Assembly: GCF_001904655.1 (NCBI RefSeq)
Contig: NZ_MRCC01000006.1
Coordinates: forward strand, 1 to 64,000
Origin: Chroogloeocystis siderophila 5.2 s.c.1
GTDB lineage: Bacteria; Cyanobacteriota; Cyanobacteriia; Cyanobacteriales; Chroococcidiopsidaceae
Direction: 5' to 3'
Length of the DNA stretch: 64,000 nucleotides
Within the stretch, counting starts at the first letter, position 1; every line of letters starts with the position of its first letter. The notes under the pieces are model-generated. The model ran no database searches, was not told the DNA's origin, and worked only from the letters and a program-made list of their open reading frames with translations. Below, piece by piece: positions 1-64,000 of the stretch. A program made the position numbers and the translations under genes.

Positions 1-80
1 TGTTACGCGGTGTAAAGGTTGCTGATATCGTCACGATCCTGGGTAGTGTAGATATTATTATGGGTTCGGTGGACCGGTAA
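1..80 (+). CDS. ndhH: NAD(P)H-quinone oxidoreductase subunit H, C-terminal fragment
   Basis: Only the last 25 codons are inside the window, read in the frame starting at base 3 and ending at TAA 78-80. The visible tail ends in ILGSVDIIMGSVDR. From memory this closely resembles the conserved C-terminus of NdhH, the 49-kDa-type subunit of the cyanobacterial and chloroplast NDH-1 complex (thylakoid membrane, cyclic electron flow and respiration). The gene runs off the left edge, so no catalytic part can be inspected. It converges on the leftward FAD oxidoreductase that ends at 125. Confidence 0.75.
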   Translation, partial: LRGVKVADIVTILGSVDIIMGSVDR

Positions 81-124
81 AAGTTTTCTTGTGTTAATTG
101 TAATGAGTAACTACGAACAAGTCT

Positions 125-1522
125 TTATGTTGCCTTGGTTGTTAGTGTTGCTTGAGGCAAAGTTGATTGCAGCACTTCTTTGAAAACTAGAGCAATGATT
201 TTGGGATGAAATAAAGCATTTGGTGTTTTTAGCATATGCATGACTTGGAGAAACTGCGATCGCACCTCAACACTTTTGGTAGATAACAGCATGACCCGAT
301 CCATATACCAATGCATCAGCTGTGTTTTTTGACCAGGTGACTTGCCTTCCGTACCGCGATAACGGTAATCTTCACTCGTTGCGAGTGTCCAAGGAACCAC
401 GTTAACTTGCGCTAATTGAGTTTGAAAGCGTTTTCCTAAGCCAGAAAGACCTTTTTTGAGACATTGATCTAAAGTTTCTGCTGCGATCGCTGCTGTTGTC
501 ATTCCTTGTCCATATACCGGATTGAACGCACACGCTGCATCGCCTGTGACAATCAAACCTTCTGGCATTCGGTGTAATTTTTCGTAATGACGGCGGCGGT
601 TTTCGGTAGCGCGGTAGCTATATATTGGCGAGAGAGGTTTAGCATGTTTGATTGCATCGTAAAGTAGCGAACTACGCAGACTCCTTGTAAATTCGAGGAA
701 ACCAGCTTCGTCTGTGGGTGGATAGTCTTTATCTCCTCCGCCTAGAGAAACCAGCCAGCGAACGCCTTCAATAGGTAACATTAACCCTCCGCGTGTCACA
801 TTTGGTGGTGCGGCTTGCAAATACAAAGCTTGCCAATCGCTTGAGAAGTTTACAGGAGGTTGATAAATGCGACTTGCGTAACCAACATGAGAATTTACAA
901 TAGTTTCTTGCGGCGGTTCGTAACCAAGTGCTGTCAACCACTGCGGTGTTTTGGACGTTCTTCCACTTGCATCGACGACAAGATCGGCAAAGATTTGTTG
1001 TTCACTCACGCTTTTGGGATCTAATTGATTGTGCAAACGCACTTGCACACCAGTAATCGCACTTCTATCAGAATTAGCGAGTAAACTCGTCACTTCAGAT
1101 TTGGTAATAAAGCATACCTGGGGACATTGCATCAACCGTTGACGGACACCCCATTCCAATAAACTGCGGCTGCTAGCGAACAACATCACGCCAGAAGTAA
1201 AGCGAATACCCCACCCCGCTGGATTTAGCCAAGCAACATCTTTTGCCATGTCAATCTGTGATGCACCCGCAGCAGATAATTCTGTATGCAAGCCTGGAAA
1301 AAGTTCTTCCAAAATCATCGCCCCCCGCATTAATAACGCGTGGACGTGATGCGATTGCGGAACGCCTTTACGCGGTACAGGGTTTTCAGGAAGGTAATCG
1401 CGTTCAATAATCGTGACTCGATCAAAGTACTTCGTCAAAACTCGACCAGTCACTAGCCCAGCGATACTACCACCAATTACAACCGCATGGCTACCTTGAT
1501 GCGACGATAATTCAGGATACAT
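125..1522 (-). CDS. FAD-dependent oxidoreductase / monooxygenase-like protein
   Basis: This is a soluble flavoprotein of the FAD-binding monooxygenase or geranylgeranyl-reductase-like group. A Rossmann dinucleotide-binding motif (VVIGGSIAGL) lies near residues 14-23, the acidic end of the second strand (IERD) near 39-42, and the second FAD motif GDAACAFNPVYGQG near 327-340. No membrane segment is evident. I start it at the ATG at 1522, which places the FAD motif at the usual distance from the N-terminus. An upstream start at 1582 would add 20 residues with no family resemblance. The substrate cannot be told from sequence. It is followed downstream by the convergent end of ndhH, and a separate leftward glycosyltransferase lies upstream. 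Confidence 0.8.
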   Translation of the reverse strand: MYPELSSHQGSHAVVIGGSIAGLVTGRVLTKYFDRVTIIERDYLPENPVPRKGVPQSHHVHALLMRGAMILEELFPGLHTELSAAGASQIDMAKDVAWLNPAGWGIRFTSGVMLFASSRSLLEWGVRQRLMQCPQVCFITKSEVTSLLANSDRSAITGVQVRLHNQLDPKSVSEQQIFADLVVDASGRTSKTPQWLTALGYEPPQETIVNSHVGYASRIYQPPVNFSSDWQALYLQAAPPNVTRGGLMLPIEGVRWLVSLGGGDKDYPPTDEAGFLEFTRSLRSSLLYDAIKHAKPLSPIYSYRATENRRRHYEKLHRMPEGLIVTGDAACAFNPVYGQGMTTAAIAAETLDQCLKKGLSGLGKRFQTQLAQVNVVPWTLATSEDYRYRGTEGKSPGQKTQLMHWYMDRVMLLSTKSVEVRSQFLQVMHMLKTPNALFHPKIIALVFKEVLQSTLPQATLTTKAT

Positions 1523-1684
1523 TTGGTAACTCCTGTAAAGACTGTCCCCCAACAGCAAGCCCAGGAAAACGCATCTTCCCATAACGCACTTGCTTAGTTT
1601 AGAACTCTACAAACTCTCCACCCCTAATTACAGAATTCCCCTAAATCTTTGCGTCTGGAGTGGTTCGTTAAACTCCCGAAAACA

Positions 1685-2890
1685 CTACCCAGCAACACTC
1701 TCAATCATTTCAAGATGTTTCGGCAACAAATCTGCCAAAGCATAACGTTCTAATACCTTTTCCCTTGCCTTAGCACGAAGTTCTGCCATGCGTGTAGGAT
1801 GATCCAGCACTTGATCAACGCGATCTGCAATTTGCTGCGGTGCAAAGAAATCAACAAGTAACCCATTCTCGCCATCTTGAATGACTTCCGCAACAGGTGC
1901 AGTATTAGAACCTATTACCAAACACCCCGTAGACATGGCTTCAATCATTGACCAAGATAAAACAAACGGGCGCGTCAGATAAACATGAGCCGAGGACGCT
2001 TGAATTACTTGCAGATATTGATTGTAAGGTAACGAGCCAGTAAAATGCACCCGCGACAGATCCAAGGGGACTTTTTTGAGCATAAACTCTTTGTAAGATT
2101 CGCCATCGGGTAAAGATTTACCGTAGCAAACGCGCTCAGAACCTACAATAACAACGTGACAATTGGGGCGACGTTCTTGAATGTAGGCGATCGCTTCGAT
2201 AAACTGCGGAAAACCGCGATACGGTTCCATCCCTCGCGCTACGTATGTTACCAGTTCGTCAACGCCGGATAAATCGAGATTTGGTAACACCAACTTTACA
2301 CCAGGTTTGGGCTTGAAGTATTCAGTATCAACGCCATCATGCAGCACAGAAATTTTACTATGGAATTCTGGCGGAAACTGCGCGCGTTGCCAATAAGTCG
2401 GAGACAAACCGCGATCGCAACTGTACAAATCAATTAAAATCGGTGCATTCTTAATCCGAATCCGCGCGATATCATCAATATTTAAGGGATCGCTTGGGTC
2501 AAAATCGGCATCTGAGCCACGCGCATGATAGAACCATTCAAAATAACAAATCAGTGGTGTATTCGGAAATGCATCTTTAACAAACAATGTCGGTCCCCAC
2601 CCCGAATGTCCGCAAATGACATCAGGAATGAATTGACGTGCTTTCAATTGTTCAGCTATTTTATAGACTGCTTGTCCGTGTAATACTGCACTTTCCAATG
2701 GTCTAACATAATGATGTGTTGATGGATGCGGGTTGCGACTTGGCTCAAAAATTGCTTTGTAAATATTTGGTAGCGAAACATCTTGATTTTTAGTACAAAA
2801 AACAACTTGATTGTTTGGATCGCTAGCAAGCACTTGTGCAATATGACGATATTGCGCTGGAAAATTGGTATGAAGAAATAATATGCGCAT
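1685..2890 (-). CDS. Glycosyltransferase family 4 protein
   Basis: A GT-B fold, retaining glycosyltransferase of family GT4, 401 residues. The N-terminal domain begins MRILFLHTNFPAQYRH, typical of the donor-independent half. The C-terminal half carries the GT4 nucleotide-sugar region with SWSMIEAMSTGC near residues 313-324 (the E-x7-E region) and APVAEVIQDGENGLLV after it. It probably adds sugars during exopolysaccharide or envelope glycan synthesis, but neither donor nor acceptor can be deduced. It stands alone, with a 540-base non-coding stretch upstream and the FAD oxidoreductase 162 bases downstream. Confidence 0.85.
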   Translation of the reverse strand: MRILFLHTNFPAQYRHIAQVLASDPNNQVVFCTKNQDVSLPNIYKAIFEPSRNPHPSTHHYVRPLESAVLHGQAVYKIAEQLKARQFIPDVICGHSGWGPTLFVKDAFPNTPLICYFEWFYHARGSDADFDPSDPLNIDDIARIRIKNAPILIDLYSCDRGLSPTYWQRAQFPPEFHSKISVLHDGVDTEYFKPKPGVKLVLPNLDLSGVDELVTYVARGMEPYRGFPQFIEAIAYIQERRPNCHVVIVGSERVCYGKSLPDGESYKEFMLKKVPLDLSRVHFTGSLPYNQYLQVIQASSAHVYLTRPFVLSWSMIEAMSTGCLVIGSNTAPVAEVIQDGENGLLVDFFAPQQIADRVDQVLDHPTRMAELRAKAREKVLERYALADLLPKHLEMIESVAG

Positions 2891-3430
2891 CTATATTAAA
2901 TCGTTTGAATTATCAGTAAGTTTTATGCAGTGATCACAGAATATTTGATTTTATAGAATTACCGCAGGTATGTATACAATTAGACTTGCGTTTAAGGCTA
3001 TATAAAATCCCCCAACTGCGGGCAGGGCAATTTCATTGTCAGGGTAAAAAAACTAAACTAATCTCAAAGCTCATCATCTTGGGAGCAATATTAGGTTACT
3101 GTTGAAACTCTACCAAGCGACTGAACAGATTTTCAATACTCAACGCGGTTATCGTCGCCTCTATCTAAGTCTATCGCCCTGCTTTATTGTTAATTCAGCA
3201 AGTCGCCTCGATTTCAACCGCTATGCGATGCTTGGCTAATCTAATTCGACCTTGTTTTCCTTCAGCTACAATGAAACAGCCCTGCCAGAATTGGGCGGAT
3301 GTTGATGAGGTTGAGTTCTCCTAGTTCTGAGCGAGAAGATAAGGGAAAAACTTTATTCATGGAGTTAGGGGCAGACATACGACATACTCTGAAATGCCGC
3401 TTGTTTTAATCTAAAATCTTAAATTCAATT
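2891..3430. other. Intergenic stretch between glycosyltransferase and rlmN
   Basis: No convincing open frame, RNA gene or repeat was seen. Bases around 3100-3340 have a more coding-like composition than the AT-rich flanks, in both strands, but stops interrupt all frames. This may be an old gene remnant that I cannot identify. The promoters of the two divergent flanking genes must lie here. Confidence 0.5.
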
Positions 3431-4495
3431 ATGAGTAGTCAAAGTATAAATCAAACGCTAGAGACAACAATACCGATCGCCGCACCGCAACCACTGTTGG
3501 GTTTAAGTTTGCCTGAATTAACGGATTGGGTAGTTTCTCAAGGACAACCTGCGTATCGCGGACGACAGCTATACGAGTGGATTTACAAAAAAGGCGTGCG
3601 ATCACTTGTAGATATTTCTGTGTTTCCCAAAACTTGGCGTGCGGCGGTTGCTGATGTTTCAATTGGGCGATCGCAAATCCACTACCGTTCGGTTGCACCG
3701 GATGAAACCGTAAAATATCTTCTGCAACTTGCGGATGGAAAAATTATTGAAACTGTTGGTATTCCCACTGAAAAGCGCCTCACAGTTTGTGTTTCTACGC
3801 AAGTTGGTTGTCCGATGGCGTGCGATTTTTGCGCGACAGGAAAAGGCGGCTTTATGCGTAACTTAGTAGTACACGAAATTATCGACCAAGTTTTAACTGT
3901 TCAAGAAGACTTGCAACGCCGTGTTAGTCATATTGTTTTTATGGGTATGGGTGAACCGTTGCTAAATACCGCACATGTCGTCGCCGCAGTCAAATCTTTA
4001 AATCAAGATGTTGGCATCGGACAGCGTGGAATGACAATTTCTACAGTTGGTATTCCTGGGCATATCATACGCTTAGCACAGTATCAACTCCAAGCGACCC
4101 TTGCTGTTAGCCTTCATGCTGCTAATCAAGCACTGCGAGAAAAATTGATTCCGAGTGCGCGTCATTATCCGTTAGAAAATTTAATCGACGAATGCCGTCA
4201 ATACGTACAAATGACTGGTCGCCGAATTACTTTTGAGTACATTCTCTTGGCTGGAGTAAATGACAATATAAAACAAGCAGCCGAGTTAGCTCAACTGCTA
4301 CGTGGGTTTCAAACTCACGTTAACTTAATCCCCTATAACCCCATTCGGGAAGCGGACTACCAACGTCCCACTTTTCGCGGAATTCAAGCTTTTGTTGACG
4401 TCTTGCATCAACATCAAATTGCTGTTAGTGTGCGTTACTCGCGTGGTTTGGAGGCTGATGCTGCTTGTGGGCAATTGCGGGCAACGCAAGCTTAG
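3431..4495 (+). CDS. rlmN: Dual-specificity 23S rRNA/tRNA adenine C2-methyltransferase RlmN
   Basis: A radical SAM enzyme that methylates C2 of A2503 in 23S rRNA and, in studied homologues, A37 of some tRNAs. The radical-SAM cluster motif CPMACDFC gives cysteines 127, 131 and 134. Cys120 (TVCVST) and Cys346 near the C-terminus (AACG) fit the two additional catalytic cysteines known in RlmN. The GMGEPL motif near residue 174 fits SAM binding. The length of 354 residues is usual. The 3' end overlaps, antiparallel, the 3' part of the small zinc-ribbon gene at 4325-4669. Confidence 0.95.
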
Positions 4496-4669
4496 ACGCT
4501 CAGCATCTACACCTGGCGCGTAAGCTTCTACTACTTTACCTGTTTCAGCACAAGTCACCATCAAGTAATCGCAGCAGGAGCATTGTGTCCGGATCAATCG
4601 ACTTTGGGGTATATGATGGCGTTCACCCTCACTGCCGCAGTTAGGACACCTAATTTTTTGTACAAGCAT
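4325..4669 (-). CDS. Small zinc-ribbon protein with C-terminal extension antisense to rlmN
   Basis: The first 57 residues look like a small conserved cyanobacterial zinc-ribbon protein (in databases often mislabelled as a PriA helicase fragment). They contain CPNCGS at 8-13, a second cysteine cluster QCSCCDY at about 29-35, and the tail [10 protein letters not shown]. Four or more cysteines suggest one bound zinc. The function is unknown. Residues from about 59 to 114 are read entirely from the antisense strand of rlmN and have no family-like features. From recollection the relatives end shortly after the EAYAPG stretch, so the tail is probably the result of a lost stop codon. The true extent is uncertain. 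Confidence 0.6.
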
Positions 4670-5110
4670 TTTAAACCTCTGGAAGCAAGCAGTTTTAAAA
4701 AAGAAAATTTAACTTGGCAAATTAATGAATATACAGGATTAAACAAAAAGCAACAAATCTTAACTTTGTAGCTAAATTGTGACCTAGTTATCTAAGAAAT
4801 CTGTTTCTCCTATACCTAGCTTGCCATTACACAAACGAAGTTGTCATATAACCTGGGGGATAGAAAGTAACAAAATAGTTTTGAATTTACTTTTATTTTT
4901 GCTGATCCCCGACTATATTTCTCTTGTATTGTACTGTTTTAATCTAATTTATGTAGATATTTAACTTTAAATTCAATTTTAATTAAATGGCTTTGCAAAA
5001 ACTGTTGTCTGCATAACAAAGCAACCTCTAATTTGCCTTATAGTGGCGCTTTCGCCATCTATATTTAACATTTACTTAAGATTTCGGTTCTGCCCAGGGA
5101 TAGATTAACG
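4670..5110. other. Non-coding AT-rich stretch upstream of the zinc-ribbon gene
   Basis: AT-rich sequence with stops in all frames. Apart from the uvrC terminator that begins at 5111, no gene, RNA or repeat was recognised. The promoter of the leftward zinc-ribbon gene should be near 4680-4770. Confidence 0.5.
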
Positions 5111-5148
5111 AGTAGTAAAAAACTAAAAATGCCGATTTCAGTATCGGC
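5111..5148 (-). terminator. Intrinsic terminator of uvrC
   Basis: On the minus strand a perfect 6-bp stem, GCCGAT/ATCGGC (5131-5136 and 5143-5148), with a 6-base loop is followed by a T-rich run ending near 5111. It lies about 40 bases after the uvrC stop, so it fits a Rho-independent terminator for that gene. Confidence 0.65.
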
Positions 5149-5189
5149 ACCTGTCAATCACGTCTAATTAATACTAGATAATTTCTACC

Positions 5190-7091
5190 TTAAGAAGGAT
5201 GAAAATAATTATAAATTTCTTGCGCTAGGTGTGAACCAATTCCTGGTGCGGCGGCTAATTGCTCTGGCGTCGCTTGACGAATATAGTCAATCGAGCGGAA
5301 ATGAGCTAAAAGCTGTTTTTGTCGGTGATATCCCAAACCAGGAATTTCATCTAAGCGCGATCGCCGTAATTTATCATTACGCTGCTGGCGGTGGAAAGTA
5401 ACAGCAAAACGGTGTGCTTCATCGCGCAAGCGTCGTAGTAATTGTACTCCTGGTTGTTCGGCTTCAGTTAGTAAGGGCTGCGACTCGCCTGGTAAGAAAA
5501 TTTCTTCGCGCTGCTTCGCAAGGCTAACGACGCGCAACTCATCCATTAAATTCATTTCTTGCAATACCGCCACAACGGAGGATAACTGTCCCTTACCACC
5601 ATCAATCATCACAAGATCAGGCCAATCAGGATTACCTACGCGCTGTAGTTGCAGATCTTCGGCATACTTACGAAAGCGACGCTGAATAACTTCAGCAAGG
5701 CTGGCAAAATCATTCGAGTGACCAGATGTCACCGTCGGATTCTTAATTTTATAGTGGCGATAGTATTGCTTCGCGGGTAAACCATCGATGAAGACGACTT
5801 GAGACGCTACAGCGTTCGAACCTTGAATATGCGAAATGTCGTAACCTTCAATCCGGTGCGGTAAATCAGGTAAGTCAACAATTGCGGCAAGATCCTCCAT
5901 CGCTTGCGTATTACGATCGCTCAATTTCTGCGCGCGTTGTAATTCGTATTGTGCGTTACGTTCCACCATCTCAATGAGTTCGGCTTTGGTAGCACGTTGC
6001 GGCGCGACAATTGTCACTTTTCGCGCTTTGCGATCGCTCAACACATCTGCAAGCATTTCCGCATCGGGTAATTCATGCTGTACCAAAATTTCTGTAGGAA
6101 TTTCTACCGAATCAGCAGTTTGGTAATGTTCCTCTAAGACTCGTTGTAAAATGGCTCCAGGTTCAGCGTGCGCGTCTGCGACAAATCCCAAGCGTCCGAC
6201 TAACTGTCCCGCCCGAATCTGAAATAACTGTACGCAAGCATGATCTTCATCAGCGGCAAGCGCGATCGCATCGCGCGACACTGTATCATCAGGTAACGAT
6301 ACCTTTTGCTCTGCACTCAATGACTTTAACCCCGCAATCTGATCACGAATTCGTGCTGCGGATTCAAAATTCAGTGCTTCTGCTGACTTGTGCATCTGTT
6401 CAGTGAGAATATCGATCAGTTCCTGCGTTCTACCTTGAAATACCATTGCTACCTTTTGTACGGTTTTGCGGTATTCTTCTGGAGAAATCAGTTTTTGACA
6501 CACACCTGGACACCGCCCCAAATCGTAGTTAAGACACGGACGATCTTTAAACAGCGGTTGCGGACGTTGTTTTAGTGCAAAAATTCGCTTCGATAACCTT
6601 AAGATATTACGTAGTAACCGCGAGTCAGTGTACGGTCCATAAAATTTATCTTCTTTTTTACCTTGACGACGGTTGCGTGTGATAAAGATGCGCGGATATT
6701 CTTCTGACCACGTAATACAGACGTAGGGATATTTTTTATCATCTTTGAGCAGCACATTAAAATACGGCTGATGCTGCTTAATTAAGTTTGCTTCGAGGGC
6801 TAGTGCTTCAGCTTCTGTATCTGTGACAATAAATTCAATCTCTGTTACCTGTCGCACCATCAGCGCGATGCGATCGCTGAGTTTCTGTGATTCCCGAAAG
6901 TAAGACCGAACCCGCGATCGCAATTTTCGTGATTTACCGATGTACATAATGCGATCGCTAGCATCACGCATCAAATAAACCCCAGGTTCCGCCGGAACCT
7001 CTTTTAAACGTTGTGCTAAACGTTCTGAGTCTTTGACGAGTGGTAGTATTTTTGTCACTAGTGTCTTAGATGGCAGTGCGTGCGATGTCAT
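5190..7091 (-). CDS. uvrC: Excinuclease ABC subunit C
   Basis: UvrC makes the dual incisions around DNA lesions during nucleotide excision repair, after UvrA and UvrB loading. Domains in order are the GIY-YIG nuclease near residues 35-80 (GVYLMRD...[12 protein letters not shown]), a cysteine-bearing linker ([14 protein letters not shown]), the UVR motif that binds UvrB around 225-260, the RNase H-like 5' nuclease domain ([10 protein letters not shown]) and C-terminal tandem helix-hairpin-helix motifs ([19 protein letters not shown]). At 633 residues it is full length with no visible defect. It ends before a clear terminator and has no co-directional partner close by. Confidence 0.97.
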
Positions 7092-7526
7092 TTTGATACG
7101 AAAATTGAATATCTGTTGAATTACGCTTTTTGCAGATTTACTACCACGTGTTAGCTGGCTGAACCTCCAAAAAGCTTAAGATATAATTTGTAACCTTTGA
7201 ACGCTGACTCATAGGCTTTATAGTTGACCTTTTCAGTTTAGCTATGAAGATCTACTGATTGCCGTATATCAATCCTAGAGGTGACTACAGCATTCGACTG
7301 CTCAAATTTTATGGTGATAATACTGATTTTAAATTTTATGCTTGTTTAATATAATACTTGAAAAATTAGCGTTTAAAGTTACTATCAAATTCAGGCTGGC
7401 TAAGATGAAATTATAAAGAGTAGGAGCAAGTAAGACTGACATTTATATTGTCAAAGTTTATCTTAGTATCTAGAACAAATATAAAATTTTATACTTATAC
7501 GCTTCCCTAAAATACAAAGCACAGCC
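7092..7526. other. Intergenic stretch between uvrC and a small rightward gene
   Basis: AT-rich, no frame longer than about a dozen codons with a plausible start. It must hold the divergent promoters of uvrC and the small gene at 7527. No RNA or repeat was recognised. Confidence 0.5.
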
Positions 7527-7706
7527 ATGAATTTGGAAGAATTTGAGACTAAATATCGAAATACGATTGAACACAGCCTCAACCAATTGCAAACAACTGT
7601 TTTGTTGTTAGCACAATTAGAAGCAAATATCGCTTCTGTTAGCAAAGAGATCCAAACTCTCAGCCAAACTGTAGAAGAATTTATCAACGAACAGAAAACA
7701 AAGTAA
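7527..7706 (+). CDS. Small helical (coiled-coil) hypothetical protein, 59 aa
   Basis: A short open frame from ATG 7527 to TAA 7704-7706 encodes 59 residues beginning MNLEEFETKYRNTIEHSLN. It is almost entirely helix-favouring, with heptad-like leucine, isoleucine and valine spacing (QLQTTVLLLAQLEANIASV), and is acidic to neutral. It therefore looks like a short coiled coil, perhaps an oligomerising or partner-binding peptide. There are no cysteines or membrane segment. It converges on the response regulator 14 bases away. I judge it real from its amino-acid composition, but I recognise no family. Confidence 0.55.
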   Translation: MNLEEFETKYRNTIEHSLNQLQTTVLLLAQLEANIASVSKEIQTLSQTVEEFINEQKTK

Positions 7707-7720
7707 CCAGATTGACCTAT

Positions 7721-8185
7721 TTAAGTAGCCAATTCTTCTTTAATTGCTTGTTTCAACTCTGTCAAATTGACTGGCTTAACAAAATACCGTGTTGCGCCTA
7801 GACTTAATGCTCGCTGTTGATCGGCGCTAAAAGCAAACGCAGAAACTACAAATATAGGAATGTGTTGCCAGTCGGCGCTGTTTTTTAGCTTCTCTAATAA
7901 AGTGTAGCCATCAATATCTGGTAACTTTAGGTCTAATAAAATAAGTTGAGGCTGAAACTCGATCATCTTTTGAAAAAAGCACGTACCATCAGCTAAGCTG
8001 AGAATCTCATAACCGCAAAAACTTAGGTAATCATCAAGCATCTGGCGGTTCAAAGCGTTATCTTCTACGATAAGAATTTTGCTGCGGACGTTAGCAGATG
8101 GGATAACAGCACTTGCATCAACCGTAGAACTTTGCTGATCGCTATTCACAACTTCTTCAGATATATTAGTCACTAACCGTAACAT
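7721..8185 (-). CDS. Receiver-only response regulator
   Basis: A single CheY-like receiver domain fills residues 36-154 after a low-complexity Ser-rich lead. Acidic pocket residues are in LIVEDN, the phospho-acceptor Asp in LLDLKLPD, the conserved Ser in VVSAFA, and the Lys in YFVKPVN. There is no output domain, so it probably acts by protein contact within a multi-step phosphorelay, usually with hybrid histidine kinases encoded elsewhere. No kinase gene is adjacent. The long region upstream (8186-8733) is shared with the divergent deoC gene. Confidence 0.9.
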   Translation of the reverse strand: MLRLVTNISEEVVNSDQQSSTVDASAVIPSANVRSKILIVEDNALNRQMLDDYLSFCGYEILSLADGTCFFQKMIEFQPQLILLDLKLPDIDGYTLLEKLKNSADWQHIPIFVVSAFAFSADQQRALSLGATRYFVKPVNLTELKQAIKEELAT

Positions 8186-8733
8186 TTACAAGTAAAGTCT
8201 TCCTCATGCCATAGGACTATAATATTTTTTGAGAATTACTTAATCATAGAAAAATATTTATATTAATTTTATCTTTATTTAACAGTTATATACCTAAACA
8301 AGCAAAAAAGCTATTAATTTAGCAAAATCGCTATTTTTATAGCAAACTGTTCTAATGTATAAAGTTACAGGATACGAGGTAGTGACAGAAGTCATATTAT
8401 TTGAATAAACAGCATGAGCGTATACAAAGAATTGCGTGACGCTTGAGTAATATTTTTTGTATAAAAAGCATAAAAAAGAGAAATTTAAGCTTAAATAGTT
8501 AAAAACACGTAAATTGGCTTAAAATCGGATATTTTCTAGTTAATGCTGAGTCTCATAAGCGCTTTGAGCGAATAGCGGCTCAAAAAGTGAGCAATGGCTG
8601 TTGAGGAAGGGTGCTAGATTGATAAACTTTTGATTGGCGATCGCCAATTTAAGGTATTCTGAGCTTAAGATTTTAAAATTATTTAAGATTTTGATAAAAA
8701 GTAATTATTATAGCTCGCTTGGAGAACAAAGCG
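8186..8733. other. Divergent intergenic region between response regulator and deoC
   Basis: About 550 AT-rich bases with no convincing open frame. It contains the two divergent promoters, which I could not place with confidence, and a GCGATCGC-type palindrome near 8638. The only supportable site is the GGAG ribosome-binding site at 8721-8724 in front of deoC. Confidence 0.5.
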
Positions 8734-9429
8734 ATGGCCGCTGACTATCCTGATATTGATATTGCGCCGTTGATTGACCATGCGCTGCTAAACCCCACAG
8801 CAACCGCAGACCAAGTACAACAGTGTTGCGAACAAGCAGATCGCTTTCAATTCGCGACTGTTTGCGTGTACCCAACTCATGTCCGCCAAGCCGCCGAACT
8901 GTTGCATGGAAAAAAACCGCAAGTTTGTACAGTGATTGGATTTCCAACAGGCGCTACGACTTCTGCGGTTAAGCTTTATGAAGCACAAGAAGCTGTAGAT
9001 AATGGCGCAACTGAGTTAGATGTTGTGATTAACCTCGGCTGGCTCAAAGCGGGTAAAACTGAGCAATTGCACCGCGAAATTGCTGAAATTTGCGAAGCAA
9101 CAGGAAAAACAGTCAAAGTGATTTTGGAAACTACCCTATTGACAGATGCGGAAAAACGTCTCGCAGCAGAAATATGTATGGATGCTGGGGCAGCGTTTCT
9201 AAAAACAAGTACGGGTTGGAATGGAGGGGCAACAGTTGCGGATGTAAAACTTTTAAAAGAAGTTGCCAAAGATCGCGTAGGTATTAAAGCATCTGGTGGA
9301 ATTCGCACAATCGAACAAGCTTTTGACTTGATTATGGCAGGTGCAACACGGTTAGGTACTTCCCGTGGTCCAGAATTGATTCGCCAACGCGATAACCTGG
9401 ATAAAGAGGCAGTAGATTTAGAAGGATAA
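8734..9429 (+). CDS. deoC: Deoxyribose-phosphate aldolase
   Basis: DeoC cleaves 2-deoxyribose 5-phosphate to glyceraldehyde 3-phosphate and acetaldehyde through a Schiff base (deoxynucleoside salvage). The Schiff-base lysine is in LKTSTGW (Lys157), the second catalytic lysine in GIKASGG (Lys185), and the proton-relay Asp in ELDVVIN (about 97). At 231 residues it fits the short bacterial class. I chose the ATG at 8734 because GGAG at 8721-8724 is correctly spaced. A TTG at 8719 would lie upstream of that site. The gap of 80-90 bases to recO and the same direction leave a joint transcript possible. Confidence 0.95.
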
Positions 9430-9515
9430 GGTACGCTTAAAGGCTAAAAGTCTTTATTTATTGCCTTTTACTTTTAATGCTTTGCTATTTTCTCTAGCCC
9501 TCAGCACTTATGTTT

Positions 9516-10475
9516 ATGAGCCGAACCTACAAAGCTACTGGAATAAATTTGAAGAGTATGGCGTTAGGCGAATCAGACCGCTTGCTGACAATTTTAACGC
9601 GCGAGTTTGGTTTGGTTCGAGCAGTAGCACCAGGTTCGCGAAAGCACAATTCTAGCTTAAGTGGCAGAAGTGGTTTGTTTGTCGTCAATGAGTTGTTGAT
9701 TGCGAAAGGGCGATCGCTCGATAAAATTACGCAAGCTGAAACCAAAGAATCTTATCCAGGCTTAAGTCAAGATTTGGGAAAGTTAGCCGCTAGTCAGTAC
9801 TTAGCAGAAATTGCGTTATATCAAGCTTTAAGCGAACAACCGCAAGCAGAATTATTTAGCTTACTTCGCGAACACCTTAGCAGGTTAGAACAATTACCTA
9901 GAAATCAGCCGCGTTGGGCGATCGCTTACCTCAGCCATGCGGTTTTTCACCTCCTAGCGATCGCCGGAATTGCACCTCAAGTACAACGTTGCTGTTTAAG
10001 TGGAAGTCCTTTACAACCAGATTTGAATGATTCACAGTGGCAAGTAGGATTTAGTGCAGCCGCAGGTGGAATTGTTAGCTTAGACGCCCTGGAACGCCTG
10101 GAATCCCAAAGGCGCAGCCTCATAGCATCTGAACGCAGTACTTACAATTACAAACCTACTTCTCAAGTCAAGCGTGTAGCCGACCAACCTGGACAAAGCT
10201 ACCAGATAAGTGCGCATCGGCAAGAAACACCCGCGTTAATTAGCCGCGTTGATGCTGCGGAACTCAATATATTACAACAGTTAGCTCAAGCTGAGTTAAA
10301 TCAACTTACACCACTAGCAGCGGACAATTCGTTTGCAGACAGCAAATGGATATTTATTGAGCAAATTCTACGACAATATGCTCAGTATCATTTTGGTCGT
10401 CCAATTCGCTCTGCTGCCTTAATCGATAGTTATTTTGCTTTGCCGACTTCTACAAACGATGATGCAACCGCCTAA
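9516..10475 (+). CDS. recO: DNA repair protein RecO
   Basis: RecO anneals single-stranded DNA and, with RecR, loads RecA onto SSB-coated DNA in gap repair. The N-terminal OB-fold is visible in [19 protein letters not shown] and [13 protein letters not shown] helical domain follows. There is no four-cysteine zinc site of the Deinococcus kind, only a CC pair near residue 165. At about 320 residues it is slightly long. ATGs at 9510 and 9516 are both possible; I prefer 9516 because relatives start with MSRTYK. The 3' end overlaps the start of the MFS gene, indicating translational coupling. Confidence 0.92.
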
Positions 10476-11991
10476 TTTAGATACAGAAAGCTTTTTATCA
10501 TCTCCTCGCTTACATAGCACCAACCGGAGGAAGGATACATCATTTTATCATCACTATCCAGATACCTCTTGTGTTTATCAAGTTTCGCACGAAAATACAA
10601 CGAACAGCGATGTCGTCAGCAATAAAGTTGCTCAGGGAGCAACGAATGGTTCATTACTAAAACACAGCGGCGAAGAAGACACAACGGTTACAACGACACC
10701 AGCCGATGACGAAGCTGCCGAGGTCGGTTTTTTACCTGTATTAAAAAATCGCAATTTCCTGGCACTGTGGAGCGGTCAAGTTTTCTCGCAGTTAGCGGAT
10801 AAAGTCTATTTAGTTTTAATGATTGCGATTATTTCCACCCGTTTTCAAGCAAGCAACCAAAGTATCAGCGGTTGGGTATCAGCAATCATGATGGCATTTA
10901 CAATTCCTGCGGTACTATTTGGCTCTGTTGCTGGTGTCTTTGTAGACCGATGGTCTACAAAAGCCGTGCTGGTAGTTACAAATTTAGTACGTGGTGGCTT
11001 AGTGTTATCAATTCCAGTGCTGTTGTGGATGACTCAAGACTGGAGTGCAGTTGGTAGTTTGCCGACGGGTTTTGCAATTTTACTTGTATTATCTTTTCTC
11101 GTTTCTACCTTGACACAGTTTTTTGCCCCTGCAGAGCAAGCAGCGATTCCCTTGATTGTGGAACGGCGTCATTTATTGTCGGCAAATTCTTTGTATACGA
11201 CAACGATGATGGCGTTAGTTGTTGTTGGGTTTGCTGTCGGCGAACCGCTGCTTGCAATTGCCGATAGTTTGACAAGGCGATTTGGTTCTGAGATTGGTAA
11301 AGAACTCGTTGTTGGTGGTAGTTATGCGATCGCGGGTTGTTTATTAATGCTATTAAAAACAGGTGAGAAAAATCGTGAAACTGAGGAAGCTCCGCACATT
11401 TGGCAAGATTTACGCGATGGATTGGAATATTTACGGAAAAATCACCGAATTCGGACGGCTCTCATTCAGCTTGTCATTTTATTTTCGATTTTTGCAGCGC
11501 TTGCAGTTTTAGCGGTGCGGATGGCAGAGGTGATTCCGCAAATGAAATCCTCGCAGTTTGGCTTTTTACTCGCGGCTGGTGGTTTAGGAATTGCCGCAGG
11601 TGCAACACTATTAGGTCAATACGGACAGCGTATTTCTCCGATTCAACTGAGCCTTTATGGTTCCGTGGGCATTGCAGGGTGTTTAATTGGGTTAGCGATA
11701 TTTACTGAACAACTTTTAGCTGTACTATTATTAATTACACTTTTAGGCGGCTTTGCGTCTTTAGTTGCGATTCCGATGCAAACGGCGATCCAGAAAGAAA
11801 CTTCTCCAGAAATGCGAGGAAAAATTTTTGGACTGCAAAACAACGTCATCAATATTGCCTTGACACTACCGCTAGCGTTAGCCGGAGTCGCCGAGACATT
11901 TATCGGCTTACAGGCAGTTTTTTTGAGTTTAGCAGCGGCAGCGATCGCAGGAGGTATCTTAACCTGGTATATTTGCCGTACAGAGACATAA
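10459..11991 (+). CDS. MFS transporter (EntS-like, MFS_3 type)
   Basis: A polytopic inner-membrane protein of about 510 residues. A soluble N-terminal stretch of roughly 90 residues rich in Ser, Thr and Asp precedes the first membrane segment ([21 protein letters not shown]), which is the usual beginning of the MFS_3 group that includes the enterobactin exporter EntS. About ten to twelve hydrophobic segments follow, with the typical loop [11 protein letters not shown] between segments 2 and 3. It is probably an efflux carrier, substrate unknown. Tandem ATGs at 10459 and 10462 overlap the end of recO by 14-17 bases, so the two are probably co-translated. Confidence 0.85.
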
Positions 11992-12103
11992 ACTCTCAAA
12001 TCAAATAAAAAACACGGCAAGGAAATGAACAGAAAGAACCTGTTTCAACTTTGCGCCCCTCATTGATCCCTCACTTACCTGAGAAAATCGCACCTCAACC
12101 TGA

Positions 12104-13252
12104 ATGCATATTGCCTGGCTCGGAAAAAAATCACCATTTTGTGGCAATGTCACGTATAGTCGAGAAGTCACTAATGCCCTATTAGAGCGGGGACATCAAG
12201 TCAGCTTTCTTCACTTTGCGCAAGAGGAAGAAGAGCCTGATAACTGGCCAGATTGTCCAGAAGTTTCCCTACCGTTTTTGTACAAATCCCAAGTCTACAC
12301 AATTCCGACGCTAAAAGCTGCCAAGGTCTTAAGTCAATCTTTGCGGCAACTTAAACCCGATATAGTCCACGCGTCGTTAACACTGTCCCCGCTTGACTTT
12401 CTCCTACCAGACATCTGCGGAGAACTCAACTTACCGTTGGTTGCCACTTTTCATACTCCGTTTGCTGGCAAGGGCGCTAAGCTCAAATCGGGAACACAGC
12501 TTTTGGCGTATCAACTTTATGCACCTTTTTTAGTAAACTACGATCGCGTAATTGTCTTCTCGCAGGTACAACGCGAGTTATTAGCACGTTTGGGATTAAC
12601 ACCCGAAAGTGTTGCTGTCATTCCCAATGGGGTAGATATTCAAAAGTATTCTCCTGGCTCGTCAAAAATCAAAGCGAAGTTTAACGCACAGCGATTGTTT
12701 GTTTACCAAGGTCGCTTGGCACCGGAGAAAAATGTAGAGCCTTTATTACGCGCCTGGAAGCACTCAGAAATGCATCCAGATAGCAAATTACTGATTGTCG
12801 GTGATGGTCCATTAACATCTTCACTAGAACCGTTCTATGGTCCTGAACATGGTATTCACTGGTTAGGATTTATCGCCGAGGAAGAACAGCGCATTGAAAT
12901 CCTACGAGGCTGTGATGTTTTTATTTTGCCGTCTTTAGTCGAAGGACTGTCAATATCCTTACTAGAGGCAATGGCTTGTGGTGTAGCTTGTCTAGCAACT
13001 GATGTTGGTGCAGATGGCGAAGTTTTAGAGGGTGGTGCTGGTGTCATTCTCACACCACGCCGCGTAGAATCACAGTTACGAACGTTGCTGCCACTCTTCC
13101 AAGACCATCCTGAATTAACCACTTTATTAGGACAGAAAGCCCGTAAGCGCGTTGTCGAACGCTATACACTGAGCCAAAATATTACCCAAGTCGAGAAACT
13201 CTATGCTCAAGTTTTAGAGCAACGGCGGTTTCATTTCAGCCGTGGGGCGTAG
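12104..13252 (+). CDS. Glycosyltransferase family 4 protein, possible galactolipid galactosyltransferase
   Basis: A 382-residue GT-B enzyme of family GT4. The N-terminus HIAWLGKKSPFCGNVTYS has the glycine-containing acceptor-side loop. The C-terminal donor-binding half shows YQGRLAPEKNVEPLL near residue 204 and the motif LPSLVEGLSISLLEAMACG near 285-303. No signal or membrane segment is seen, so it is cytosolic or peripheral. I have a recollection that cyanobacterial digalactosyldiacylglycerol synthase (DgdA) belongs to this GT4 type with a similar beginning. That assignment is inference and is not used as the gene name. It stands alone, 112 bases after the MFS gene. Confidence 0.85.
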   Translation: MHIAWLGKKSPFCGNVTYSREVTNALLERGHQVSFLHFAQEEEEPDNWPDCPEVSLPFLYKSQVYTIPTLKAAKVLSQSLRQLKPDIVHASLTLSPLDFLLPDICGELNLPLVATFHTPFAGKGAKLKSGTQLLAYQLYAPFLVNYDRVIVFSQVQRELLARLGLTPESVAVIPNGVDIQKYSPGSSKIKAKFNAQRLFVYQGRLAPEKNVEPLLRAWKHSEMHPDSKLLIVGDGPLTSSLEPFYGPEHGIHWLGFIAEEEQRIEILRGCDVFILPSLVEGLSISLLEAMACGVACLATDVGADGEVLEGGAGVILTPRRVESQLRTLLPLFQDHPELTTLLGQKARKRVVERYTLSQNITQVEKLYAQVLEQRRFHFSRGA

Positions 13253-13348
13253 CAAGGTGCAGGTAAACAGAGGCGCAAGAAAGCATAAATACGAATTGAT
13301 ATAGCAATACCCGTTTTAGCTCTGAGCGCAACCTCTGCCATAAAATCT

Positions 13349-14113
13349 CTAAGTTCTTGGTAACAGCCATCCTAATCGTGTTGGTTGCTGATAAACTCGC
13401 TTGAGCGTGTTTACATCTCTAGCAGAAATTGGCGGTGGATTCCGCACTTGGGAAAAGTACAACGCATCGTTTGGGTTTGGGCTATGTCCCCAAATTCCCA
13501 ATGCATGACCGAATTCATGGCGCGCTGCGGCTTGAAGATACTGACCTGTTTGATTAGGACTCAGCAAAATTGAACAACGATGAGCTAAAACACGATTGGA
13601 ACTTACATACAACTCGTAGGTCGTTTCAGCTGATCGCGCACGCGGAAATTTCTCGTTAGGGGCAATTCGCAACGGAGGAGATAAACGCAAAATTTTAATA
13701 TCTGCAACCTCAGGTCGTTCTACCACTTGCAAGGGGAAATAAACGTTCCATTCTTGAATGGCTTGCAAGACTTCGTTTGCCCAGCTTTGTAGTCTTTCAG
13801 CGTTGTGGGTTTCAGCGTGTGGTTGTTGGATATAAACTTTAACTGGCAACTGTGACCATACTAAATAGCCGACTTCGGTTGGTTTGATTTCTGAAAAGTA
13901 ATCACCGCTATTACTTTGGTCTTGCCAATGTGCCAAGCTAGCAGGCAAAGGATGTTGCTGGAGTTGCGGTAATTTTGAAGCTTGTGCTATTTCAGTCAGC
14001 TTGGTATTGGCTTTAGAGGTATCATGACTGATAGCAACCACTAGCGCAGCGATCGCCACTAGAAAAAATACAAAAAATTTCTGCCGCAAAGCAGATTTGG
14101 TTCGCGTCAGCAA
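13349..14113 (-). CDS. Secreted or membrane-anchored matrixin-like zinc metalloprotease
   Basis: A 254-residue protein with an N-terminal hydrophobic segment at residues 13-28 (FFVFFLVAIAALVVAI) that is either a signal peptide or an anchor, so the enzyme acts outside the plasma membrane. The zinc motif HEFGHALGIWGHS begins at His199, with Glu200 as catalytic base. The third ligand His210 lies one residue further on than in classical matrixins (HExxHxxGxxH). Downstream SPNPNDALYF could form the Met-turn region but lacks a methionine. It follows secG 38 bases downstream in the same direction and may be co-transcribed with gpmI and secG. Confidence 0.8.
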   Translation of the reverse strand: MLTRTKSALRQKFFVFFLVAIAALVVAISHDTSKANTKLTEIAQASKLPQLQQHPLPASLAHWQDQSNSGDYFSEIKPTEVGYLVWSQLPVKVYIQQPHAETHNAERLQSWANEVLQAIQEWNVYFPLQVVERPEVADIKILRLSPPLRIAPNEKFPRARSAETTYELYVSSNRVLAHRCSILLSPNQTGQYLQAAARHEFGHALGIWGHSPNPNDALYFSQVRNPPPISARDVNTLKRVYQQPTRLGWLLPRT

Positions 14114-14151
14114 AATTAAACAAAAAACTTATTAAGCAACAGCGCTCGTAA

Positions 14152-14385
14152 TTAACGAGGTAACCAGTTAGCACTCAAAACAACAGTTAGACCAAGAAAA
14201 AGTACTGTGAGTGCCCAGGTAACTCGGTTCAAAGTTGTTTCAGCACTTTTTGTACTGCTGAATAGTTGTGCTTGTCCGCCAATTGCTCCAATACCATCAC
14301 CTTTAGGGCTATGTAGTAGTACCAATACAGTTAAACCTACCGCAGATACAACCCACAGGATTTCTACAATGTTGTAAATTGTCAT
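14152..14385 (-). CDS. secG: Protein translocase subunit SecG
   Basis: The small membrane subunit of the SecYEG channel, 77 residues with two hydrophobic segments (about 5-25 and 52-72) joined by the conserved loop KGDGIGAIGGQAQLFSSTK. I start it at the ATG at 14385. The TTG at 14397 would add four residues. It sits 36 bases after gpmI in the same direction, an arrangement I believe is common in cyanobacteria. Confidence 0.92.
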   Translation of the reverse strand: MTIYNIVEILWVVSAVGLTVLVLLHSPKGDGIGAIGGQAQLFSSTKSAETTLNRVTWALTVLFLGLTVVLSANWLPR

Positions 14386-14421
14386 GCTGACACTCAATTC
14401 AAAAATGAACGTTACAAGGCT

Positions 14422-16023
14422 CTATAGTGCTGATTGTACAGGAGTACGTTGACTATGTAAGGTGCTGTACTCGGCTGGTGCGAGCAGCGAGCGTCCAGTC
14501 ATTTCAAGAGGCTGCGGGATCTGGAGGATTTCCAGAATTGTGGGAGCAATATCACACAGACGACCACCATTACGTAGGCCTACGTTGCCACCGTACCCTT
14601 GTATTTTAGCTCTTTCGCCTTCAATTAAGATCAAAGGAACAGGGTTAGTTGTGTGTGCTGTCCAAGGATTACCTTGTGGATCGCGCATGTATTCAGCATT
14701 GCCATGATCGGCAGTGACAATCGCAGTACCACCAGCTTTACTGATACTTTCTAACAAACGTCCCAGACAACGGTCAACGGTTTCTAAAGCTTGAACAGTT
14801 GCTTCGATTTGACCTGTATGCCCTACCATGTCAGGATTGGCATAATTGATCACAACCAAGGAATAGATGCCTCGTTCAATCGCTGCATTCGCAACATCAG
14901 TCACGGCTTCTGCTGACATACTAGGAGCGCGATCGTAAGTCGCTACCATCGGACTCATCACAAGTTCGCGATCTTCACCTTCAAAAGGCTCTTCTAAACC
15001 GCCGTTGAAAAAGTAAGTAACGTGGGCGTATTTTTCTGTTTCTGCGGTGCGGAATTGCTTTAGTCCATGTTCCGAAACGACTTGCCCTAAGATGTTGTTT
15101 AAGTTTTGTGGTGTAAACGCCACCGCCACTGGTAACTCAGGGTCGTACTGTGTAAACGTAACAAAAGATAATGGGCTAATTTGCTCGCGCTCAAAGCCAT
15201 TGAATTGCGGAGCTACGAAAGCTTGGGTTAGCTGTCTGGCGCGATCTGGACGAAAATTGAAGAAAATCACACCATCACCCGGTTCTATGGCTCCTGGTGC
15301 TACTCGTTGGGGTACGACAAATTCGTCGGTGACTCCCGCATCGTAGGAAGCTTGTAAAATCTCAACCGCAGCGCGACCATCGCCTTCGCCGTCTTGGGTC
15401 ATGACATCGTAAGCGAGCTTTACGCGATCCCAGCGGCGATCACGATCCATTGCGTAATAACGTCCACTCAGCGTGACGATCTTTCCTACACCCAATTTTT
15501 CGGTATAGTCTTGAATAAGCTGAATAACGCCTATACCCTCGGTTGGCATCGTATCTCGACCATCTGTAATCGCATGAATACACACTTGGGAAATTCCTTG
15601 TGCTTTTGCCAAGTCAAGCAATCCCAATAAATGATTGACGTGCGAATGAACGCCACCTTCGGAACAAAGACCGATTAAGTGTAACTTGCTATTTCGTGCG
15701 CAAACATCCTGACACACTTGCAATAATGCGGGATTTTGGTAGATTGAGCCATCTTCTACCGCATCAGAAATGCGCACGAGTTCTTGTGGTACAATGCGTC
15801 CCGCCCCAATGTTGAGGTGCCCGACTTCGGAATTTCCCATTTGACCTTCGGGTAAACCTACTGCTTTCCCTGAAGCTTGAATAAGTGTTTTGGGATATGC
15901 CTGCCAAAGGCTACTCATTACTGGGACTTTAGCCGCAGCGATCGCATTACCGTCTGCTTCTTCTCGATAGCCCCACCCGTCTAAAATGACTAGCACCACG
16001 GGAGCAACAGGTGCTTGGGTCAT
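14422..16023 (-). CDS. gpmI: 2,3-bisphosphoglycerate-independent phosphoglycerate mutase
   Basis: This enzyme interconverts 3- and 2-phosphoglycerate in glycolysis and gluconeogenesis using two Mn2+ ions and no bisphosphoglycerate. It is an alkaline-phosphatase superfamily member. The first metal motif is LVILDGWGYRE (residues 11-21), the serine nucleophile is in GNSEVGHLNIG (Ser65), and a metal-binding group is TADHGNAEYM near 455. At 533 residues it is full length. I chose the ATG at 16023, which is preceded by GAAGGG. A GTG at 16041 is the alternative. secG follows closely. Confidence 0.95.
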   Translation of the reverse strand: MTQAPVAPVVLVILDGWGYREEADGNAIAAAKVPVMSSLWQAYPKTLIQASGKAVGLPEGQMGNSEVGHLNIGAGRIVPQELVRISDAVEDGSIYQNPALLQVCQDVCARNSKLHLIGLCSEGGVHSHVNHLLGLLDLAKAQGISQVCIHAITDGRDTMPTEGIGVIQLIQDYTEKLGVGKIVTLSGRYYAMDRDRRWDRVKLAYDVMTQDGEGDGRAAVEILQASYDAGVTDEFVVPQRVAPGAIEPGDGVIFFNFRPDRARQLTQAFVAPQFNGFEREQISPLSFVTFTQYDPELPVAVAFTPQNLNNILGQVVSEHGLKQFRTAETEKYAHVTYFFNGGLEEPFEGEDRELVMSPMVATYDRAPSMSAEAVTDVANAAIERGIYSLVVINYANPDMVGHTGQIEATVQALETVDRCLGRLLESISKAGGTAIVTADHGNAEYMRDPQGNPWTAHTTNPVPLILIEGERAKIQGYGGNVGLRNGGRLCDIAPTILEILQIPQPLEMTGRSLLAPAEYSTLHSQRTPVQSAL

Positions 16024-16243
16024 AACTTTGTTGCCCTTCACTTTTTATGTAATTCACCGCAATGATACCATTGGTACTCGCTGCTGCAAGTAAATTTTTG
16101 CTTATTCTTGCAATTATCAGATATTTTTTGCTACTTTGACTTCTTTTTTCCGTGGGGATCGCATTTTATGTCATGAACCTCAGATTTTTTTGCAGTTAAC
16201 ATTGAAAATCTTATATTTTTCTTTGATCCCCAATAGTAAATCT

Positions 16244-17932
16244 TTATGATTTTCGTTTTGCAGTTGCTTTAGCAGCTTTCTTGGCGGCTTTTTCCGCTGC
16301 GATCGCCGCCAATCGAGCTTGTTCTTTCTCTGCGGCTATTTTCTCCAAATAATAGTGATAATCTCCGTTATACAGCCGAAATTCTCCATCCCGAATCTCG
16401 ACAATTTTGTTTGCCACCTGAGAGATGAAATATCGGTCGTGTGAAACGACAATCACCGTACCATCATAGTGTTGAATCGCGTCTTCGAGCATTTCCTTTG
16501 CAGGAATGTCTAAATGATTCGTCGGTTCGTCCAATATCAATAAATTAGCCGGACGTAACAGCATTTTTGCTAACGCTAGCCGCGCTTTTTCGCCACCACT
16601 TAAGGCGACAACTTGCTTGAATACTGTGTCGCCGCCAAACAAAAATCGCCCTAGCAGCGTCCGAACTTCTTCGTTCTTCCAATCAGGAACTTCATCATGA
16701 ATCGTTTCCATCACCGTTTTGTGAAGTTCTAGCGCTTCTGCCTGATTTTGCTCAAAATAACCTGGAATAACATTATGATTTCCTAATTTGACGGTGCCTT
16801 CTGAAGGCAACTCTAGTCCCATAATCAAGCGTAGTAAAGTAGATTTACCTGCACCATTGGGACCTAAAAAGGCGATGCGATCGCCGCGTTCGATTAATAG
16901 ATCCGCACCCAAAAATAGAATTTTCTCTTCGTAAGTGTGTACCAAGTCTTTAATGACTACAACTTCTCTACCACTGCGGGGTGCTGGTGGAAAGCGAAAG
17001 TGAAGGCTTCGTAATCCAGCGACTGGTGCTTCAATTCGCTCAATTTTTTCAAGTTGTTTTTCGCGGCTTTTTGCTTGAGTACTGCGTGTAGCACTCGCGC
17101 GGAAGCGATCAACAAACGTTTGCTGCTTTTCTAGTTCTTTTTGTTGACGTTCGTAGGCGCTGAGTTGTGCAACTTGCGCTTCGGCTTTTTGCTGTAAGTA
17201 AGCCGAATAGTTACCTAAATAAGTCGTGGAAACGCCTCGTTCGGTTTCGACAATTTGCGTACATAGTCGGTCGAGAAACTCGCGATCGTGCGAGACAATC
17301 ACCATGGGAGTGGTTAAGCTTTTTAAGTAATTTTCCAACCACTCAATAGTTTCTAAGTCTAAATGGTTTGTCGGTTCGTCGAGCAGCAACAAATCTGGCT
17401 TTTGCAACAGAATTTTGCCTAAACTCATGCGCATTTGCCAACCGCCACTAAAAGAACTCACTAAGCGATCACCATCGGTTGGCTCAAAGCCCATTTCTGG
17501 TAGAATTTTCTCGATTTGCGCTTCGAGTCCATAACCGTCTAATGCTTCAAAGGTACGTTGCAGGCGATCAAGCTTGTGAATCAAGCGCTCTAACTCTTCT
17601 GGCGTCGCCGTTTCCATATCACGCTGTACCTGTACGAGCGATTGTTGCACTTCATTTGCTTGCTTAAAGACTGTCCAAAATTCTTCGCGGACAGTGCGCC
17701 CAGGATCGACTTCAAATTCTTGTGTAAGATAAGCGACGTGCAAACTTGCTGGACGAATCACTTCTCCTGCTGTTGGTTCAATTTCGCCAGCAATGATTTT
17801 GAGTTGAGTCGATTTTCCTGCACCGTTAACTCCTACTAAACCGATGCGATCGCCACTTTTGACTTCCCAATTAACATCTTTAAGCACTTCACCGGTAGGG
17901 TAGATTTTACTGATATGTTCTAGTCTCAGCAT
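16244..17932 (-). CDS. ABC-F family ATPase
   Basis: A cytosolic protein with two ABC ATPase domains in one chain and no membrane segment, the hallmark of ABC-F proteins that act on the ribosome. Walker A motifs are GVNGAGKST (34-42) and GPNGAGKST (about residue 354). The signatures are SFSGGWQMR and LSGGEKARL, and both Walker B motifs read LDEPTNHLD. The linker between them is charged and helical (about 235-320). The C-terminus is a lysine-alanine-rich helix. Family roles include relief of stalled translation; I cannot assign the subfamily (Uup-, EttA- or YheS-like). It precedes gpmI, with 220 bases between them. Confidence 0.93.
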   Translation of the reverse strand: MLRLEHISKIYPTGEVLKDVNWEVKSGDRIGLVGVNGAGKSTQLKIIAGEIEPTAGEVIRPASLHVAYLTQEFEVDPGRTVREEFWTVFKQANEVQQSLVQVQRDMETATPEELERLIHKLDRLQRTFEALDGYGLEAQIEKILPEMGFEPTDGDRLVSSFSGGWQMRMSLGKILLQKPDLLLLDEPTNHLDLETIEWLENYLKSLTTPMVIVSHDREFLDRLCTQIVETERGVSTTYLGNYSAYLQQKAEAQVAQLSAYERQQKELEKQQTFVDRFRASATRSTQAKSREKQLEKIERIEAPVAGLRSLHFRFPPAPRSGREVVVIKDLVHTYEEKILFLGADLLIERGDRIAFLGPNGAGKSTLLRLIMGLELPSEGTVKLGNHNVIPGYFEQNQAEALELHKTVMETIHDEVPDWKNEEVRTLLGRFLFGGDTVFKQVVALSGGEKARLALAKMLLRPANLLILDEPTNHLDIPAKEMLEDAIQHYDGTVIVVSHDRYFISQVANKIVEIRDGEFRLYNGDYHYYLEKIAAEKEQARLAAIAAEKAAKKAAKATAKRKS

Positions 17933-18370
17933 TCAAAGTCTCCATGCGCAGAAAGGCGATCGCGAGTCGTCGCTTCCAATCGTAACAAAATTTAATCCTA
18001 AAATTTGGCTAATACTAAATTGACTGTCCTCTGTTGCCTGCTGACAGCGCCCAATTTTGGTGATCGCCTGCACCTTACCTAAGTAATCTTTCAATATCAA
18101 CTATCAAATTGATAGATTTTTATAGACAGCAATTATTTCTTTATAGCTTCATCTTCATTTATTCAATAATTGTTACGAGTAGATATTCAATTGAGTACAA
18201 TATGAATAATAAAAACAAAATTAAAAAAAGATAAACAGGTATTTAATTTATAAAAATAATTGATTTGTATCATTATTTTTGAAGTTTTATTTATTTATTT
18301 TACAACTAACAAATAAATACCCTACCCAGGGATTGTCTTGCGATTAACACACGGTTTATTTATAGCTTTA
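17933..18370. other. Divergent intergenic region upstream of the ABC-F gene and DUF4198 gene
   Basis: AT-rich, especially 18100-18330, with no plausible open frame. It carries a GCGATCGC-type site near 17959 and leads into the candidate Fur operator at 18371. No other element was recognised. Confidence 0.5.
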
Positions 18371-18389
18371 GTGCTTGATTATCATTCTC
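18371..18389. promoter_or_regulatory. Candidate Fur box upstream of the DUF4198 gene
   Basis: The minus-strand sequence GAGAATGATAATCAAGCAC matches the classical 19-base Fur consensus GATAATGATAATCATTATC at 14 of 19 positions, including the uninterrupted core AATGATAATCA. It is 56 bases before the start of the DUF4198 gene. This predicts iron- or metal-dependent repression. It is inferred from one site only. Confidence 0.45.
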
Positions 18390-18445
18390 ATAAATAATGA
18401 AGTATATGAGACAAGTACGCAATACAAACTTATTAGGAAACTCAA

Positions 18446-19171
18446 ATGATCAAGTTTTTAAAAGAGTTAGTGCTAAGTGCGACACTACTTCCGCTATTGA
18501 TTCAACCTGCTTTTGCGCATAGTATTTGGATTGACAAAGGGGATAAACCAGGCGAATTAAAGATATTATATGGTCATCCAGAACTTAACAAGATAGACCC
18601 ATACGATTCAATTAAGTTCCAAGGAGCTAGAGCTTACGATAAAGCAGTCTTTCCTGTTCAGCTTTCAGTGCAACGCAGATATAACGGTGTTACCCTAGTT
18701 CCGCAAGGGAAAATTGTTGCTTTAACGGCTCGCCACAATAATGGCTACTTTGTTGTTAAAGACGATAATTATATCAATGTTTTTCGACCTGATGCACTAG
18801 CAGCTAACAACAAACAAACTAATGTTGTTCATACTTATAAGTATGCAAAAGCTTTTTATGAATCATCAGGATTAGTTTCGTTGTGGTTTGGTTTACCTTT
18901 AGAAATTATCCCGCAGCAAGATCCTTTTACTGTGGGCGCGGGAGGAACTCTAAAAGTGCTTGTATTATATAGAGGCGCACCACAACAGGGAGCTACTGTA
19001 GAGTACAGAGGTAAAAAGTTAACAACAAATCAAAATGGTTTTGCGTTTGTGACGCTCGGACAAGGACCATTTCATGTTATTGAATCAGAGTATAGTACCC
19101 CTTCACAAGACCCTGCTGCGGATGAAATTGGTCACGCAAGCAGTTTAACAATCGATAAAAGAGGATTTTAA
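18446..19171 (+). CDS. Secreted DUF4198-family protein, probably metal related
   Basis: A 241-residue exported protein. Residues 1-25 form a signal peptide ending AFA, cleaved before HSIWIDKGD. The mature part is beta-rich, beginning with the conserved HSIWID found in DUF4198 proteins, and ends in a carboxypeptidase-regulatory-like Ig fold (GATVEYRGKKLTTNQNGFAFVTL). DUF4198 proteins often occur with nickel, cobalt or iron transport genes. Together with the candidate Fur box this points to a periplasmic role in metal handling. The ATG at 18446 has AGGA at 18435-18438. The gene is monocistronic, with a strong terminator 17 bases after it. Confidence 0.8.
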   Translation: MIKFLKELVLSATLLPLLIQPAFAHSIWIDKGDKPGELKILYGHPELNKIDPYDSIKFQGARAYDKAVFPVQLSVQRRYNGVTLVPQGKIVALTARHNNGYFVVKDDNYINVFRPDALAANNKQTNVVHTYKYAKAFYESSGLVSLWFGLPLEIIPQQDPFTVGAGGTLKVLVLYRGAPQQGATVEYRGKKLTTNQNGFAFVTLGQGPFHVIESEYSTPSQDPAADEIGHASSLTIDKRGF

Positions 19172-19187
19172 TAATTAAATTAGGGAT

Positions 19188-19230
19188 AAACACTAGAGGT
19201 TTAGCATTCCCAAACCCCTAGTGTTTATTT
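19188..19230 (+). terminator. Intrinsic terminator of the DUF4198 gene
   Basis: A 15-bp stem with a single mismatch (AAACACTAGAGGTTT at 19188-19202 against AAACCCCTAGTGTTT at 19212-19226) and a 9-base loop, followed by ATTT. The position just after the stop codon supports termination. Confidence 0.75.
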
Positions 19231-19231
19231 C

Positions 19232-19700
19232 ATGGATGAAATTATTATTGTGGAATACGACCCTCATTGATCGCAGCAATTTGGCAAGTCTGAGGAGCAT
19301 TTCCTGGATTAGCTGCAAAACCAATTATCGATCTTTTAGTGGGCATGCATCCTTTAGAAGAAGCTAGGCATCACCTTCCGCTACCAGAAGCATTAGGGAA
19401 GCATAGGATAAGAAGATCCCCTTCCTGAGTGAATGTTCTTTCGTAGTGAAAGGAATGCCACCTTATGGTTCACAGCGCACTCACCACCTGCATATAATAG
19501 TTGAGGCAGATAGTACTTCATGGGAACGTGTATCATTTCAAGATTATTTGTGATCGCACTCCGAAGAAGCCCAACAATATACTGATTTAAAACGTCAATT
19601 AGCCAAACATTTTAAATCAGAGCGCGAAACATATACCCTTGCCAAAACTGACTACATTCAAGCTGTTATGGCAATAGGCACGCTTATTGTACAAATTATC
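19232..19700 (+). pseudogene. Decayed GrpB/UPF0157-family gene
   Basis: Piecewise translation gives recognisable GrpB-family segments in order. MDEIIIVEYDPH is followed by TGA where Trp is usual. Next come PGLAAKPIIDLLVG with MHPLEEARHHLP, then in another frame FVVKGMPPYGSQRTHHLHI, and SWERVSFQDYL followed by a second TGA. SEEAQQYTDLKRQLAKHF then continues to ETYTLAKTDYIQAVMAI. A stretch between the first two blocks (the usual GSTAV motif) is missing. The gene therefore has at least two internal stops, frame changes and a deletion, and is non-functional. The family resembles nucleotidyltransferases, and its role is poorly defined. Confidence 0.85.
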
Positions 19701-19704
19701 TTAA

Positions 19705-20805
19705 CTACGAACCTGTACCAGAAGCAGCTAATTCTGCTAAACGTTCTTGCTGATCTTGCGAGATGCAAGCTTGAATCATTGGTTCTAAATCTCCCTCTAG
19801 AACTGGAGCCAAAGAGAAATTTTGTCCTAAGCGGTGGTCAGTGACGCGGTTATCTTTGTAGTTGTAAGTACGGATTTTTTCCGAACGCGATCCTGTACCG
19901 ACTTGTGATCGCCGCATTGAAGTCACCGCCTCTTGTTGTTCGCGGAGCTTCATTTCGTACAGCTTGGCTCGCAAAATTTGCATTGCGCGTTCTTTGTTTT
20001 GCAACTGGCTGCGTTCTTCGGTACAGAAAATCCTAATTCCCGTAGGTTTATGGAATAGATCGACCGCCGTTTCCACCTTGTTGACGTTTTGTCCACCCGC
20101 ACCACCTGATCGCACTGTGGTCATTTCAATATCTTTCGGGTCAATTTCAATTTCGACATCATCAACTTCTGGCATTACGGCTACGGTAGCTGTTGATGTG
20201 TGGACTCTTCCGCCTGCTTCAGTTACTGGAACGCGCTGGACGCGGTGTACTCCTGCTTCAAACTTCAGCTTGCTATAAACTTGATCGCCTTGAATTTCTA
20301 GTATGGCTTCTTTAAAGCCGCCCATTTCTGCGAGCGATTCGCTAATCAACTTAACTTTCCAGTTTTGGCTTTCTGCATACCGCGAGTACATCCGCACCAA
20401 ATCACCCGCCCAAATACTTGCCTCATCACCACCAGTACCCGCACGAATTTCCAGCATGGTGTTCTTTTCGTCGTTAGGGTCGCGTGGTAGCAACAAGATT
20501 TTTAAGCGAACTTCTAGTTGTTCTAGCTGTTCTTCGAGTTCGGCGACTTCCAGTGCTGCCATTTCTTGTAATTCTGCGTCGCCATTGGCTTCTTTCATGA
20601 CTTCCCTAGCACCTACCAACTCGTCTTGAGTCGTTTTCCAGGTTTCATAGGTCGTCACAACTTCTTCTAATGAAGAACGTGCCTTAGCAACTTTCTGATA
20701 TTCGCCAGGATCTCTAGCAATATCAGGGTCAGCAAGGCGGCGGGTGAGTTCGTTAAAAGTTTGCTCGACAGATTTGAGTTTGTTTAGCAGATAAGTTTCA
20801 GGCAT
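19705..20805 (-). CDS. prfA: Peptide chain release factor 1
   Basis: RF1 reads UAA and UAG stop codons and triggers peptide release through its GGQ loop. The motif GAGGQNVNK is present in the C-terminal half (near residue 235), and the codon-recognition region lies upstream of it. Its 366 residues are normal. I chose the ATG at 20805 ([17 protein letters not shown]). Seven more residues are possible from 20826. It is the last gene of the leftward ribosomal block, 69 bases after rpmE. Confidence 0.95.
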
Positions 20806-20874
20806 AAAGTGCGATCGCTTTAGCAAGATAGTAGAAGGTCACAAAACAGTATCCGGTTCGACTATCTAGCCTGG

Positions 20875-21114
20875 CTACTTTTTCTTATCGTCGCCTGTAG
20901 AGTCGGCTTCCATCATGCCGTACTTCCGTAGGAACCGTTCTACTCGACCTTCGGTATCGATAATCTTTTGCGTACCTGTATAGAAAGGATGGTTACCTGA
21001 CCACACATCAACGTGTAGTTCGGGTTTAGTTGAACCAACAGTCGCAACAAGTTCACCATCACAGTAAACTTTTGCTTCAGGATACCACTGCGGATGAATA
21101 TCAGATTTTGCCAT
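20875..21114 (-). CDS. rpmE: 50S ribosomal protein L31
   Basis: A 79-residue large-subunit protein. It contains WYPEAKVYCDGELVATVGSTKPELHVDVWS and FYTGTQKIIDTEGRVERF in separate runs. It has a single cysteine (Cys18), so it is the zinc-free (C-minus) form. The C-terminus is acidic then lysine-rich. It sits between rpsI and prfA, as often seen in cyanobacteria. Confidence 0.95.
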   Translation of the reverse strand: MAKSDIHPQWYPEAKVYCDGELVATVGSTKPELHVDVWSGNHPFYTGTQKIIDTEGRVERFLRKYGMMEADSTGDDKKK

Positions 21115-21218
21115 TGTCTGTTTTCTTTGTAATTGCTTATATCTATTGTAGCTTTTAGCCTTCAGCGCTCAGCATATTGACGAGCAACAAACCTCCAAAA
21201 GCTGATCGCTGATAATTT

Positions 21219-21635
21219 TTATCGCTTGGAGAACTGAGGAGCTTTCCGTGCTTTGTGTAAACCGTATTTCTTGCGCTCTTTTGCACGGGGATCGCGCGTT
21301 AAATAGCCTTCAGACTTTAGTGGCGAACGGTTTTCTGGATCGAGTTGACACAGAGCGCGGGCGACACCTAAACGAATTGAATCGGATTGTCCGGTTAAGC
21401 CACCACCGTGCGCCGTCACTAAGATGTTGTATTCATTTTCTAACCCTAAGGTTTCTAACGGGGCTTTAGCGACTGCGAGGTAATTGGGGTTGAATTGAAA
21501 ATATAAATCGCCTGGTTTACCGTTAACAATCATTTGTCCATCGCCAGGGACTAAACGGACTCTGGCGACGGAAGATTTACGGCGACCAGTACCTCTATAC
21601 ATCACGCGATCGCTTGTCGTATCTGTTGCTTGCAT
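21219..21635 (-). CDS. rpsI: 30S ribosomal protein S9
   Basis: 138 residues, with [14 protein letters not shown] near the N-terminus and the basic tail [17 protein letters not shown] whose last residues reach the P-site tRNA. The ATG overlaps the rplM stop by one base (TAATG), indicating coupled translation of the L13-S9 pair. Confidence 0.97.
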
Positions 21636-22090
21636 TAGTTTTGCTCTCCTGGTATTGTCTGAATTTTAATTTCTTTTGGTTGTTGTGCTTGGTGCGGATG
21701 TTCTGCGCCTGCGTAAACTTTTAACTTGGTAAATAATTGACGTCCTAAACTATTTTTAGGCAGCATTCCTTTAACTGCGTGTTCTACAATGCGCTCTGGT
21801 AGTCGCGATTGCAGTTGAGCAAAGGTTTCTGTTTTCATCCCGCCAGGACGTCCTGAGTGGCGACGATAGAGCTTTTGGCTGCGCTTTTTCCCAGTAACAA
21901 TCACTTTGTCAGCATTAACAACAATAACAAAGCCGCCTGTATCCATGTGTGGCGTAAATTCTGGTTTATTTTTACCGCGCAAAATCATGGCGATTTCAGT
22001 TGCTAATCTGCCCAAGCGCTGGTCAGTTGCATCGACAACATACCACTCGCGTTCGATGGTATCTTGTGCTGGAATATATGTTTTGTTCAT
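21635..22090 (-). CDS. rplM: 50S ribosomal protein L13
   Basis: 151 residues, an early-assembly large-subunit protein. Characteristic segments are [33 protein letters not shown] and [15 protein letters not shown]. It forms the usual pair with rpsI. A 113-base gap separates it from truA upstream. Confidence 0.97.
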
Positions 22091-22203
22091 GGGTGTTTTC
22101 GTGTCCTTTAAATTTCAACTAACAAATAAATCAATGGTGTATGATTTTGTTTACAAGCTCATTTGAAGCATCTAAGTGTTGACATTTGAAGAGAGTACTT
22201 GGT

Positions 22204-23064
22204 CTAGCGCTTGCCTTTGTCCCCTACGGAAGAAACGTAGTTTGTATCTGGTAGCACCAACTGCGGTAAGGTGTCATACCAAACTTCTGGAGGAAAAGGA
22301 AAATCGCTATAGCCAACGCGGAGTAAGCATAAGCCTTGGGGTGGAGCCGCATATTTCACATTTTCGCGGCGTTGCTGTTGCCAAAGCTCAGTGAATTTCT
22401 CAAGTGATAAGCTACCTTTCCCCACATCGACAAGTAATCCTACTATTAACCGTACCATTCCATATAAAAAACCATCTGCTTGAATTTCTATATGGATAAA
22501 TGGTCCTTGGCGATTGCACGTTACTGCTTGGACTTCTACCCATGAGTGCTTGCGACGCGACCCTGCGCGATGAAAAGCTGCTAAGTGATGTTTGCCAAGT
22601 AACGGCTGTAACGCAGCCCGAATCAGATTTTCGTCTAAGTTCGCATAGTAATAATGCCAACTCAACGGCTGAACAAACAAGTTAGGTCGGGCATCGGTAT
22701 AGAGCGTATAGCGATAACGTCGCCACTTGGCATCAAACCGAGCGTGCCAGTCGCTCTCAACAGCAGCAGAACCGCGAATCAAGATGTCTTGAGGAAGATA
22801 GCTATTAAGAATTGCTGCCCAACGTTCTGCCGGAATGGGACCTGATGCATCAAAGTGTGCCACTTGTGCAGCAGCATGAACTCCTGTATCAGTACGCCCT
22901 GCACCATGCAGTGTGACAGGATAACCGAGTACGCGAGCGATCGCATCTTCGATTTCTGCTTGTACTGTCCGTAATTTTAGTTGCCGCTGCCATCCATGAA
23001 AATGAGTACCCAAGTATTGAATGACTAGGGCTACTCGTTTTAGCTCGGATTTTGAGGCAATCAT
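22204..23064 (-). CDS. truA: tRNA pseudouridine(38-40) synthase TruA
   Basis: TruA converts uridines 38-40 of the anticodon stem to pseudouridine. The catalytic aspartate lies in GAGRTDTGVHA (about Asp58). QYLGTHFHGWQRQ near the N-terminus and GFLYGMVRLIVGLLVDVG in the C-terminal half are typical. 286 residues is usual. It is located between rplQ (18 bases) and rplM, consistent with co-transcription. Confidence 0.96.
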   Translation of the reverse strand: MIASKSELKRVALVIQYLGTHFHGWQRQLKLRTVQAEIEDAIARVLGYPVTLHGAGRTDTGVHAAAQVAHFDASGPIPAERWAAILNSYLPQDILIRGSAAVESDWHARFDAKWRRYRYTLYTDARPNLFVQPLSWHYYYANLDENLIRAALQPLLGKHHLAAFHRAGSRRKHSWVEVQAVTCNRQGPFIHIEIQADGFLYGMVRLIVGLLVDVGKGSLSLEKFTELWQQQRRENVKYAAPPQGLCLLRVGYSDFPFPPEVWYDTLPQLVLPDTNYVSSVGDKGKR

Positions 23065-23082
23065 GCAACTATCTCACTGCAT

Positions 23083-23433
23083 CTACACGAGTTCAATAAT
23101 CGCCATTTCAGCGTTATCGCCTCGACGTGGGACAGTGTGCAAAATTCGCGTATATCCACCAGTCCGACTACCGTAACGGCTAGGTGCTTGTTCAAACAAA
23201 GCATGAACAAGTTGTTTGTCATAAATATAGCCAAGTGCTTCTCGACGCGCAGCCAAGGAGCCATTTTTCGCTAAAGTAATCATTTTCTCGGCTTCTGACC
23301 GAACTGCTTTAGCGCGAACTGTAGTAGTCGTAATTCGTCCGTGACGAATTAACTCTGTTGTTAGTGCTCTCAAAAGAGCGCGACGCTGATCAGCTGGTTT
23401 ACCGAGTTTGTGAACACGACGACGGTGACGCAT
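23083..23433 (-). CDS. rplQ: 50S ribosomal protein L17
   Basis: 116 residues, with the hallmark N-terminus [20 protein letters not shown] and the C-terminal [20 protein letters not shown]. It lies directly after rpoA, the usual end of the alpha operon. Confidence 0.97.
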
Positions 23434-23504
23434 GGTGATGTTTACAATTTAAGGTGGTGTGCAATGTTGTCTTGAGTTACTGCTAGCAACTTCATAACAG
23501 TCAA

Positions 23505-24452
23505 CTACGATGGTTTTGCGGACTTTTCATGCGGTAGCGTGATGCCTAAGCGATCTTGCAAGGCTTCGATGACTTCTTCTGCGGACTTCTGCCCAAAGTT
23601 TTTGATTTCTAGCAAATCTTCTTGGGTGTAATCTAATAAGTCTGCGACTGAGTTGACTTGCGCCCGCTTTAAGCAGTTGTATGCTCTTACAGAAAGCTGA
23701 AGTTCTTCGATGGGAATTTGGCTAGTTGGATCTTCATCGGTCGGCGACTCATCTTTCATCGCCTCCAGCGAAATATCTTTGAGTGGGTTAAACAGATCGA
23801 CCAAAATATTTGCAGCCGACGACAGCGCCTCTTGGGGAGTTAAGCTACCATTTGTCCAAATTTCTAGAATCAAGCGGTCTTTCTGCAACGAACCATCAAC
23901 GCGAGCATCTTCGACACTATAGTTGACTTTGCGTACCGGCATGAAAATCGAGTCGATTTGGAGAAAGTCTAAAGCAGTAGCTTCATCGCGCCCCCGCTCA
24001 ACTGTACGATAGCCTTTACCGCGATCAATCCGAAATTCCATTTCGAGTTTCGCACCCTCAGCAACGGTTGCAACGTACTGACTTGGGTCGATAATTTCTA
24101 CCTCGGATGGAAGGTCGAAGTGTTCAGCTGTTACGGTTGCAGGTCCTGTTACGAGTAAGCGCCCAATTTGCGGTTGCGAAGAGTAGCTTTTAAGAACAAT
24201 TTCTTTCATGCGCATGAGAATCTCTAGCACATCTTCCCGAACACCTGGAATTGTGGCAAATTCATGGCTCACGCCAGCAATCCGAACGGCTGTAATTGCT
24301 GTTCCTTCTAGATTAGATAGTAAAATCCGTCTTAACGCGTTACCAACGGTCGTTCCTTGACCGCGATCGAGAGGTTCCAGGACAAATCTACTGTATTGAC
24401 TCCGATTCTCTAGCGTATTAGACTCGACACATTCAATTTGAAACTGCGCCAC
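23505..24452 (-). CDS. rpoA: DNA-directed RNA polymerase subunit alpha
   Basis: 315 residues. The N-terminal dimerisation and assembly domain contains FVLEPLDRGQGTTVGNALRRIL. The C-terminal helix-hairpin-helix domain (about 240-305) contains LSVRAYNCLKRAQVNSVADL and KNFGQKSAEEVIEAL, which contacts UP elements and activators. Translation starts at GTG 24452, with GGGAGG seven bases upstream. It lies between rpsK and rplQ; a 200-base gap before it may hold an internal promoter. Confidence 0.97.
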   Translation of the reverse strand: MAQFQIECVESNTLENRSQYSRFVLEPLDRGQGTTVGNALRRILLSNLEGTAITAVRIAGVSHEFATIPGVREDVLEILMRMKEIVLKSYSSQPQIGRLLVTGPATVTAEHFDLPSEVEIIDPSQYVATVAEGAKLEMEFRIDRGKGYRTVERGRDEATALDFLQIDSIFMPVRKVNYSVEDARVDGSLQKDRLILEIWTNGSLTPQEALSSAANILVDLFNPLKDISLEAMKDESPTDEDPTSQIPIEELQLSVRAYNCLKRAQVNSVADLLDYTQEDLLEIKNFGQKSAEEVIEALQDRLGITLPHEKSAKPS

Positions 24453-24654
24453 GGAGTGACCTCCCTTAGTAATTTAGATGCCAATTTAGGCATATTTGCC
24501 TAATTTCAATGCGCAGATGCCTCGTTACCACTGTTTCATTAACGGCGGCTACCGCAGACGAGACAATCTGCTTCGTGTTTACAAAATAATTTTGGCTTGC
24601 CTCAAAAGCTTGCTCAAGCAAAATTTAGGAATGCTGCCGCATTGACTGACTTAA

Positions 24655-25047
24655 TTAGACTCGACGGCGCTTTGGCGGACGGCAACCGTTATGAGGGATT
24701 GGGGTAATATCTCGAATCAACGTGATTTCTAACCCTGCTCCTTGCAATGCCCGAATTGCTGTTTCTCGACCTGCGCCAGGTCCGCTCACCATGACTTCAA
24801 TTTGACGCATACCTTGGTCAGTTGCTTGTCGGGCTGCACTTTCTGCTGCTGTTTGCGCAGCATAGGGAGTTCCTTTTTTTGCTCCTTTAAAGCCACTTGA
24901 ACCGGCTGAAGCCCAAGAAATAACGTCGCCGTTTTGGTCAGCGATCGTGACGATACTGTTGTTGAAAGTGGATTGGATGTAAGCAATGCCATTCGGAACA
25001 TTGCGTTTTTGCTTTTTCGTACCTGATTTTTTCTGTTGTCGCGCCAT
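24655..25047 (-). CDS. rpsK: 30S ribosomal protein S11
   Basis: 130 residues, with the platform-binding core [17 protein letters not shown] and the conserved C-terminal [18 protein letters not shown]. It is in the standard alpha-operon order rpsM-rpsK-rpoA. Confidence 0.97.
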
Positions 25048-25105
25048 AATACTAAGAAATAATTGGCTTGGTTTTTCGTGGGAGTTTCACTGAACGAGTT
25101 AAGTT

Positions 25106-25486
25106 TTACTTACCAGGGGCTTTCTTTTTACCTGCTACGGTTTGACGTCTACCACGGCGAGTCCGTGCATTTGTCCGCGTCCGTTGTCCGCGTACAGGTA
25201 GACCCATGCGATGGCGGCGACCACGATAAGTACCAATATCGACTAAGCGCTTGATGTTCATTGCTTCCAAGCGTCTTAAGTCACCTTCGACTTGATAGTT
25301 GCTTTCAATCGCACTTCTTAGTGCTGCAACATCGGTGTCGCTTAAATCTTTGACGCGAGTATCTGGATTAACACCCGTTTGTGCCAAAACTTCTTTTGAG
25401 CGAGTTAGCCCAATTCCATATATGTAAGTCAGACCGATTTCAACACGCTTATCGCGTGGAAGGTCTACACCTGCAATTCTTGCCAC
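25106..25486 (-). CDS. rpsM: 30S ribosomal protein S13
   Basis: 126 residues. The N-terminus [20 protein letters not shown] and the basic C-terminal extension [14 protein letters not shown] reach the A and P sites. Normal order after rpmJ. Confidence 0.97.
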
Positions 25487-25570
25487 AATGAATTTCTCCC
25501 TGTTCCTGCGATTGCTACGATAATATTTGAAGATGCCTCCAAGGACGTCACACTTCTACTGTGCTAGTGT

Positions 25571-25684
25571 TTAGCCTTGGCGTTGCTTATGTTTGGGGTT
25601 TTCGCAAATTACCATTACCCGACCTTTGCGGCGGATAATACTGCACTTTTCGCAAATTTTCTTGACTGATGCTCTGACTTTCAT
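25571..25684 (-). CDS. rpmJ: 50S ribosomal protein L36
   Basis: A 37-residue protein starting at ATG 25684 and ending at TAA 25571. It has the zinc-binding set Cys11, Cys14, Cys27 and His32 (KICEKCSI...VICENPKH), so it is the C-plus form, in contrast to the zinc-free L31 encoded nearby. It lies between infA and rpsM. Confidence 0.95.
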
Positions 25685-25791
25685 TTTTTCCTTTATTACA
25701 AACTCTATATTATATCAATATTTTTATGAGTGAAGCAAGGAGCAAGGAGTGCGCTTATCAGCCAAAAACTGCTGCTAGACTTGAAAGAATG

Positions 25792-26016
25792 CTATTTCTT
25801 GCGCAAGCGGTACGTGATTCTTCCTTTTGTTAAATCGTATGGCGTTAGTTCCACTTTGACGCGATCGCCAGGTAAAATTTTGATATAGTTACGGCGGATC
25901 TTGCCAGAAATATGTGCTAAAACATTAAAACCATTGTCAAGGTCTACCCGAAACATCGCATTGGGCAATGACTCGGTGACTGTGCCTTCCATCTCAATTA
26001 AATCTTGTTTAGACAA
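25792..26016 (-). CDS. infA: Translation initiation factor IF-1
   Basis: A 74-residue OB-fold protein ([40 protein letters not shown]) that blocks the ribosomal A site during initiation. The start is TTG at 26014-26016, with GAGGAAAG six bases upstream. A non-ATG start on infA may limit its expression. It lies between adk and rpmJ, with about 230 bases before it. Confidence 0.95.
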
Positions 26017-26249
26017 TTTAAACTTTCCTCAACTCAACACGCTGCTATAAAGTAAAGCAGCTAATCGTATCGTCGTCGTTATCGATTGATGACGAGTATT
26101 AAAATATCCCAACTTATCATTAATATATCTTATTAAAGATTGACTTGGGATTTGAGATACCAAACTAGAAGCTGGCAGTAAGCGGTAATATTCAATCCTA
26201 CTAGATGTATTACTGCCAACTGCCGTAAGCGCCTTTAAGATACCTTTCT

Positions 26250-26807
26250 TTAAGAATCAATTACATCGAGTAATTCTGCAGTAACTTCCTCCAAAGATTG
26301 ATTGCCATTAACACAGACAAGTTGCTGGCGATCGCGGTAATAGTCGATTAACGGAGCAGTTTGCTCACGGTACACTTCTAAACGCCGACGAATAACTTCT
26401 TCGTTATCATCTGCACGACCGCGCCCTAAAAGTCTTGCCATGAGTACATCGTCTGGTACTTCTAAATTGATAACTCGAACATTGCGATCGCTGTGCTTTT
26501 GTTGAAGCAATTCATCCAAGAAGCTTGCTTGACTCACCTTGCGCGGAAATCCATCTAGAATCCAGCCATGCTCAACATCAGGTTCATCGAGCCGTTCCTC
26601 AACTAAGTCGTTGACTAATTCATCGGGAACCAATTCACCCCGCGAAACATAATCTTGCGCTTTCACCCCCAAAGGGGTTTGCCTTTGCATTGCTTGGCGC
26701 AAAATATCGCCAGTGGAAATATGAGGAATATTCCTGTGATGAGCCAATGTTTGAGCTTGAGTACCTTTACCCGCGCCTGGCGCTCCCAGGAAAATCAATC
26801 GCGTCAC
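26250..26807 (-). CDS. adk: Adenylate kinase, short form
   Basis: Interconverts ATP plus AMP with two ADP. P-loop GAPGAGKGTQ at residues 7-16, AMP-binding HISTGDILRQA and DGFPRKVSQA. The lid is the short type (LLGRGRADDNEEV) without the zinc-bearing insertion, so 185 residues is right. The start overlaps the secY stop by one base, so SecY and Adk are translationally coupled. Confidence 0.96.
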   Translation of the reverse strand: MTRLIFLGAPGAGKGTQAQTLAHHRNIPHISTGDILRQAMQRQTPLGVKAQDYVSRGELVPDELVNDLVEERLDEPDVEHGWILDGFPRKVSQASFLDELLQQKHSDRNVRVINLEVPDDVLMARLLGRGRADDNEEVIRRRLEVYREQTAPLIDYYRDRQQLVCVNGNQSLEEVTAELLDVIDS

Positions 26808-28120
26808 TATTGTTTCACCATTCCTTCATAACGTTGGGAAATCACATAAGTTTGAATTTGCTTTGCTGTGTCAATAGCAACACCAACTAGGATGAGCAAA
26901 GACGTTGCGCCTAGACCTTGGAAAGTACGAACTTGAGTCGCGCTTTCTACAGCAGTCGGAACAATTGCGACCAAACCTAAAAAGATTGCGCCTAAAAAAG
27001 TTAAACGATTCAAGACACGTTCGACGTATTCACTTGTAGCTCTCCCAGGACGAATTCCAGGAATCGTAGCGCCCATTTTCTTTAAGTTTTGCGCTAAATC
27101 TACTGGATTAACGATTAATGTGGCGTAGAAGTAGCTGAAGAACAAAATTAAAACGAGATAAGCAAGCGCATAAACCCAAGGTGTAGGACCATTGGGGCTA
27201 AGATAATTGGCAATTCTTAAGAGAAACTCGTTACGGGTAAAACTCGCCAACGAAGCGGGCAAAATCAGAACAGCAGAAGCAAAAATGATTGGCATAACGC
27301 CGCCTTGGTTGAGCCGCAAGGGTAAGTAGCTACGCTGTTCTTGGAAAAAGCGCCGCCCAACTTGTCTACGTGCAGAAATAATCGGAATGCGGCGGGTTCC
27401 TTCTTGAACGAAGACAATCCCGACAATCATAACGAGGAAGACTAACAGCAGAACAACAACGCCGCCTACCGCTTCTCTGCTACCCGTTTGCGCAAATGCG
27501 ATCGTGTCTCCTAATGCTCTTGGAAGTGAAGCAACAATATTGACAAAAATCAAAAGCGATGCACCGTTACCAACACCGCGTTCGGTGATTAATTCCGATG
27601 CCCACATAATGAACATGGAACCTGCGGTGAGTGCGATCGCCGTTTCAGCAACAAAAATAGGCCCTGGGTTGAAAGCATACGGTTGCAGCCAAAAAGCCGC
27701 AATAAAAATACTTTGGAGAATAGCCCAACCTAAGGAAACATAGCGCGTGATTTGGGAAATTTTCCGCCGTCCAGCTTCACCTTCATTTTTCTGAAGATTT
27801 TCTAAAGCTGGGATAGCAGCGGTCAATAATTGGATGATAATAGAAGCATTAATGTACGGCAAAATTCCTAGAGCAAAGACTCCCAGCGTTGAAAGTCCAC
27901 CTCCAGAAAAGATATCTAAGAAACCGAATAAAGCATTATTGCCAGATTGACTTGCTTGGGCGAACAAAGCGCGATTAATTCCTGGGACAGGCAAAAACAC
28001 GCCAAGACGAGCCAAAATTAAAATACCAATAGTCACAAGCAGCCGCCTTCGCAAACCCGCTGCTTGTGCCATCTGCATAAAAGTTTCTTGTGCCGTTGGG
28101 GCTTTGTCTCTGCTAATCAT
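26807..28120 (-). CDS. secY: Protein translocase subunit SecY
   Basis: The ten-helix channel of the Sec translocon, 437 residues. Visible are RLLVTIGILILARLGVFLPV (helix 1), the plug region FGFLDIFSGGGLSTLGVFAL, and cytosolic loop signatures such as RRIPIISARRQVG that contact SecA or the ribosome. It is located in the spc cluster between rplO and adk. It would serve both plasma and thylakoid membranes. Confidence 0.97.
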   Translation of the reverse strand: MISRDKAPTAQETFMQMAQAAGLRRRLLVTIGILILARLGVFLPVPGINRALFAQASQSGNNALFGFLDIFSGGGLSTLGVFALGILPYINASIIIQLLTAAIPALENLQKNEGEAGRRKISQITRYVSLGWAILQSIFIAAFWLQPYAFNPGPIFVAETAIALTAGSMFIMWASELITERGVGNGASLLIFVNIVASLPRALGDTIAFAQTGSREAVGGVVVLLLVFLVMIVGIVFVQEGTRRIPIISARRQVGRRFFQEQRSYLPLRLNQGGVMPIIFASAVLILPASLASFTRNEFLLRIANYLSPNGPTPWVYALAYLVLILFFSYFYATLIVNPVDLAQNLKKMGATIPGIRPGRATSEYVERVLNRLTFLGAIFLGLVAIVPTAVESATQVRTFQGLGATSLLILVGVAIDTAKQIQTYVISQRYEGMVKQ

Positions 28121-28191
28121 AAAGAGGTACCTTTTTGGGAATCCAGCTGGGTTTGTTTAAGGTACTCGTCTACCAAAAAACAGGGCTTCGA

Positions 28192-28644
28192 TCATTTGGA
28201 TTCGAGGACTTCACAATTTCCACCAGCTGCTGTGATTTTCTCACGCGCTTGTTTGGTGAAAGCTGCGGCTTGAACTCGTAAGGGAATATTAATTTCCCCG
28301 TCTCCCAAAATTTTCAGCGGTCCCTGTACAGCAGTAAGAATACCAGCTTCGCGTAAGGAAGCTAGATTGACTTCTGTATTGGCAGGAAGTGATGCCAGCT
28401 TATATACATTGATCGTAGTGTACTGCTTACGATTAACGATCGGAAAGCCTTTGAGCTTGGGAATGCGCCGATACAGAGGTTGTTGACCGCCTTCAAAGCC
28501 TGGTCGGGTACTGCTACCTGAACGAGCTTTTTGCCCGCGCATACCTAGACCAGCACTTGCTCCTTGACCTGCTGAAATACCGCGCCCAACACGACGGCGG
28601 CGTTTTTTTGAGCCTGCTTGAGGCTTAGGATCAGTTAGTCTCAT
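28192..28644 (-). CDS. rplO: 50S ribosomal protein L15
   Basis: 150 residues with the basic N-terminus [20 protein letters not shown] and the C-terminal L18e-type fold. It directly follows rpsE because rpmD (L30) is absent, as usual in cyanobacteria. Confidence 0.97.
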
Positions 28645-28680
28645 TGACTTGATACTCGTTTTGAGTTGGACAAATATAGA

Positions 28681-29208
28681 TTAAGCGTAGAGGTTTTCAA
28701 TTGGTACGCCACGCTCTTCTGCAACTTCGGAGAAGGTCCGTAAGGTAGATAGCGCGTTAACCGCCGCACGAGCGTTGTTAAGTGGGTTATTCGAGCCGAG
28801 TTGCTTAGCTAAAACATTACGCACGCCAGCAAGTTCTAGCACGGTACGAACCGCACCACCTGCGATGACTCCTGTTCCTGGGGCAGCAGGGCGCATCATC
28901 ACTTGTGCGCCACCACCACTTCCATTGATGGGATGGGGAATCGAGTTGGAATTAGTGAGTGGAACATCGACAAGATGCTTTTTGCCATCGGCGACACCTT
29001 TTTTTACTGCCCCGATCACATCTCCGGCCTTGCCTACGCCGATTCCAACTTGACCGCGTTCATTTCCAACTGCGACAACTGCACGAAAGCTGAGTTTTTT
29101 ACCACCTTTTACTACCTTGCTGACACGGCGAATTTGAATAACTCGCTCTTGCCAGTTCGTTTCCTTTTCTTTTACACGGTTACTTTTACGACGACCACCA
29201 GTTGCCAT
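28681..29208 (-). CDS. rpsE: 30S ribosomal protein S5
   Basis: 175 residues. The N-terminal double-stranded-RNA-binding fold has [20 protein letters not shown] and the C-terminal domain has [19 protein letters not shown]5 shapes the mRNA entry channel and decoding fidelity. It lies between rplR and rplO. Confidence 0.97.
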
Positions 29209-29268
29209 AGTTTGTATCCTTCTTAAGTATTTTTAGGCTCTGTTGCTAATGGTTAGCTCCTGGCACAA

Positions 29269-29631
29269 TTAAAAATCTAACCCTGCTTCGCGTGCCGCTT
29301 CGGCTAGAGCTTTTACACGACCATGATACAAGTTTCCCCCACGGTCAAAGACAACTTTGGAGATACCTTTCTCAAGCGATCGCTGCGCAATTAATTTGCC
29401 AACCTCGATAGATGCTTCACAAGTCGCGCCAGATTTCAGCGATTGCTTTAAAGTTGGCTCAAGTGACGAAGCTGCAACCAGCGTATGGTGTTGTGTATCG
29501 TCGATCACTTGCGCATAAATGTGCTGATGCGAACGAAACACGGCTAAGCGAGGACGTTCTTGGGAACCGCTAACTTTTCCTCGGATGCGGCGATGTCGAA
29601 TCTTTTTAGATTCTCTACGATCTAACTTCAT
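29269..29631 (-). CDS. rplR: 50S ribosomal protein L18
   Basis: 120 residues, a 5S rRNA-binding protein. [20 protein letters not shown] and [20 protein letters not shown] are characteristic. The start overlaps the rplF stop by one base. Confidence 0.97.
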
Positions 29632-30170
29632 TACTTCTTACCTGCCTTACCAGCTTTACGTCTGACAAATTCACCAGAATAGCGAATGCCTTTACCTTTA
29701 TACGGTTCTGGCGGACGAACATCACGAATCTTTGCTGCCGTATTGCCTACCAGTTCTTTATCAAAACCAGTCACAATGACGTTCGTATTGTTTTCTACAG
29801 CGATTTGAATTCCTTCAGGAGGTTCGATTTGTACTGGATGGCTGTATCCTACGTTTAGCGTTAGGTTGCGACCTTGAACCGCCGCACGATAGCCGACTCC
29901 TTGAATTTCTAACCGACGTTGAAATCCTTGCGAGACGCCATCGACCATATTGGCAACCAACGTGCGTGCCAAACCATGCATCTGGCGGGCAGTACGCGAG
30001 TCATCTTTTCTTTTGACGAGTAGCGTATCGCCTTCTTGCTCAATCGTTACTGCGGATGGCAGTTCACGTGAAAGTTCGCCTTTTGGTCCTTTAACTGTAA
30101 CTTGTAACCCGTCAAGAGTGACTTGTACTTTGGCGGGAATCGCGATTGGGCGCTTACCAATTCGAGACAT
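29631..30170 (-). CDS. rplF: 50S ribosomal protein L6
   Basis: 179 residues with duplicated L6 folds. The start is [19 protein letters not shown] and the end contains [19 protein letters not shown]. It is one of the proteins near the factor-binding stalk base. A 169-base gap with short repeats separates it from rpsH, unusual spacing inside this tightly packed block. Confidence 0.97.
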
Positions 30171-30241
30171 GACTTATTAACTCCTAATCAACTAGCTGCT
30201 AAGTAAATGGGGATAATTAAAAATTACACCTTTCCGTTGTT

Positions 30242-30298
30242 GGGTAATGGGTAACATGTTGATTAATACTCTTTCTGATGACCAATAACCAATAACCC
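30242..30298. repeat. Heptamer repeats in the rpsH-rplF gap
   Basis: Tandem 7-mers ATGACCA-ATAACCA-ATAACCC occupy 30278-30298. Two inverse-complement units, GGGTAAT-GGGTAAC, occupy 30242-30255, so the gap can fold into a hairpin. These look like the short tandemly repeated heptamers common in cyanobacterial intergenic DNA. Confidence 0.6.
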
Positions 30299-30339
30299 GT
30301 TACCAGCCTTTAATTTACCTTCTTACTCAGCTAGCTGTT

Positions 30340-30741
30340 TTACCAAACATAGCAAAGCACTTCACCGCCTAAGCCTTGACGTCGGGCTTCGCGGTCGGTC
30401 ATGATGCCGCTAGAAGTCGAAATAATCGCGATACCAATTCCACCGAGTACGCGTGGTAACTCTTTGCGATTCGAGTAAACGCGTAAACCAGGCTTACTAA
30501 TGCGCTTCAACGCAGTAATCAAAGGTTGGCGATTTTTACCTTTGTATTTGAGCGAGATGACTAAGTTACGTTTTACGCCTTCGCCCACCTCTTCAAAATC
30601 GGCGATAAACCCTTCTTCTCTTAACACTTGAGCAATGCTGCGGGTCATTTTTGTGGCTGGTATCTGTGTTGTCTGATGCCGCGCCATATTAGCATTGCGG
30701 ATGCGCGTCAGCATATCTGCAATTGTGTCGTTAGCCGCCAT
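30340..30741 (-). CDS. rpsH: 30S ribosomal protein S8
   Basis: 133 residues, beginning [18 protein letters not shown]. The C-terminal rRNA-binding core is [20 protein letters not shown]. The known role is central-domain 16S rRNA binding and, in E. coli, spc-operon autoregulation. Confidence 0.97.
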
Positions 30742-30760
30742 CGTTTCCTCTTAATAAACT

Positions 30761-31306
30761 TTATTGATCCCGAAAAGGCATGCCCATTGCTTTGAGTAAT
30801 GCGCGACCTTCTTCATCGTTTTTTGCTGTCGTGATGATGGAAATATCCATACCTCGGATTTGGTCGATGCTGTCGTAATCAACTTCTGGGAAAATAAGTT
30901 GTTCGCGGACACCGAGGGTATAGTTACCACGACCATCAAAGCTTTTGGGGCTAATACCCCGAAAGTCGCGAATGCGCGGTAACGCTAAGTTGACGAGTCG
31001 ATCAACAAAGGCGTACATTCGTTCGCCGCGTAATGTCACCATTAATCCTACTGGCATACCTTGGCGAATTTTGAAGCCAGCGATCGCCTTTTTCGCGCGT
31101 GTCACAACGGGTTTTTGACCTGTAATTGTGGCAATCTCGTTAATCGACGATTCGAGCGCTTTCGCATTTTGTGCGGCTTCGCCCAAACCTCGGTTTACCG
31201 TTACTTTTACAAGCTTTGGCACCTGATGGATATTCGTGTATTGAAATTGCTCCATCAGCTGCGGGACTATTTTTTCTTGGTATAAGGTTTTGAGTCGTGC
31301 TGTCAT
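30761..31306 (-). CDS. rplE: 50S ribosomal protein L5
   Basis: 181 residues, a 5S rRNA and helix 84 binder. Typical segments are [38 protein letters not shown] and [20 protein letters not shown]. It follows rplX. The usual S14 gene (rpsN) between rplE and rpsH is not present here. Confidence 0.97.
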
Positions 31307-31359
31307 AGTTTTTACTTTTACTACTTCCTGGTCTTGGTCAGGAAAACTTAGCTTTAAAG

Positions 31360-31716
31360 CTATTTGTCAAGGATTTCACCAGTTTTTTTGAGCATGCGGA
31401 CTTTACGACCTTGCTCATTAAAGGTGTAGCAAACGCGACTTGCAACGTTTTGCTTTGTCGAGTAGAGCATGACATTAGAACTGTGAATCGGAGCTTCTGA
31501 GGTCACAATTCGACCGGATTCACCTTCTTGTGTAGGTTTGACGTGCTTGGTTTTGATATTTACGCCTTTAACGATGACTTTGCTTAACTTGGGATACGTC
31601 TTGAGGACTTCGCCGACTTTGCCTTTGTCACTACCTGAGATAACTTGTACGGTATCTCCGGTTTTGACGTGCATTTTGTGGCGAATCGGCGCATTCCCGT
31701 TTTTACGTGCAGCCAT
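31360..31716 (-). CDS. rplX: 50S ribosomal protein L24
   Basis: 118 residues, with a KOW motif in [20 protein letters not shown] and [16 protein letters not shown]. It is an assembly initiator of the 50S subunit. It overlaps the rplN stop by one base. Confidence 0.97.
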
Positions 31717-32084
31717 TACAGCACCTCCGGAGCCAGGGAAACGATTTTGGTAAAGTTTTTGTCGCGTAGTTCGCGGGCAACAGGTCCAAAAACACGCGTA
31801 CCTCTGGGATTACCATCGGCATTAATAATGACCGCAGCATTGTCATCAAAGCGAATGCTCATGCCACTATCGCGACGCAATCCTTTACGCGTACGCACGA
31901 TGACTGCGCGCACAACATCTGATTTTTTGACTGCCATATTCGGAATGGCATCTTTAACAACGGCGATAATCACATCGCCTACATTGCCATAACGGCGATT
32001 ACCTGCGCCCATAACGCGAATGCACATGAGTTTGCGCGCACCGCTATTATCAGCAACATTAAGGTAAGACTGGGGTTGAATCAC
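31716..32084 (-). CDS. rplN: 50S ribosomal protein L14
   Basis: 122 residues, with the hallmark [37 protein letters not shown] and [20 protein letters not shown]. It is near the intersubunit bridge. It follows rpsQ. Confidence 0.98.
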
Positions 32085-32102
32085 GGTTTGTCTCCCGATT
32101 GT

Positions 32103-32354
32103 CTAGCTAGTAGTGGCACTACTCAGAATTTCTTTAACTACCCAGCGTTTTGTGCGGCTGAGCGGTCTTGTTTCTTGAATGCGGACGCGATCGCCTTCTT
32201 TACACTCATTTGCTTCGTCATGAGCTTTATAGCGCCGTGTTTGGACAACGATTTTTCCGTACTTGGGGTGAGGAGCGCGGTTTTCTACGGCGACGACAAC
32301 CGTTTTTTCCATTTTGTCGCTCACCACTACGCCAACTCGTTCTTTAATTGCCAT
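32103..32354 (-). CDS. rpsQ: 30S ribosomal protein S17
   Basis: 83 residues, an OB-fold rRNA binder: [20 protein letters not shown] and [20 protein letters not shown]. It sits six bases after rpmC and is a primary 16S 5'-domain binder. Confidence 0.97.
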
Positions 32355-32360
32355 AGTTAT

Positions 32361-32591
32361 CTATTTTTCTGCAACCGACTGTGATGATTGTGCTGCTAAC
32401 TTTCTTTCGTGTTCTACAGTGAGCAATTGGGCTAGCTGGTGCCGAGCGTGCTTGAACTGATGTGGTTTTTCTAACTGTCGTGTAGCTTTTTGCAAACGCA
32501 GTTGAAATAGTTGCTTTTTCAGCGCCGCGATTTGAGTCGTTAGTTCTTCGTCACTCAAGTTTCTCGCTTCGGAAATTTTCGGAAGTGGCAT
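32361..32591 (-). CDS. rpmC: 50S ribosomal protein L29
   Basis: 76 residues starting at ATG 32591 (MPLPKISEARNLSDEELTTQ). The two-helix core is IAALKKQLFQLRLQKATRQL. A longer frame reaches 32729 but its extra residues only read through rplP and have no L29 resemblance. It sits near the polypeptide exit tunnel. Confidence 0.95.
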   Translation of the reverse strand: MPLPKISEARNLSDEELTTQIAALKKQLFQLRLQKATRQLEKPHQFKHARHQLAQLLTVEHERKLAAQSSQSVAEK

Positions 32592-32595
32592 TGAA

Positions 32596-33015
32596 TTAGA
32601 CCTCCTCCTCAGAACGCACAATAAACTTTGTTTTGATTGGCAACTTGTACATTGCCAAGCGCATCGCTTCGCGGGCGGTTGCTTCGGGAACACCCGCGAT
32701 TTCAAATAATATCCGTCCTGGTTTAACAACTGCTACCCAGTATTCTGGCGAACCTTTACCCGAACCCATCCGTGTTTCGGCTGGGCGCATCGTTACCGGC
32801 TTATCAGGAAAAATGCGAATCCAAATTTTACCACCACGGCGGATGTAGCGAGTCATTGCTCGCCGCGAAGCCTCAATTTGACGCGAGGTGATCCAAGCGG
32901 GTTCTAAAGCTTGAAGACCAAAGTCACCAAAATTAAGGGTATTACCGCGTGTGGCGACTCCTTCCATCCGTCCGCGCTGTTGTTTACGGAATTTTGTTCT
33001 TCTAGGACTTAACAT
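32596..33015 (-). CDS. rplP: 50S ribosomal protein L16
   Basis: 139 residues, beginning [20 protein letters not shown], with [20 protein letters not shown] and [20 protein letters not shown]. It organises the A-site tRNA region of the 50S subunit. It is separated from rpmC by four bases. Confidence 0.98.
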
Positions 33016-33057
33016 GATTTAGTACCTTGTGCGCAATTAACTAACCGCTAACGGATT

Positions 33058-33807
33058 TTATTCTTCGTTGGAACGGTCTTCAAACTGCTGACGACGGCGC
33101 TGTTGTGGCTGGCGACGACGTGGCTGATTTGATGAAGGTGTTTGTACTGGTTCTTGTCCAGGAATAATTTCTCCTTTAAAGATCCACACCTTGATGCCTA
33201 GAATGCCGTAGATTGTTTGAGCAGTAGTATAGGCATAGTCAATATCTGCCCGTAACGTATGTAAGGGAACTCTACCTTCACGAGTCCACTCGGTACGTGC
33301 AATTTCTGCACCGTTCAATCGACCACTGACTTGAATGCGGATACCTTGGATACCAGCCTTTTGAGCGCGTTGAATCGTTTGACGGACGACACGGCGAAAA
33401 GAAACGCGACGTTCTAGCTGCTGTGCAATATACTCAGCAATCAGATAAGCGTCAGCATCGACTTGTTGCACTTCGACTACGTTGATGCGAATTTGGCGAT
33501 TTCCACCGAGTAATTCTTGTAGTCCTGTGCGCAGCGATTCGATACCAGTACCACCACGACCAACAACAACACCAGGGCGAGCGGTACGTACTTCTAGATC
33601 GATTTGATCCGCTTTGCGCTCGATCCGGACTTCTGAAATTCCTGCGTTGTTTTGTGCTAGCCTGCCCAGCTTTTGCTCGATATAATTGCGTAGCTTATGG
33701 TCTTCTTTTAAAATCTCAGGATAGCGCGCTGGTTCAGCAAACCACCGCGATTGGTGTTCCTGAGTCACTCCTAGCCGAAAACCAACTGGATGAATTTTCT
33801 GTCCCAC
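33058..33807 (-). CDS. rpsC: 30S ribosomal protein S3
   Basis: 249 residues. It has the KH domain ([20 protein letters not shown]), the C-terminal domain ([20 protein letters not shown]) and a variable basic Gln/Arg-rich tail. It forms part of the mRNA entry helicase with S4 and S5. Confidence 0.98.
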
Positions 33808-33825
33808 AAATACTTCCTCTAGTTA

Positions 33826-34194
33826 CTAACTTTCTGCTGCCAATGCTGCATCTGTAGCGACGGCTACAGTAATATGACACGTAGGTTTACGAATTTGGTA
33901 AGCTCGCCCTTGCGCTCTAGGTTGAAAACGCTTGAGCACGGGACCTTGATCCGCGTACGCTTGAGTTATTTTGAGTTCCGCTGGATTTAATCCGGCGTTA
34001 TGTTCAGCATTAGCAACTGCACTTCTGAGCACTTTGAGGATTGGATCGCACGCTCTGTAGGGCATGAATTCAAGAATAATCAGCGCCTCGCGGTATGATC
34101 GCCCGCGAATTTGATCGAGAACGCGACGTACTTTATAGGGAGACATCCGAATGTAGCGCGCACTTGCTTTTACTTCTGTAGTATCACTAGCCAT
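33826..34194 (-). CDS. rplV: 50S ribosomal protein L22
   Basis: 122 residues. [20 protein letters not shown] begins the globular part, and the long hairpin ([20 protein letters not shown]) lines the exit tunnel. It is encoded between rpsS and rpsC. Confidence 0.97.
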
Positions 34195-34206
34195 AACCTT
34201 TCTCCT

Positions 34207-34234
34207 TTAGCTGTTAGCTGTTAGCTATTAGCTA
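34207..34234. repeat. Heptamer tandem repeat between rplV and rpsS
   Basis: Four consecutive copies of TTAGCTR (TTAGCTG twice, TTAGCTA twice) fill 28 bases in the 41-base rplV-rpsS gap. It is a typical cyanobacterial short heptameric repeat, here inside a highly expressed operon. Confidence 0.75.
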
Positions 34235-34235
34235 T

Positions 34236-34514
34236 TTATCTCCCTGCTTTCTTATCGCTTTTGGCATGACCGCGAAAAGTACGTGTTGGCGCAAACTCGC
34301 CTAGCTTGTGTCCTACCATTTGCTCGTTGATAAAAACTGGTACGTGTTGGCGCCCGTTATGGACGGCAATTGTATGACCAACCATCTGGGGCAAAATGGT
34401 AGACGCTCGCGACCAGGTTTTGATAACTTGTTTTTCGCCTTTTGCATTTAGCTTTTCAATTTTGCTGAGTAAACTGTCAGCGACAAAAGGACCTTTTTTG
34501 AGAGAACGACCCAT
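34236..34514 (-). CDS. rpsS: 30S ribosomal protein S19
   Basis: 92 residues: [20 protein letters not shown] at the start and [19 protein letters not shown] near the end. It binds the 16S 3' domain in the head. It lies between rplB and rplV. Confidence 0.98.
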
Positions 34515-34551
34515 AGCTCAATTTTGAATATTAGATGTGTTGGATGTGGAA

Positions 34552-35415
34552 TTATGATTCTCTGCCACCGCGACCGCGTTTGGAAGACTTACGTCGGCGA
34601 CGAACAATCAAAGCATTACTTGCTTTTTTCGGCTTACGTGTTTTAGCTCCCAGCGTTGGCTTACCCCATGGTGTCACAGGTCCTGGCCTACCAATTGGTG
34701 CTCTACCCTCTCCGCCACCATGCGGGTGATCGACTGGGTTCATCACACTACCTCTGACTTTGGGCCGCCGTCCTTTCCAACGATTGTGTCCAGCTTTTCC
34801 TGAACTGAGGTTACGTGCATCAATGTTCCCGACTTGTCCAATTGTGGCGTAGCATTCGCGACGTATAAGGCGGACTTCACCGGAAGGAAGCTTGAGCGTA
34901 ACGTAGTTACCTTCTTTGGCGACAACCTGGGCACTAGCACCTGCGGCGCGGACAATTTGCGCACCACGACCAGGATACAGTTCAACATTGTGAACGGTTG
35001 TTCCTAGAGGAATGCGGCTGAGTGGTAATGCATTACCGTCCTCGAAAGGTGCATCAGGTCCAGAAATTACGGTTTGCCCAACTTTCAAGCCATTCGGTTG
35101 AAGAATGTAGCGCTTTTCGCCGTCTTGGTAATACAGCAGTGCAATGCGCGCGTTACGGTTGGGATCATACTCGATCGCGGCAACTTTGGCGGGAATGTTG
35201 TGTTTGTTGCGTTTGAAGTCGATGATTCGATACAAACGCTTGTGTCCGCCACCACGACGACGGCTAGTAATCACACCACGATTATTTCGACCTTTGGCGC
35301 GGTGGACTGATACGGTTAGTGATCGCTCTGGCTCCGTTTTGGTAATTTCGCTAAAGTCAGAGACAACGCGTTGGCGCGTACTGGGTGTATATGGTCGATA
35401 AGAGCGTGTACCCAT
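34552..35415 (-). CDS. rplB: 50S ribosomal protein L2
   Basis: 287 residues. The OB and SH3-like domains include [19 protein letters not shown]-type sequence, and the C-terminal catalytic-centre region [20 protein letters not shown] carries the conserved histidine near the peptidyl transferase centre. It is one of the most conserved ribosomal proteins, in normal operon position. Confidence 0.98.
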
Positions 35416-35485
35416 AAGTTGTTTTGTTGTTGTGTTGACAATTTTGAATTGTTTGTTAAATCAGCTTGGACTAACCAACAATTCA

Positions 35486-35800
35486 CTAAACATCTGGGAA
35501 CAGGACTTTTCTAATCTTGTCTTCTTCCCCAGTCGCTACCGTGACAATAGCTTTCTTGTATTGGGGCTTAAAACCAATGAATTTTCCGACACGGCGCTGC
35601 TTGCGCGGTTGTTGTTGAGTGTTAACTTGAACAACTTTGACTTCAAACAAGTCTTCGATCGCCGCTTTGATTTGTGGTTTTGTTGCTTTCGGCGTGACTT
35701 CAAAAGTAAATTTGTTTTCCTCCATCAGCCGCGTCGCCTTTTCGGTAAGAATGGGACGACGTACTAAATCAGGGAGCGATCGCCGATCAATTTTGGGCAC
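35486..35800 (-). CDS. rplW: 50S ribosomal protein L23
   Basis: 104 residues from a GTG start at 35798-35800. The perfect Shine-Dalgarno AGGAGG (35807-35812 on the minus strand) is six bases upstream, and the start [20 protein letters not shown] matches the family. A longer frame from 35824 is unlikely. L23 is the docking site for trigger factor and SRP at the tunnel exit. The start and its ribosome-binding site lie inside the end of rplD, so the two genes overlap by 14 bases. Confidence 0.95.
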
Positions 35801-36425
35801 CGTAGACCTCCTGAATCTTATCAATAGCAGCTACCGTTGTTACGATCCGGTCGGCGTTCAACAGGTCGTAGACGTTTAACTGATCAGCAGCGATCAGCTT
35901 GACTTGAGACACGTTGCGTGCTGATAAGTAAACCGTTTCTACCATTTCTGGTAAAATCAACAGAACTTTAGTATCTGTATCGATTCCCCACCGCGCGATC
36001 GCCGCGATTAAGTCTTTAGTCTTTGGTCTGGGTAGATCACTCGCAAAGTCTTCCACAACGACTATATCTTCAGCGCGACTTACTAAAGCGGTGCGTAAAG
36101 CCAGCCGTCGCTCTTTGCGATTCATCTTGATTTCATAATCTCTAGGCTTAGGACCAAAGATAACGCCACCACCACGCCATAATGGCGAACGAATCGAACC
36201 AGCACGCGCGCGACCTGTACCTTTTTGCCGCCAAGGTTTGCGACCACCACCACGGACTTCCGCACGAGTTTTGCTGCTGGCTGTGCCTTGTCTGGCATTT
36301 GTTGTTTGCCGCACTAACGCTCGGTGGACGATATGCGCCGCACTCTTTTCATTTGCAACCTGCAAATTTAGTGCTGCTTGCCCTACCTCTTCTCCCTGCC
36401 AGTTTTTTACTACACACTCTACCAT
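35787..36425 (-). CDS. rplD: 50S ribosomal protein L4
   Basis: 212 residues. The extended loop [20 protein letters not shown] reaches the exit tunnel. In E. coli L4 represses its own S10 operon by binding the leader RNA, which makes the structured leader before rplC of interest. It overlaps the start of rplW. Confidence 0.97.
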
Positions 36426-36525
36426 TTCTTCTTTACCCCTTTACCCCTTTTTGTAGTCTCTTGGTGTATTAAGTAAACTTACACGTTTACCCTGAACACC
36501 TGTAGTGGCAATTCATTGGGTCACC

Positions 36526-37164
36526 CTACTTTTGACTACCTCGCTTAGCTGGCACAATATTCAATAAAGCACCAGGCTTACCTGGAACGGCTCCTTTGAT
36601 TAACAATATGTTTCGTTCAGAGTCTACTTTGATGACAGTCAGTTGAGGAATTGTCACGCGTTTTCCACCGAGACGACCTGCCATCTTTTTCCCAGGATAA
36701 ACACGCCCTGGAGTCGTACCCGCACCAATTGAACCAGGTAATCGATGGTTTTTAGAACCATGCGACATAGGTCCGCGACCGAAGTTATGCCGTTTTTGAT
36801 AGCCAGCAAAACCGCGACCGATGCTTGTACCGATGACATCGACCATTTGCCCAGCGGTAAATATATCTGCTTTAATTTCTTGACCTAGATTATATTCACT
36901 CGAATTATCTAAGTGATACTCGCGCAGATGGCGTAAAGATGGAGCAGAGGATTTAGCCAGATGACCTAACAAGGGTTTGTTAAGCGCTTTCGGCTTGACT
37001 TCTTTATAGCCAACTTGGATAGCAGCGTAACCATCTGTTTGTTTAGTTTTGACTTGCGTAACTGTGCATGGACCGGCTTGAACTACAGTTACAGGAATTG
37101 CTTTTCCTGCCTCGTCAAACACTTGGGTCATGCCCAGCTTTGTGCCGAGGATACCTACAGCCAC
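36526..37164 (-). CDS. rplC: 50S ribosomal protein L3
   Basis: 212 residues, first gene of the block because rpsJ is absent here. [20 protein letters not shown] and [20 protein letters not shown] are hallmark segments of this early-assembly protein. Translation starts at GTG 37164, with AAGGAG upstream at a suitable spacing. A 100-base gap follows before rplD. Confidence 0.97.
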
Positions 37165-37201
37165 AGTAACTGGTTTCTCCTTTTTTCAAGGTTGAATGAG
37201 C

Positions 37202-37271
37202 ACCGGATATCGCTGATTCGCTGTAACCGGTTTGACATGAACTTATTTACCCAAGCTATTGGGCAAGTAAG
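37202..37271 (-). promoter_or_regulatory. Structured leader of the ribosomal block (two hairpins before rplC)
   Basis: On the minus strand, 71-107 bases before rplC, there is a hairpin with 12 of 13 pairs (arms 37242-37254 and 37259-37271, loop 4 bases). A second hairpin closes with ACCGG/CCGGT (37202-37206 and 37227-37231) and has a complementary CAGCG-type inner part. Such a leader could bind L4 or another operon protein for autoregulation. That role is an inference from position only. Confidence 0.4.
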
Positions 37272-38034
37272 CCATTTTTGTTTTTGAGCCTGCGCGTGGA
37301 AAGACACTTTAGATTCAGCGCGATCGCTATTGCAGTTAATTTCCCACCTAGACTTAAACGGCTTGCCGCTTAGTATCTATGTTGGTGAGTTGACGAGCTT
37401 TAGACCATAGTGCTGGTGTTAATACATTGCTGTCTACTTCTGCTATAGGACTCGCTCGTTGAACTAAATTTCATCGCACAAACGCTTGGGTAGTTCCAAG
37501 CACTCCAGCGCATTTTAGCCTCACACAGCTTTTTTCATAGGCATCAAGCAATTGCATTACTTTTTAACCTACTTTCCGATCAAGATTATAGTTTGACAGC
37601 TTGACGCTATAAGTTACTATAGCAACGCCTGCTAAACCTATGAATCACGTTTGTCACCACGTAGCTTGCGCTGTCAATAACCTAGCATCAAGGTTATTGC
37701 TGACTCAAACTTGAGGCATTTTGGTCACGATCTAACACTATAAACTAATTCTTTATTTTTGTCCACTAATTGCCTCAGTTTCCTGAATATTACATAAGAT
37801 AACAGCTTAGGCTTAGCGCAACAATATTAAATTTTCTGATTAAAAAGATTACATATTTCTATTACTCACAGAAAACTTTAAAGAATCAGAAGTGACAAGC
37901 TCTTAGAAAAAATGAGAGACAGCAAGCGTGTCACCATATGAGCGATACTTAAAATCAGACACAATTCCCCGCGCAGGAAATTGACGAGTATATTGCACTA
38001 CCTAAGATGTTGAGTAAGTGAGAATCACAAATTT
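37272..38034. other. Divergent intergenic region between rplC and ndhN
   Basis: About 760 bases with no plausible open frame. It must contain the promoter of the ribosomal block (leftward) and of ndhN (rightward). A GCGATCGC-like site is near 37320. I saw no tRNA or recognisable small RNA. Confidence 0.5.
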
Positions 38035-38523
38035 ATGGCACTCATTGTTATCGGCAATAAATTTATTAAAGACTTAGAAAAGTCGGGCGCTCTTGGTGTT
38101 TATGTACCGCTTGAGGGAGGCTTTGAAGGTCGCTATCAACGCCGACTACGGGCAGCAGGATATACTACATTGCATATTACGGCGCGGTCTTTGGGTGATG
38201 TTGCTGCCTATTTGACCAAAGTCCACGGAGTTAGACCGCCGCATCTTGGTAAAAAAAGTGTTGGTAAGGGTGCTGCGGTAGGAAACATTTACTATGCACC
38301 TCCAATAGTTAGTTATCATTTGCAACAACTACCGCCGAAGTCAAAAGGCTTAGTGCTGTGGATGATTGAGGGACATATACTGTCTAATCAGGAAATTGAG
38401 TACTTAGCGAAATTACCAAGTTTGGAGCCACGGGTAAAAGTTGTACTTGAGCGGGGTGGTGATCGCTATTTCCGGTGGACGCCTTTACAAGATACGTTAC
38501 CAACGAGCTATCAAAGCGCTTGA
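38035..38523 (+). CDS. ndhN: NAD(P)H-quinone oxidoreductase subunit N
   Basis: A 162-residue peripheral subunit of the cyanobacterial and chloroplast NDH-1 complex, needed for assembly of the ferredoxin-docking arm in cyclic electron flow. The sequence starts MALIVIGNKFIKDLEKSGAL and contains PLEGGFEGRYQRRLRAAGY and VVLERGGDRYFRWTPL, which I recognise as NdhN. There is no membrane segment. It is divergent from the ribosomal block and ends at a strong bidirectional terminator shared with the NACHT gene. Confidence 0.93.
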   Translation: MALIVIGNKFIKDLEKSGALGVYVPLEGGFEGRYQRRLRAAGYTTLHITARSLGDVAAYLTKVHGVRPPHLGKKSVGKGAAVGNIYYAPPIVSYHLQQLPPKSKGLVLWMIEGHILSNQEIEYLAKLPSLEPRVKVVLERGGDRYFRWTPLQDTLPTSYQSA

Positions 38524-38543
38524 TTGGTGTTTAAAAGTTCTTG

Positions 38544-38578
38544 ATTAAAGGTAAGAAAGTTATCTTCTTACCTTTAAT
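38544..38578. terminator. Bidirectional terminator between ndhN and the NACHT gene
   Basis: A perfect 14-bp stem (ATTAAAGGTAAGAA at 38544-38557 and its complement at 38565-38578) with a 7-base loop sits between two convergent genes, with AT-rich flanks on both sides. It could stop transcription from either direction. Confidence 0.7.
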
Positions 38579-38588
38579 AATATTATTG

Positions 38589-40883
38589 TTAAATTGCTAC
38601 CTGAAATAGTTCTGATGAGGATAGTAACAGAGAATTTTCTATTTCTTGTCGAACTTCAGAAGACACTCGACATTTAGATTTAAGACAGTTAAGTAACAAT
38701 GTATTGGCATAATAGTACTGCTTTAATAAATTTTTCTGGTGAGGATTAAAGTGCCAATTATGCGCAAAGTTCCGATGTTCAATTACTGCACTTTGTAGAA
38801 GTTTAATTTCGTCCTGACCAAACACTTTCCACCACTCGACAAACTTGCTGTCATCCTGAGGACATTTTGTAGCACGTTGTTTGAGCATTTTTAGCACCTG
38901 CGTTAACTCAGGAGCAGTGCTACTCGCACGTATAATTGCTCGGTCAAGCACGCGATGATAAATTAAATAAGGCTTCGTCGTTCCTAATACGCTATTAATT
39001 GTAAGAACGCGGTCAAGAGCAAGATCGAGACATAGTTGATCGTCAAGGTAACGTGCAAATTCGGGATGACAAGCGCTAGCCAAATCTAATCTTCCTGCTG
39101 TGGTATCACAAACTCGCGCAAGTTCTAAGTCAAGATAAAATGCTCTGATAATGAACGAGGGACAAGAACCTCTCACGCTTTGAGCTTTTGTGCTTAGCCA
39201 GTTAAGAAACTGGATTAATTGAGGTTCATTAACCAATAAATCATCAATATGTTTCTTTGCTAGCAATAATAAATAATCTGCTTGCGGGAGCATTCCCGCG
39301 CATAGTATAAAGACTTCGTGCCAGCGTTTATCAGTGATACGGCTGACAAGTTGTGTCAAAGCCATCGTTAAAGCTTGAGGTTCGGTGTTAAAAACGATGT
39401 TTTTTGCAGTGAAATGTTCCTGAAATGTAATATGCGAAAAAGAATAAATTCCTCTAGCACGTTCTATGAGTAAACCATGTTGTGCTTCGATTGCTTTGAG
39501 TAGAGCCTCAGGATCAATTGGTAAATTTACATGAGAACCTATGTCAGGTAGTTTGGCGATATAGTTATTAATGTATTGCTCTAAGTCTTGCTGTTTAAAG
39601 AAATATTCTCCACGCTCAAATGTATTACGTGCAATATGACTTAATAAATCATGTTTTCTCTGCACTGACAAATATTCATAAAGTTCGTCACGCTCAACAT
39701 GGCGTTTAGCGTCCCATTTTTTAAGAAAAATACTTAGTGCTTCTTGATACAGCTTGACGCGATTTGCAGGGAAATCTCCCGCTTCTGCAAATACTAAACA
39801 AAGTAAGGTTAATAATAATGGATTTGTTGCAAGTTCTTTTAGCCGCGAATTTTGCTGTAACTTGAGAAGAAACTGATTACTTTTAGCTTGATTGCCTGCA
39901 AACCATTTATGCACAAACTCAATGATTTGGGATTGGTTAAAATCAGCAAGTTCTACTTCGGTGAAGTGTTCTAGATTATATTCCAACGAAGCTATACGAC
40001 AAGTAATAATAAACTGATTGCTGTGATATTGAGTACTGAGTTGATTGATCTGCTGTAATACACGATGAACCTCTTTTTGGCGTACTTCATCAAGTCCATC
40101 GAGTAGAATTAAGGCTTTACCTTGATTTAATATTTGAGAAATAATACTGGTATTGATATCATAATTAGTAAGTTCCTGATTAATATACGTAATTAAGCTA
40201 GACGTATAAGCGCTTGCTGCAAAATTTTTGAGACTGATAAAAATAGGAATTTGGAAATGTAACTTTCCGAAAGCACATTCTGTAGCAAGATGTTTAAGAA
40301 AAGTTGTTTTGCCTGAACCAGGTTTTCCTAAAATTATCAACTTAGAATAATTCTGGACAGCTTGCAATCCAGAAATCTGCTGTTTATTAGCGTTATATAA
40401 TTCTAGTTCTTTTTTGTCTGATAAATTGTATTTTTGTTGTAACTGCTCAATTTCTAGCCAACGACGGCTACTAATGCTTTTTAAAACGTTTATGTTAGTA
40501 TAAATCTCTTGTAATGGTCGAGGGTAGGACATATCCAAAGCTCTAATTATGCCATGCTTGTGTTGAATATCAGCTTGGATCTTTCGCCATATTTCGTTAT
40601 CAGTATTTACTTCTGACTTAAACGTTGTTTCTTGCTTAGTGCTGACTAGGTAATTTTCTGGCAACTCTGCTATTTCTTGCCAAGGTAATCCTAGTTTTTC
40701 GCAGATTCTATGAAAGTTTTCTCTATCGATTGGCTTACCAGCAAAAAAATTTTGTACGGTAGCACGTGAGACTTCTATTTCTACAGCTAGTTCAATCTTT
40801 GTAGCAAAATTCAATATCGCTTTATTTGCTCTTTTTATTCCTTCTGTTGTAGCTTTTAATGAGCGGCTCGATCGTGTTTTCAT
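38589..40883 (-). CDS. HTH-NACHT domain STAND NTPase
   Basis: A 764-residue protein. Residues about 15-75 form an XRE-like helix-turn-helix (IEVSRATVQNFFAGKPIDRE). The NACHT ATPase follows, with Walker A GKPGSGKTT at 186-194, Walker B LILLDGLDEV at about 259-268, the arginine-bearing strand FIITCRIAS, and the NACHT helical part PLLLTLLCLVFAEAGDFPAN. The C-terminal 350 residues are helical and unassigned. Such proteins act as nucleotide-gated switches, and bacterial NACHT proteins include anti-phage effectors and sensors. No nuclease or toxin domain is visible. The ATG at 40883 fits relatives; a TTG at 40907 is the alternative. It is a lone gene with AT-rich surroundings. Confidence 0.85.
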   Translation of the reverse strand: MKTRSSRSLKATTEGIKRANKAILNFATKIELAVEIEVSRATVQNFFAGKPIDRENFHRICEKLGLPWQEIAELPENYLVSTKQETTFKSEVNTDNEIWRKIQADIQHKHGIIRALDMSYPRPLQEIYTNINVLKSISSRRWLEIEQLQQKYNLSDKKELELYNANKQQISGLQAVQNYSKLIILGKPGSGKTTFLKHLATECAFGKLHFQIPIFISLKNFAASAYTSSLITYINQELTNYDINTSIISQILNQGKALILLDGLDEVRQKEVHRVLQQINQLSTQYHSNQFIITCRIASLEYNLEHFTEVELADFNQSQIIEFVHKWFAGNQAKSNQFLLKLQQNSRLKELATNPLLLTLLCLVFAEAGDFPANRVKLYQEALSIFLKKWDAKRHVERDELYEYLSVQRKHDLLSHIARNTFERGEYFFKQQDLEQYINNYIAKLPDIGSHVNLPIDPEALLKAIEAQHGLLIERARGIYSFSHITFQEHFTAKNIVFNTEPQALTMALTQLVSRITDKRWHEVFILCAGMLPQADYLLLLAKKHIDDLLVNEPQLIQFLNWLSTKAQSVRGSCPSFIIRAFYLDLELARVCDTTAGRLDLASACHPEFARYLDDQLCLDLALDRVLTINSVLGTTKPYLIYHRVLDRAIIRASSTAPELTQVLKMLKQRATKCPQDDSKFVEWWKVFGQDEIKLLQSAVIEHRNFAHNWHFNPHQKNLLKQYYYANTLLLNCLKSKCRVSSEVRQEIENSLLLSSSELFQVAI

Positions 40884-41402
40884 ACAATATTGAAATTTTA
40901 TACTCAATTAATTTAGTTTTGTATTTACCCCTTGAAGAAAATATGTTTTTATTTAACTCCTATAAAAAAAATCAGGCTACATCTTCGCCTTCAACGCCTT
41001 TTCAAGTACAATAAATAAAATAACTTAGAGTAGAAATAATACTATAAGTTACATTTTTTGCTTCGAACAACAATTAAACAAATATTTAATTTTTTCTTAG
41101 CTTATCTGGTTTATAAATTTTATTGTAGATTGCTTTTCTTTCTTATCTACTATCGTAGGACATAACTCAGCTGAGTACGAGTTCATGTATGTTGAGAAGT
41201 CAAGTACTAAAAATGTGTAAATAAATACACTGGCACTTTGATTACCTACTGAATAGTGTGTAGCAACTCGGTTTGAAAAACTATAAAGAAATTTATAGGA
41301 TTAAATATTAGATGAGGCGATCGCAAAACTACTAGAATTTTTGTAAGAATACAGACAAGCATTTGTGCTATTTATTCCTCTTCTGTACTACATAAACGTC
41401 TT
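40884..41402. other. AT-rich divergent region upstream of the NACHT gene
   Basis: About 520 bases, very AT-rich to about 41100. No open frame or repeat was supported. Contains the divergent promoters of the NACHT gene and of the 41403 gene. No Shine-Dalgarno is visible before the NACHT ATG. Confidence 0.5.
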
Positions 41403-41906
41403 ATGCCGCCTAAAATTACAGATCCAATAGTTTGGCAACAAGCTGAACTATTAATGCAACCAGCATTTATTCGAGTAATCGACCATATTGGTAAGCAACT
41501 AGAAGGATCTGATTGGCAAGGAAAGTACGAAGATGTGATGGTATGGCCTGAAGGAACAACAGACGAAACCAAGGACACGGTAACACAACTTGTACAACGC
41601 TTAGAAACAGCGTCTCCGAGTCAGGTTGTAGAGATTGAACAGACTTTGATTCATTTACCAATTCCACAACTAGAATACCACTTATGCTTGCAGCATCAAG
41701 GTGTACCAGAGGTAAAAGTAAATTTGTGGGAACTGTGCTATCAAATTTGCTTTCGTGATTACGATCCGGCGCAAACAGCAATAAATTATGGAGTGATTAT
41801 TGATACTAGATTGATTGATGAAACAGGAGATATTGACTGGCAGTGTTTGGATCTCAAAGCAGGACAATTAGTTGAGCAGATATTTGCTAACTTACCAGAT
41901 GTATAA
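41403..41906 (+). CDS. Hypothetical protein, 167 aa
   Basis: A soluble acidic protein with no signal peptide, membrane segment or recognised motif. Its composition is like a normal cytosolic protein. It contains WQQAELLMQPAFIRVIDHIG and LWELCYQICFRDYDPAQTA in a helical arrangement. It lies 37 bases before the YgfZ-like gene in the same direction, so the two are probably one transcript. I believe similar proteins occur in other cyanobacteria, but I cannot give a function. Confidence 0.7.
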   Translation: MPPKITDPIVWQQAELLMQPAFIRVIDHIGKQLEGSDWQGKYEDVMVWPEGTTDETKDTVTQLVQRLETASPSQVVEIEQTLIHLPIPQLEYHLCLQHQGVPEVKVNLWELCYQICFRDYDPAQTAINYGVIIDTRLIDETGDIDWQCLDLKAGQLVEQIFANLPDV

Positions 41907-41943
41907 ATAAGCTAGTGGCAAACTTGGTAGAAAGGTAAGTATT

Positions 41944-42969
41944 ATGCAGCAACTGCGAAATATGCAAGCAAATACGAGAGCAAGTTTTAGCGATGATGCG
42001 ACTGCGCTTCAAGCATCTCAACAGAAAGCTGTTTTATATGATCGCTCACACTGGGGAAGAATTGAAGTAAGTGACGGCGATCGCTTGCGGTTTTTACATA
42101 ACCAAAGCACGAATGATTTTGAGCAACTTAAACCAGGACAAGGCTGCGATACTGTATTTGTCACATCTACCGCCCGTACAATTGATTTAGCTACGGCGTA
42201 TGTCACTGAAGATGCTGTTCTCTTACTCGTTTCACCAAATCGCCGCGAGTTTCTCATAGAATGGCTAGACCGCTATATCTTTTTTGCCGATCGAGTCCAG
42301 CTAAAAGATGTGACACCTGAGACTGCGGCATTTAGTTTAATTGGACCTGAGAGCGATGCCGTTGTACAGCAGTTAGGGATCGGTACAATTATCAATCAGC
42401 CGTATGGACATCATACAGTAGTTCAGCTAGGAGAAAGTGAGGTACGTATCGCGGTAGGTAGTGGTTTGGCGTTACCTGGATACACGCTGATTGTTCCTGT
42501 TGCAGCAGCCGCAACAGTATGGAATAACATTGTGCAAGCTGGAGTGGAACGCATAAGCGATCGCGTGTGGGAACAGCTACGGATTCTTCAAGGTCGTCCT
42601 GTACCAGAATGTGAATTGACCGACGACTATAATCCTCTAGAAGCAGGTTTGTGGAAGGCGATTTCTTTTAATAAGGGATGTTACATTGGACAAGAAACGA
42701 TCGCCCGCTTAAATACATATCAAGGAGTCAAGCAAAAACTTTGGGGCATCCGCCTCGAATTCTTGGTTGAACCTGGAAGCGCGATCGCGGTTGCAGATGA
42801 AAAGGTTGGTAAACTTACCAGTTGTATAGAAACTGCGCAAGGTTATTTTGGACTTGGTTACATCCGCACTAAAGCTGGTGGAGTCGGTTTAAAAGTAAAA
42901 GTGGGAGAAAGTGAGGGAGAAGTGATTGATGTTCCCTTTCTTACCCATGAATACTATCGAGGTGAATAA
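41944..42969 (+). CDS. ygfZ: Folate-binding protein YgfZ / GcvT-like
   Basis: A 341-residue member of the aminomethyltransferase-like fold. The family signature KGCYIGQE lies near residue 240 with its invariant cysteine. LRFLHNQSTNDFEQLKPGQG near the N-terminus is also typical. YgfZ proteins use tetrahydrofolate in the maintenance or repair of certain iron-sulfur enzymes. This is consistent with a thioredoxin-like ferredoxin gene converging on it. The two 3' ends overlap by 16 bases. ATG at 41944 is used; ATG 41962 is possible. Confidence 0.9.
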   Translation: MQQLRNMQANTRASFSDDATALQASQQKAVLYDRSHWGRIEVSDGDRLRFLHNQSTNDFEQLKPGQGCDTVFVTSTARTIDLATAYVTEDAVLLLVSPNRREFLIEWLDRYIFFADRVQLKDVTPETAAFSLIGPESDAVVQQLGIGTIINQPYGHHTVVQLGESEVRIAVGSGLALPGYTLIVPVAAAATVWNNIVQAGVERISDRVWEQLRILQGRPVPECELTDDYNPLEAGLWKAISFNKGCYIGQETIARLNTYQGVKQKLWGIRLEFLVEPGSAIAVADEKVGKLTSCIETAQGYFGLGYIRTKAGGVGLKVKVGESEGEVIDVPFLTHEYYRGE

Positions 42970-43253
42970 AGCATATTTGCTACCGGACATCCACCACGAA
43001 GATGCCTTTCTACTACCGCTGGCACTTCAGCAGGTTGAACGCGACTGTACCAAATTTGTTCAGGCAAGACGAGTACCATCGGTCCATTACCGCATTGCCC
43101 TAGACAGTTGCTACTCACAACTGTAGTTTTAGGTACTGGATGCAATTGAAACGCAGCAAGCACTTTTGCCGCGCCTTGTTTGCGACAAGTGCGATTTTGA
43201 CACACCATAACGCATCTTGAAGATGGTGACTTATCAGGTAATATGTCTGACAT
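42954..43253 (-). CDS. Thioredoxin-like [2Fe-2S] ferredoxin domain protein
   Basis: 99 residues. Cysteine pairs CQNRTCRKQG and CLGQCGNGPMVLVLP are spaced as in thioredoxin-fold [2Fe-2S] proteins related to the NuoE/HoxE subunit. A further cysteine lies near the C-terminus. It is probably a small electron carrier or cluster-bearing partner of unknown redox enzymes. It converges on ygfZ with a 16-base overlap. Confidence 0.85.
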   Translation of the reverse strand: MSDILPDKSPSSRCVMVCQNRTCRKQGAAKVLAAFQLHPVPKTTVVSSNCLGQCGNGPMVLVLPEQIWYSRVQPAEVPAVVERHLRGGCPVANMLYSPR

Positions 43254-43375
43254 TAGTACTTAAGCGCTTTCGTTATGTGAGATGATATAGCCCTAGTCAA
43301 CAGAGTTAGAACACTTTAAAAGCTTCTCATGTTTTCCCTGAGGGAATTTTAACCCTGACCCCTGACTCTGCTATA

Positions 43376-44350
43376 TTAATCAGGCAATAGCCCTTTGGCG
43401 GCTAACCACTCCTGATTAAAAAGTCGTGACTGATAACGTCCACCGCTATCACAAAGAATTGTGACTATCGTGTGTCCTGGACCCATTTGTTTTGCAAGTG
43501 CAACGGCTGCTGCAACATTAATTCCAGAAGAACCACCGACAAAAATTCCTTCCTCGCGTAGGAGTCGATAAACAACGCGGATACACTCAGGATCTTCGAT
43601 TCTGATGGCGTCGTCAATTGGCGCGCCTTCCATATTTGCAGTCACGCGGCTATTGCCAATGCCTTCGGTGATCGAACTACCTTCGCTTTTAGTTTCACCA
43701 GTTTTAATATAACTGTAGAGCGCACTTCCCATAGGGTCAGCTAAGACGGTTTTGATTGCTGGATTTTTTTCTTTGAGAAACATGGCTACACCCGCAAGCG
43801 TTCCCCCTGTTCCCGTAGACGTTATCCACGCATCAACTTGACCATCCGTTTGCTGCCAAATTTCTAATCCAGTTGTTTCGTAATGCGCTTGACGGTTAGC
43901 GAGATTATCGAACTGATTAGCCCAGATGGCGTTTTCCATCTCTGAGGCAATTCTTCCAGAGAGTTTGACGTAGTTGTTAGGGTCTTTGTAGGGCACAGCA
44001 GGAACTGGGCGAACTTCTGCGCCTAAGGTTCTCAATGCATCTATTTTCTCTTGCGACTGAGTTTCCGGAATCACGATGAGACACTTGTAGCCTTTGGCGT
44101 TGCAGATATGCGCTAAACCTATACCCGTATTGCCCGCAGTTCCTTCTACAACAGTACCACCTGGTTTGAGTAGTCCTTTTTCTTCAGCATCTTTGATAAT
44201 GTAAAGTGCTGCCCGATCTTTTACGGAACCACCAGGATTGAGAAACTCCGCTTTACCAAGAATTTCACATCCTGTTTCTTCACTGAAGTGTTTTAATCTA
44301 ATCAGTGGCGTGTTACCAACAGTACCTACAAAACCATTCTTGATATCCAC
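43376..44350 (-). CDS. cysK: Cysteine synthase (O-acetylserine sulfhydrylase)
   Basis: A PLP enzyme of fold type II that forms cysteine from O-acetylserine and sulfide. The Schiff-base lysine is Lys44 in NPGGSVKDRA. The substrate loop TAGNTG is at 71-76, the phosphate loop GTGGTLAG is near 178, and the PLP-pyridine Ser region GGSSGINVA is near residue 273. 324 residues is normal. Because several CysK/CysM paralogues exist in cyanobacteria, the exact isoform is not certain. It follows the peroxiredoxin gene at a 270-base distance in the same direction. Confidence 0.93.
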   Translation of the reverse strand: MDIKNGFVGTVGNTPLIRLKHFSEETGCEILGKAEFLNPGGSVKDRAALYIIKDAEEKGLLKPGGTVVEGTAGNTGIGLAHICNAKGYKCLIVIPETQSQEKIDALRTLGAEVRPVPAVPYKDPNNYVKLSGRIASEMENAIWANQFDNLANRQAHYETTGLEIWQQTDGQVDAWITSTGTGGTLAGVAMFLKEKNPAIKTVLADPMGSALYSYIKTGETKSEGSSITEGIGNSRVTANMEGAPIDDAIRIEDPECIRVVYRLLREEGIFVGGSSGINVAAAVALAKQMGPGHTIVTILCDSGGRYQSRLFNQEWLAAKGLLPD

Positions 44351-44572
44351 TGCAATTTAATTCCAGTCTTTTTGACAATATTAACTATTTTCTCATACTG
44401 GTTTTTGCTATTTTGAAGCCTGGCGATTTTAATTGCGGCTTGACAAACCTTGTCTACCGTCGTGGACAACATCTGTTGTGTCGCAGGGGTCAGGGCTAAA
44501 CTTGCCTGAGGGAAATCACTACGAACTTCGATAATGTCCTAATTTTATTGACTAGGGTTTTAGATTCTCTAG

Positions 44573-44598
44573 GTAAAAAAGGTGGGCTTTTGCCCACC
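44573..44598 (-). terminator. Intrinsic terminator of the peroxiredoxin gene
   Basis: On the minus strand a perfect 7-bp GC-rich stem (44581-44587 against 44592-44598) with a 4-base loop is followed by six T residues (44575-44580). It lies 22 bases after the peroxiredoxin stop. Confidence 0.85.
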
Positions 44599-44619
44599 AG
44601 AATCACTCACAACTTTAAA

Positions 44620-45258
44620 TTACTTATTCGGTTGGGGAGTCATCCGCAAGTAGGGCTTGAGTTCAGTATGACCTTTGGGGAATTTCTGCTTGATTTCTTC
44701 AGGATCTTTGATCGAAGGAACAATCACGCAGTCATCGCCATCTTTCCAGTTTGCTGGAGTCGCTACGCTGTAGTTATCGGTAAGTTGCAACGAATCGATA
44801 ACGCGCAAGATTTCATCAAAATTGCGTCCAGTGCTAGCAGGATAAGTGAAGTTGAGACGCAGTTTTTTGTTTGGGTCGATAATGAAGACTGAGCGGACTG
44901 TTAGCGTGTCATTGGCATTGGGGTGAATCATGTCATAAAGATTGGAAACCTTTTTGTCAGGATCTGCCAAGATCGGATAATTAAGACCGACGTTTTGGGT
45001 TTCTTCAATATCTTCAACCCAGCCTTTATGCGAATCTACGTCATCAACACTCAGCGCGAGTACTTTGACGTTACGCTTGTCAAATTCGGGCTTGAGGCGG
45101 GCAACTTCACCAAGTTCGGTCGTGCAAACTGGGGTAAAGTCTTTGGGGTGGGAAAATAAAATAACCCAGCTATCGCCAGCCCACTCGTAAAAATCGATTT
45201 CGCCTGCGGTAGAGGCTTGTTTAAAGTTTGGTACTGTGTCACCTAGTCGAAGAGCCAT
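44620..45258 (-). CDS. 1-Cys peroxiredoxin (Prx6 type)
   Basis: A thiol peroxidase of 212 residues that reduces H2O2 or organic hydroperoxides. The peroxidatic cysteine Cys45 is in HPKDFTPVCTTELG. The Prx6-specific C-terminal domain (DGDDCVIVPSIKDPEEIKQK) is present, and its cysteine is not at a resolving position known for 2-Cys enzymes. The start MALRLGDTVPNF is usual. It is monocistronic, with its own terminator and another terminator upstream of it. Confidence 0.93.
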   Translation of the reverse strand: MALRLGDTVPNFKQASTAGEIDFYEWAGDSWVILFSHPKDFTPVCTTELGEVARLKPEFDKRNVKVLALSVDDVDSHKGWVEDIEETQNVGLNYPILADPDKKVSNLYDMIHPNANDTLTVRSVFIIDPNKKLRLNFTYPASTGRNFDEILRVIDSLQLTDNYSVATPANWKDGDDCVIVPSIKDPEEIKQKFPKGHTELKPYLRMTPQPNK

Positions 45259-45314
45259 AACTCGATTCCTATGCTCTGAAAGTCTGTAACTCGTTTACTT
45301 TGCGATCATGACAT

Positions 45315-45341
45315 AAAACCCCGATTCTCCGGTCGGGGTTT
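45315..45341 (-). terminator. Probable terminator after glmM
   Basis: A 9-bp stem (AAACCCCGA at 45316-45324 and its complement TCGGGGTTT at 45333-45341) with an 8-base loop lies between the glmM stop and the peroxiredoxin start. The T-tract on the minus strand is short, so the strength is uncertain. Confidence 0.55.
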
Positions 45342-45386
45342 AGCGGTTTTCAACAAAATTTTAGGTTTAGTAATTCAGTTTACAGA

Positions 45387-46850
45387 TTAGTAAGCAAGGT
45401 GTTGTTGAACGGCGAGCACTAAGTTATCTGTCCAATATCGCGTAAGGTCGGCACTCGCGGCTTCCACCATGACGCGAATTACAGGTTCAGTACCAGAAGC
45501 GCGGACAAGAATTCTTCCTTGATCTCCCATTGCGGCTTCGGCTTGCGCGATCGCTGTTTGAATAGGTGCGCATTGATTCCAGTTCATACGGCGATCACGA
45601 TTTTCGACGCGTACATTTCGTAACAATTGAGGATAAGTCGTAAAGCTTTGATTTACCATTTCTGATAATGGTACTTTGGCGTATTGTACTAGCGCCGCAA
45701 TATGCAAAGCTGTTAGTAATCCATCACCTGTAATGCCGTAGTGGCGACAGAGAATGTGACCTGATTGTTCACCGCCGAGCATTCCACCAGTACGAGCCAT
45801 TTCTGCTTGCACGTATTGATCGCCTACTGGCGTACGAATCATTTTACCACCAATTTTTTCCCAGGCACGCTCAAAGCCAAGATTTGCCATTACGGTTGAA
45901 ACGATCAAGTTGTCTGGAAGTTGTTGTTGGGTTTGTAACGCTTGACCCCACAGGTAAAGAATATAATCGCCATCAACAGGTCTACCTTTGTCATCGACCG
46001 CGAGAACTCGATCTGCATCCCCATCAAACGCAAAACCTAAAGTTGCGCGATGTTCTTGTACCGCAGCTTGTAAGGACGTTAAGCAGGTAGAACCACAGTC
46101 CACATTGATGCGATCGCCATTCGCGCGATCATGTAGGCAAATGACTTCAGCACCCATATCCCGAAATACCGCTGGTGCTAAGTCTACAGCCGCACCCCAT
46201 GCTAAATCCAACACAATGCGCATTCCTGCAAAGTCACGATTGCGTAGCAAAGGTTTTTTGAGCGATTCAGTATAATCTTGTACTAAGTCGGAACGTAGAT
46301 ACGAACGTCCCCAAGCATTTTGGCTAATACAAAAGTTTGTCTGACTGCGCACGCCTGCTTCAATTTCAGCTTGCCAAGCTTGCGGTAATTTAGCACCATC
46401 TGAACCAAAGAATTTGATACCGTTATCGGCTGGTGGATTGTGGCTGGCAGAAATCATCACACCGCCGATCGCATTGGTGATACTCGTCAAGTAGGCAACG
46501 CAAGGTGTAGGACATAAACCGAGATGCCACACTTCTAACCCAGAAGACGCTAAACCTGATGCAACCGCCATCGCTAGCATATCACTAGAATTACGCGAAT
46601 CTTGCCCGACAATAATAGGTCCTAGTTCGCGCGAATTTTGGCGCAGTACCACTCCAGCCCAGAAGCCTACTTGCAACGCTAAAGACGCCGTGAGTAATTC
46701 TCCTACACGCCCTCGGATGCCATCAGTACCAAATAATGGAGAATTTGGTACTGCGATCGCGGCTTGATATTCTGTTGTTTTTGGCAGCGATATCACCTGG
46801 GTAGATTCAATGCTTGCCGTACTTTGAATGCCAACGGGAGACGATACCAT
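45387..46850 (-). CDS. glmM: Phosphoglucosamine mutase
   Basis: Converts glucosamine 6-phosphate to glucosamine 1-phosphate for UDP-GlcNAc synthesis (peptidoglycan, LPS). [12 protein letters not shown] near residue 40, the phosphoserine loop [15 protein letters not shown], the metal loop [14 protein letters not shown] and the phosphate-binding end [13 protein letters not shown] are all present. I start at ATG 46850, with GAGGAG 11 bases upstream. A GTG at 46862 is immediately after that site and so too close. The N-terminus is about 35 residues longer than in E. coli. Confidence 0.95.
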
Positions 46851-47202
46851 AATTTTTTTCACTCCTCACACAACTAGTTCACGCTAGGAGAATATCATTT
46901 TCTAATCTGGCGCTTAATATTGTTTTAACTTTATTCCCACTTTATTAAATAGATATAAAAAATTTATTTTATGTCAGATTATTTCACCTCAGTATAAGCC
47001 GCAATCTCTTTACAGATGCTTTACACTTGGGTAATAAGTTGATTCATTAATAACAAAGCTGACAATTTACTGCTATTCAAGCAAGTATGTGATTAATTGT
47101 ACGCGTAGTTACATAAAAATTTGTCAAGCTTGTATAAATCTTTTACTAAGTTTCTATGTAATATTACTGAAGTTTTGAGTATTTGCTTGCAGCTATCTGC
47201 TA
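46851..47202. other. AT-rich intergenic stretch upstream of glmM
   Basis: No plausible open frame or RNA. Holds the glmM Shine-Dalgarno and presumably its promoter. A string ACTCCTCACAC at 46861-46871 on the + strand looks like the Yfr1 RNA core but is only the complement of the Shine-Dalgarno region. Confidence 0.5.
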
Positions 47203-47502
47203 TTAAACTCCAACTTCTAACAAGAGTGCTTGCATATTGTCCCACGTCAAGTCTTGCTCGATATAACGCGGTGATTGCGGATTATAAGGACTTACTAGCC
47301 GATCAATCGTGAGAATTTTGGCATTATCTGATAGCACTGGTACTTCTGGATCAAAGGCTGTAGGGCGCATCAATGAGCTAGAAAAACCTTTGAATATCGC
47401 GATTTGATCAAGTTCTCCATCAACTTCTACTGTAACAACTAATACTTCTTGCGGTCGCTTTACTGTGTATTGTTCTAAACGTTTCCCTATGGAATTATTC
47501 AT
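47203..47502 (-). CDS. Hypothetical protein, 99 aa
   Basis: A small acidic beta-rich protein (EVLVVTVEVDGELDQIAIFKG, then TAFDPEVPVLSDNAKILTID). No cysteines, signal or membrane segment. The composition and a stop-free frame in AT-rich surroundings support it as real, and it resembles small conserved proteins of cyanobacteria and plastid-bearing organisms as far as I can recall. The function is unknown. It follows the DUF3177-type gene in the same direction (125 bases). Confidence 0.7.
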   Translation of the reverse strand: MNNSIGKRLEQYTVKRPQEVLVVTVEVDGELDQIAIFKGFSSSLMRPTAFDPEVPVLSDNAKILTIDRLVSPYNPQSPRYIEQDLTWDNMQALLLEVGV

Positions 47503-47627
47503 GCTTACTTGAAGGAGTTACGTACAAGGGCTAGGGGCTAGAAATCAAGATTACCACCGCATACCATTTCATAAACAGCACGTTCTAAGTAGGCGTTCTA
47601 ATTCGTTACCCCTTCCCTAAGTCTGAA

Positions 47628-48224
47628 TCATTGCGGTAGCGCAGAACGTCCTTGCTTGCCTAGTTTGAACAGCACAAAATAGCCGAGGCAGATAAAGTAG
47701 AAAATCAAGCCAACGATGCCTAAAAAGCCAAGGAACTGAGGTGTAGAGTTGGGGTGGAAATATTCTCTAAAGAGTAAGGGTGGTTCGCGCAGGATTGTAC
47801 AAAAAGGATTAGTGGAAGCGCCGCTAACGAATGCACATCTTAAGAAGGGGATGCTTGCGATCGCGCCTAACACACTATAGACTGTCATAGCCCAGCGCCA
47901 CGAGTTAAACGTGAGTTTTAATGCGCCTGAAAATTGATCGTCGATTTCTTCGTTGAGATCAATCCAAAACCACAGCCCGATCGGAATTAAAATTCGCGCG
48001 ATCGTTCCTGAAATATACCCTACTGGTAGTGCGGCAATGAGTAAGTAAACGGAGATCGCAAGCAAGCTTGATACGCGCCAGTAAATTATTAATAAACGTT
48101 GGATTGCTTCCGCTTTTTGAACAAATGCCCAAATTAGCAGAATGAGGGGGATGATGACTGTAAATAATACGGCTAAGCGGTAGTCCATCCAAACGAGAGG
48201 ACGTAGCCAAACTTCATTTTGCAT
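47628..48224 (-). CDS. DUF3177-type membrane protein
   Basis: A 198-residue inner-membrane or thylakoid protein with about five hydrophobic segments (near 16-35, 44-65, 70-88, 112-130, 165-190). It begins MQNEVWLRPLVWMDYRLAVL, which fits the cyanobacterial DUF3177 family as I remember it. No catalytic motif is present. Function unknown. It could be co-transcribed with the 47203 gene. Confidence 0.75.
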   Translation of the reverse strand: MQNEVWLRPLVWMDYRLAVLFTVIIPLILLIWAFVQKAEAIQRLLIIYWRVSSLLAISVYLLIAALPVGYISGTIARILIPIGLWFWIDLNEEIDDQFSGALKLTFNSWRWAMTVYSVLGAIASIPFLRCAFVSGASTNPFCTILREPPLLFREYFHPNSTPQFLGFLGIVGLIFYFICLGYFVLFKLGKQGRSALPQ

Positions 48225-48334
48225 AGCTTCAGGATAATTAACTCAGCAGAAATTTGTATTTAATTCACAAACACGAGTAATTTTGCACAAAATTTGTTTG
48301 TTAAAGATGAACAGCAATAGCAACCTTTAAGTCC

Positions 48335-48370
48335 ACAAAAAATGAAAAGGGACACTTTGTCAAGTGTCCT
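48335..48370 (-). terminator. Intrinsic terminator of cp12
   Basis: An 8-bp stem (GGACACTT at 48350-48357, AAGTGTCC at 48362-48369) with a 4-base loop is followed on the minus strand by a T-rich run. It lies about 47 bases after the cp12 stop. Confidence 0.75.
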
Positions 48371-48416
48371 CACCCATATGTTAAGCGTCTTGTCGAAAAG
48401 GAATTACATCAACTAA

Positions 48417-48638
48417 TTATTCATCGTAAATACGGCATTCAGCAGCTTCTGGATTTTCGTCGCAGTATTGCTCTAGAGAGTTTTTGGGTTTCATTTGCTT
48501 TTGATGGGATGCTTCTGCTTGTAGTTCTTCTACAGCGTCCCAAGCTGCGGCACATTCACCAGATTCAGCACCAGCAGTATCACAGACAGCACGTGCCTGT
48601 TCACGTTCTTGTTCAATTTGTTCTTGGATGTTGCTCAT
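48417..48638 (-). CDS. cp12: CP12, redox-regulated Calvin-cycle scaffold protein
   Basis: A small intrinsically disordered protein that in its oxidised form joins GAPDH and phosphoribulokinase into an inactive complex in darkness. Both cysteine pairs are intact: CDTAGAESGEC in the N-terminal half and CDENPEAAEC in the C-terminal half. The helix motif AAAWDAVEELQAE between them binds PRK. I use ATG 48638 (MSNIQEQ), giving 73 residues. A second ATG at 48659 lies almost at the predicted transcript start and would add seven residues. Confidence 0.95.
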   Translation of the reverse strand: MSNIQEQIEQEREQARAVCDTAGAESGECAAAWDAVEELQAEASHQKQMKPKNSLEQYCDENPEAAECRIYDE

Positions 48639-48668
48639 AGATTTTGTCGTTTCTGTCATCTTTTATAT

Positions 48669-48674
48669 AGTATA
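48669..48674 (-). promoter_or_regulatory. Candidate -10 box of cp12
   Basis: TATACT on the minus strand, about 30 bases before the ATG at 48638. The predicted transcript would start near 48661, favouring the 48638 start over 48659. No good -35 box was identified. Confidence 0.35.
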
Positions 48675-49116
48675 GAAAACCTACAATGCTCTATGTTCTG
48701 TGCGTTATGAACTTCTAACCTATTACAGGAGCATTGCACTTGCCTAAAAAGTGATCGCCTTATAGAGGATAACTCTATAACTAGGGATCAGCAATGGTAA
48801 TCACCAGTACCACCTTTCATTAATAACAAGCAGTGGAGACGTGATTTGTAAATTGATTTTATGTTTTAATCTTTCAGCAACGATCCTGCAAAAGAAGGAA
48901 TTTCAACGCAGATTACGTATTTATACGCGAGCTTGCTCAGATTTGTACAGCGAAGCTCTATCTTAGGTTAGAGGTGGTTGAGGAAGTGAATAAAGGTGCG
49001 ATCGCTTTGATAGCTTTTGACACAAAGTTGTCATTGAAGCGCAAAGATGCTGAAAAATTTGTCCAAAGATGAGCGAATATCGAATAGACTAATCTTGCCG
49101 CGATTAAATTAGCGCT
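48675..49116. other. Intergenic region between cp12 and the DUF62 gene
   Basis: About 440 bases with no supported open frame, RNA or repeat. It holds the remaining divergent promoter elements. Confidence 0.5.
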
Positions 49117-49905
49117 ATGCTCATTAGCTTAATTGCAGACTACGGAAACGGCGATCCAGCTTTTGCAGAAGTTACTCAACGTTTATTATTGGCTTTACCC
49201 AAGGCTCAAGTTAGCTTGTTGTCGGTTCCTCCCTTTAGCACTTTAGCTACTGGGTTTTGGGTAGCGCAACTTGGTCTTAATCCTGGTCCCCAAGAACGTT
49301 TAATATATCACAATTGCGCACCTCGTCAAGACAAGTCTGAACCAAGACTAGATAATGAAGGAGAGGGGTTAACTTATGCCTTACTAACCAATGGGGTGAA
49401 AGTTGTAGGTGTAAATGCTGGACATACACTCTCTTTTATCAAAAACCACTCACAAGTTGTTCAAATAGTCAAGGTATCGCGCGGCGGATCGCAGTTTCGT
49501 TCACGGGATGTATTTCCGCAAGCAGCGGCAGCGATCGCCCAAGATGATTTCAGCCTTTTGGGCGATGAGATAAGTTCTGAGCAAATTCCCGATGCACCAA
49601 GCGATCGCGTAGCGTGGATTGATGGATACGGTAATATTAAAACTACCATTCCTGCGCATAGTGTCAATCTCAATCCTGAAGATAAAGTCATCATTCGCGT
49701 TGGTGATGTTGTGAGTGACGCGGTCTATTCTGATGGCAGTTTTAGAGTTCCTGAAGGTACTTTAGCTTTTGCACCAGGGAGTTCTGGCTGGCAAGGAAAT
49801 GACGGTAAGCCAGTACGATGGATGGAGTTATTCTTACGCGGTGGGAATGCGTGGGAACGTTTTGGTAGACCAAAAGTAAATCAAGTTGTGGCTCGGTTGA
49901 GTTAG
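49117..49905 (+). CDS. DUF62-family protein (SAM hydroxide adenosyltransferase-like)
   Basis: 262 residues with the two-domain layout of this family. The N-terminal half begins ISLIADYGNGDPAF, and SRGGSQFRSRDVFPQAAAAI follows at about 121-140. The C-terminal barrel begins VAWIDGYGNIKTTIP. Characterised relatives hydrolyse S-adenosylmethionine to adenosine and methionine or attach halide. The first motif deviates from the usual TDFG, so activity on SAM is not certain. It stands alone; the Uma2-like gene starts 78 bases later. Confidence 0.75.
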   Translation: MLISLIADYGNGDPAFAEVTQRLLLALPKAQVSLLSVPPFSTLATGFWVAQLGLNPGPQERLIYHNCAPRQDKSEPRLDNEGEGLTYALLTNGVKVVGVNAGHTLSFIKNHSQVVQIVKVSRGGSQFRSRDVFPQAAAAIAQDDFSLLGDEISSEQIPDAPSDRVAWIDGYGNIKTTIPAHSVNLNPEDKVIIRVGDVVSDAVYSDGSFRVPEGTLAFAPGSSGWQGNDGKPVRWMELFLRGGNAWERFGRPKVNQVVARLS

Positions 49906-49983
49906 GAGTTGTCATAGCAACCGTTACACCTCTACCACATTTTTGTTCTAAAATCAATAGTTCGATCCTTGCAGGTAGCTGAT

Positions 49984-50547
49984 ATGGTACAAACACCAAA
50001 GAAGGCTTTGACGCTAGAAGAGTTTCTTAAACTGCCAGAAACAGAACCCGCTAGCGAATACATTGACGGGCAGATCGTTCAAAAACCAATGCCGCAAGGG
50101 GAACATAGCGCGATTCAAACCGAGTTATCAGCAGCAATTAATGCTGCACTTAAACCACAACGAGTTGCTAGAGCATTTTGTGAACTGCGCTGTACGTTCG
50201 GCGATCGCTCGATTGTTCCAAATATTGCCGTGTTCACTTGGAGTCGAATTCCGCGCCAGGAAGATGGTGGAGTTGCTAATGTGTTTGCGATCGCACCTGA
50301 TTGGGTAATTGAAATTCTCTCACCTGACCAAAGTCAAACGAAACTCACAAAGAATATTTTGCACTGTCTAAAACACAACACGCAGATGGGTTGGTTAATC
50401 GATCCTCAAGAGCGATCAGTGTTTGTTTATCGATCAGATCAGCCAACAGATGTGTTTGATAAACCAGAGATTTATCTACCTATGCCAGCATTTGCCCAAG
50501 ATTTTAGTTTATCGGTGAAAGCATTGTTTGATTGGTTACTAGAGTAA
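49984..50547 (+). CDS. Uma2/DUF820 family endonuclease-like protein
   Basis: 187 residues of the PD-(D/E)xK-like DUF820 family, very numerous in cyanobacteria. Visible are LTLEEFLKLPETEPASEYID, the acidic strand IVPNIAVFTW and WVIEILSPDQSQTKLTKNIL, where Glu and the following Lys would be catalytic. In the first of these strands the usual Asp is Asn (PNIAVF rather than PDIAVF). That may weaken metal binding. ATG 49984 is chosen; a TTG lies five codons upstream. The physiological role of the family is unknown. Confidence 0.8.
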   Translation: MVQTPKKALTLEEFLKLPETEPASEYIDGQIVQKPMPQGEHSAIQTELSAAINAALKPQRVARAFCELRCTFGDRSIVPNIAVFTWSRIPRQEDGGVANVFAIAPDWVIEILSPDQSQTKLTKNILHCLKHNTQMGWLIDPQERSVFVYRSDQPTDVFDKPEIYLPMPAFAQDFSLSVKALFDWLLE

Positions 50548-50660
50548 TCAAACGCAGATAATACGTGGTTGTCTATCGCAAGCTAGCGGCAAAATTGAGA
50601 AAGATTAAGTATACACCAAAACGCAGCAAGAAAGCTTTACACATCCGCTATAGTACCGTT

Positions 50661-51057
50661 TTATGCTGCCGTAACCTGCTCAACCACTGACCAGATCCAG
50701 CTTTTCATGATGTAAAGTTGAGTATCTAAGTCAATCTCTTGAAATGAATAATTTGTGCGCCCTGTCTCCTTGAAGTCTCTGTTGCACTGGTCAATTTCTG
50801 TAAGTGAAGCCTCCGCTAAAGCGGGGCAGATTGCTAAAGGCATCTCTGAGGCTCCAATGTACTGAGGTTGAAATTTATGCATAACAAAAGCAAGCGAACT
50901 ACCAGGATTAGAAACACCTAAACTTTCAAATTTAGGGAGATCTAGCTCGAAAAATTCTGATGACAAAGCGTTTTGAGAAAGTCCACACAATAGCTTGAGG
51001 TGGCATAAAAATGCTTTTTGTTCTTCATCGAAAGTTTTGTTTTTGTCGCACTAATCA
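50661..51057 (-). pseudogene. Frameshifted small gene of unknown function
   Basis: A protein-like frame of about 120 residues ends at 50661 (LCGLSQNALSSEFFELDLPK to SWIWSVVEQVTAA). Upstream it continues in the same frame through TFDEEQKAFLCHLKLL but has no ATG before a stop. An ATG at 51057 in another frame encodes MISATKTK, and one extra base in the A-run near 51035-51044 would join the two into a 131-residue product. It is either a recently frameshifted gene, a sequencing indel, or a gene starting at TTG 50990. No family recognised. Confidence 0.45.
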
Positions 51058-51138
51058 TCAATGCACGAGTTAATCTGCCAAAGTGCGATCGCTCAAGCCA
51101 AATGTAAAGTCTTCCCAGACTATCAAGCATGTTTCCGG

Positions 51139-51144
51139 TATAAT
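51139..51144 (+). promoter_or_regulatory. Candidate -10 box of trpB2
   Basis: A perfect TATAAT 28 bases before the ATG at 51172. It lies inside the longer frame that starts at 51061 and therefore argues for the shorter protein. The -35 position does not match the consensus. Confidence 0.4.
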
Positions 51145-51171
51145 ATGTGGCTTCTTACCACAACACCACTA

Positions 51172-52533
51172 ATGGAAACGATTAAATATACGCTTACAGA
51201 AGACCAAATGCCGACAGCTTGGTACAACATCCAAGCTGATTTACCGACTCCAATGCCGCCTGTATTGCATCCTGGAACAGGACAGCCAATTACTCCTAGC
51301 GATCTTGAACCTTTGTTTCCGATGGAGTTAATCGTGCAGGAGGTGAGCCAAGAACGATGGATCGAGATTCCTGAACAAGTACAATCAATTTACCGTCAAT
51401 GGCGACCAACACCACTATATCGCGCTCGACGTTTAGAACAAGCCCTCGATACTCCTGCCAAAATTTATTACAAATACGAAGGTGTTAGCCCTGCGGGTAG
51501 TCATAAGCCGAACACAGCAGTTGCGCAGGCATATTACAACAAACAAGCCAAAGTCAAACGTTTAACAACCGAAACAGGTGCAGGACAATGGGGTTCTTCT
51601 TTGGCTTTTGCTGGCGCGTTATTTGGGTTAGAGGTTGTGGTATACATGGTCAAAGTCAGCTACCGACAAAAACCTTATCGTCGGGCGTTGATGGAAGCTT
51701 ATGGTGCAAAAGTCATCGCTAGCCCTAGTCAAGAAACCGAGGCAGGAAGAAAGATTCTTGCGCAATATCCTGATAGTAATGGTAGTTTGGGGATTGCGAT
51801 TAGTGAATCTGTGGAAGTCGCTGTTCAAGATCCGCAATCGAAATATGCTTTGGGTAGTGTCCTTAATCACGTACTGCTGCATCAAACTGTAATTGGGTAT
51901 GAAGCGATCGCACAGTTAGAACAAGCTGGAGACTATCCTGATATCGTCGTTGGCTGTACAGGTGGGGGAAGTAACTTTGCGGGGATTGCTTTTCCTTTTA
52001 TTGGGGCAAAGCTACGCGGTGAGCAAAATAGTATCAGGTTTATTGCAGTTGAACCAGCAGCTTGTCCGACACTCACTCAAGGTAAATACACTTATGATTA
52101 TGGTGATACTGCACATCTGACCCCTCTTGTCAAGATGCACACTTTAGGTAATTCTTTTATGCCCGAAGGCGTTCATGCTGGTGGATTGCGGTATCATGGC
52201 ATGGCTCCTTTACTAAGTCACGTTGTCGAGTTAGGACTAATTGAAACTCGTGCCGAACCGCAACTTAGTTGTTTTGCTGCGGGGCTTACATTTGCACGGG
52301 TTGAGGGTATCCTTCCTGCACCTGAAGCGAATCATGCGATAAAAGCTGCGATTGATGAAGCGTTGCGCTGTAAAGAGGAAGGAACGAGTAAGACGATTTT
52401 ATTCAATCTCTGCGGTCACGGTCACTTTGATATGCAAGCTTATATGGATTACCAGGCAGGGTTACTCCGCGATACGGAATACAATGCAGAGGAAGTAGCG
52501 ATGGCGTTAGCGGGATTGCCCGTGTTTAATTAG
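51172..52533 (+). CDS. trpB2: TrpB2-type tryptophan synthase beta chain-like PLP enzyme
   Basis: 453 residues. [20 protein letters not shown] contains the Schiff-base lysine (SHKPNTA). ETGAGQWG and [20 protein letters not shown] are the substrate and phosphate loops, and [13 protein letters not shown] is the TrpB2 C-terminal signature. TrpB2 enzymes condense serine with free indole and in many organisms act beside TrpB1. No trpA is adjacent. The ATG at 51172 follows a TATAAT box; the upstream frame to 51061 lacks family resemblance. A strong terminator follows. Confidence 0.9.
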
Positions 52534-52571
52534 GTATTGCTGAGTTAGGGTATGAAGTAGTAAGCTTCAGC

Positions 52572-52630
52572 AGCCCCCTAAAGACACTCCGTTGTAGCAA
52601 GTGGCGTGAATTTAGAGGGCTTTTTATTTG
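52572..52630 (+). terminator. Intrinsic terminator of trpB2
   Basis: Arms GCCCCCTAAA (52573-52582) and TTTAGAGGGC (52611-52620) pair with one mismatch, enclosing a shorter inner CACT/AGTG pairing, and are followed by TTTTTATTT. It lies between the convergent trpB2 and glgA genes. Confidence 0.7.
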
Positions 52631-52638
52631 TAAAGCTC

Positions 52639-54084
52639 TTATTCCGCAGCAGCAGAAGCTAATTCTGCTTTAGAGTCAGATGTAGCATCTGGTTCGATGA
52701 CTTGCTCTTCTGGCAACCCAAGTATAGATTTATACAGCTTGATGTAATCTTTGGCAGATGTTGTCCAACTGAAATCCTGACTCATACCGCGTTGTTGAAG
52801 GGCTTGCCAGTAGTCTTTATAGCGGAAGCCTTCCCAAGCGCGCACCATACACGTATAAAGATCTAAAGGTTCGTAACGGTCAAAGCAATAGCCTGTACCT
52901 GCATGATTGATAGGATCGTGGTGCGATACGGTGTCAACTAAGCCACCTGTGCGGCGCACAATCGGCACGCAGCCATAGCGAAGCGCCAGCATTTGGCTGA
53001 TACCACAAGGCTCAAAACGGCTTGGCATCAAGAACGCATCACTACCAGCGTAAATGCGTCTTGCTAGGGCATCGTTGTAGAGTAAATAAGTTGCCATCCG
53101 TCCAGGAAAACGCGACGCCATTTGCCATAATTGACTTTCGTAATAGCGATCGCCTGTTCCTAACACGACAAACTGGGCATCGGTATAAGCCAAGAAGCGA
53201 TCAAGCGTTTGCAAAATTAAATCAATGCCTTTTTGCTCAACCAACCGCGTCACGATACCAATTAAAAAAGCACCCGAATTGACTTCTAAACCGACTTCTT
53301 CTTGTATTGCGACTTTATTTGCTTTGCGTTGGTCTAATGTATCAGTGGTAAATGTTTTAGCAATGTATTTATCAGTTGCTGGATCGTAAACTTCAGTGTC
53401 AATGCCATTGATGATACCAGATAGCTTACCACTAATAAACGACAACAATCCTTCCAACGTTTCACCATACTCAACTGTCTGAATCTGCTGCGCGTAGGTG
53501 GGAGAAACAGTCGTGACGCGATCAGCATATTGTACGGCGGCTGCCATTGTGTTGTGTCCTTGCATATACCACGGACACCAAGTAATTTTCTCTAAGTACC
53601 AGCGCCAAGGTCCTTGATATGCTAAGTTGTGGATTGTAAACACTGTCGAAATATCTGGAGATTGATGCATCCACACAGGAATCATGCCTGTGTGCCAGTC
53701 GTGACAGTGAATAATTTCGGGCTTCCAGTAGTTCCAAGCAAATTCTGCTGCACCGTTGGCAAATAGCGTGAATCTCCAGTCTTCGTCCTCTCCAGAATAA
53801 ATGCGACGCGGCCAAAACGCTGGGTGTCCGAACAAGTACAAGGGGACGTCAGTACCAGGAAGGACAAATTCGTAAACTGCGAAGGATTGAAACATCGCAT
53901 TACCGTACCAAACTGGATCTTTGGGAATCTCCATTTTGTCGGGCAAAAAGCCATAATATGGCATGAATATCCGGACATCATGCCCCATTGCTTTTAGTAC
54001 TTTGGGTAAAGCACCTACAACGTCTCCCATTCCACCAACTTTGGCAATGGGGGCTGCTTCTGCGGCAACAAACAGAATTCGCAT
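52639..54084 (-). CDS. glgA: Glycogen synthase (ADP-glucose type)
   Basis: A GT5 enzyme of 481 residues that extends alpha-1,4-glucan from ADP-glucose. The ADP-glucose loop [14 protein letters not shown] is at residues 15-28. [28 protein letters not shown] and the motif [19 protein letters not shown] with its catalytic glutamate are all present. An alanine-rich C-terminal tail is extra. Many cyanobacteria have two glgA genes; I cannot tell which paralogue this is without comparison. Confidence 0.95.
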
Positions 54085-54137
54085 CTTAATTTTTATGTCC
54101 CCTAATTGTATTGCGTCGAGATCATGATAGCGGATGT

Positions 54138-54165
54138 GAGGAGCGAGGGGTGAGGGGTGAGTGGC
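54138..54165. repeat. Degenerate heptamer repeat between hemC and glgA
   Basis: Four 7-base units in a row (GAGGAGC, GAGGGGT, GAGGGGT, GAGTGGC) in the 169-base gap. They are of the same short heptameric class as those inside the ribosomal block. Confidence 0.65.
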
Positions 54166-54253
54166 TAGTGAATAGAGAACAATCGTGTATTACTTCTCCT
54201 TTACCCCCTGCGCCCTCTTGCCTAAGAAGCTTCCTCAGCTTCCCCTGCTAGTT

Positions 54254-55234
54254 TCATCCGCGTTGTACCGCTTGAAAGATCTCTTCTAAAATCTCTTGCG
54301 CACCTTGTTGACGAAGGCGTTGGGCAAGTTCAGTTCCCAGTTTTTCGGCGGTGCTAACGCTACCTATTACGGTGTCTTTGACGAACTTTGTGCCGTCTAC
54401 ACTCGCAACTATACCTGTTAGTGTTAAAGTATCGCCGTCGAGTTGAGTGTTGACACCGATAGGAACTTGACAACCGCCTTCGAGAGAGCGTAAAAAGGCT
54501 CGTTCAGCTAATGTGCGATCGCGTGTGGGTACGTGTTCAATTGCCTGAATTAATGACAGCACTTCGGTATCATCAGTACGGCATTCAATGCCTAGCGCAC
54601 CTTGCCCAACGGCGTGTAACGAAACTTCTGCGGGTAAAACCTGGTGAATGCGATCGCCCATTCCTAAGCGTCTTAACCCTGCTACGGCTAAAATAATTGC
54701 ATCGTATTCGCCTGCATCAAGTTTTGCTAATCGAGTATTTAAATTGCCTCGGATATCTTTAAAAGTCAGATGCGGAAAGTGATGGCGTAGCTGTGCTAAA
54801 CGTCGTAAAGAAGAAGTTCCGATGACTGCACCTTCAGGTAAAGTATCGATTTGTTTATCTTTGTGCTTTTCGTGTACAACTAATGCATCAGCAGGATCTT
54901 CGCGTTCAGTGACAACTCCTAGCATTAAACCTTCAGGCAAGTTTGTCGGCAAATCTTTGAGCGAATGCACCGCAAAATCAATTTCATGGCTTTGCATTCC
55001 GACTTCAAGTTCTTTAGTAAATAGCCCTTTATCGCCAATCTTAGCGAGGGCGACATCCAAAATTTTGTCGCCTTGCGTAGACATCGTGTGAACTTCAAAG
55101 GTGCGATCGGGAAATGCTTTTTGTAGTTGTTCTTGCACCCAATAAGTCTGTACTAGCGCAAGTTGACTTTTACGCGAACCAATGCGGATTGTGCGAGTAG
55201 AACTGGAAACAGTAGGAGAAGCGTTGGGGGACAT
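54254..55234 (-). CDS. hemC: Porphobilinogen deaminase (hydroxymethylbilane synthase)
   Basis: Polymerises four porphobilinogens to hydroxymethylbilane in the haem and chlorophyll pathway. [17 protein letters not shown] carries the substrate-binding arginines (near 140-150), the dipyrromethane cofactor cysteine is Cys255 in EGGCQVPIG, and the catalytic Asp lies in VHSLKDLPT. 326 residues is normal. The N-terminal Ser/Thr-rich extension of about 12 residues is dispensable looking. Confidence 0.96.
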
Positions 55235-55630
55235 ATAAGCAATTCAAAATTCAAAATTTAAATGTCTAACAGCGGATTGCATTGTAGCAGCACAAATTAA
55301 ATCACTTGATCTAGACTACCTTAGTGCTTGACTAAGAAAAGCAATATTAATTCGTAATTCGTAATGATTTCTGATTTAGTGCTGCACTTTTGCTCAACTA
55401 GACTAAACAGGTAGACTGTGTTTATTGAGTCGTTACTTAATAAACATTGATTTATATAAGTATAACCGCTAAGGTATTGCTACTGATTTACTGTCTTTGT
55501 CTCCGCGTTTGTACGGTTTTTATCCAAATTTTGTAGCTGATACATTAAGCTTAGAAAAACATTCTACTGTTGTTGCTTGTTTAATCAATCTTTAGCTGCA
55601 CTCTAGTAATTCTTTGCCATTAGAATCTTA
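55235..55630. other. Intergenic region between hemC and the pentapeptide gene
   Basis: About 400 AT-rich bases without a supported open frame. A perfect 7-bp inverted repeat (GTTTATT/AATAAAC at 55420-55426 and 55439-55445) is present but has no clear role. Confidence 0.5.
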
Positions 55631-56392
55631 ATGAAAGCCTCTATAGCTATTACTACTACACTACTGGTAGTTTCTGTCGTACCTTCTGCATCGGCTAATA
55701 CCGAAAAGATCCAACAACTTCTAGCGACAAAAGAGTGTCAAAACTGCGACTTGAGTGGTGCTGGGTTAGTTTTGGCTAATCTATCAGGTGCAAATTTGAG
55801 TGGTGCAAATTTAAGTGGCGCCAATCTCAGTCGTGCCAATCTTAGCGGTGCTAACCTTGTTGGTGCAAATCTTGTTGGTACAAGTTTATTTGGGGCAAAC
55901 TTAAGTGGCGCTATCTTGAGTGGTTCGGATTTAAGTGCGGCTGACTTGCGAGATACTTTTTTAGCAAACGCCAATTTAACTGGTGCGCAGTTAGCTGGGG
56001 CAAATTTACAGGGTGCAGTAGGTATACCACCGCAAATAGGAAATGCGGAAGATTTTTATGGTTGGGGTGTCGTGCAAGGTAAAAAAGGAGATCCACAAGG
56101 TGCGATCGCCTATTTCAATCAAGCATTGAGTATTAAACCTGATTATGCTGCGGCGTATCTGGCAAGGGGTGTGGCACGCTACCAACTTTTTGATCGCCTT
56201 GGTGCGCTGCAAGATGCTAAACAAGCCGAAAAACTTTTTTCAGCGCAAGCTAATAACGATGGGTTACAAACCACGCAAGTTTTTATTGCAGAACTAGAAA
56301 ATCCTCCGAGTGAATCTGTACCAAAAAGTAAACCAAATTTTATGAACTTTCTAGGTGCAGTAGGTTCAGTTTTATTAAGATTTTTATTTTGA
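55631..56392 (+). CDS. Secreted pentapeptide-repeat and TPR-like protein
   Basis: 253 residues. A signal peptide (residues 1-22, ending ASA) is followed by a short linker with CQNC and about 16 consecutive A(N/D)LxG-type pentapeptides (roughly 40-125) that should form a right-handed quadrilateral beta-helix. A TPR-like helical pair follows ([20 protein letters not shown] at about 155-175), and the protein ends in a hydrophobic segment. The fold mediates protein contacts in the periplasm or on the membrane; no partner is evident. Its stop codon lies 9 bases from the candidate attC site of the cassette. Confidence 0.85.
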
Positions 56393-56401
56393 ATGTTTGT
56401 T

Positions 56402-56487
56402 GGGTAACGGTGAAGTTGTGCGGCGGCAGATAACCTTAAACTCTCACCGACAACCTCTGTTCCGTCCGCACCAACGCATTGTTAGGT
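56402..56487 (-). other. attC: Candidate integron attC site after the endonuclease gene
   Basis: On the minus strand the outer box R'' reads ACCTAAC (56481-56487; consensus RYYYAAC), 11 bases after the endonuclease stop. It is followed by L'' GTTGGTGCGG, which pairs with L' CCGCACAAC near the other end but leaves one extra G unpaired. That is the extrahelical base typical of attC. A further bulge and an unpaired centre follow. The inner end is GTTACCC (56402-56408), of which TTACCC should belong to the flank. The site spans 86 bases. It is identified by eye, without a covariance model. Confidence 0.7.
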
Positions 56488-56498
56488 GGCTGTTGCTT

Positions 56499-57467
56499 CT
56501 ACAAACTGCACAGCCAACGAGAAATAGATGCAACTTGGTCCTCCTCATTTAGGTTTGCAGCATTACTGAGCATCCCACTTTGTAGTTGCTCCCAAATTTC
56601 GCCAGCCATCCTTCTCTCGATCGCTGCCCCTACAAAAAAGGTAAGTGGTGAATGACCAGCATCTGCAAAGGCTTGTCGTATACGATTCAGCGCCGCTTGT
56701 GCCGTTTTCCAATGCTCGTCAGCACCGGCTGGATCAATTCCGCCCTTCAACTCTCCCAAGGCAATTGTGTAAGGCTCAACTTCAACAGGTTCTATCTTGC
56801 TGGATTTATTCGCGGGCAGTGCTTCTGGCGCAAGATTGAACAAACAGAGATCTACATTACTTTTAACCAACGGAATATTTAGGTTATAGATAAGTGTACG
56901 CCTACCAAGATCACTCTCCCAACTGAGTCCGCGTAAAGATAACTCAATTTCTGCATCGTCATTTGTCATCGCTATCCACTTTTTTGTCTTTGAATGCTGC
57001 CAATGGTAACTTTGACCTGCAATGGTCAGGGTTGAAAGAATAGCACGAGTCAGTTTCCTTTGGGCGAGCGCTCCACCGATATTACGCATTGAACCACCGA
57101 GCGTATCGCCACGAGTCAATAGAAATCTAAAGACTAATTCCTCTACAAAATTTGCACCTGCTGGTTCAAGAAAGTTCTTAATTAGACCGTTAATCGCATC
57201 AATTTTATCCTCTGCGGTCAAATGAGCAAGAGATTTGTCCGATAATCCTGCCGCAGTCAACAGTCCCATCTCGATACCCTGAACGTTTAGCAAATCAGCA
57301 GGATTTCTAACTTGATTTGCTGCTGCTTGAAGTGCCCTTGCCTCTGCAACATAAGGGGTAGCCCGTCGATTCTTCTCAAGTGCAAGTGCCACAAAGCCCG
57401 CACGAGTCGCTTCATAGGTTGTTACAAGATCATCACTAGACTGAAGATGGTTAAGATAAGCAGTCAT
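56499..57467 (-). CDS. Type II restriction endonuclease, AvaI/BsoBI family
   Basis: 322 residues. From memory it closely resembles AvaI and BsoBI, which cut C^YCGRG, including the start [20 protein letters not shown]. Catalytic residues corresponding to BsoBI Asp212, Glu240 and Lys242 are Asp206 (SNVDLCLF) and Glu239 and Lys241 ([13 protein letters not shown]). All are intact, so it should be active. The start ATG is 9 bases after the methyltransferase stop. The specificity is inferred from family resemblance, not tested. A candidate attC lies 11 bases after its stop. Confidence 0.9.
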
Positions 57468-57476
57468 AGGATCAGG

Positions 57477-58910
57477 TTACTGTTTTCTCCATACATAAAC
57501 ACATTTTCTCAAGGGATCACGCCCATGATTTCCCATTTGCTGACTACTGTTACCCTTATCACCAGGCAAAACGAGAATATTTTCAACGATAAAACCTAGT
57601 TTCTCTGCAAAGTCAGAGAGGATCATATCCACTGAAATACTTACGCCGGAGTAACGCACATTGTCATTGACCATAAATAACAGTGCCCCAGGTTTGAGTA
57701 CGCGAAAACATTCTTGTATGACACAAGCCATTTCATAAAAGTAACCTCTCACCATCCTGGGTATTCCGTTATTATTTAATACACCCTGGAGTTTCTGATT
57801 ATCTAAATATTTTAGGATGGCTTGCAATAAAGGTTGTGAATTCGCAGTCTCTATAGCCAGGTTCCAATTTGGATTGATAGCCAATAGATCTTTCAAGCGA
57901 TTTTCAACTGTGCAACTTAACATCTCCTGTCGGAGATTGATTAGTCCCTTTTCAGAAACATCTAACAATGCAAGCTCTAAGGCATAAGTACGAGTGTAGT
58001 CATATCGATTGCAATAGGGTGGAGACGTGATAACAGCGTCATAAATTGCATCAGGTAAAGTCGGCAGCAATTTTAGGCAAGATCCTTTAAGAAGTTTGAT
58101 TTCACCTTGTGGTCTCCTAACTGAAAAAAGTTCTACCTGATGTGTAGGGGGTTCCAGATCATCAATAATTTCTTGGATTTTATTGGTAATAGCATAATCA
58201 AAATTTAGGATTTCACCTTTATTGAAAGGCTTTTTCCCCTGTCCACGACCGGAGCGATAATCCCAACGAAGATATTGTCCATCTTTGCGAGTGTAGCTTA
58301 TAGACTCTAAAACACATAGTAGAGCAAAGAGCAAAACCTCTCGAACTCTTTCGCTCTCCTGATAACAAGCTCCGAGGTACTGCTCAATTGCTCTTTTATT
58401 TTCTGTAGAATAAGCTCCTTTTGTAATCCTAAATTCTGGTAAACAGAACTCTTTATCAGCCTGTTTCCATATTTGCGAACTCAACCAAGTTTTAAGACGT
58501 ACAAGATCATCGAATGTAAATCCTGTATCAAGGGCTTTCTTCGTCTCAATAATTTGTTGACCAATTGGTAACAATTCAATGCCATCAGCATTAAGTCCCA
58601 AATCACTAGCGGCAAACAAAGCCGTTCCGCTACCTGCGAAGGGATCTAGAATCTTGCCCTGATTAAACCCGTATCTTTGAAATAAAAACTCAACAAGAGA
58701 AGCGGAGAAGGCTTCTTTGTACTTGTACCATCGATATATAGGTCTTGTTTTGTTAGCTTGAAAACTTACTAAAAGCCTAGTAAGTGCAGGCTGAACTAAA
58801 AACTTAGATTGGAAATGGTGCTGCAATTGCTGGTCAAGGTTGTCAATTTCCCTAAGAGCAATATTTTGCACTTCAGGAGCAATATCGGAGATGCTTGACA
58901 GACTTACCAC
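57477..58910 (-). CDS. DNA (cytosine-N4) methyltransferase of the AvaI-like system
   Basis: 477 residues. The SAM-binding motif DPFAGSGT (89-96) precedes the catalytic motif SPPY (296-299, [14 protein letters not shown]), the SPPY form favouring N4-cytosine methylation. It would protect host CYCGRG sites from the endonuclease. Translation starts at GTG 58910 with a GGGG stretch upstream. No ATG lies in the correct N-terminal region. It is the first gene of the pair and is expressed from its own candidate extended -10 promoter, so protection can precede cutting. No separate controller (C) gene was found. Confidence 0.9.
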
Positions 58911-58943
58911 AAGTATTAGTCCCCATGAAACACAGATCTGCTC

Positions 58944-58952
58944 ATTATACCA
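58944..58952 (-). promoter_or_regulatory. Candidate extended -10 promoter of the methyltransferase
   Basis: On the minus strand TGGTATAAT (58944-58952) combines an extended -10 (TGN) with a perfect TATAAT, about 34 bases before the GTG start. A good -35 box is missing, which is normal for extended -10 promoters. It lies inside the cassette, so expression need not depend on an integron promoter. Confidence 0.5.
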
Positions 58953-59034
58953 GTGCTTCTAGGAGTCTGCCGAATCAAGGTTACATCGAATGACCTCTCA
59001 AGATTGCTCTAACAGATCTAACAGATATGTGAAA

Positions 59035-59044
59035 GCCACCTAAC
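59035..59044 (-). other. attI: Leading core site at the attI-cassette junction
   Basis: The minus strand reads GTTAGGTGGC and contains the integron core GTTRRRY. A second core-like GTTAGAT lies at 59016-59022. The exact complement of the 10-mer is at the attC outer arm. The junction is 211 bases before intI, so attI proper would occupy roughly 59044-59200. Confidence 0.6.
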
Positions 59045-59210
59045 TATTAATAGACGGAATTTTTCTACCTAAGATCCCATACTGGGTGGATAGACAGAAT
59101 GATTCGGTATATACCCCCAATTTAGTACTTATGCCGATATTTCCCTTATATTAAGCCGTTTAGGATGAATAGCAAGAATCTTTCCGCATATTTTCAGATC
59201 CCTTACGGAG
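59045..59210. other. attI-proximal region upstream of intI
   Basis: No open frame. It contains the integrase promoter and presumably the IntI-binding repeats of attI. I could not define them beyond the core site at 59038-59044. Confidence 0.4.
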
Positions 59211-59251
59211 ATAAGTAAGTGTACTATTAAATACACAATACACTTACTTAT
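59211..59251. promoter_or_regulatory. Perfect 13-bp inverted repeat immediately before intI
   Basis: ATAAGTAAGTGTA (59211-59223) and its exact complement TACACTTACTTAT (59239-59251) are separated by 15 bases and end four bases before the intI ATG. As DNA it could be an operator for a dimeric regulator. As RNA it would form a hairpin next to the start codon and limit translation. Neither function is demonstrated. Confidence 0.6.
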
Positions 59252-59255
59252 TTCT

Positions 59256-60218
59256 ATGCAGCCACCTCCTAAAAAATTGCTGGATCAGGTACGGGATGCG
59301 ATTCGTCTCAAGCACTACGCCTACCGTACTGAAGAAACATACGTGCAGTGGATTCGCCGCTACATCCTGTTTCACAATAAGCGCCATCCAAAAGAGATGG
59401 GCAAAGCTGAAATTGAAGCATTCCTCACCTATTTAGCTGTCGAGGGGCAGGTTTCCGCTTCGACTCAAAATCAAGCGCTTAGTGCGCTGCTGTTTCTCTA
59501 TCGCGAAGTGCTCAAGCTGGAAATGTCGGGCATTGATGCCGTTCGAGCGAAACGACCTCAGTACGTGCCTACCGTGTTGACCAAACAGGAGGCGATCGCC
59601 GTGATTCAGCAGTGTGACGGTATTTATCAACTGGTTGTGAAGCTACTCTACGGAAGTGGTCTTCGTTTAATCGAAGGGTTGCGCTTGCGAGTGAAGGATG
59701 TTGACTTTGCCCAACAGCAAATCGTGGTCAGAGATGGTAAAGGTAGCAAAAGCCGCGTGACAATGCTGCCATCGAGTGTCGCAGCAGAATTGCGAGATCA
59801 TCTAGTGGGTGTTCAACGACAGCACCAACGAGACTTGAGTCGAGGGTTTGGGACCGTGAATCTGCCCTTTGCACTTGAGCGTAAATATCCAAATGCCAAC
59901 CGAGAATGGATCTGGCAGTACGTATTTCCATCCAGTTCAATGACCAAAGATCCACGCAGTGGGTTAGTGTGCCGACATCACTTACATGAAAGTGGAGTAC
60001 AAAAGGCGGTTAAACAAGCTGCAAGGGCTGTAAAGCTCACTAAGCGGATTGGCTGTCACACCTTCCGTCATAGCTTTGCCACTCATTTGTTAGAGAGCGG
60101 GTATGACATCCGCACGATTCAAGAACTGCTTGGGCATAAGGACGTTAAGACAACAATGATTTACACTCACGTTCTCAATCGTGGTGGAAAGAGTGTGCGA
60201 AGTCCACTTGATTTATAG
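59256..60218 (+). CDS. intI: Integron integrase IntI (tyrosine recombinase)
   Basis: 320 residues. The tyrosine-recombinase catalytic set is complete: Arg137 (GSGLRLIE), Lys162 or Lys165, His268 and Arg271 ([11 protein letters not shown]), His294 (LLGHKDV) and the nucleophile Tyr303 (TTMIYTHVL). The extra helix that distinguishes integron integrases from XerC/D is present at about 203-224 ([20 protein letters not shown]). It recombines attC hairpins with attI. The gene diverges from the R-M cassette. It appears intact. Horizontal origin is plausible. Confidence 0.93.
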
Positions 60219-60345
60219 CGATAAATTATGTCGAAATCATGATCGCAAGCATAATCTGATCTTGAGGCAATTCACTTACAATGCTGATCGACATAAGCTT
60301 TTATTTGTAGATACTTACTCAATAATTTATCACTGCATATTTTTT

Positions 60346-60981
60346 ATGGTATCGGCTCAATTGTGGCAAGCAAACCAAGATTTAGCTCAAGCTTGTTTGA
60401 AACATCCGTTTGTGCAAGGTATCGGTAACGGTACGCTGGCGCGACATAAGTTTGCGTTTTATCTCGGACAAGATGCTTTTTTCTTAGAAGCTTTTGCCCG
60501 TGCTTATAGTATTGCAGCAGCGAAAGCACCCGATTGGGAAGGATTTGGTGTGTTTCATAATTTGGCGAATGGCGTATTAGAAGAACTGCGGTTGCACGCA
60601 AGTTATGCAGCGGCTTGGGATGTTGACTTGCGCGGTGTGAAACCTCAGCCTGCTACGCGGCGTTATACAGATTTTTTATTGGCAACGGCTTGGGGTAGCG
60701 ATGTCGGGTTGATTGCAGTAGCGATGTTGCCTTGTATGCGTTTGTACGGTTTTTTAGGTCAGCAGCTAGCGCAAAATGGTATCGGTGAACATGCTTATAG
60801 TGAATGGATTCGGACTTATAGCGGTTCTGAGTTTGAGCAACTAGCGGTGCAATTAGAAAGTTTATGCGATCGCTATACCAGTGATACACCTTTAGCACAT
60901 TCGACTTACCGTTACGCAATGTTGTGCGAACGCGATTTTTTTCAGGCTGCATGGGAAAATTCAGCGTCAGAGAAACTGTAA
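60346..60981 (+). CDS. tenA: TenA family protein (aminopyrimidine aminohydrolase / thiaminase II type)
   Basis: 211 residues, all-helical. The N-terminal QACLKHPFVQGIGNGTLARH and FYLGQDAFFLEAFARA are typical. The family's nucleophilic cysteine fits Cys130 in AMLPCMRLYGFLGQ. TenA salvages thiamine degradation products such as aminopyrimidines. There is no TPP riboswitch in the leader. I start at ATG 60346; the frame is open further upstream into intI, but those residues are not TenA-like. murD follows 36 bases later in the same direction. Confidence 0.88.
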   Translation: MVSAQLWQANQDLAQACLKHPFVQGIGNGTLARHKFAFYLGQDAFFLEAFARAYSIAAAKAPDWEGFGVFHNLANGVLEELRLHASYAAAWDVDLRGVKPQPATRRYTDFLLATAWGSDVGLIAVAMLPCMRLYGFLGQQLAQNGIGEHAYSEWIRTYSGSEFEQLAVQLESLCDRYTSDTPLAHSTYRYAMLCERDFFQAAWENSASEKL

Positions 60982-61017
60982 GATAGGGTTGCTCAAGTTA
61001 CAATTGTCATTTCATTT

Positions 61018-62358
61018 ATGCCGAATGCTCATGTGATCGGATTAGGAAAATCCGGTGTTGCCGCTGCACGATTGTTAAAACGGCAAGGTTGGGATGTAAC
61101 ATTGAGCGATCGCAACTTTGCTACTACTTTTGACCAAAAGCTCGAAAGTGAAGGAATTACGGTTAAAATCGGTTATTCTTGGCACCCTGATGCTGATGAA
61201 TCGACTGAACTTGTGATTGTCAGTCCTGGGGTTCCTTGGGATATTCCAGCATTAATTGCCGCACGCGAGCGTGGTATTGAAACAATTGGTGAAATGGAAT
61301 TGGCTTGGCGTAATTTGCGATCGCATCCTTGGGTAGCAATTACAGGAACCAATGGCAAAACAACGACGACGGCATTAATTGCAGCTATCTTTCAAACCGC
61401 AGGCTGGAGCGCTCCCGCGTGTGGCAATATCGGTTATGCAGCGTGCGAATTAGCTTTAGAATCAGCTAAACCCTTAGATTGGGTAATTGCAGAAATTAGT
61501 AGCTATCAAATTGAGTCTTCGTCTTCAATCGCGCCTCGCATTGGTGTTTGGACAACGTTTACACCCGATCACCTCAGTCGTCATTACACTTTAGAGAATT
61601 ATTACAACATTAAAGCTCGTCTTTTGCGTCAAAGTGCGTTGCAAGTATTCAATGGTGATGATGCTTATTTGAGGGAAGTTGGTGCAGATTGGCAAGATGC
61701 ATATTGGACAAGTGTTAAGGGAAAAGCGCATTTAATTGGAAATACCCCAGGAACCTATATAGAAGATGGTTGGGTTGTATTTCAAGGCGATCGCATTGTG
61801 CCAGTTTCGGCGTTACGCATGGTGGGAGAACACAATCACCAAAACCTCTTAATGGCGGTAGCAGCGGCGCGGTTAGCAGGAATTGATAAAGAAGCGATTA
61901 CGCATGCTGTTGCTAATTTTCCTGGTGTTCCGCATCGTTTGGAACACATTTGCACAATTGCCGGAGTTGATTTTATTAATGACAGTAAAGCAACAAATTA
62001 TGACGCGGCGCAAGTTGGTTTATCGGCGGTAGCTAGTCCTGTGATTTTGATTGCTGGGGGTGAAGCGAAAGCTGGTGATGATACAAGTTGGCTGCAAACA
62101 ATTCAAGAAAAAGCTGCGGTTGTTTTACTCATTGGCAATGCTGTACCTCGTTTCGTGCAGCGATTGAAAGAGGTGGGATACTCTAACTACGAAATTGTTG
62201 AAACAATGGAAAAGGCTGTTTCAAGAGCTGCTGAATTAGCCCCACAAATGAATGCGCGTGTCGTGTTATTGTCGCCTGCATGTGCCAGTTTTGACCAATT
62301 TCAAAATTTTGAACAAAGAGGCGATCTCTTTCGCGAACTTTGCCTTGCTTTATTGTAA
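61018..62358 (+). CDS. murD: UDP-N-acetylmuramoylalanine--D-glutamate ligase
   Basis: Adds D-glutamate to UDP-MurNAc-L-Ala in cytoplasmic peptidoglycan synthesis. ATP-binding GTNGKTTT is at 110-117, the carbamoylated-Lys region is near residue 195, and [12 protein letters not shown] is near 320. The N-terminal UDP-binding fold is [16 protein letters not shown]. At 446 residues it is full length. Confidence 0.96.
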
Positions 62359-62552
62359 TGCCATCAAGTATGACAGCTTGTCTTTTGACAAAGTTGATAA
62401 ATCGTTGTAAATATTAAATTAATATCAAATTTTTGTGAGTACGCATTAATTTCTGTCTAGGTTAATTGATTGAAATTATTGGAAAAAATAAATATTTGGT
62501 ATTAACTTATAACTCTTATTAATGAATAAATATTTAAGTTTTATTTTCAACA

Positions 62553-63041
62553 ATGGTCTCCAAATTTATAATTACATTAGCTGCTTTATTTAGTTTTGCC
62601 AGTATTAATAATAGGGTAGAAAATAAAGAATATCAAAGTCTTATATCTCATAGCCCTAGCAGCCATAATCATGCGGATAACCACGATAAAATCATGGAAA
62701 TTCCGTCAGGTCAAGCTGTACCAACAGTTGACTTGGTTGTACACAAAGATGCAATGAAGGGCTATAACCTAGAAGTTAAAGTGACTAATTTTCAATTTGC
62801 GCCAGAAAGAGTTAACACAGATGCAACTCCTGGAGAAGGTCACGGTCACATTTATATTAATAACAAAAAGCTTACACGCTTGTACGGCTCTTGGTACTAT
62901 TTAGAAAACTTACAACCAGGAAGAAACGAGATTACAGTAAGTTTAAATGCTAATAATCATATGGCTCTAGCTCATAACGGCAAGCGAATTTTTGATACTG
63001 AAGTTGTTAATGTTCCTGGAGTGACTCAATCACAAAAATGA
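62553..63041 (+). CDS. Secreted His-containing hypothetical protein
   Basis: 162 residues with an N-terminal hydrophobic segment (4-18, a likely signal peptide). A short histidine-rich stretch (SHNHADNHDK, about 38-47) follows, then a beta-rich domain (KGYNLEVKVTNFQFAPERVN, GHGHIYINNKKL, NHMALAHNGKRIFD). The histidines suggest metal binding, and the next gene, three bases later, is a UreH/SafE-type membrane protein often involved in metal or sulfur export. This is context inference. I do not know a named family. Confidence 0.65.
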   Translation: MVSKFIITLAALFSFASINNRVENKEYQSLISHSPSSHNHADNHDKIMEIPSGQAVPTVDLVVHKDAMKGYNLEVKVTNFQFAPERVNTDATPGEGHGHIYINNKKLTRLYGSWYYLENLQPGRNEITVSLNANNHMALAHNGKRIFDTEVVNVPGVTQSQK

Positions 63042-63044
63042 TTA

Positions 63045-63445
63045 ATGGTTGACCTATTGTTAATGATAACCATAGGTTTTCTAGGGAGTTTTGGACACTG
63101 TGTGGGAATGTGTGTTCCCTTGACGACAGCGTTTTCATTATCATTGACGCAGCAGCAAACTTCTCCCCTTTGGCAGCAACAGTTTACCTTCCATCTTTTA
63201 CTCAATTTGGGTAGATTGCTAAGCTACACCTTAGTAGGTGCCGAAATTGGGGCTTTAGGTTCTGTCTTAATTGCTGGCGGACAAATGGTGGGGATGGTAG
63301 TTGGTTATGCCAGGGAATTGCAATTTTGACCTGGTTGATGCTGATTTGGTTTGGTATTGTTCAAGTTAAACCTCAATTTTTGCCGCGTCTACCGTTTCTG
63401 CATCCTTTGATTCAAGGAAATTTGCACAATCGCTTAAGTGCGGCA
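63045..63445 (+). pseudogene. Frameshifted, truncated UreH/SafE-type membrane protein gene
   Basis: The first part (63045-63329) begins IGFLGSFGHCVGMC, the usual start of the UreH-like or SafE-type sulfite/metal exporter domain, and has two hydrophobic segments. After about 63300 the homologous sequence continues in another frame (QGIAILTWLMLIWFGIVQVK, then LPRLPFLHPLIQGNLHNRLS). It breaks off near NRLSAAM at about 63445, where the AraC-like gene begins. A full protein would be much longer with several more helices. A sequencing indel could explain the frameshift but not the missing C-terminus. Confidence 0.7.
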
Positions 63446-64000
63446 ATGTTTCAAATGTCAGATATATTAAATCTTAAATTTCACAAATCCTACCTAACAA
63501 GCCTTTGCTTTCTAGTTACCAGTTGGGTTGGGAAGAAATTTATGTGCAACATCACCAACAACCTCCAGGAGAAACACCCAAAATTTGTGGACTTCATCAC
63601 GTAGTTGTTGTACATCACAATCAGCAAGTCATGCAATCAGAACGGCTGTTTGATAAGCAAAGGAAGAAAGCACAGTATACCATTGGAGATATTGAAATTT
63701 TACCAGCAAATGTGCAATGTCAAGCGATTTGTGCTAAAGAAACAGAGTTCACTTTACTTTTTTTAGAGCCAAATTTTGTAGCTAGGATTGCTTATGAATC
63801 TATCTCTCCCGATTCTATTGAGATTAAGCCACACTTCCCAACTGCCGATCCTCTAATTTATCAAATTGGACTGTTGTTAAAGTCAGAAATCGCATCGAAG
63901 GGAGTATGCAGTCATCTTTATAGCGATTCTCTCAAAACTAATCTTGCAATTACTTTGCTGAGGCGTTACTCGGTTCGGAAGCTAGATTTAGAATATAATA
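63446..64000 (+). pseudogene. AraC-family regulator, partial, with apparent frameshift
   Basis: ATG 63446 opens MFQMSDILNLKF. After about 63478-63490 the family-like sequence moves to another frame: ILPNKPLLSSYQLGWEEIYV, then HHQQPPGETPKICGLHHVVV and ERLFDKQRKKAQYTIGDIEI, to LAITLLRRYS at the edge. This is the sensor domain typical of cyanobacterial AraC-type regulators; the DNA-binding domain lies outside the window. One inserted or deleted base in the A/T-rich run would restore the frame. Confidence 0.65.

Follow-up and report, generated by a model that had tools for sequence, protein, structure and literature searches.

A clade-wide inverted repeat beside the integrase gene of cyanobacterial integrons and its possible role in restraining integrase synthesis

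The integron and its inverted repeat

The stretch of DNA analysed here (the window, 64,000 nt from Chroogloeocystis siderophila 5.2 s.c.1) carries an integron with a single gene cassette. Its integrase gene, intI (59256–60218, + strand), encodes 320 amino acids in an open frame and scores 471.5 bits against the integron integrase model TIGR02249 (cut-off 265), in keeping with the identity given to it by the first-pass annotation, which had been made from the letters alone. The closest relatives among the matches listed are L001, L002 and L129, the last on plasmid pB of Kovacikia minuta, with 94–96% IntI identity. The attI region occupies 59044–59200, and its crossover putatively falls on the C of 59044 (− strand: G|TT), a placement that follows from the cassette ends and from the point where homology to other loci stops; 212 nt separate this position from the intI ATG, and the cassette lies beyond. 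The cassette (56408–59043, − strand, 2636 bp, with the ends AGCCACCTAAC and GTTAGGTGGCT) adjoins attI and points away from intI, as both its genes are on the − strand, and its ends match. These genes encode an N4/N6 DNA methyltransferase (57477–58910, − strand, PF01555, 42.7 bits) and a BsoBI-like restriction endonuclease (56499–57467, − strand, PF09194, 570 bits), so that a complete type II restriction-modification pair makes up one integron cassette. In the Kovacikia minuta plasmid relative, a different DNA methyltransferase gene is found at the cassette's place. The cassette attC lies at 56408–56491 (− strand) except for its last 10 nt, which in the integrated form are at 59034–59043; joined, attC is predicted to fold as a single long hairpin whose R''/R' ends span 11 bp (−22.0 kcal/mol), and the integrated stretch 56403–56491 alone folds like shuffled sequence (z −0.09). 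The host genome also holds a second intI (L082, G000:C7:194114-195076) that is 62% identical and contains five stop codons, and at 63045–63604 of the window a reading frame is apparently split across two overlapping frames.

The inverted repeat is positioned between attI and intI, which is where the promoter of an integron integrase is expected (PMC8876359). Its left arm ATAAGTAAGTGTA (59211–59223, + strand) and right arm TACACTTACTTAT (59239–59251, + strand) form a perfect 13-nt pair around a spacer of 15 nt, and TTCT follows before the intI ATG at 59256; the letters are thus as first described, with 13-bp arms ending four bases before the start codon. The repeat search extends the arms to 59208–59223 and 59239–59254, and over these 16 nt it gives 94% complementarity with G-T as the odd pair. 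Two perfect inverted repeats with arms of at least 13 nt and spacers of 3–30 nt are present in the 64 kb, against a mean of 0.025 in 200 shuffled windows. The second lies at 38544–38578 (arm 14, loop 7). As RNA, the interval 59180–59300 folds with a z of −4.0, and none of 200 shuffles was equally stable. The 41-nt pattern with up to three mismatches occurs at a single place in the 5.0-Mb host genome (99.8% complete), matched on both strands because it is palindromic, and the search of the rest of that genome yielded no second copy. An Rfam scan of 56300–59700 with E up to 1 gave no family match at the repeat, and no published description of it was found in the literature scanned by title and abstract opening.

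Closer to the cassette, an imperfect palindrome at 59090–59112 is the sole one over a 70% threshold within 59044–59200 of the window. Judged by eye, many cyanobacterial relatives have such imperfect palindromes, about 23 nt long with a GAA..TTC core, in the interval from attI to intI, and in some they abut the ATG. These palindromes are possibly integrase binding sites.

Relatives of the repeat and retention of its pairing

Relatives of IntI were drawn from genome contigs (best 80 of 489), the host family, wider groups, viral contigs and plasmids, and further loci came from searching 388 genomes of the class at the DNA level. Thirty distinct stretches span 59195–59262, and 28 of these were aligned as A1, with the diverged L190 and L251 left out. 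The rows of A1 comprise ten with an open intI (319–323 aa), 17 with a broken intI, defined as an open frame of at most 162 aa or no ATG, and the undecided L170, in which intI is open to the end of the available stretch and which was left out of the comparison of intact and broken rows. Two genomes (G669 and G779) have the same matches and are apparently one, so L001, L131, L143 and L188 were taken as one locus. The counts do not include loci that are close in intI and do not span the repeat, among them L150/L184 and L252, which hold parts of intI only; just the right arm is kept upstream in L150/L184, and the upstream sequence of L252 is unrelated. Three further entries from the search with the repeat model (L285/L296, L284/L295 and L294) are likewise outside A1 and the counts; L285/L296 combines the dyad with an open 322-aa intI.

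The consensus of A1 is GAGATGAGCAAATGTAC, a 13-nt loop and GTACATCTACTTATCTC, followed by one or two bases and the ATG. In all 28 rows the dyad is 1–2 nt ahead of the start-codon position; L241 and L253 no longer have the ATG itself. Looking upstream of homologous intI genes had been proposed at the outset, and the dyad was indeed recovered there, in 28 distinct homologous stretches; L001, L002 and L129 have an imperfect form of it at the same place. Absence of the repeat from all close homologous loci, which had been named as an outcome that would count against it, was thus not observed, yet it is absent from the nearest outgroups L003 and L004 and then L005 and L006 (74–80% IntI identity). 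A search with the repeat model matched nothing in G011 and G012, two genomes of the same genus. In a tree of 100 IntI proteins, taken from 149 loci, the nine hairpin members form one clade with support 99/97. Their hosts belong to the families f1, f34, f38 and f61, among others, and this spread over several host families indicates that the clade has moved between hosts.

Some loci have retained little of the integrase gene. L238, L239 and L240 (all in one genome), L241, L245, L246 and L294 are platforms with the hairpin and homology to only about 4 to 36 intI codons, beside differing upstream DNA. An attI region is seen in five of them, the homology of L246 and L294 starting only at 59188 and 59169, and L238, L239 and L240 resemble one another in their downstream sequence. 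Platforms of this kind are possibly attI sites served in trans.

Pairing is kept in the dyad while the letters of its arms drift. In A1, 82.9% of the cells form standard pairs compared with 80.5% in column shuffles, and 24 cells are changed on both sides compared with 12.3, neither value being reached in 500 shuffles; two of the five measures were not above the shuffles, namely both-side-changed pairs (68/500 as high) and pair types (249/500). In the 13 rows of alignment A2 alone the signal is weak, the covariation being reached by 31 of 500 shuffles, and RNAalifold on A1 proposes no pair. Column shuffles ignore descent, and evolution without a pairing constraint was hence simulated on a tree of the flanks, which is weak, being built on about 220 nt; each column was given as many changes as were observed in it. 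In the real alignment 69.7% of the cells are Watson-Crick pairs, against 51.5% (sd 5.6) in the simulations, none of 400 being as high. When the ancestor was set to a perfect hairpin, under three rootings, the simulated mean was 40–57%, with P at most 0.0025 for Watson-Crick pairs and at most 0.005 when G-U was included. The window alone, with 15 of 17 pairs Watson-Crick, gave P of 0 to 0.0225 in these latter simulations and is the best paired of the ten intact rows of A1. The arms had a mean of 3.9 changes per column, compared with 3.6 in the eight columns that precede them.

Counted on the same weak flank tree, single steps away from Watson-Crick pairs led to G-U in 32 instances and to A-C in 25 (P 0.4), with no strand preference. 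Watson-Crick pairing is 67% in the 17 rows with a broken intI versus 73% in the ten intact rows, and the most perfect hairpins (L245, L246, L250 and also L294) precede a broken intI. The arms of L294, with about four intI codons left, are near-perfect and include a both-side change to G-C where 27 of the 28 rows have A-T.

The loop and a possible block on read-through translation

The letters TACTATT are conserved in A1 at the left edge of the loop. Columns T26, A27, T28, T29 and C35 have 1, 0, 2, 2 and 0 changes, respectively; apart from an A and a C the remaining loop is as variable as the arms, with 7–9 changes in each of columns 30, 31, 36 and 38. We read TACTATT as a −10 box because TAnnAT is enriched upstream of intI in the other relatives, of which 81 of 119 have it between −62 and −20 (38.7 expected in shuffles). 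The spacer thus probably holds the −10 box of the integrase promoter, with TACTAT at 59222–59227 (+ strand) lying across the left edge of the loop. A strict sigma-70 scan found no intI promoter and none on the − strand. Given the position of this box, the transcript is predicted to start at 59234 (+ strand), with a leader of about 22 nt that lacks the left arm, and transcripts from the gene's own promoter would therefore be unable to fold.

Several other roles of the element were considered and rejected. A symmetric two-way promoter would need a mirror −10 box that includes columns 36 and 38, and these vary; the segment is, by reasoning, too short for an invertible promoter. An attC-like folded site would require an R box (GTTRRRY), and there is no GTT on either strand of 59205–59258. 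A hairpin that bridges the distant GGAG (59207–59210) to the ATG does not agree with the loss of GGAG in several rows of A1 (among them L210, L209, L187 and L249).

The reading that we favour, tentatively, is that the stem-loop surrounds the intI promoter, forms in read-through transcripts alone and there conceals the start codon. An mRNA initiated near 59234, as set by the −10 box at the left edge of the loop, would contain the right arm only and be translatable, whereas a read-through mRNA from upstream would contain both arms and could form a stem of 16 bp that stops a single base short of the AUG. Such a stem would hide the start region from ribosomes, and integrase would be made from its own promoter only and not by stray transcription. 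In nine intact loci, the predicted cost of opening the start region (−18 to +12) is 11–23 kcal/mol for read-through RNA versus 4–12 kcal/mol for RNA from the predicted start, with a difference of less than 3 kcal/mol in L001. A lock of this kind accounts for the conserved −10 letters, for arms that drift and stay paired and for the place of the dyad beside the ATG. Little read-through is expected in the window itself, since the cassette genes just upstream run the opposite way. Against the lock, G-U is not favoured over A-C, and selection on the sense RNA has thus left no mark. It also leaves unexplained why pairing should outlast intI, which either copy correction between the arms or use of the dyad at the DNA level would explain.

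Fold-back structures protect the transposase mRNA of IS10, IS50 and IS200 from read-through transcription. The arrangement predicted here is similar in that both arms would be present only in read-through RNA, with the start region hidden, and differs in being a sequence-based prediction for an integron integrase. No case of a fold-back lock of an integron integrase was found in the literature scanned by title and abstract opening. A folding leader RNA ahead of a recombinase gene is likewise reported for ISPpu9, where the 5' UTR of the transposase mRNA is structured; the gene there is a transposase, and small RNAs are involved (PMC8450116).

LexA boxes, rival explanations and integrase control

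In other integrons the integrase is tightly held, and LexA is the best documented control (PMC8876359). According to the available part of PMC3108266, LexA control has been lost from integrons of groups whose LexA reads another motif, residual control of the E. coli type is found in some groups, and the intI promoters analysed in Cambray 2011 completely lack LexA motifs of any type but that of E. coli. The cyanobacterial LexA box is RGTACNNNDGTWCB (PMC3091678, a source that mentions neither integrase nor integron). A box of this type was sought in the window and rejected, the best match within 75 nt upstream of intI being 11/14 while the promoter of the host lexA has a 14/14 box, and the first-pass view that the repeat does not match the LexA box of cyanobacteria was therefore correct. 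A lexA gene is present in 14 of 14 genomes tested, and ahead of lexA the box is 14/14 in seven of 16 loci (host included) and 13/14 in six, with three unscored. Upstream regions of intI were scanned for 137 of the 149 loci (18 hairpin, 119 others), leaving out 12 under 60% identity. Within 75 nt of intI the other relatives have a match of at least 13/14 in 19 of 119 regions (1.6 in shuffles) and of 14/14 in six (0.00 in shuffles). These six are L038, L166, L198, L203, L204 and L233, and L203 carries part of intI only. Of the 18 hairpin-clade rows, 13 score 12 or 13 of 14 at their best match, located on the left arm (3.55 expected), three reach at least 13/14 (0.30 expected) and none 14/14. The cyanobacterial-type boxes in the relatives contrast with the absence of divergent boxes reported in the available part of PMC3108266.

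These matches, together with the presence of lexA in the genomes tested and the wobble steps without strand asymmetry, are what a DNA operator would lead us to expect, in which a pair of protein sites flanks the −10 box, with the left arm as TGAGCARATGTACT and the right arm near its reverse complement, descended from LexA boxes and perhaps bound by another repressor now. We consider such an operator possible, if on balance unlikely: no hairpin-clade row retains a full box, the window is down to 11/14 though best paired of the ten intact rows, and drift of the arm letters under kept pairing is unlike an operator that is read by its sequence. The first-pass annotation had offered a different operator or an RNA hairpin limiting integrase production; the hairpin survives as a live option, and the choice between the two is not settled by wobble pairs that show no strand preference. 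In the LexA-controlled PintI of class 1 and Vibrio integrons a dyad at the −10 box is likewise thought to keep integrase low, and the window differs from it in having no LexA box and in arms that drift while pairing holds (PMC3108266, available part).

It is rather unlikely, in our estimate, that the dyad has no function of its own and is an old inverted repeat whose arms stay matched because replication switches template from one to the other. Such copy correction fits the persistence of pairing ahead of broken intI genes, among them L294 with its near-perfect arms, new both-side change and few remaining codons, and the finding that all 17 non-intact rows are broken speaks for it relative to the proposed lock. 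Compared with its tree sister L185, moreover, the window seems to have block-wise corrections (left columns 12–17, right columns 41–44), as copying would produce, although five events are too few. Copy correction would not explain why several loop columns barely change or why the dyad remains 1–2 nt from the start-codon position in 28 of 28 rows, and the breaks of intI may be too recent for pairing to have decayed.

Less probable again is that the hairpin acts in RNA of the opposite strand, as part of the leader of cassette transcripts starting inside intI. The − strand folds as well, and platforms with a truncated intI retain the hairpin together with the attI region and a few initial intI codons beside differing upstream DNA, but the strict scan gave no promoter on that strand and the wobble steps show no preference for it. 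A chance repeat, for which the AT-rich sequence and nothing more could speak, is refuted by the relatives, the 0.025 expected per window and the homologous dyad in 28 distinct stretches confirming the original impression that it was unlikely to be accidental.

The dyad is real and clade-wide, and its place at what is probably an integrase promoter makes a function plausible. In the simplest history suggested by the comparison, a LexA-type promoter would have given rise to the dyad, which would then have persisted after its likeness to LexA boxes was gone. Whether LexA control was replaced, in this mobile clade of cyanobacterial integrons, by a hairpin with the promoter in its loop, preventing translation of any integrase mRNA not derived from the gene's own promoter, is a more demanding proposition, and a doubtful one. 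Integrons must keep their integrase low, and the dyad may serve as a safeguard that holds integrase production down. With cyanobacterial LexA boxes upstream of intI in cyanobacterial relatives and a conserved dyad instead in one mobile clade, integrase control in the integrons of cyanobacteria is opened to testing.
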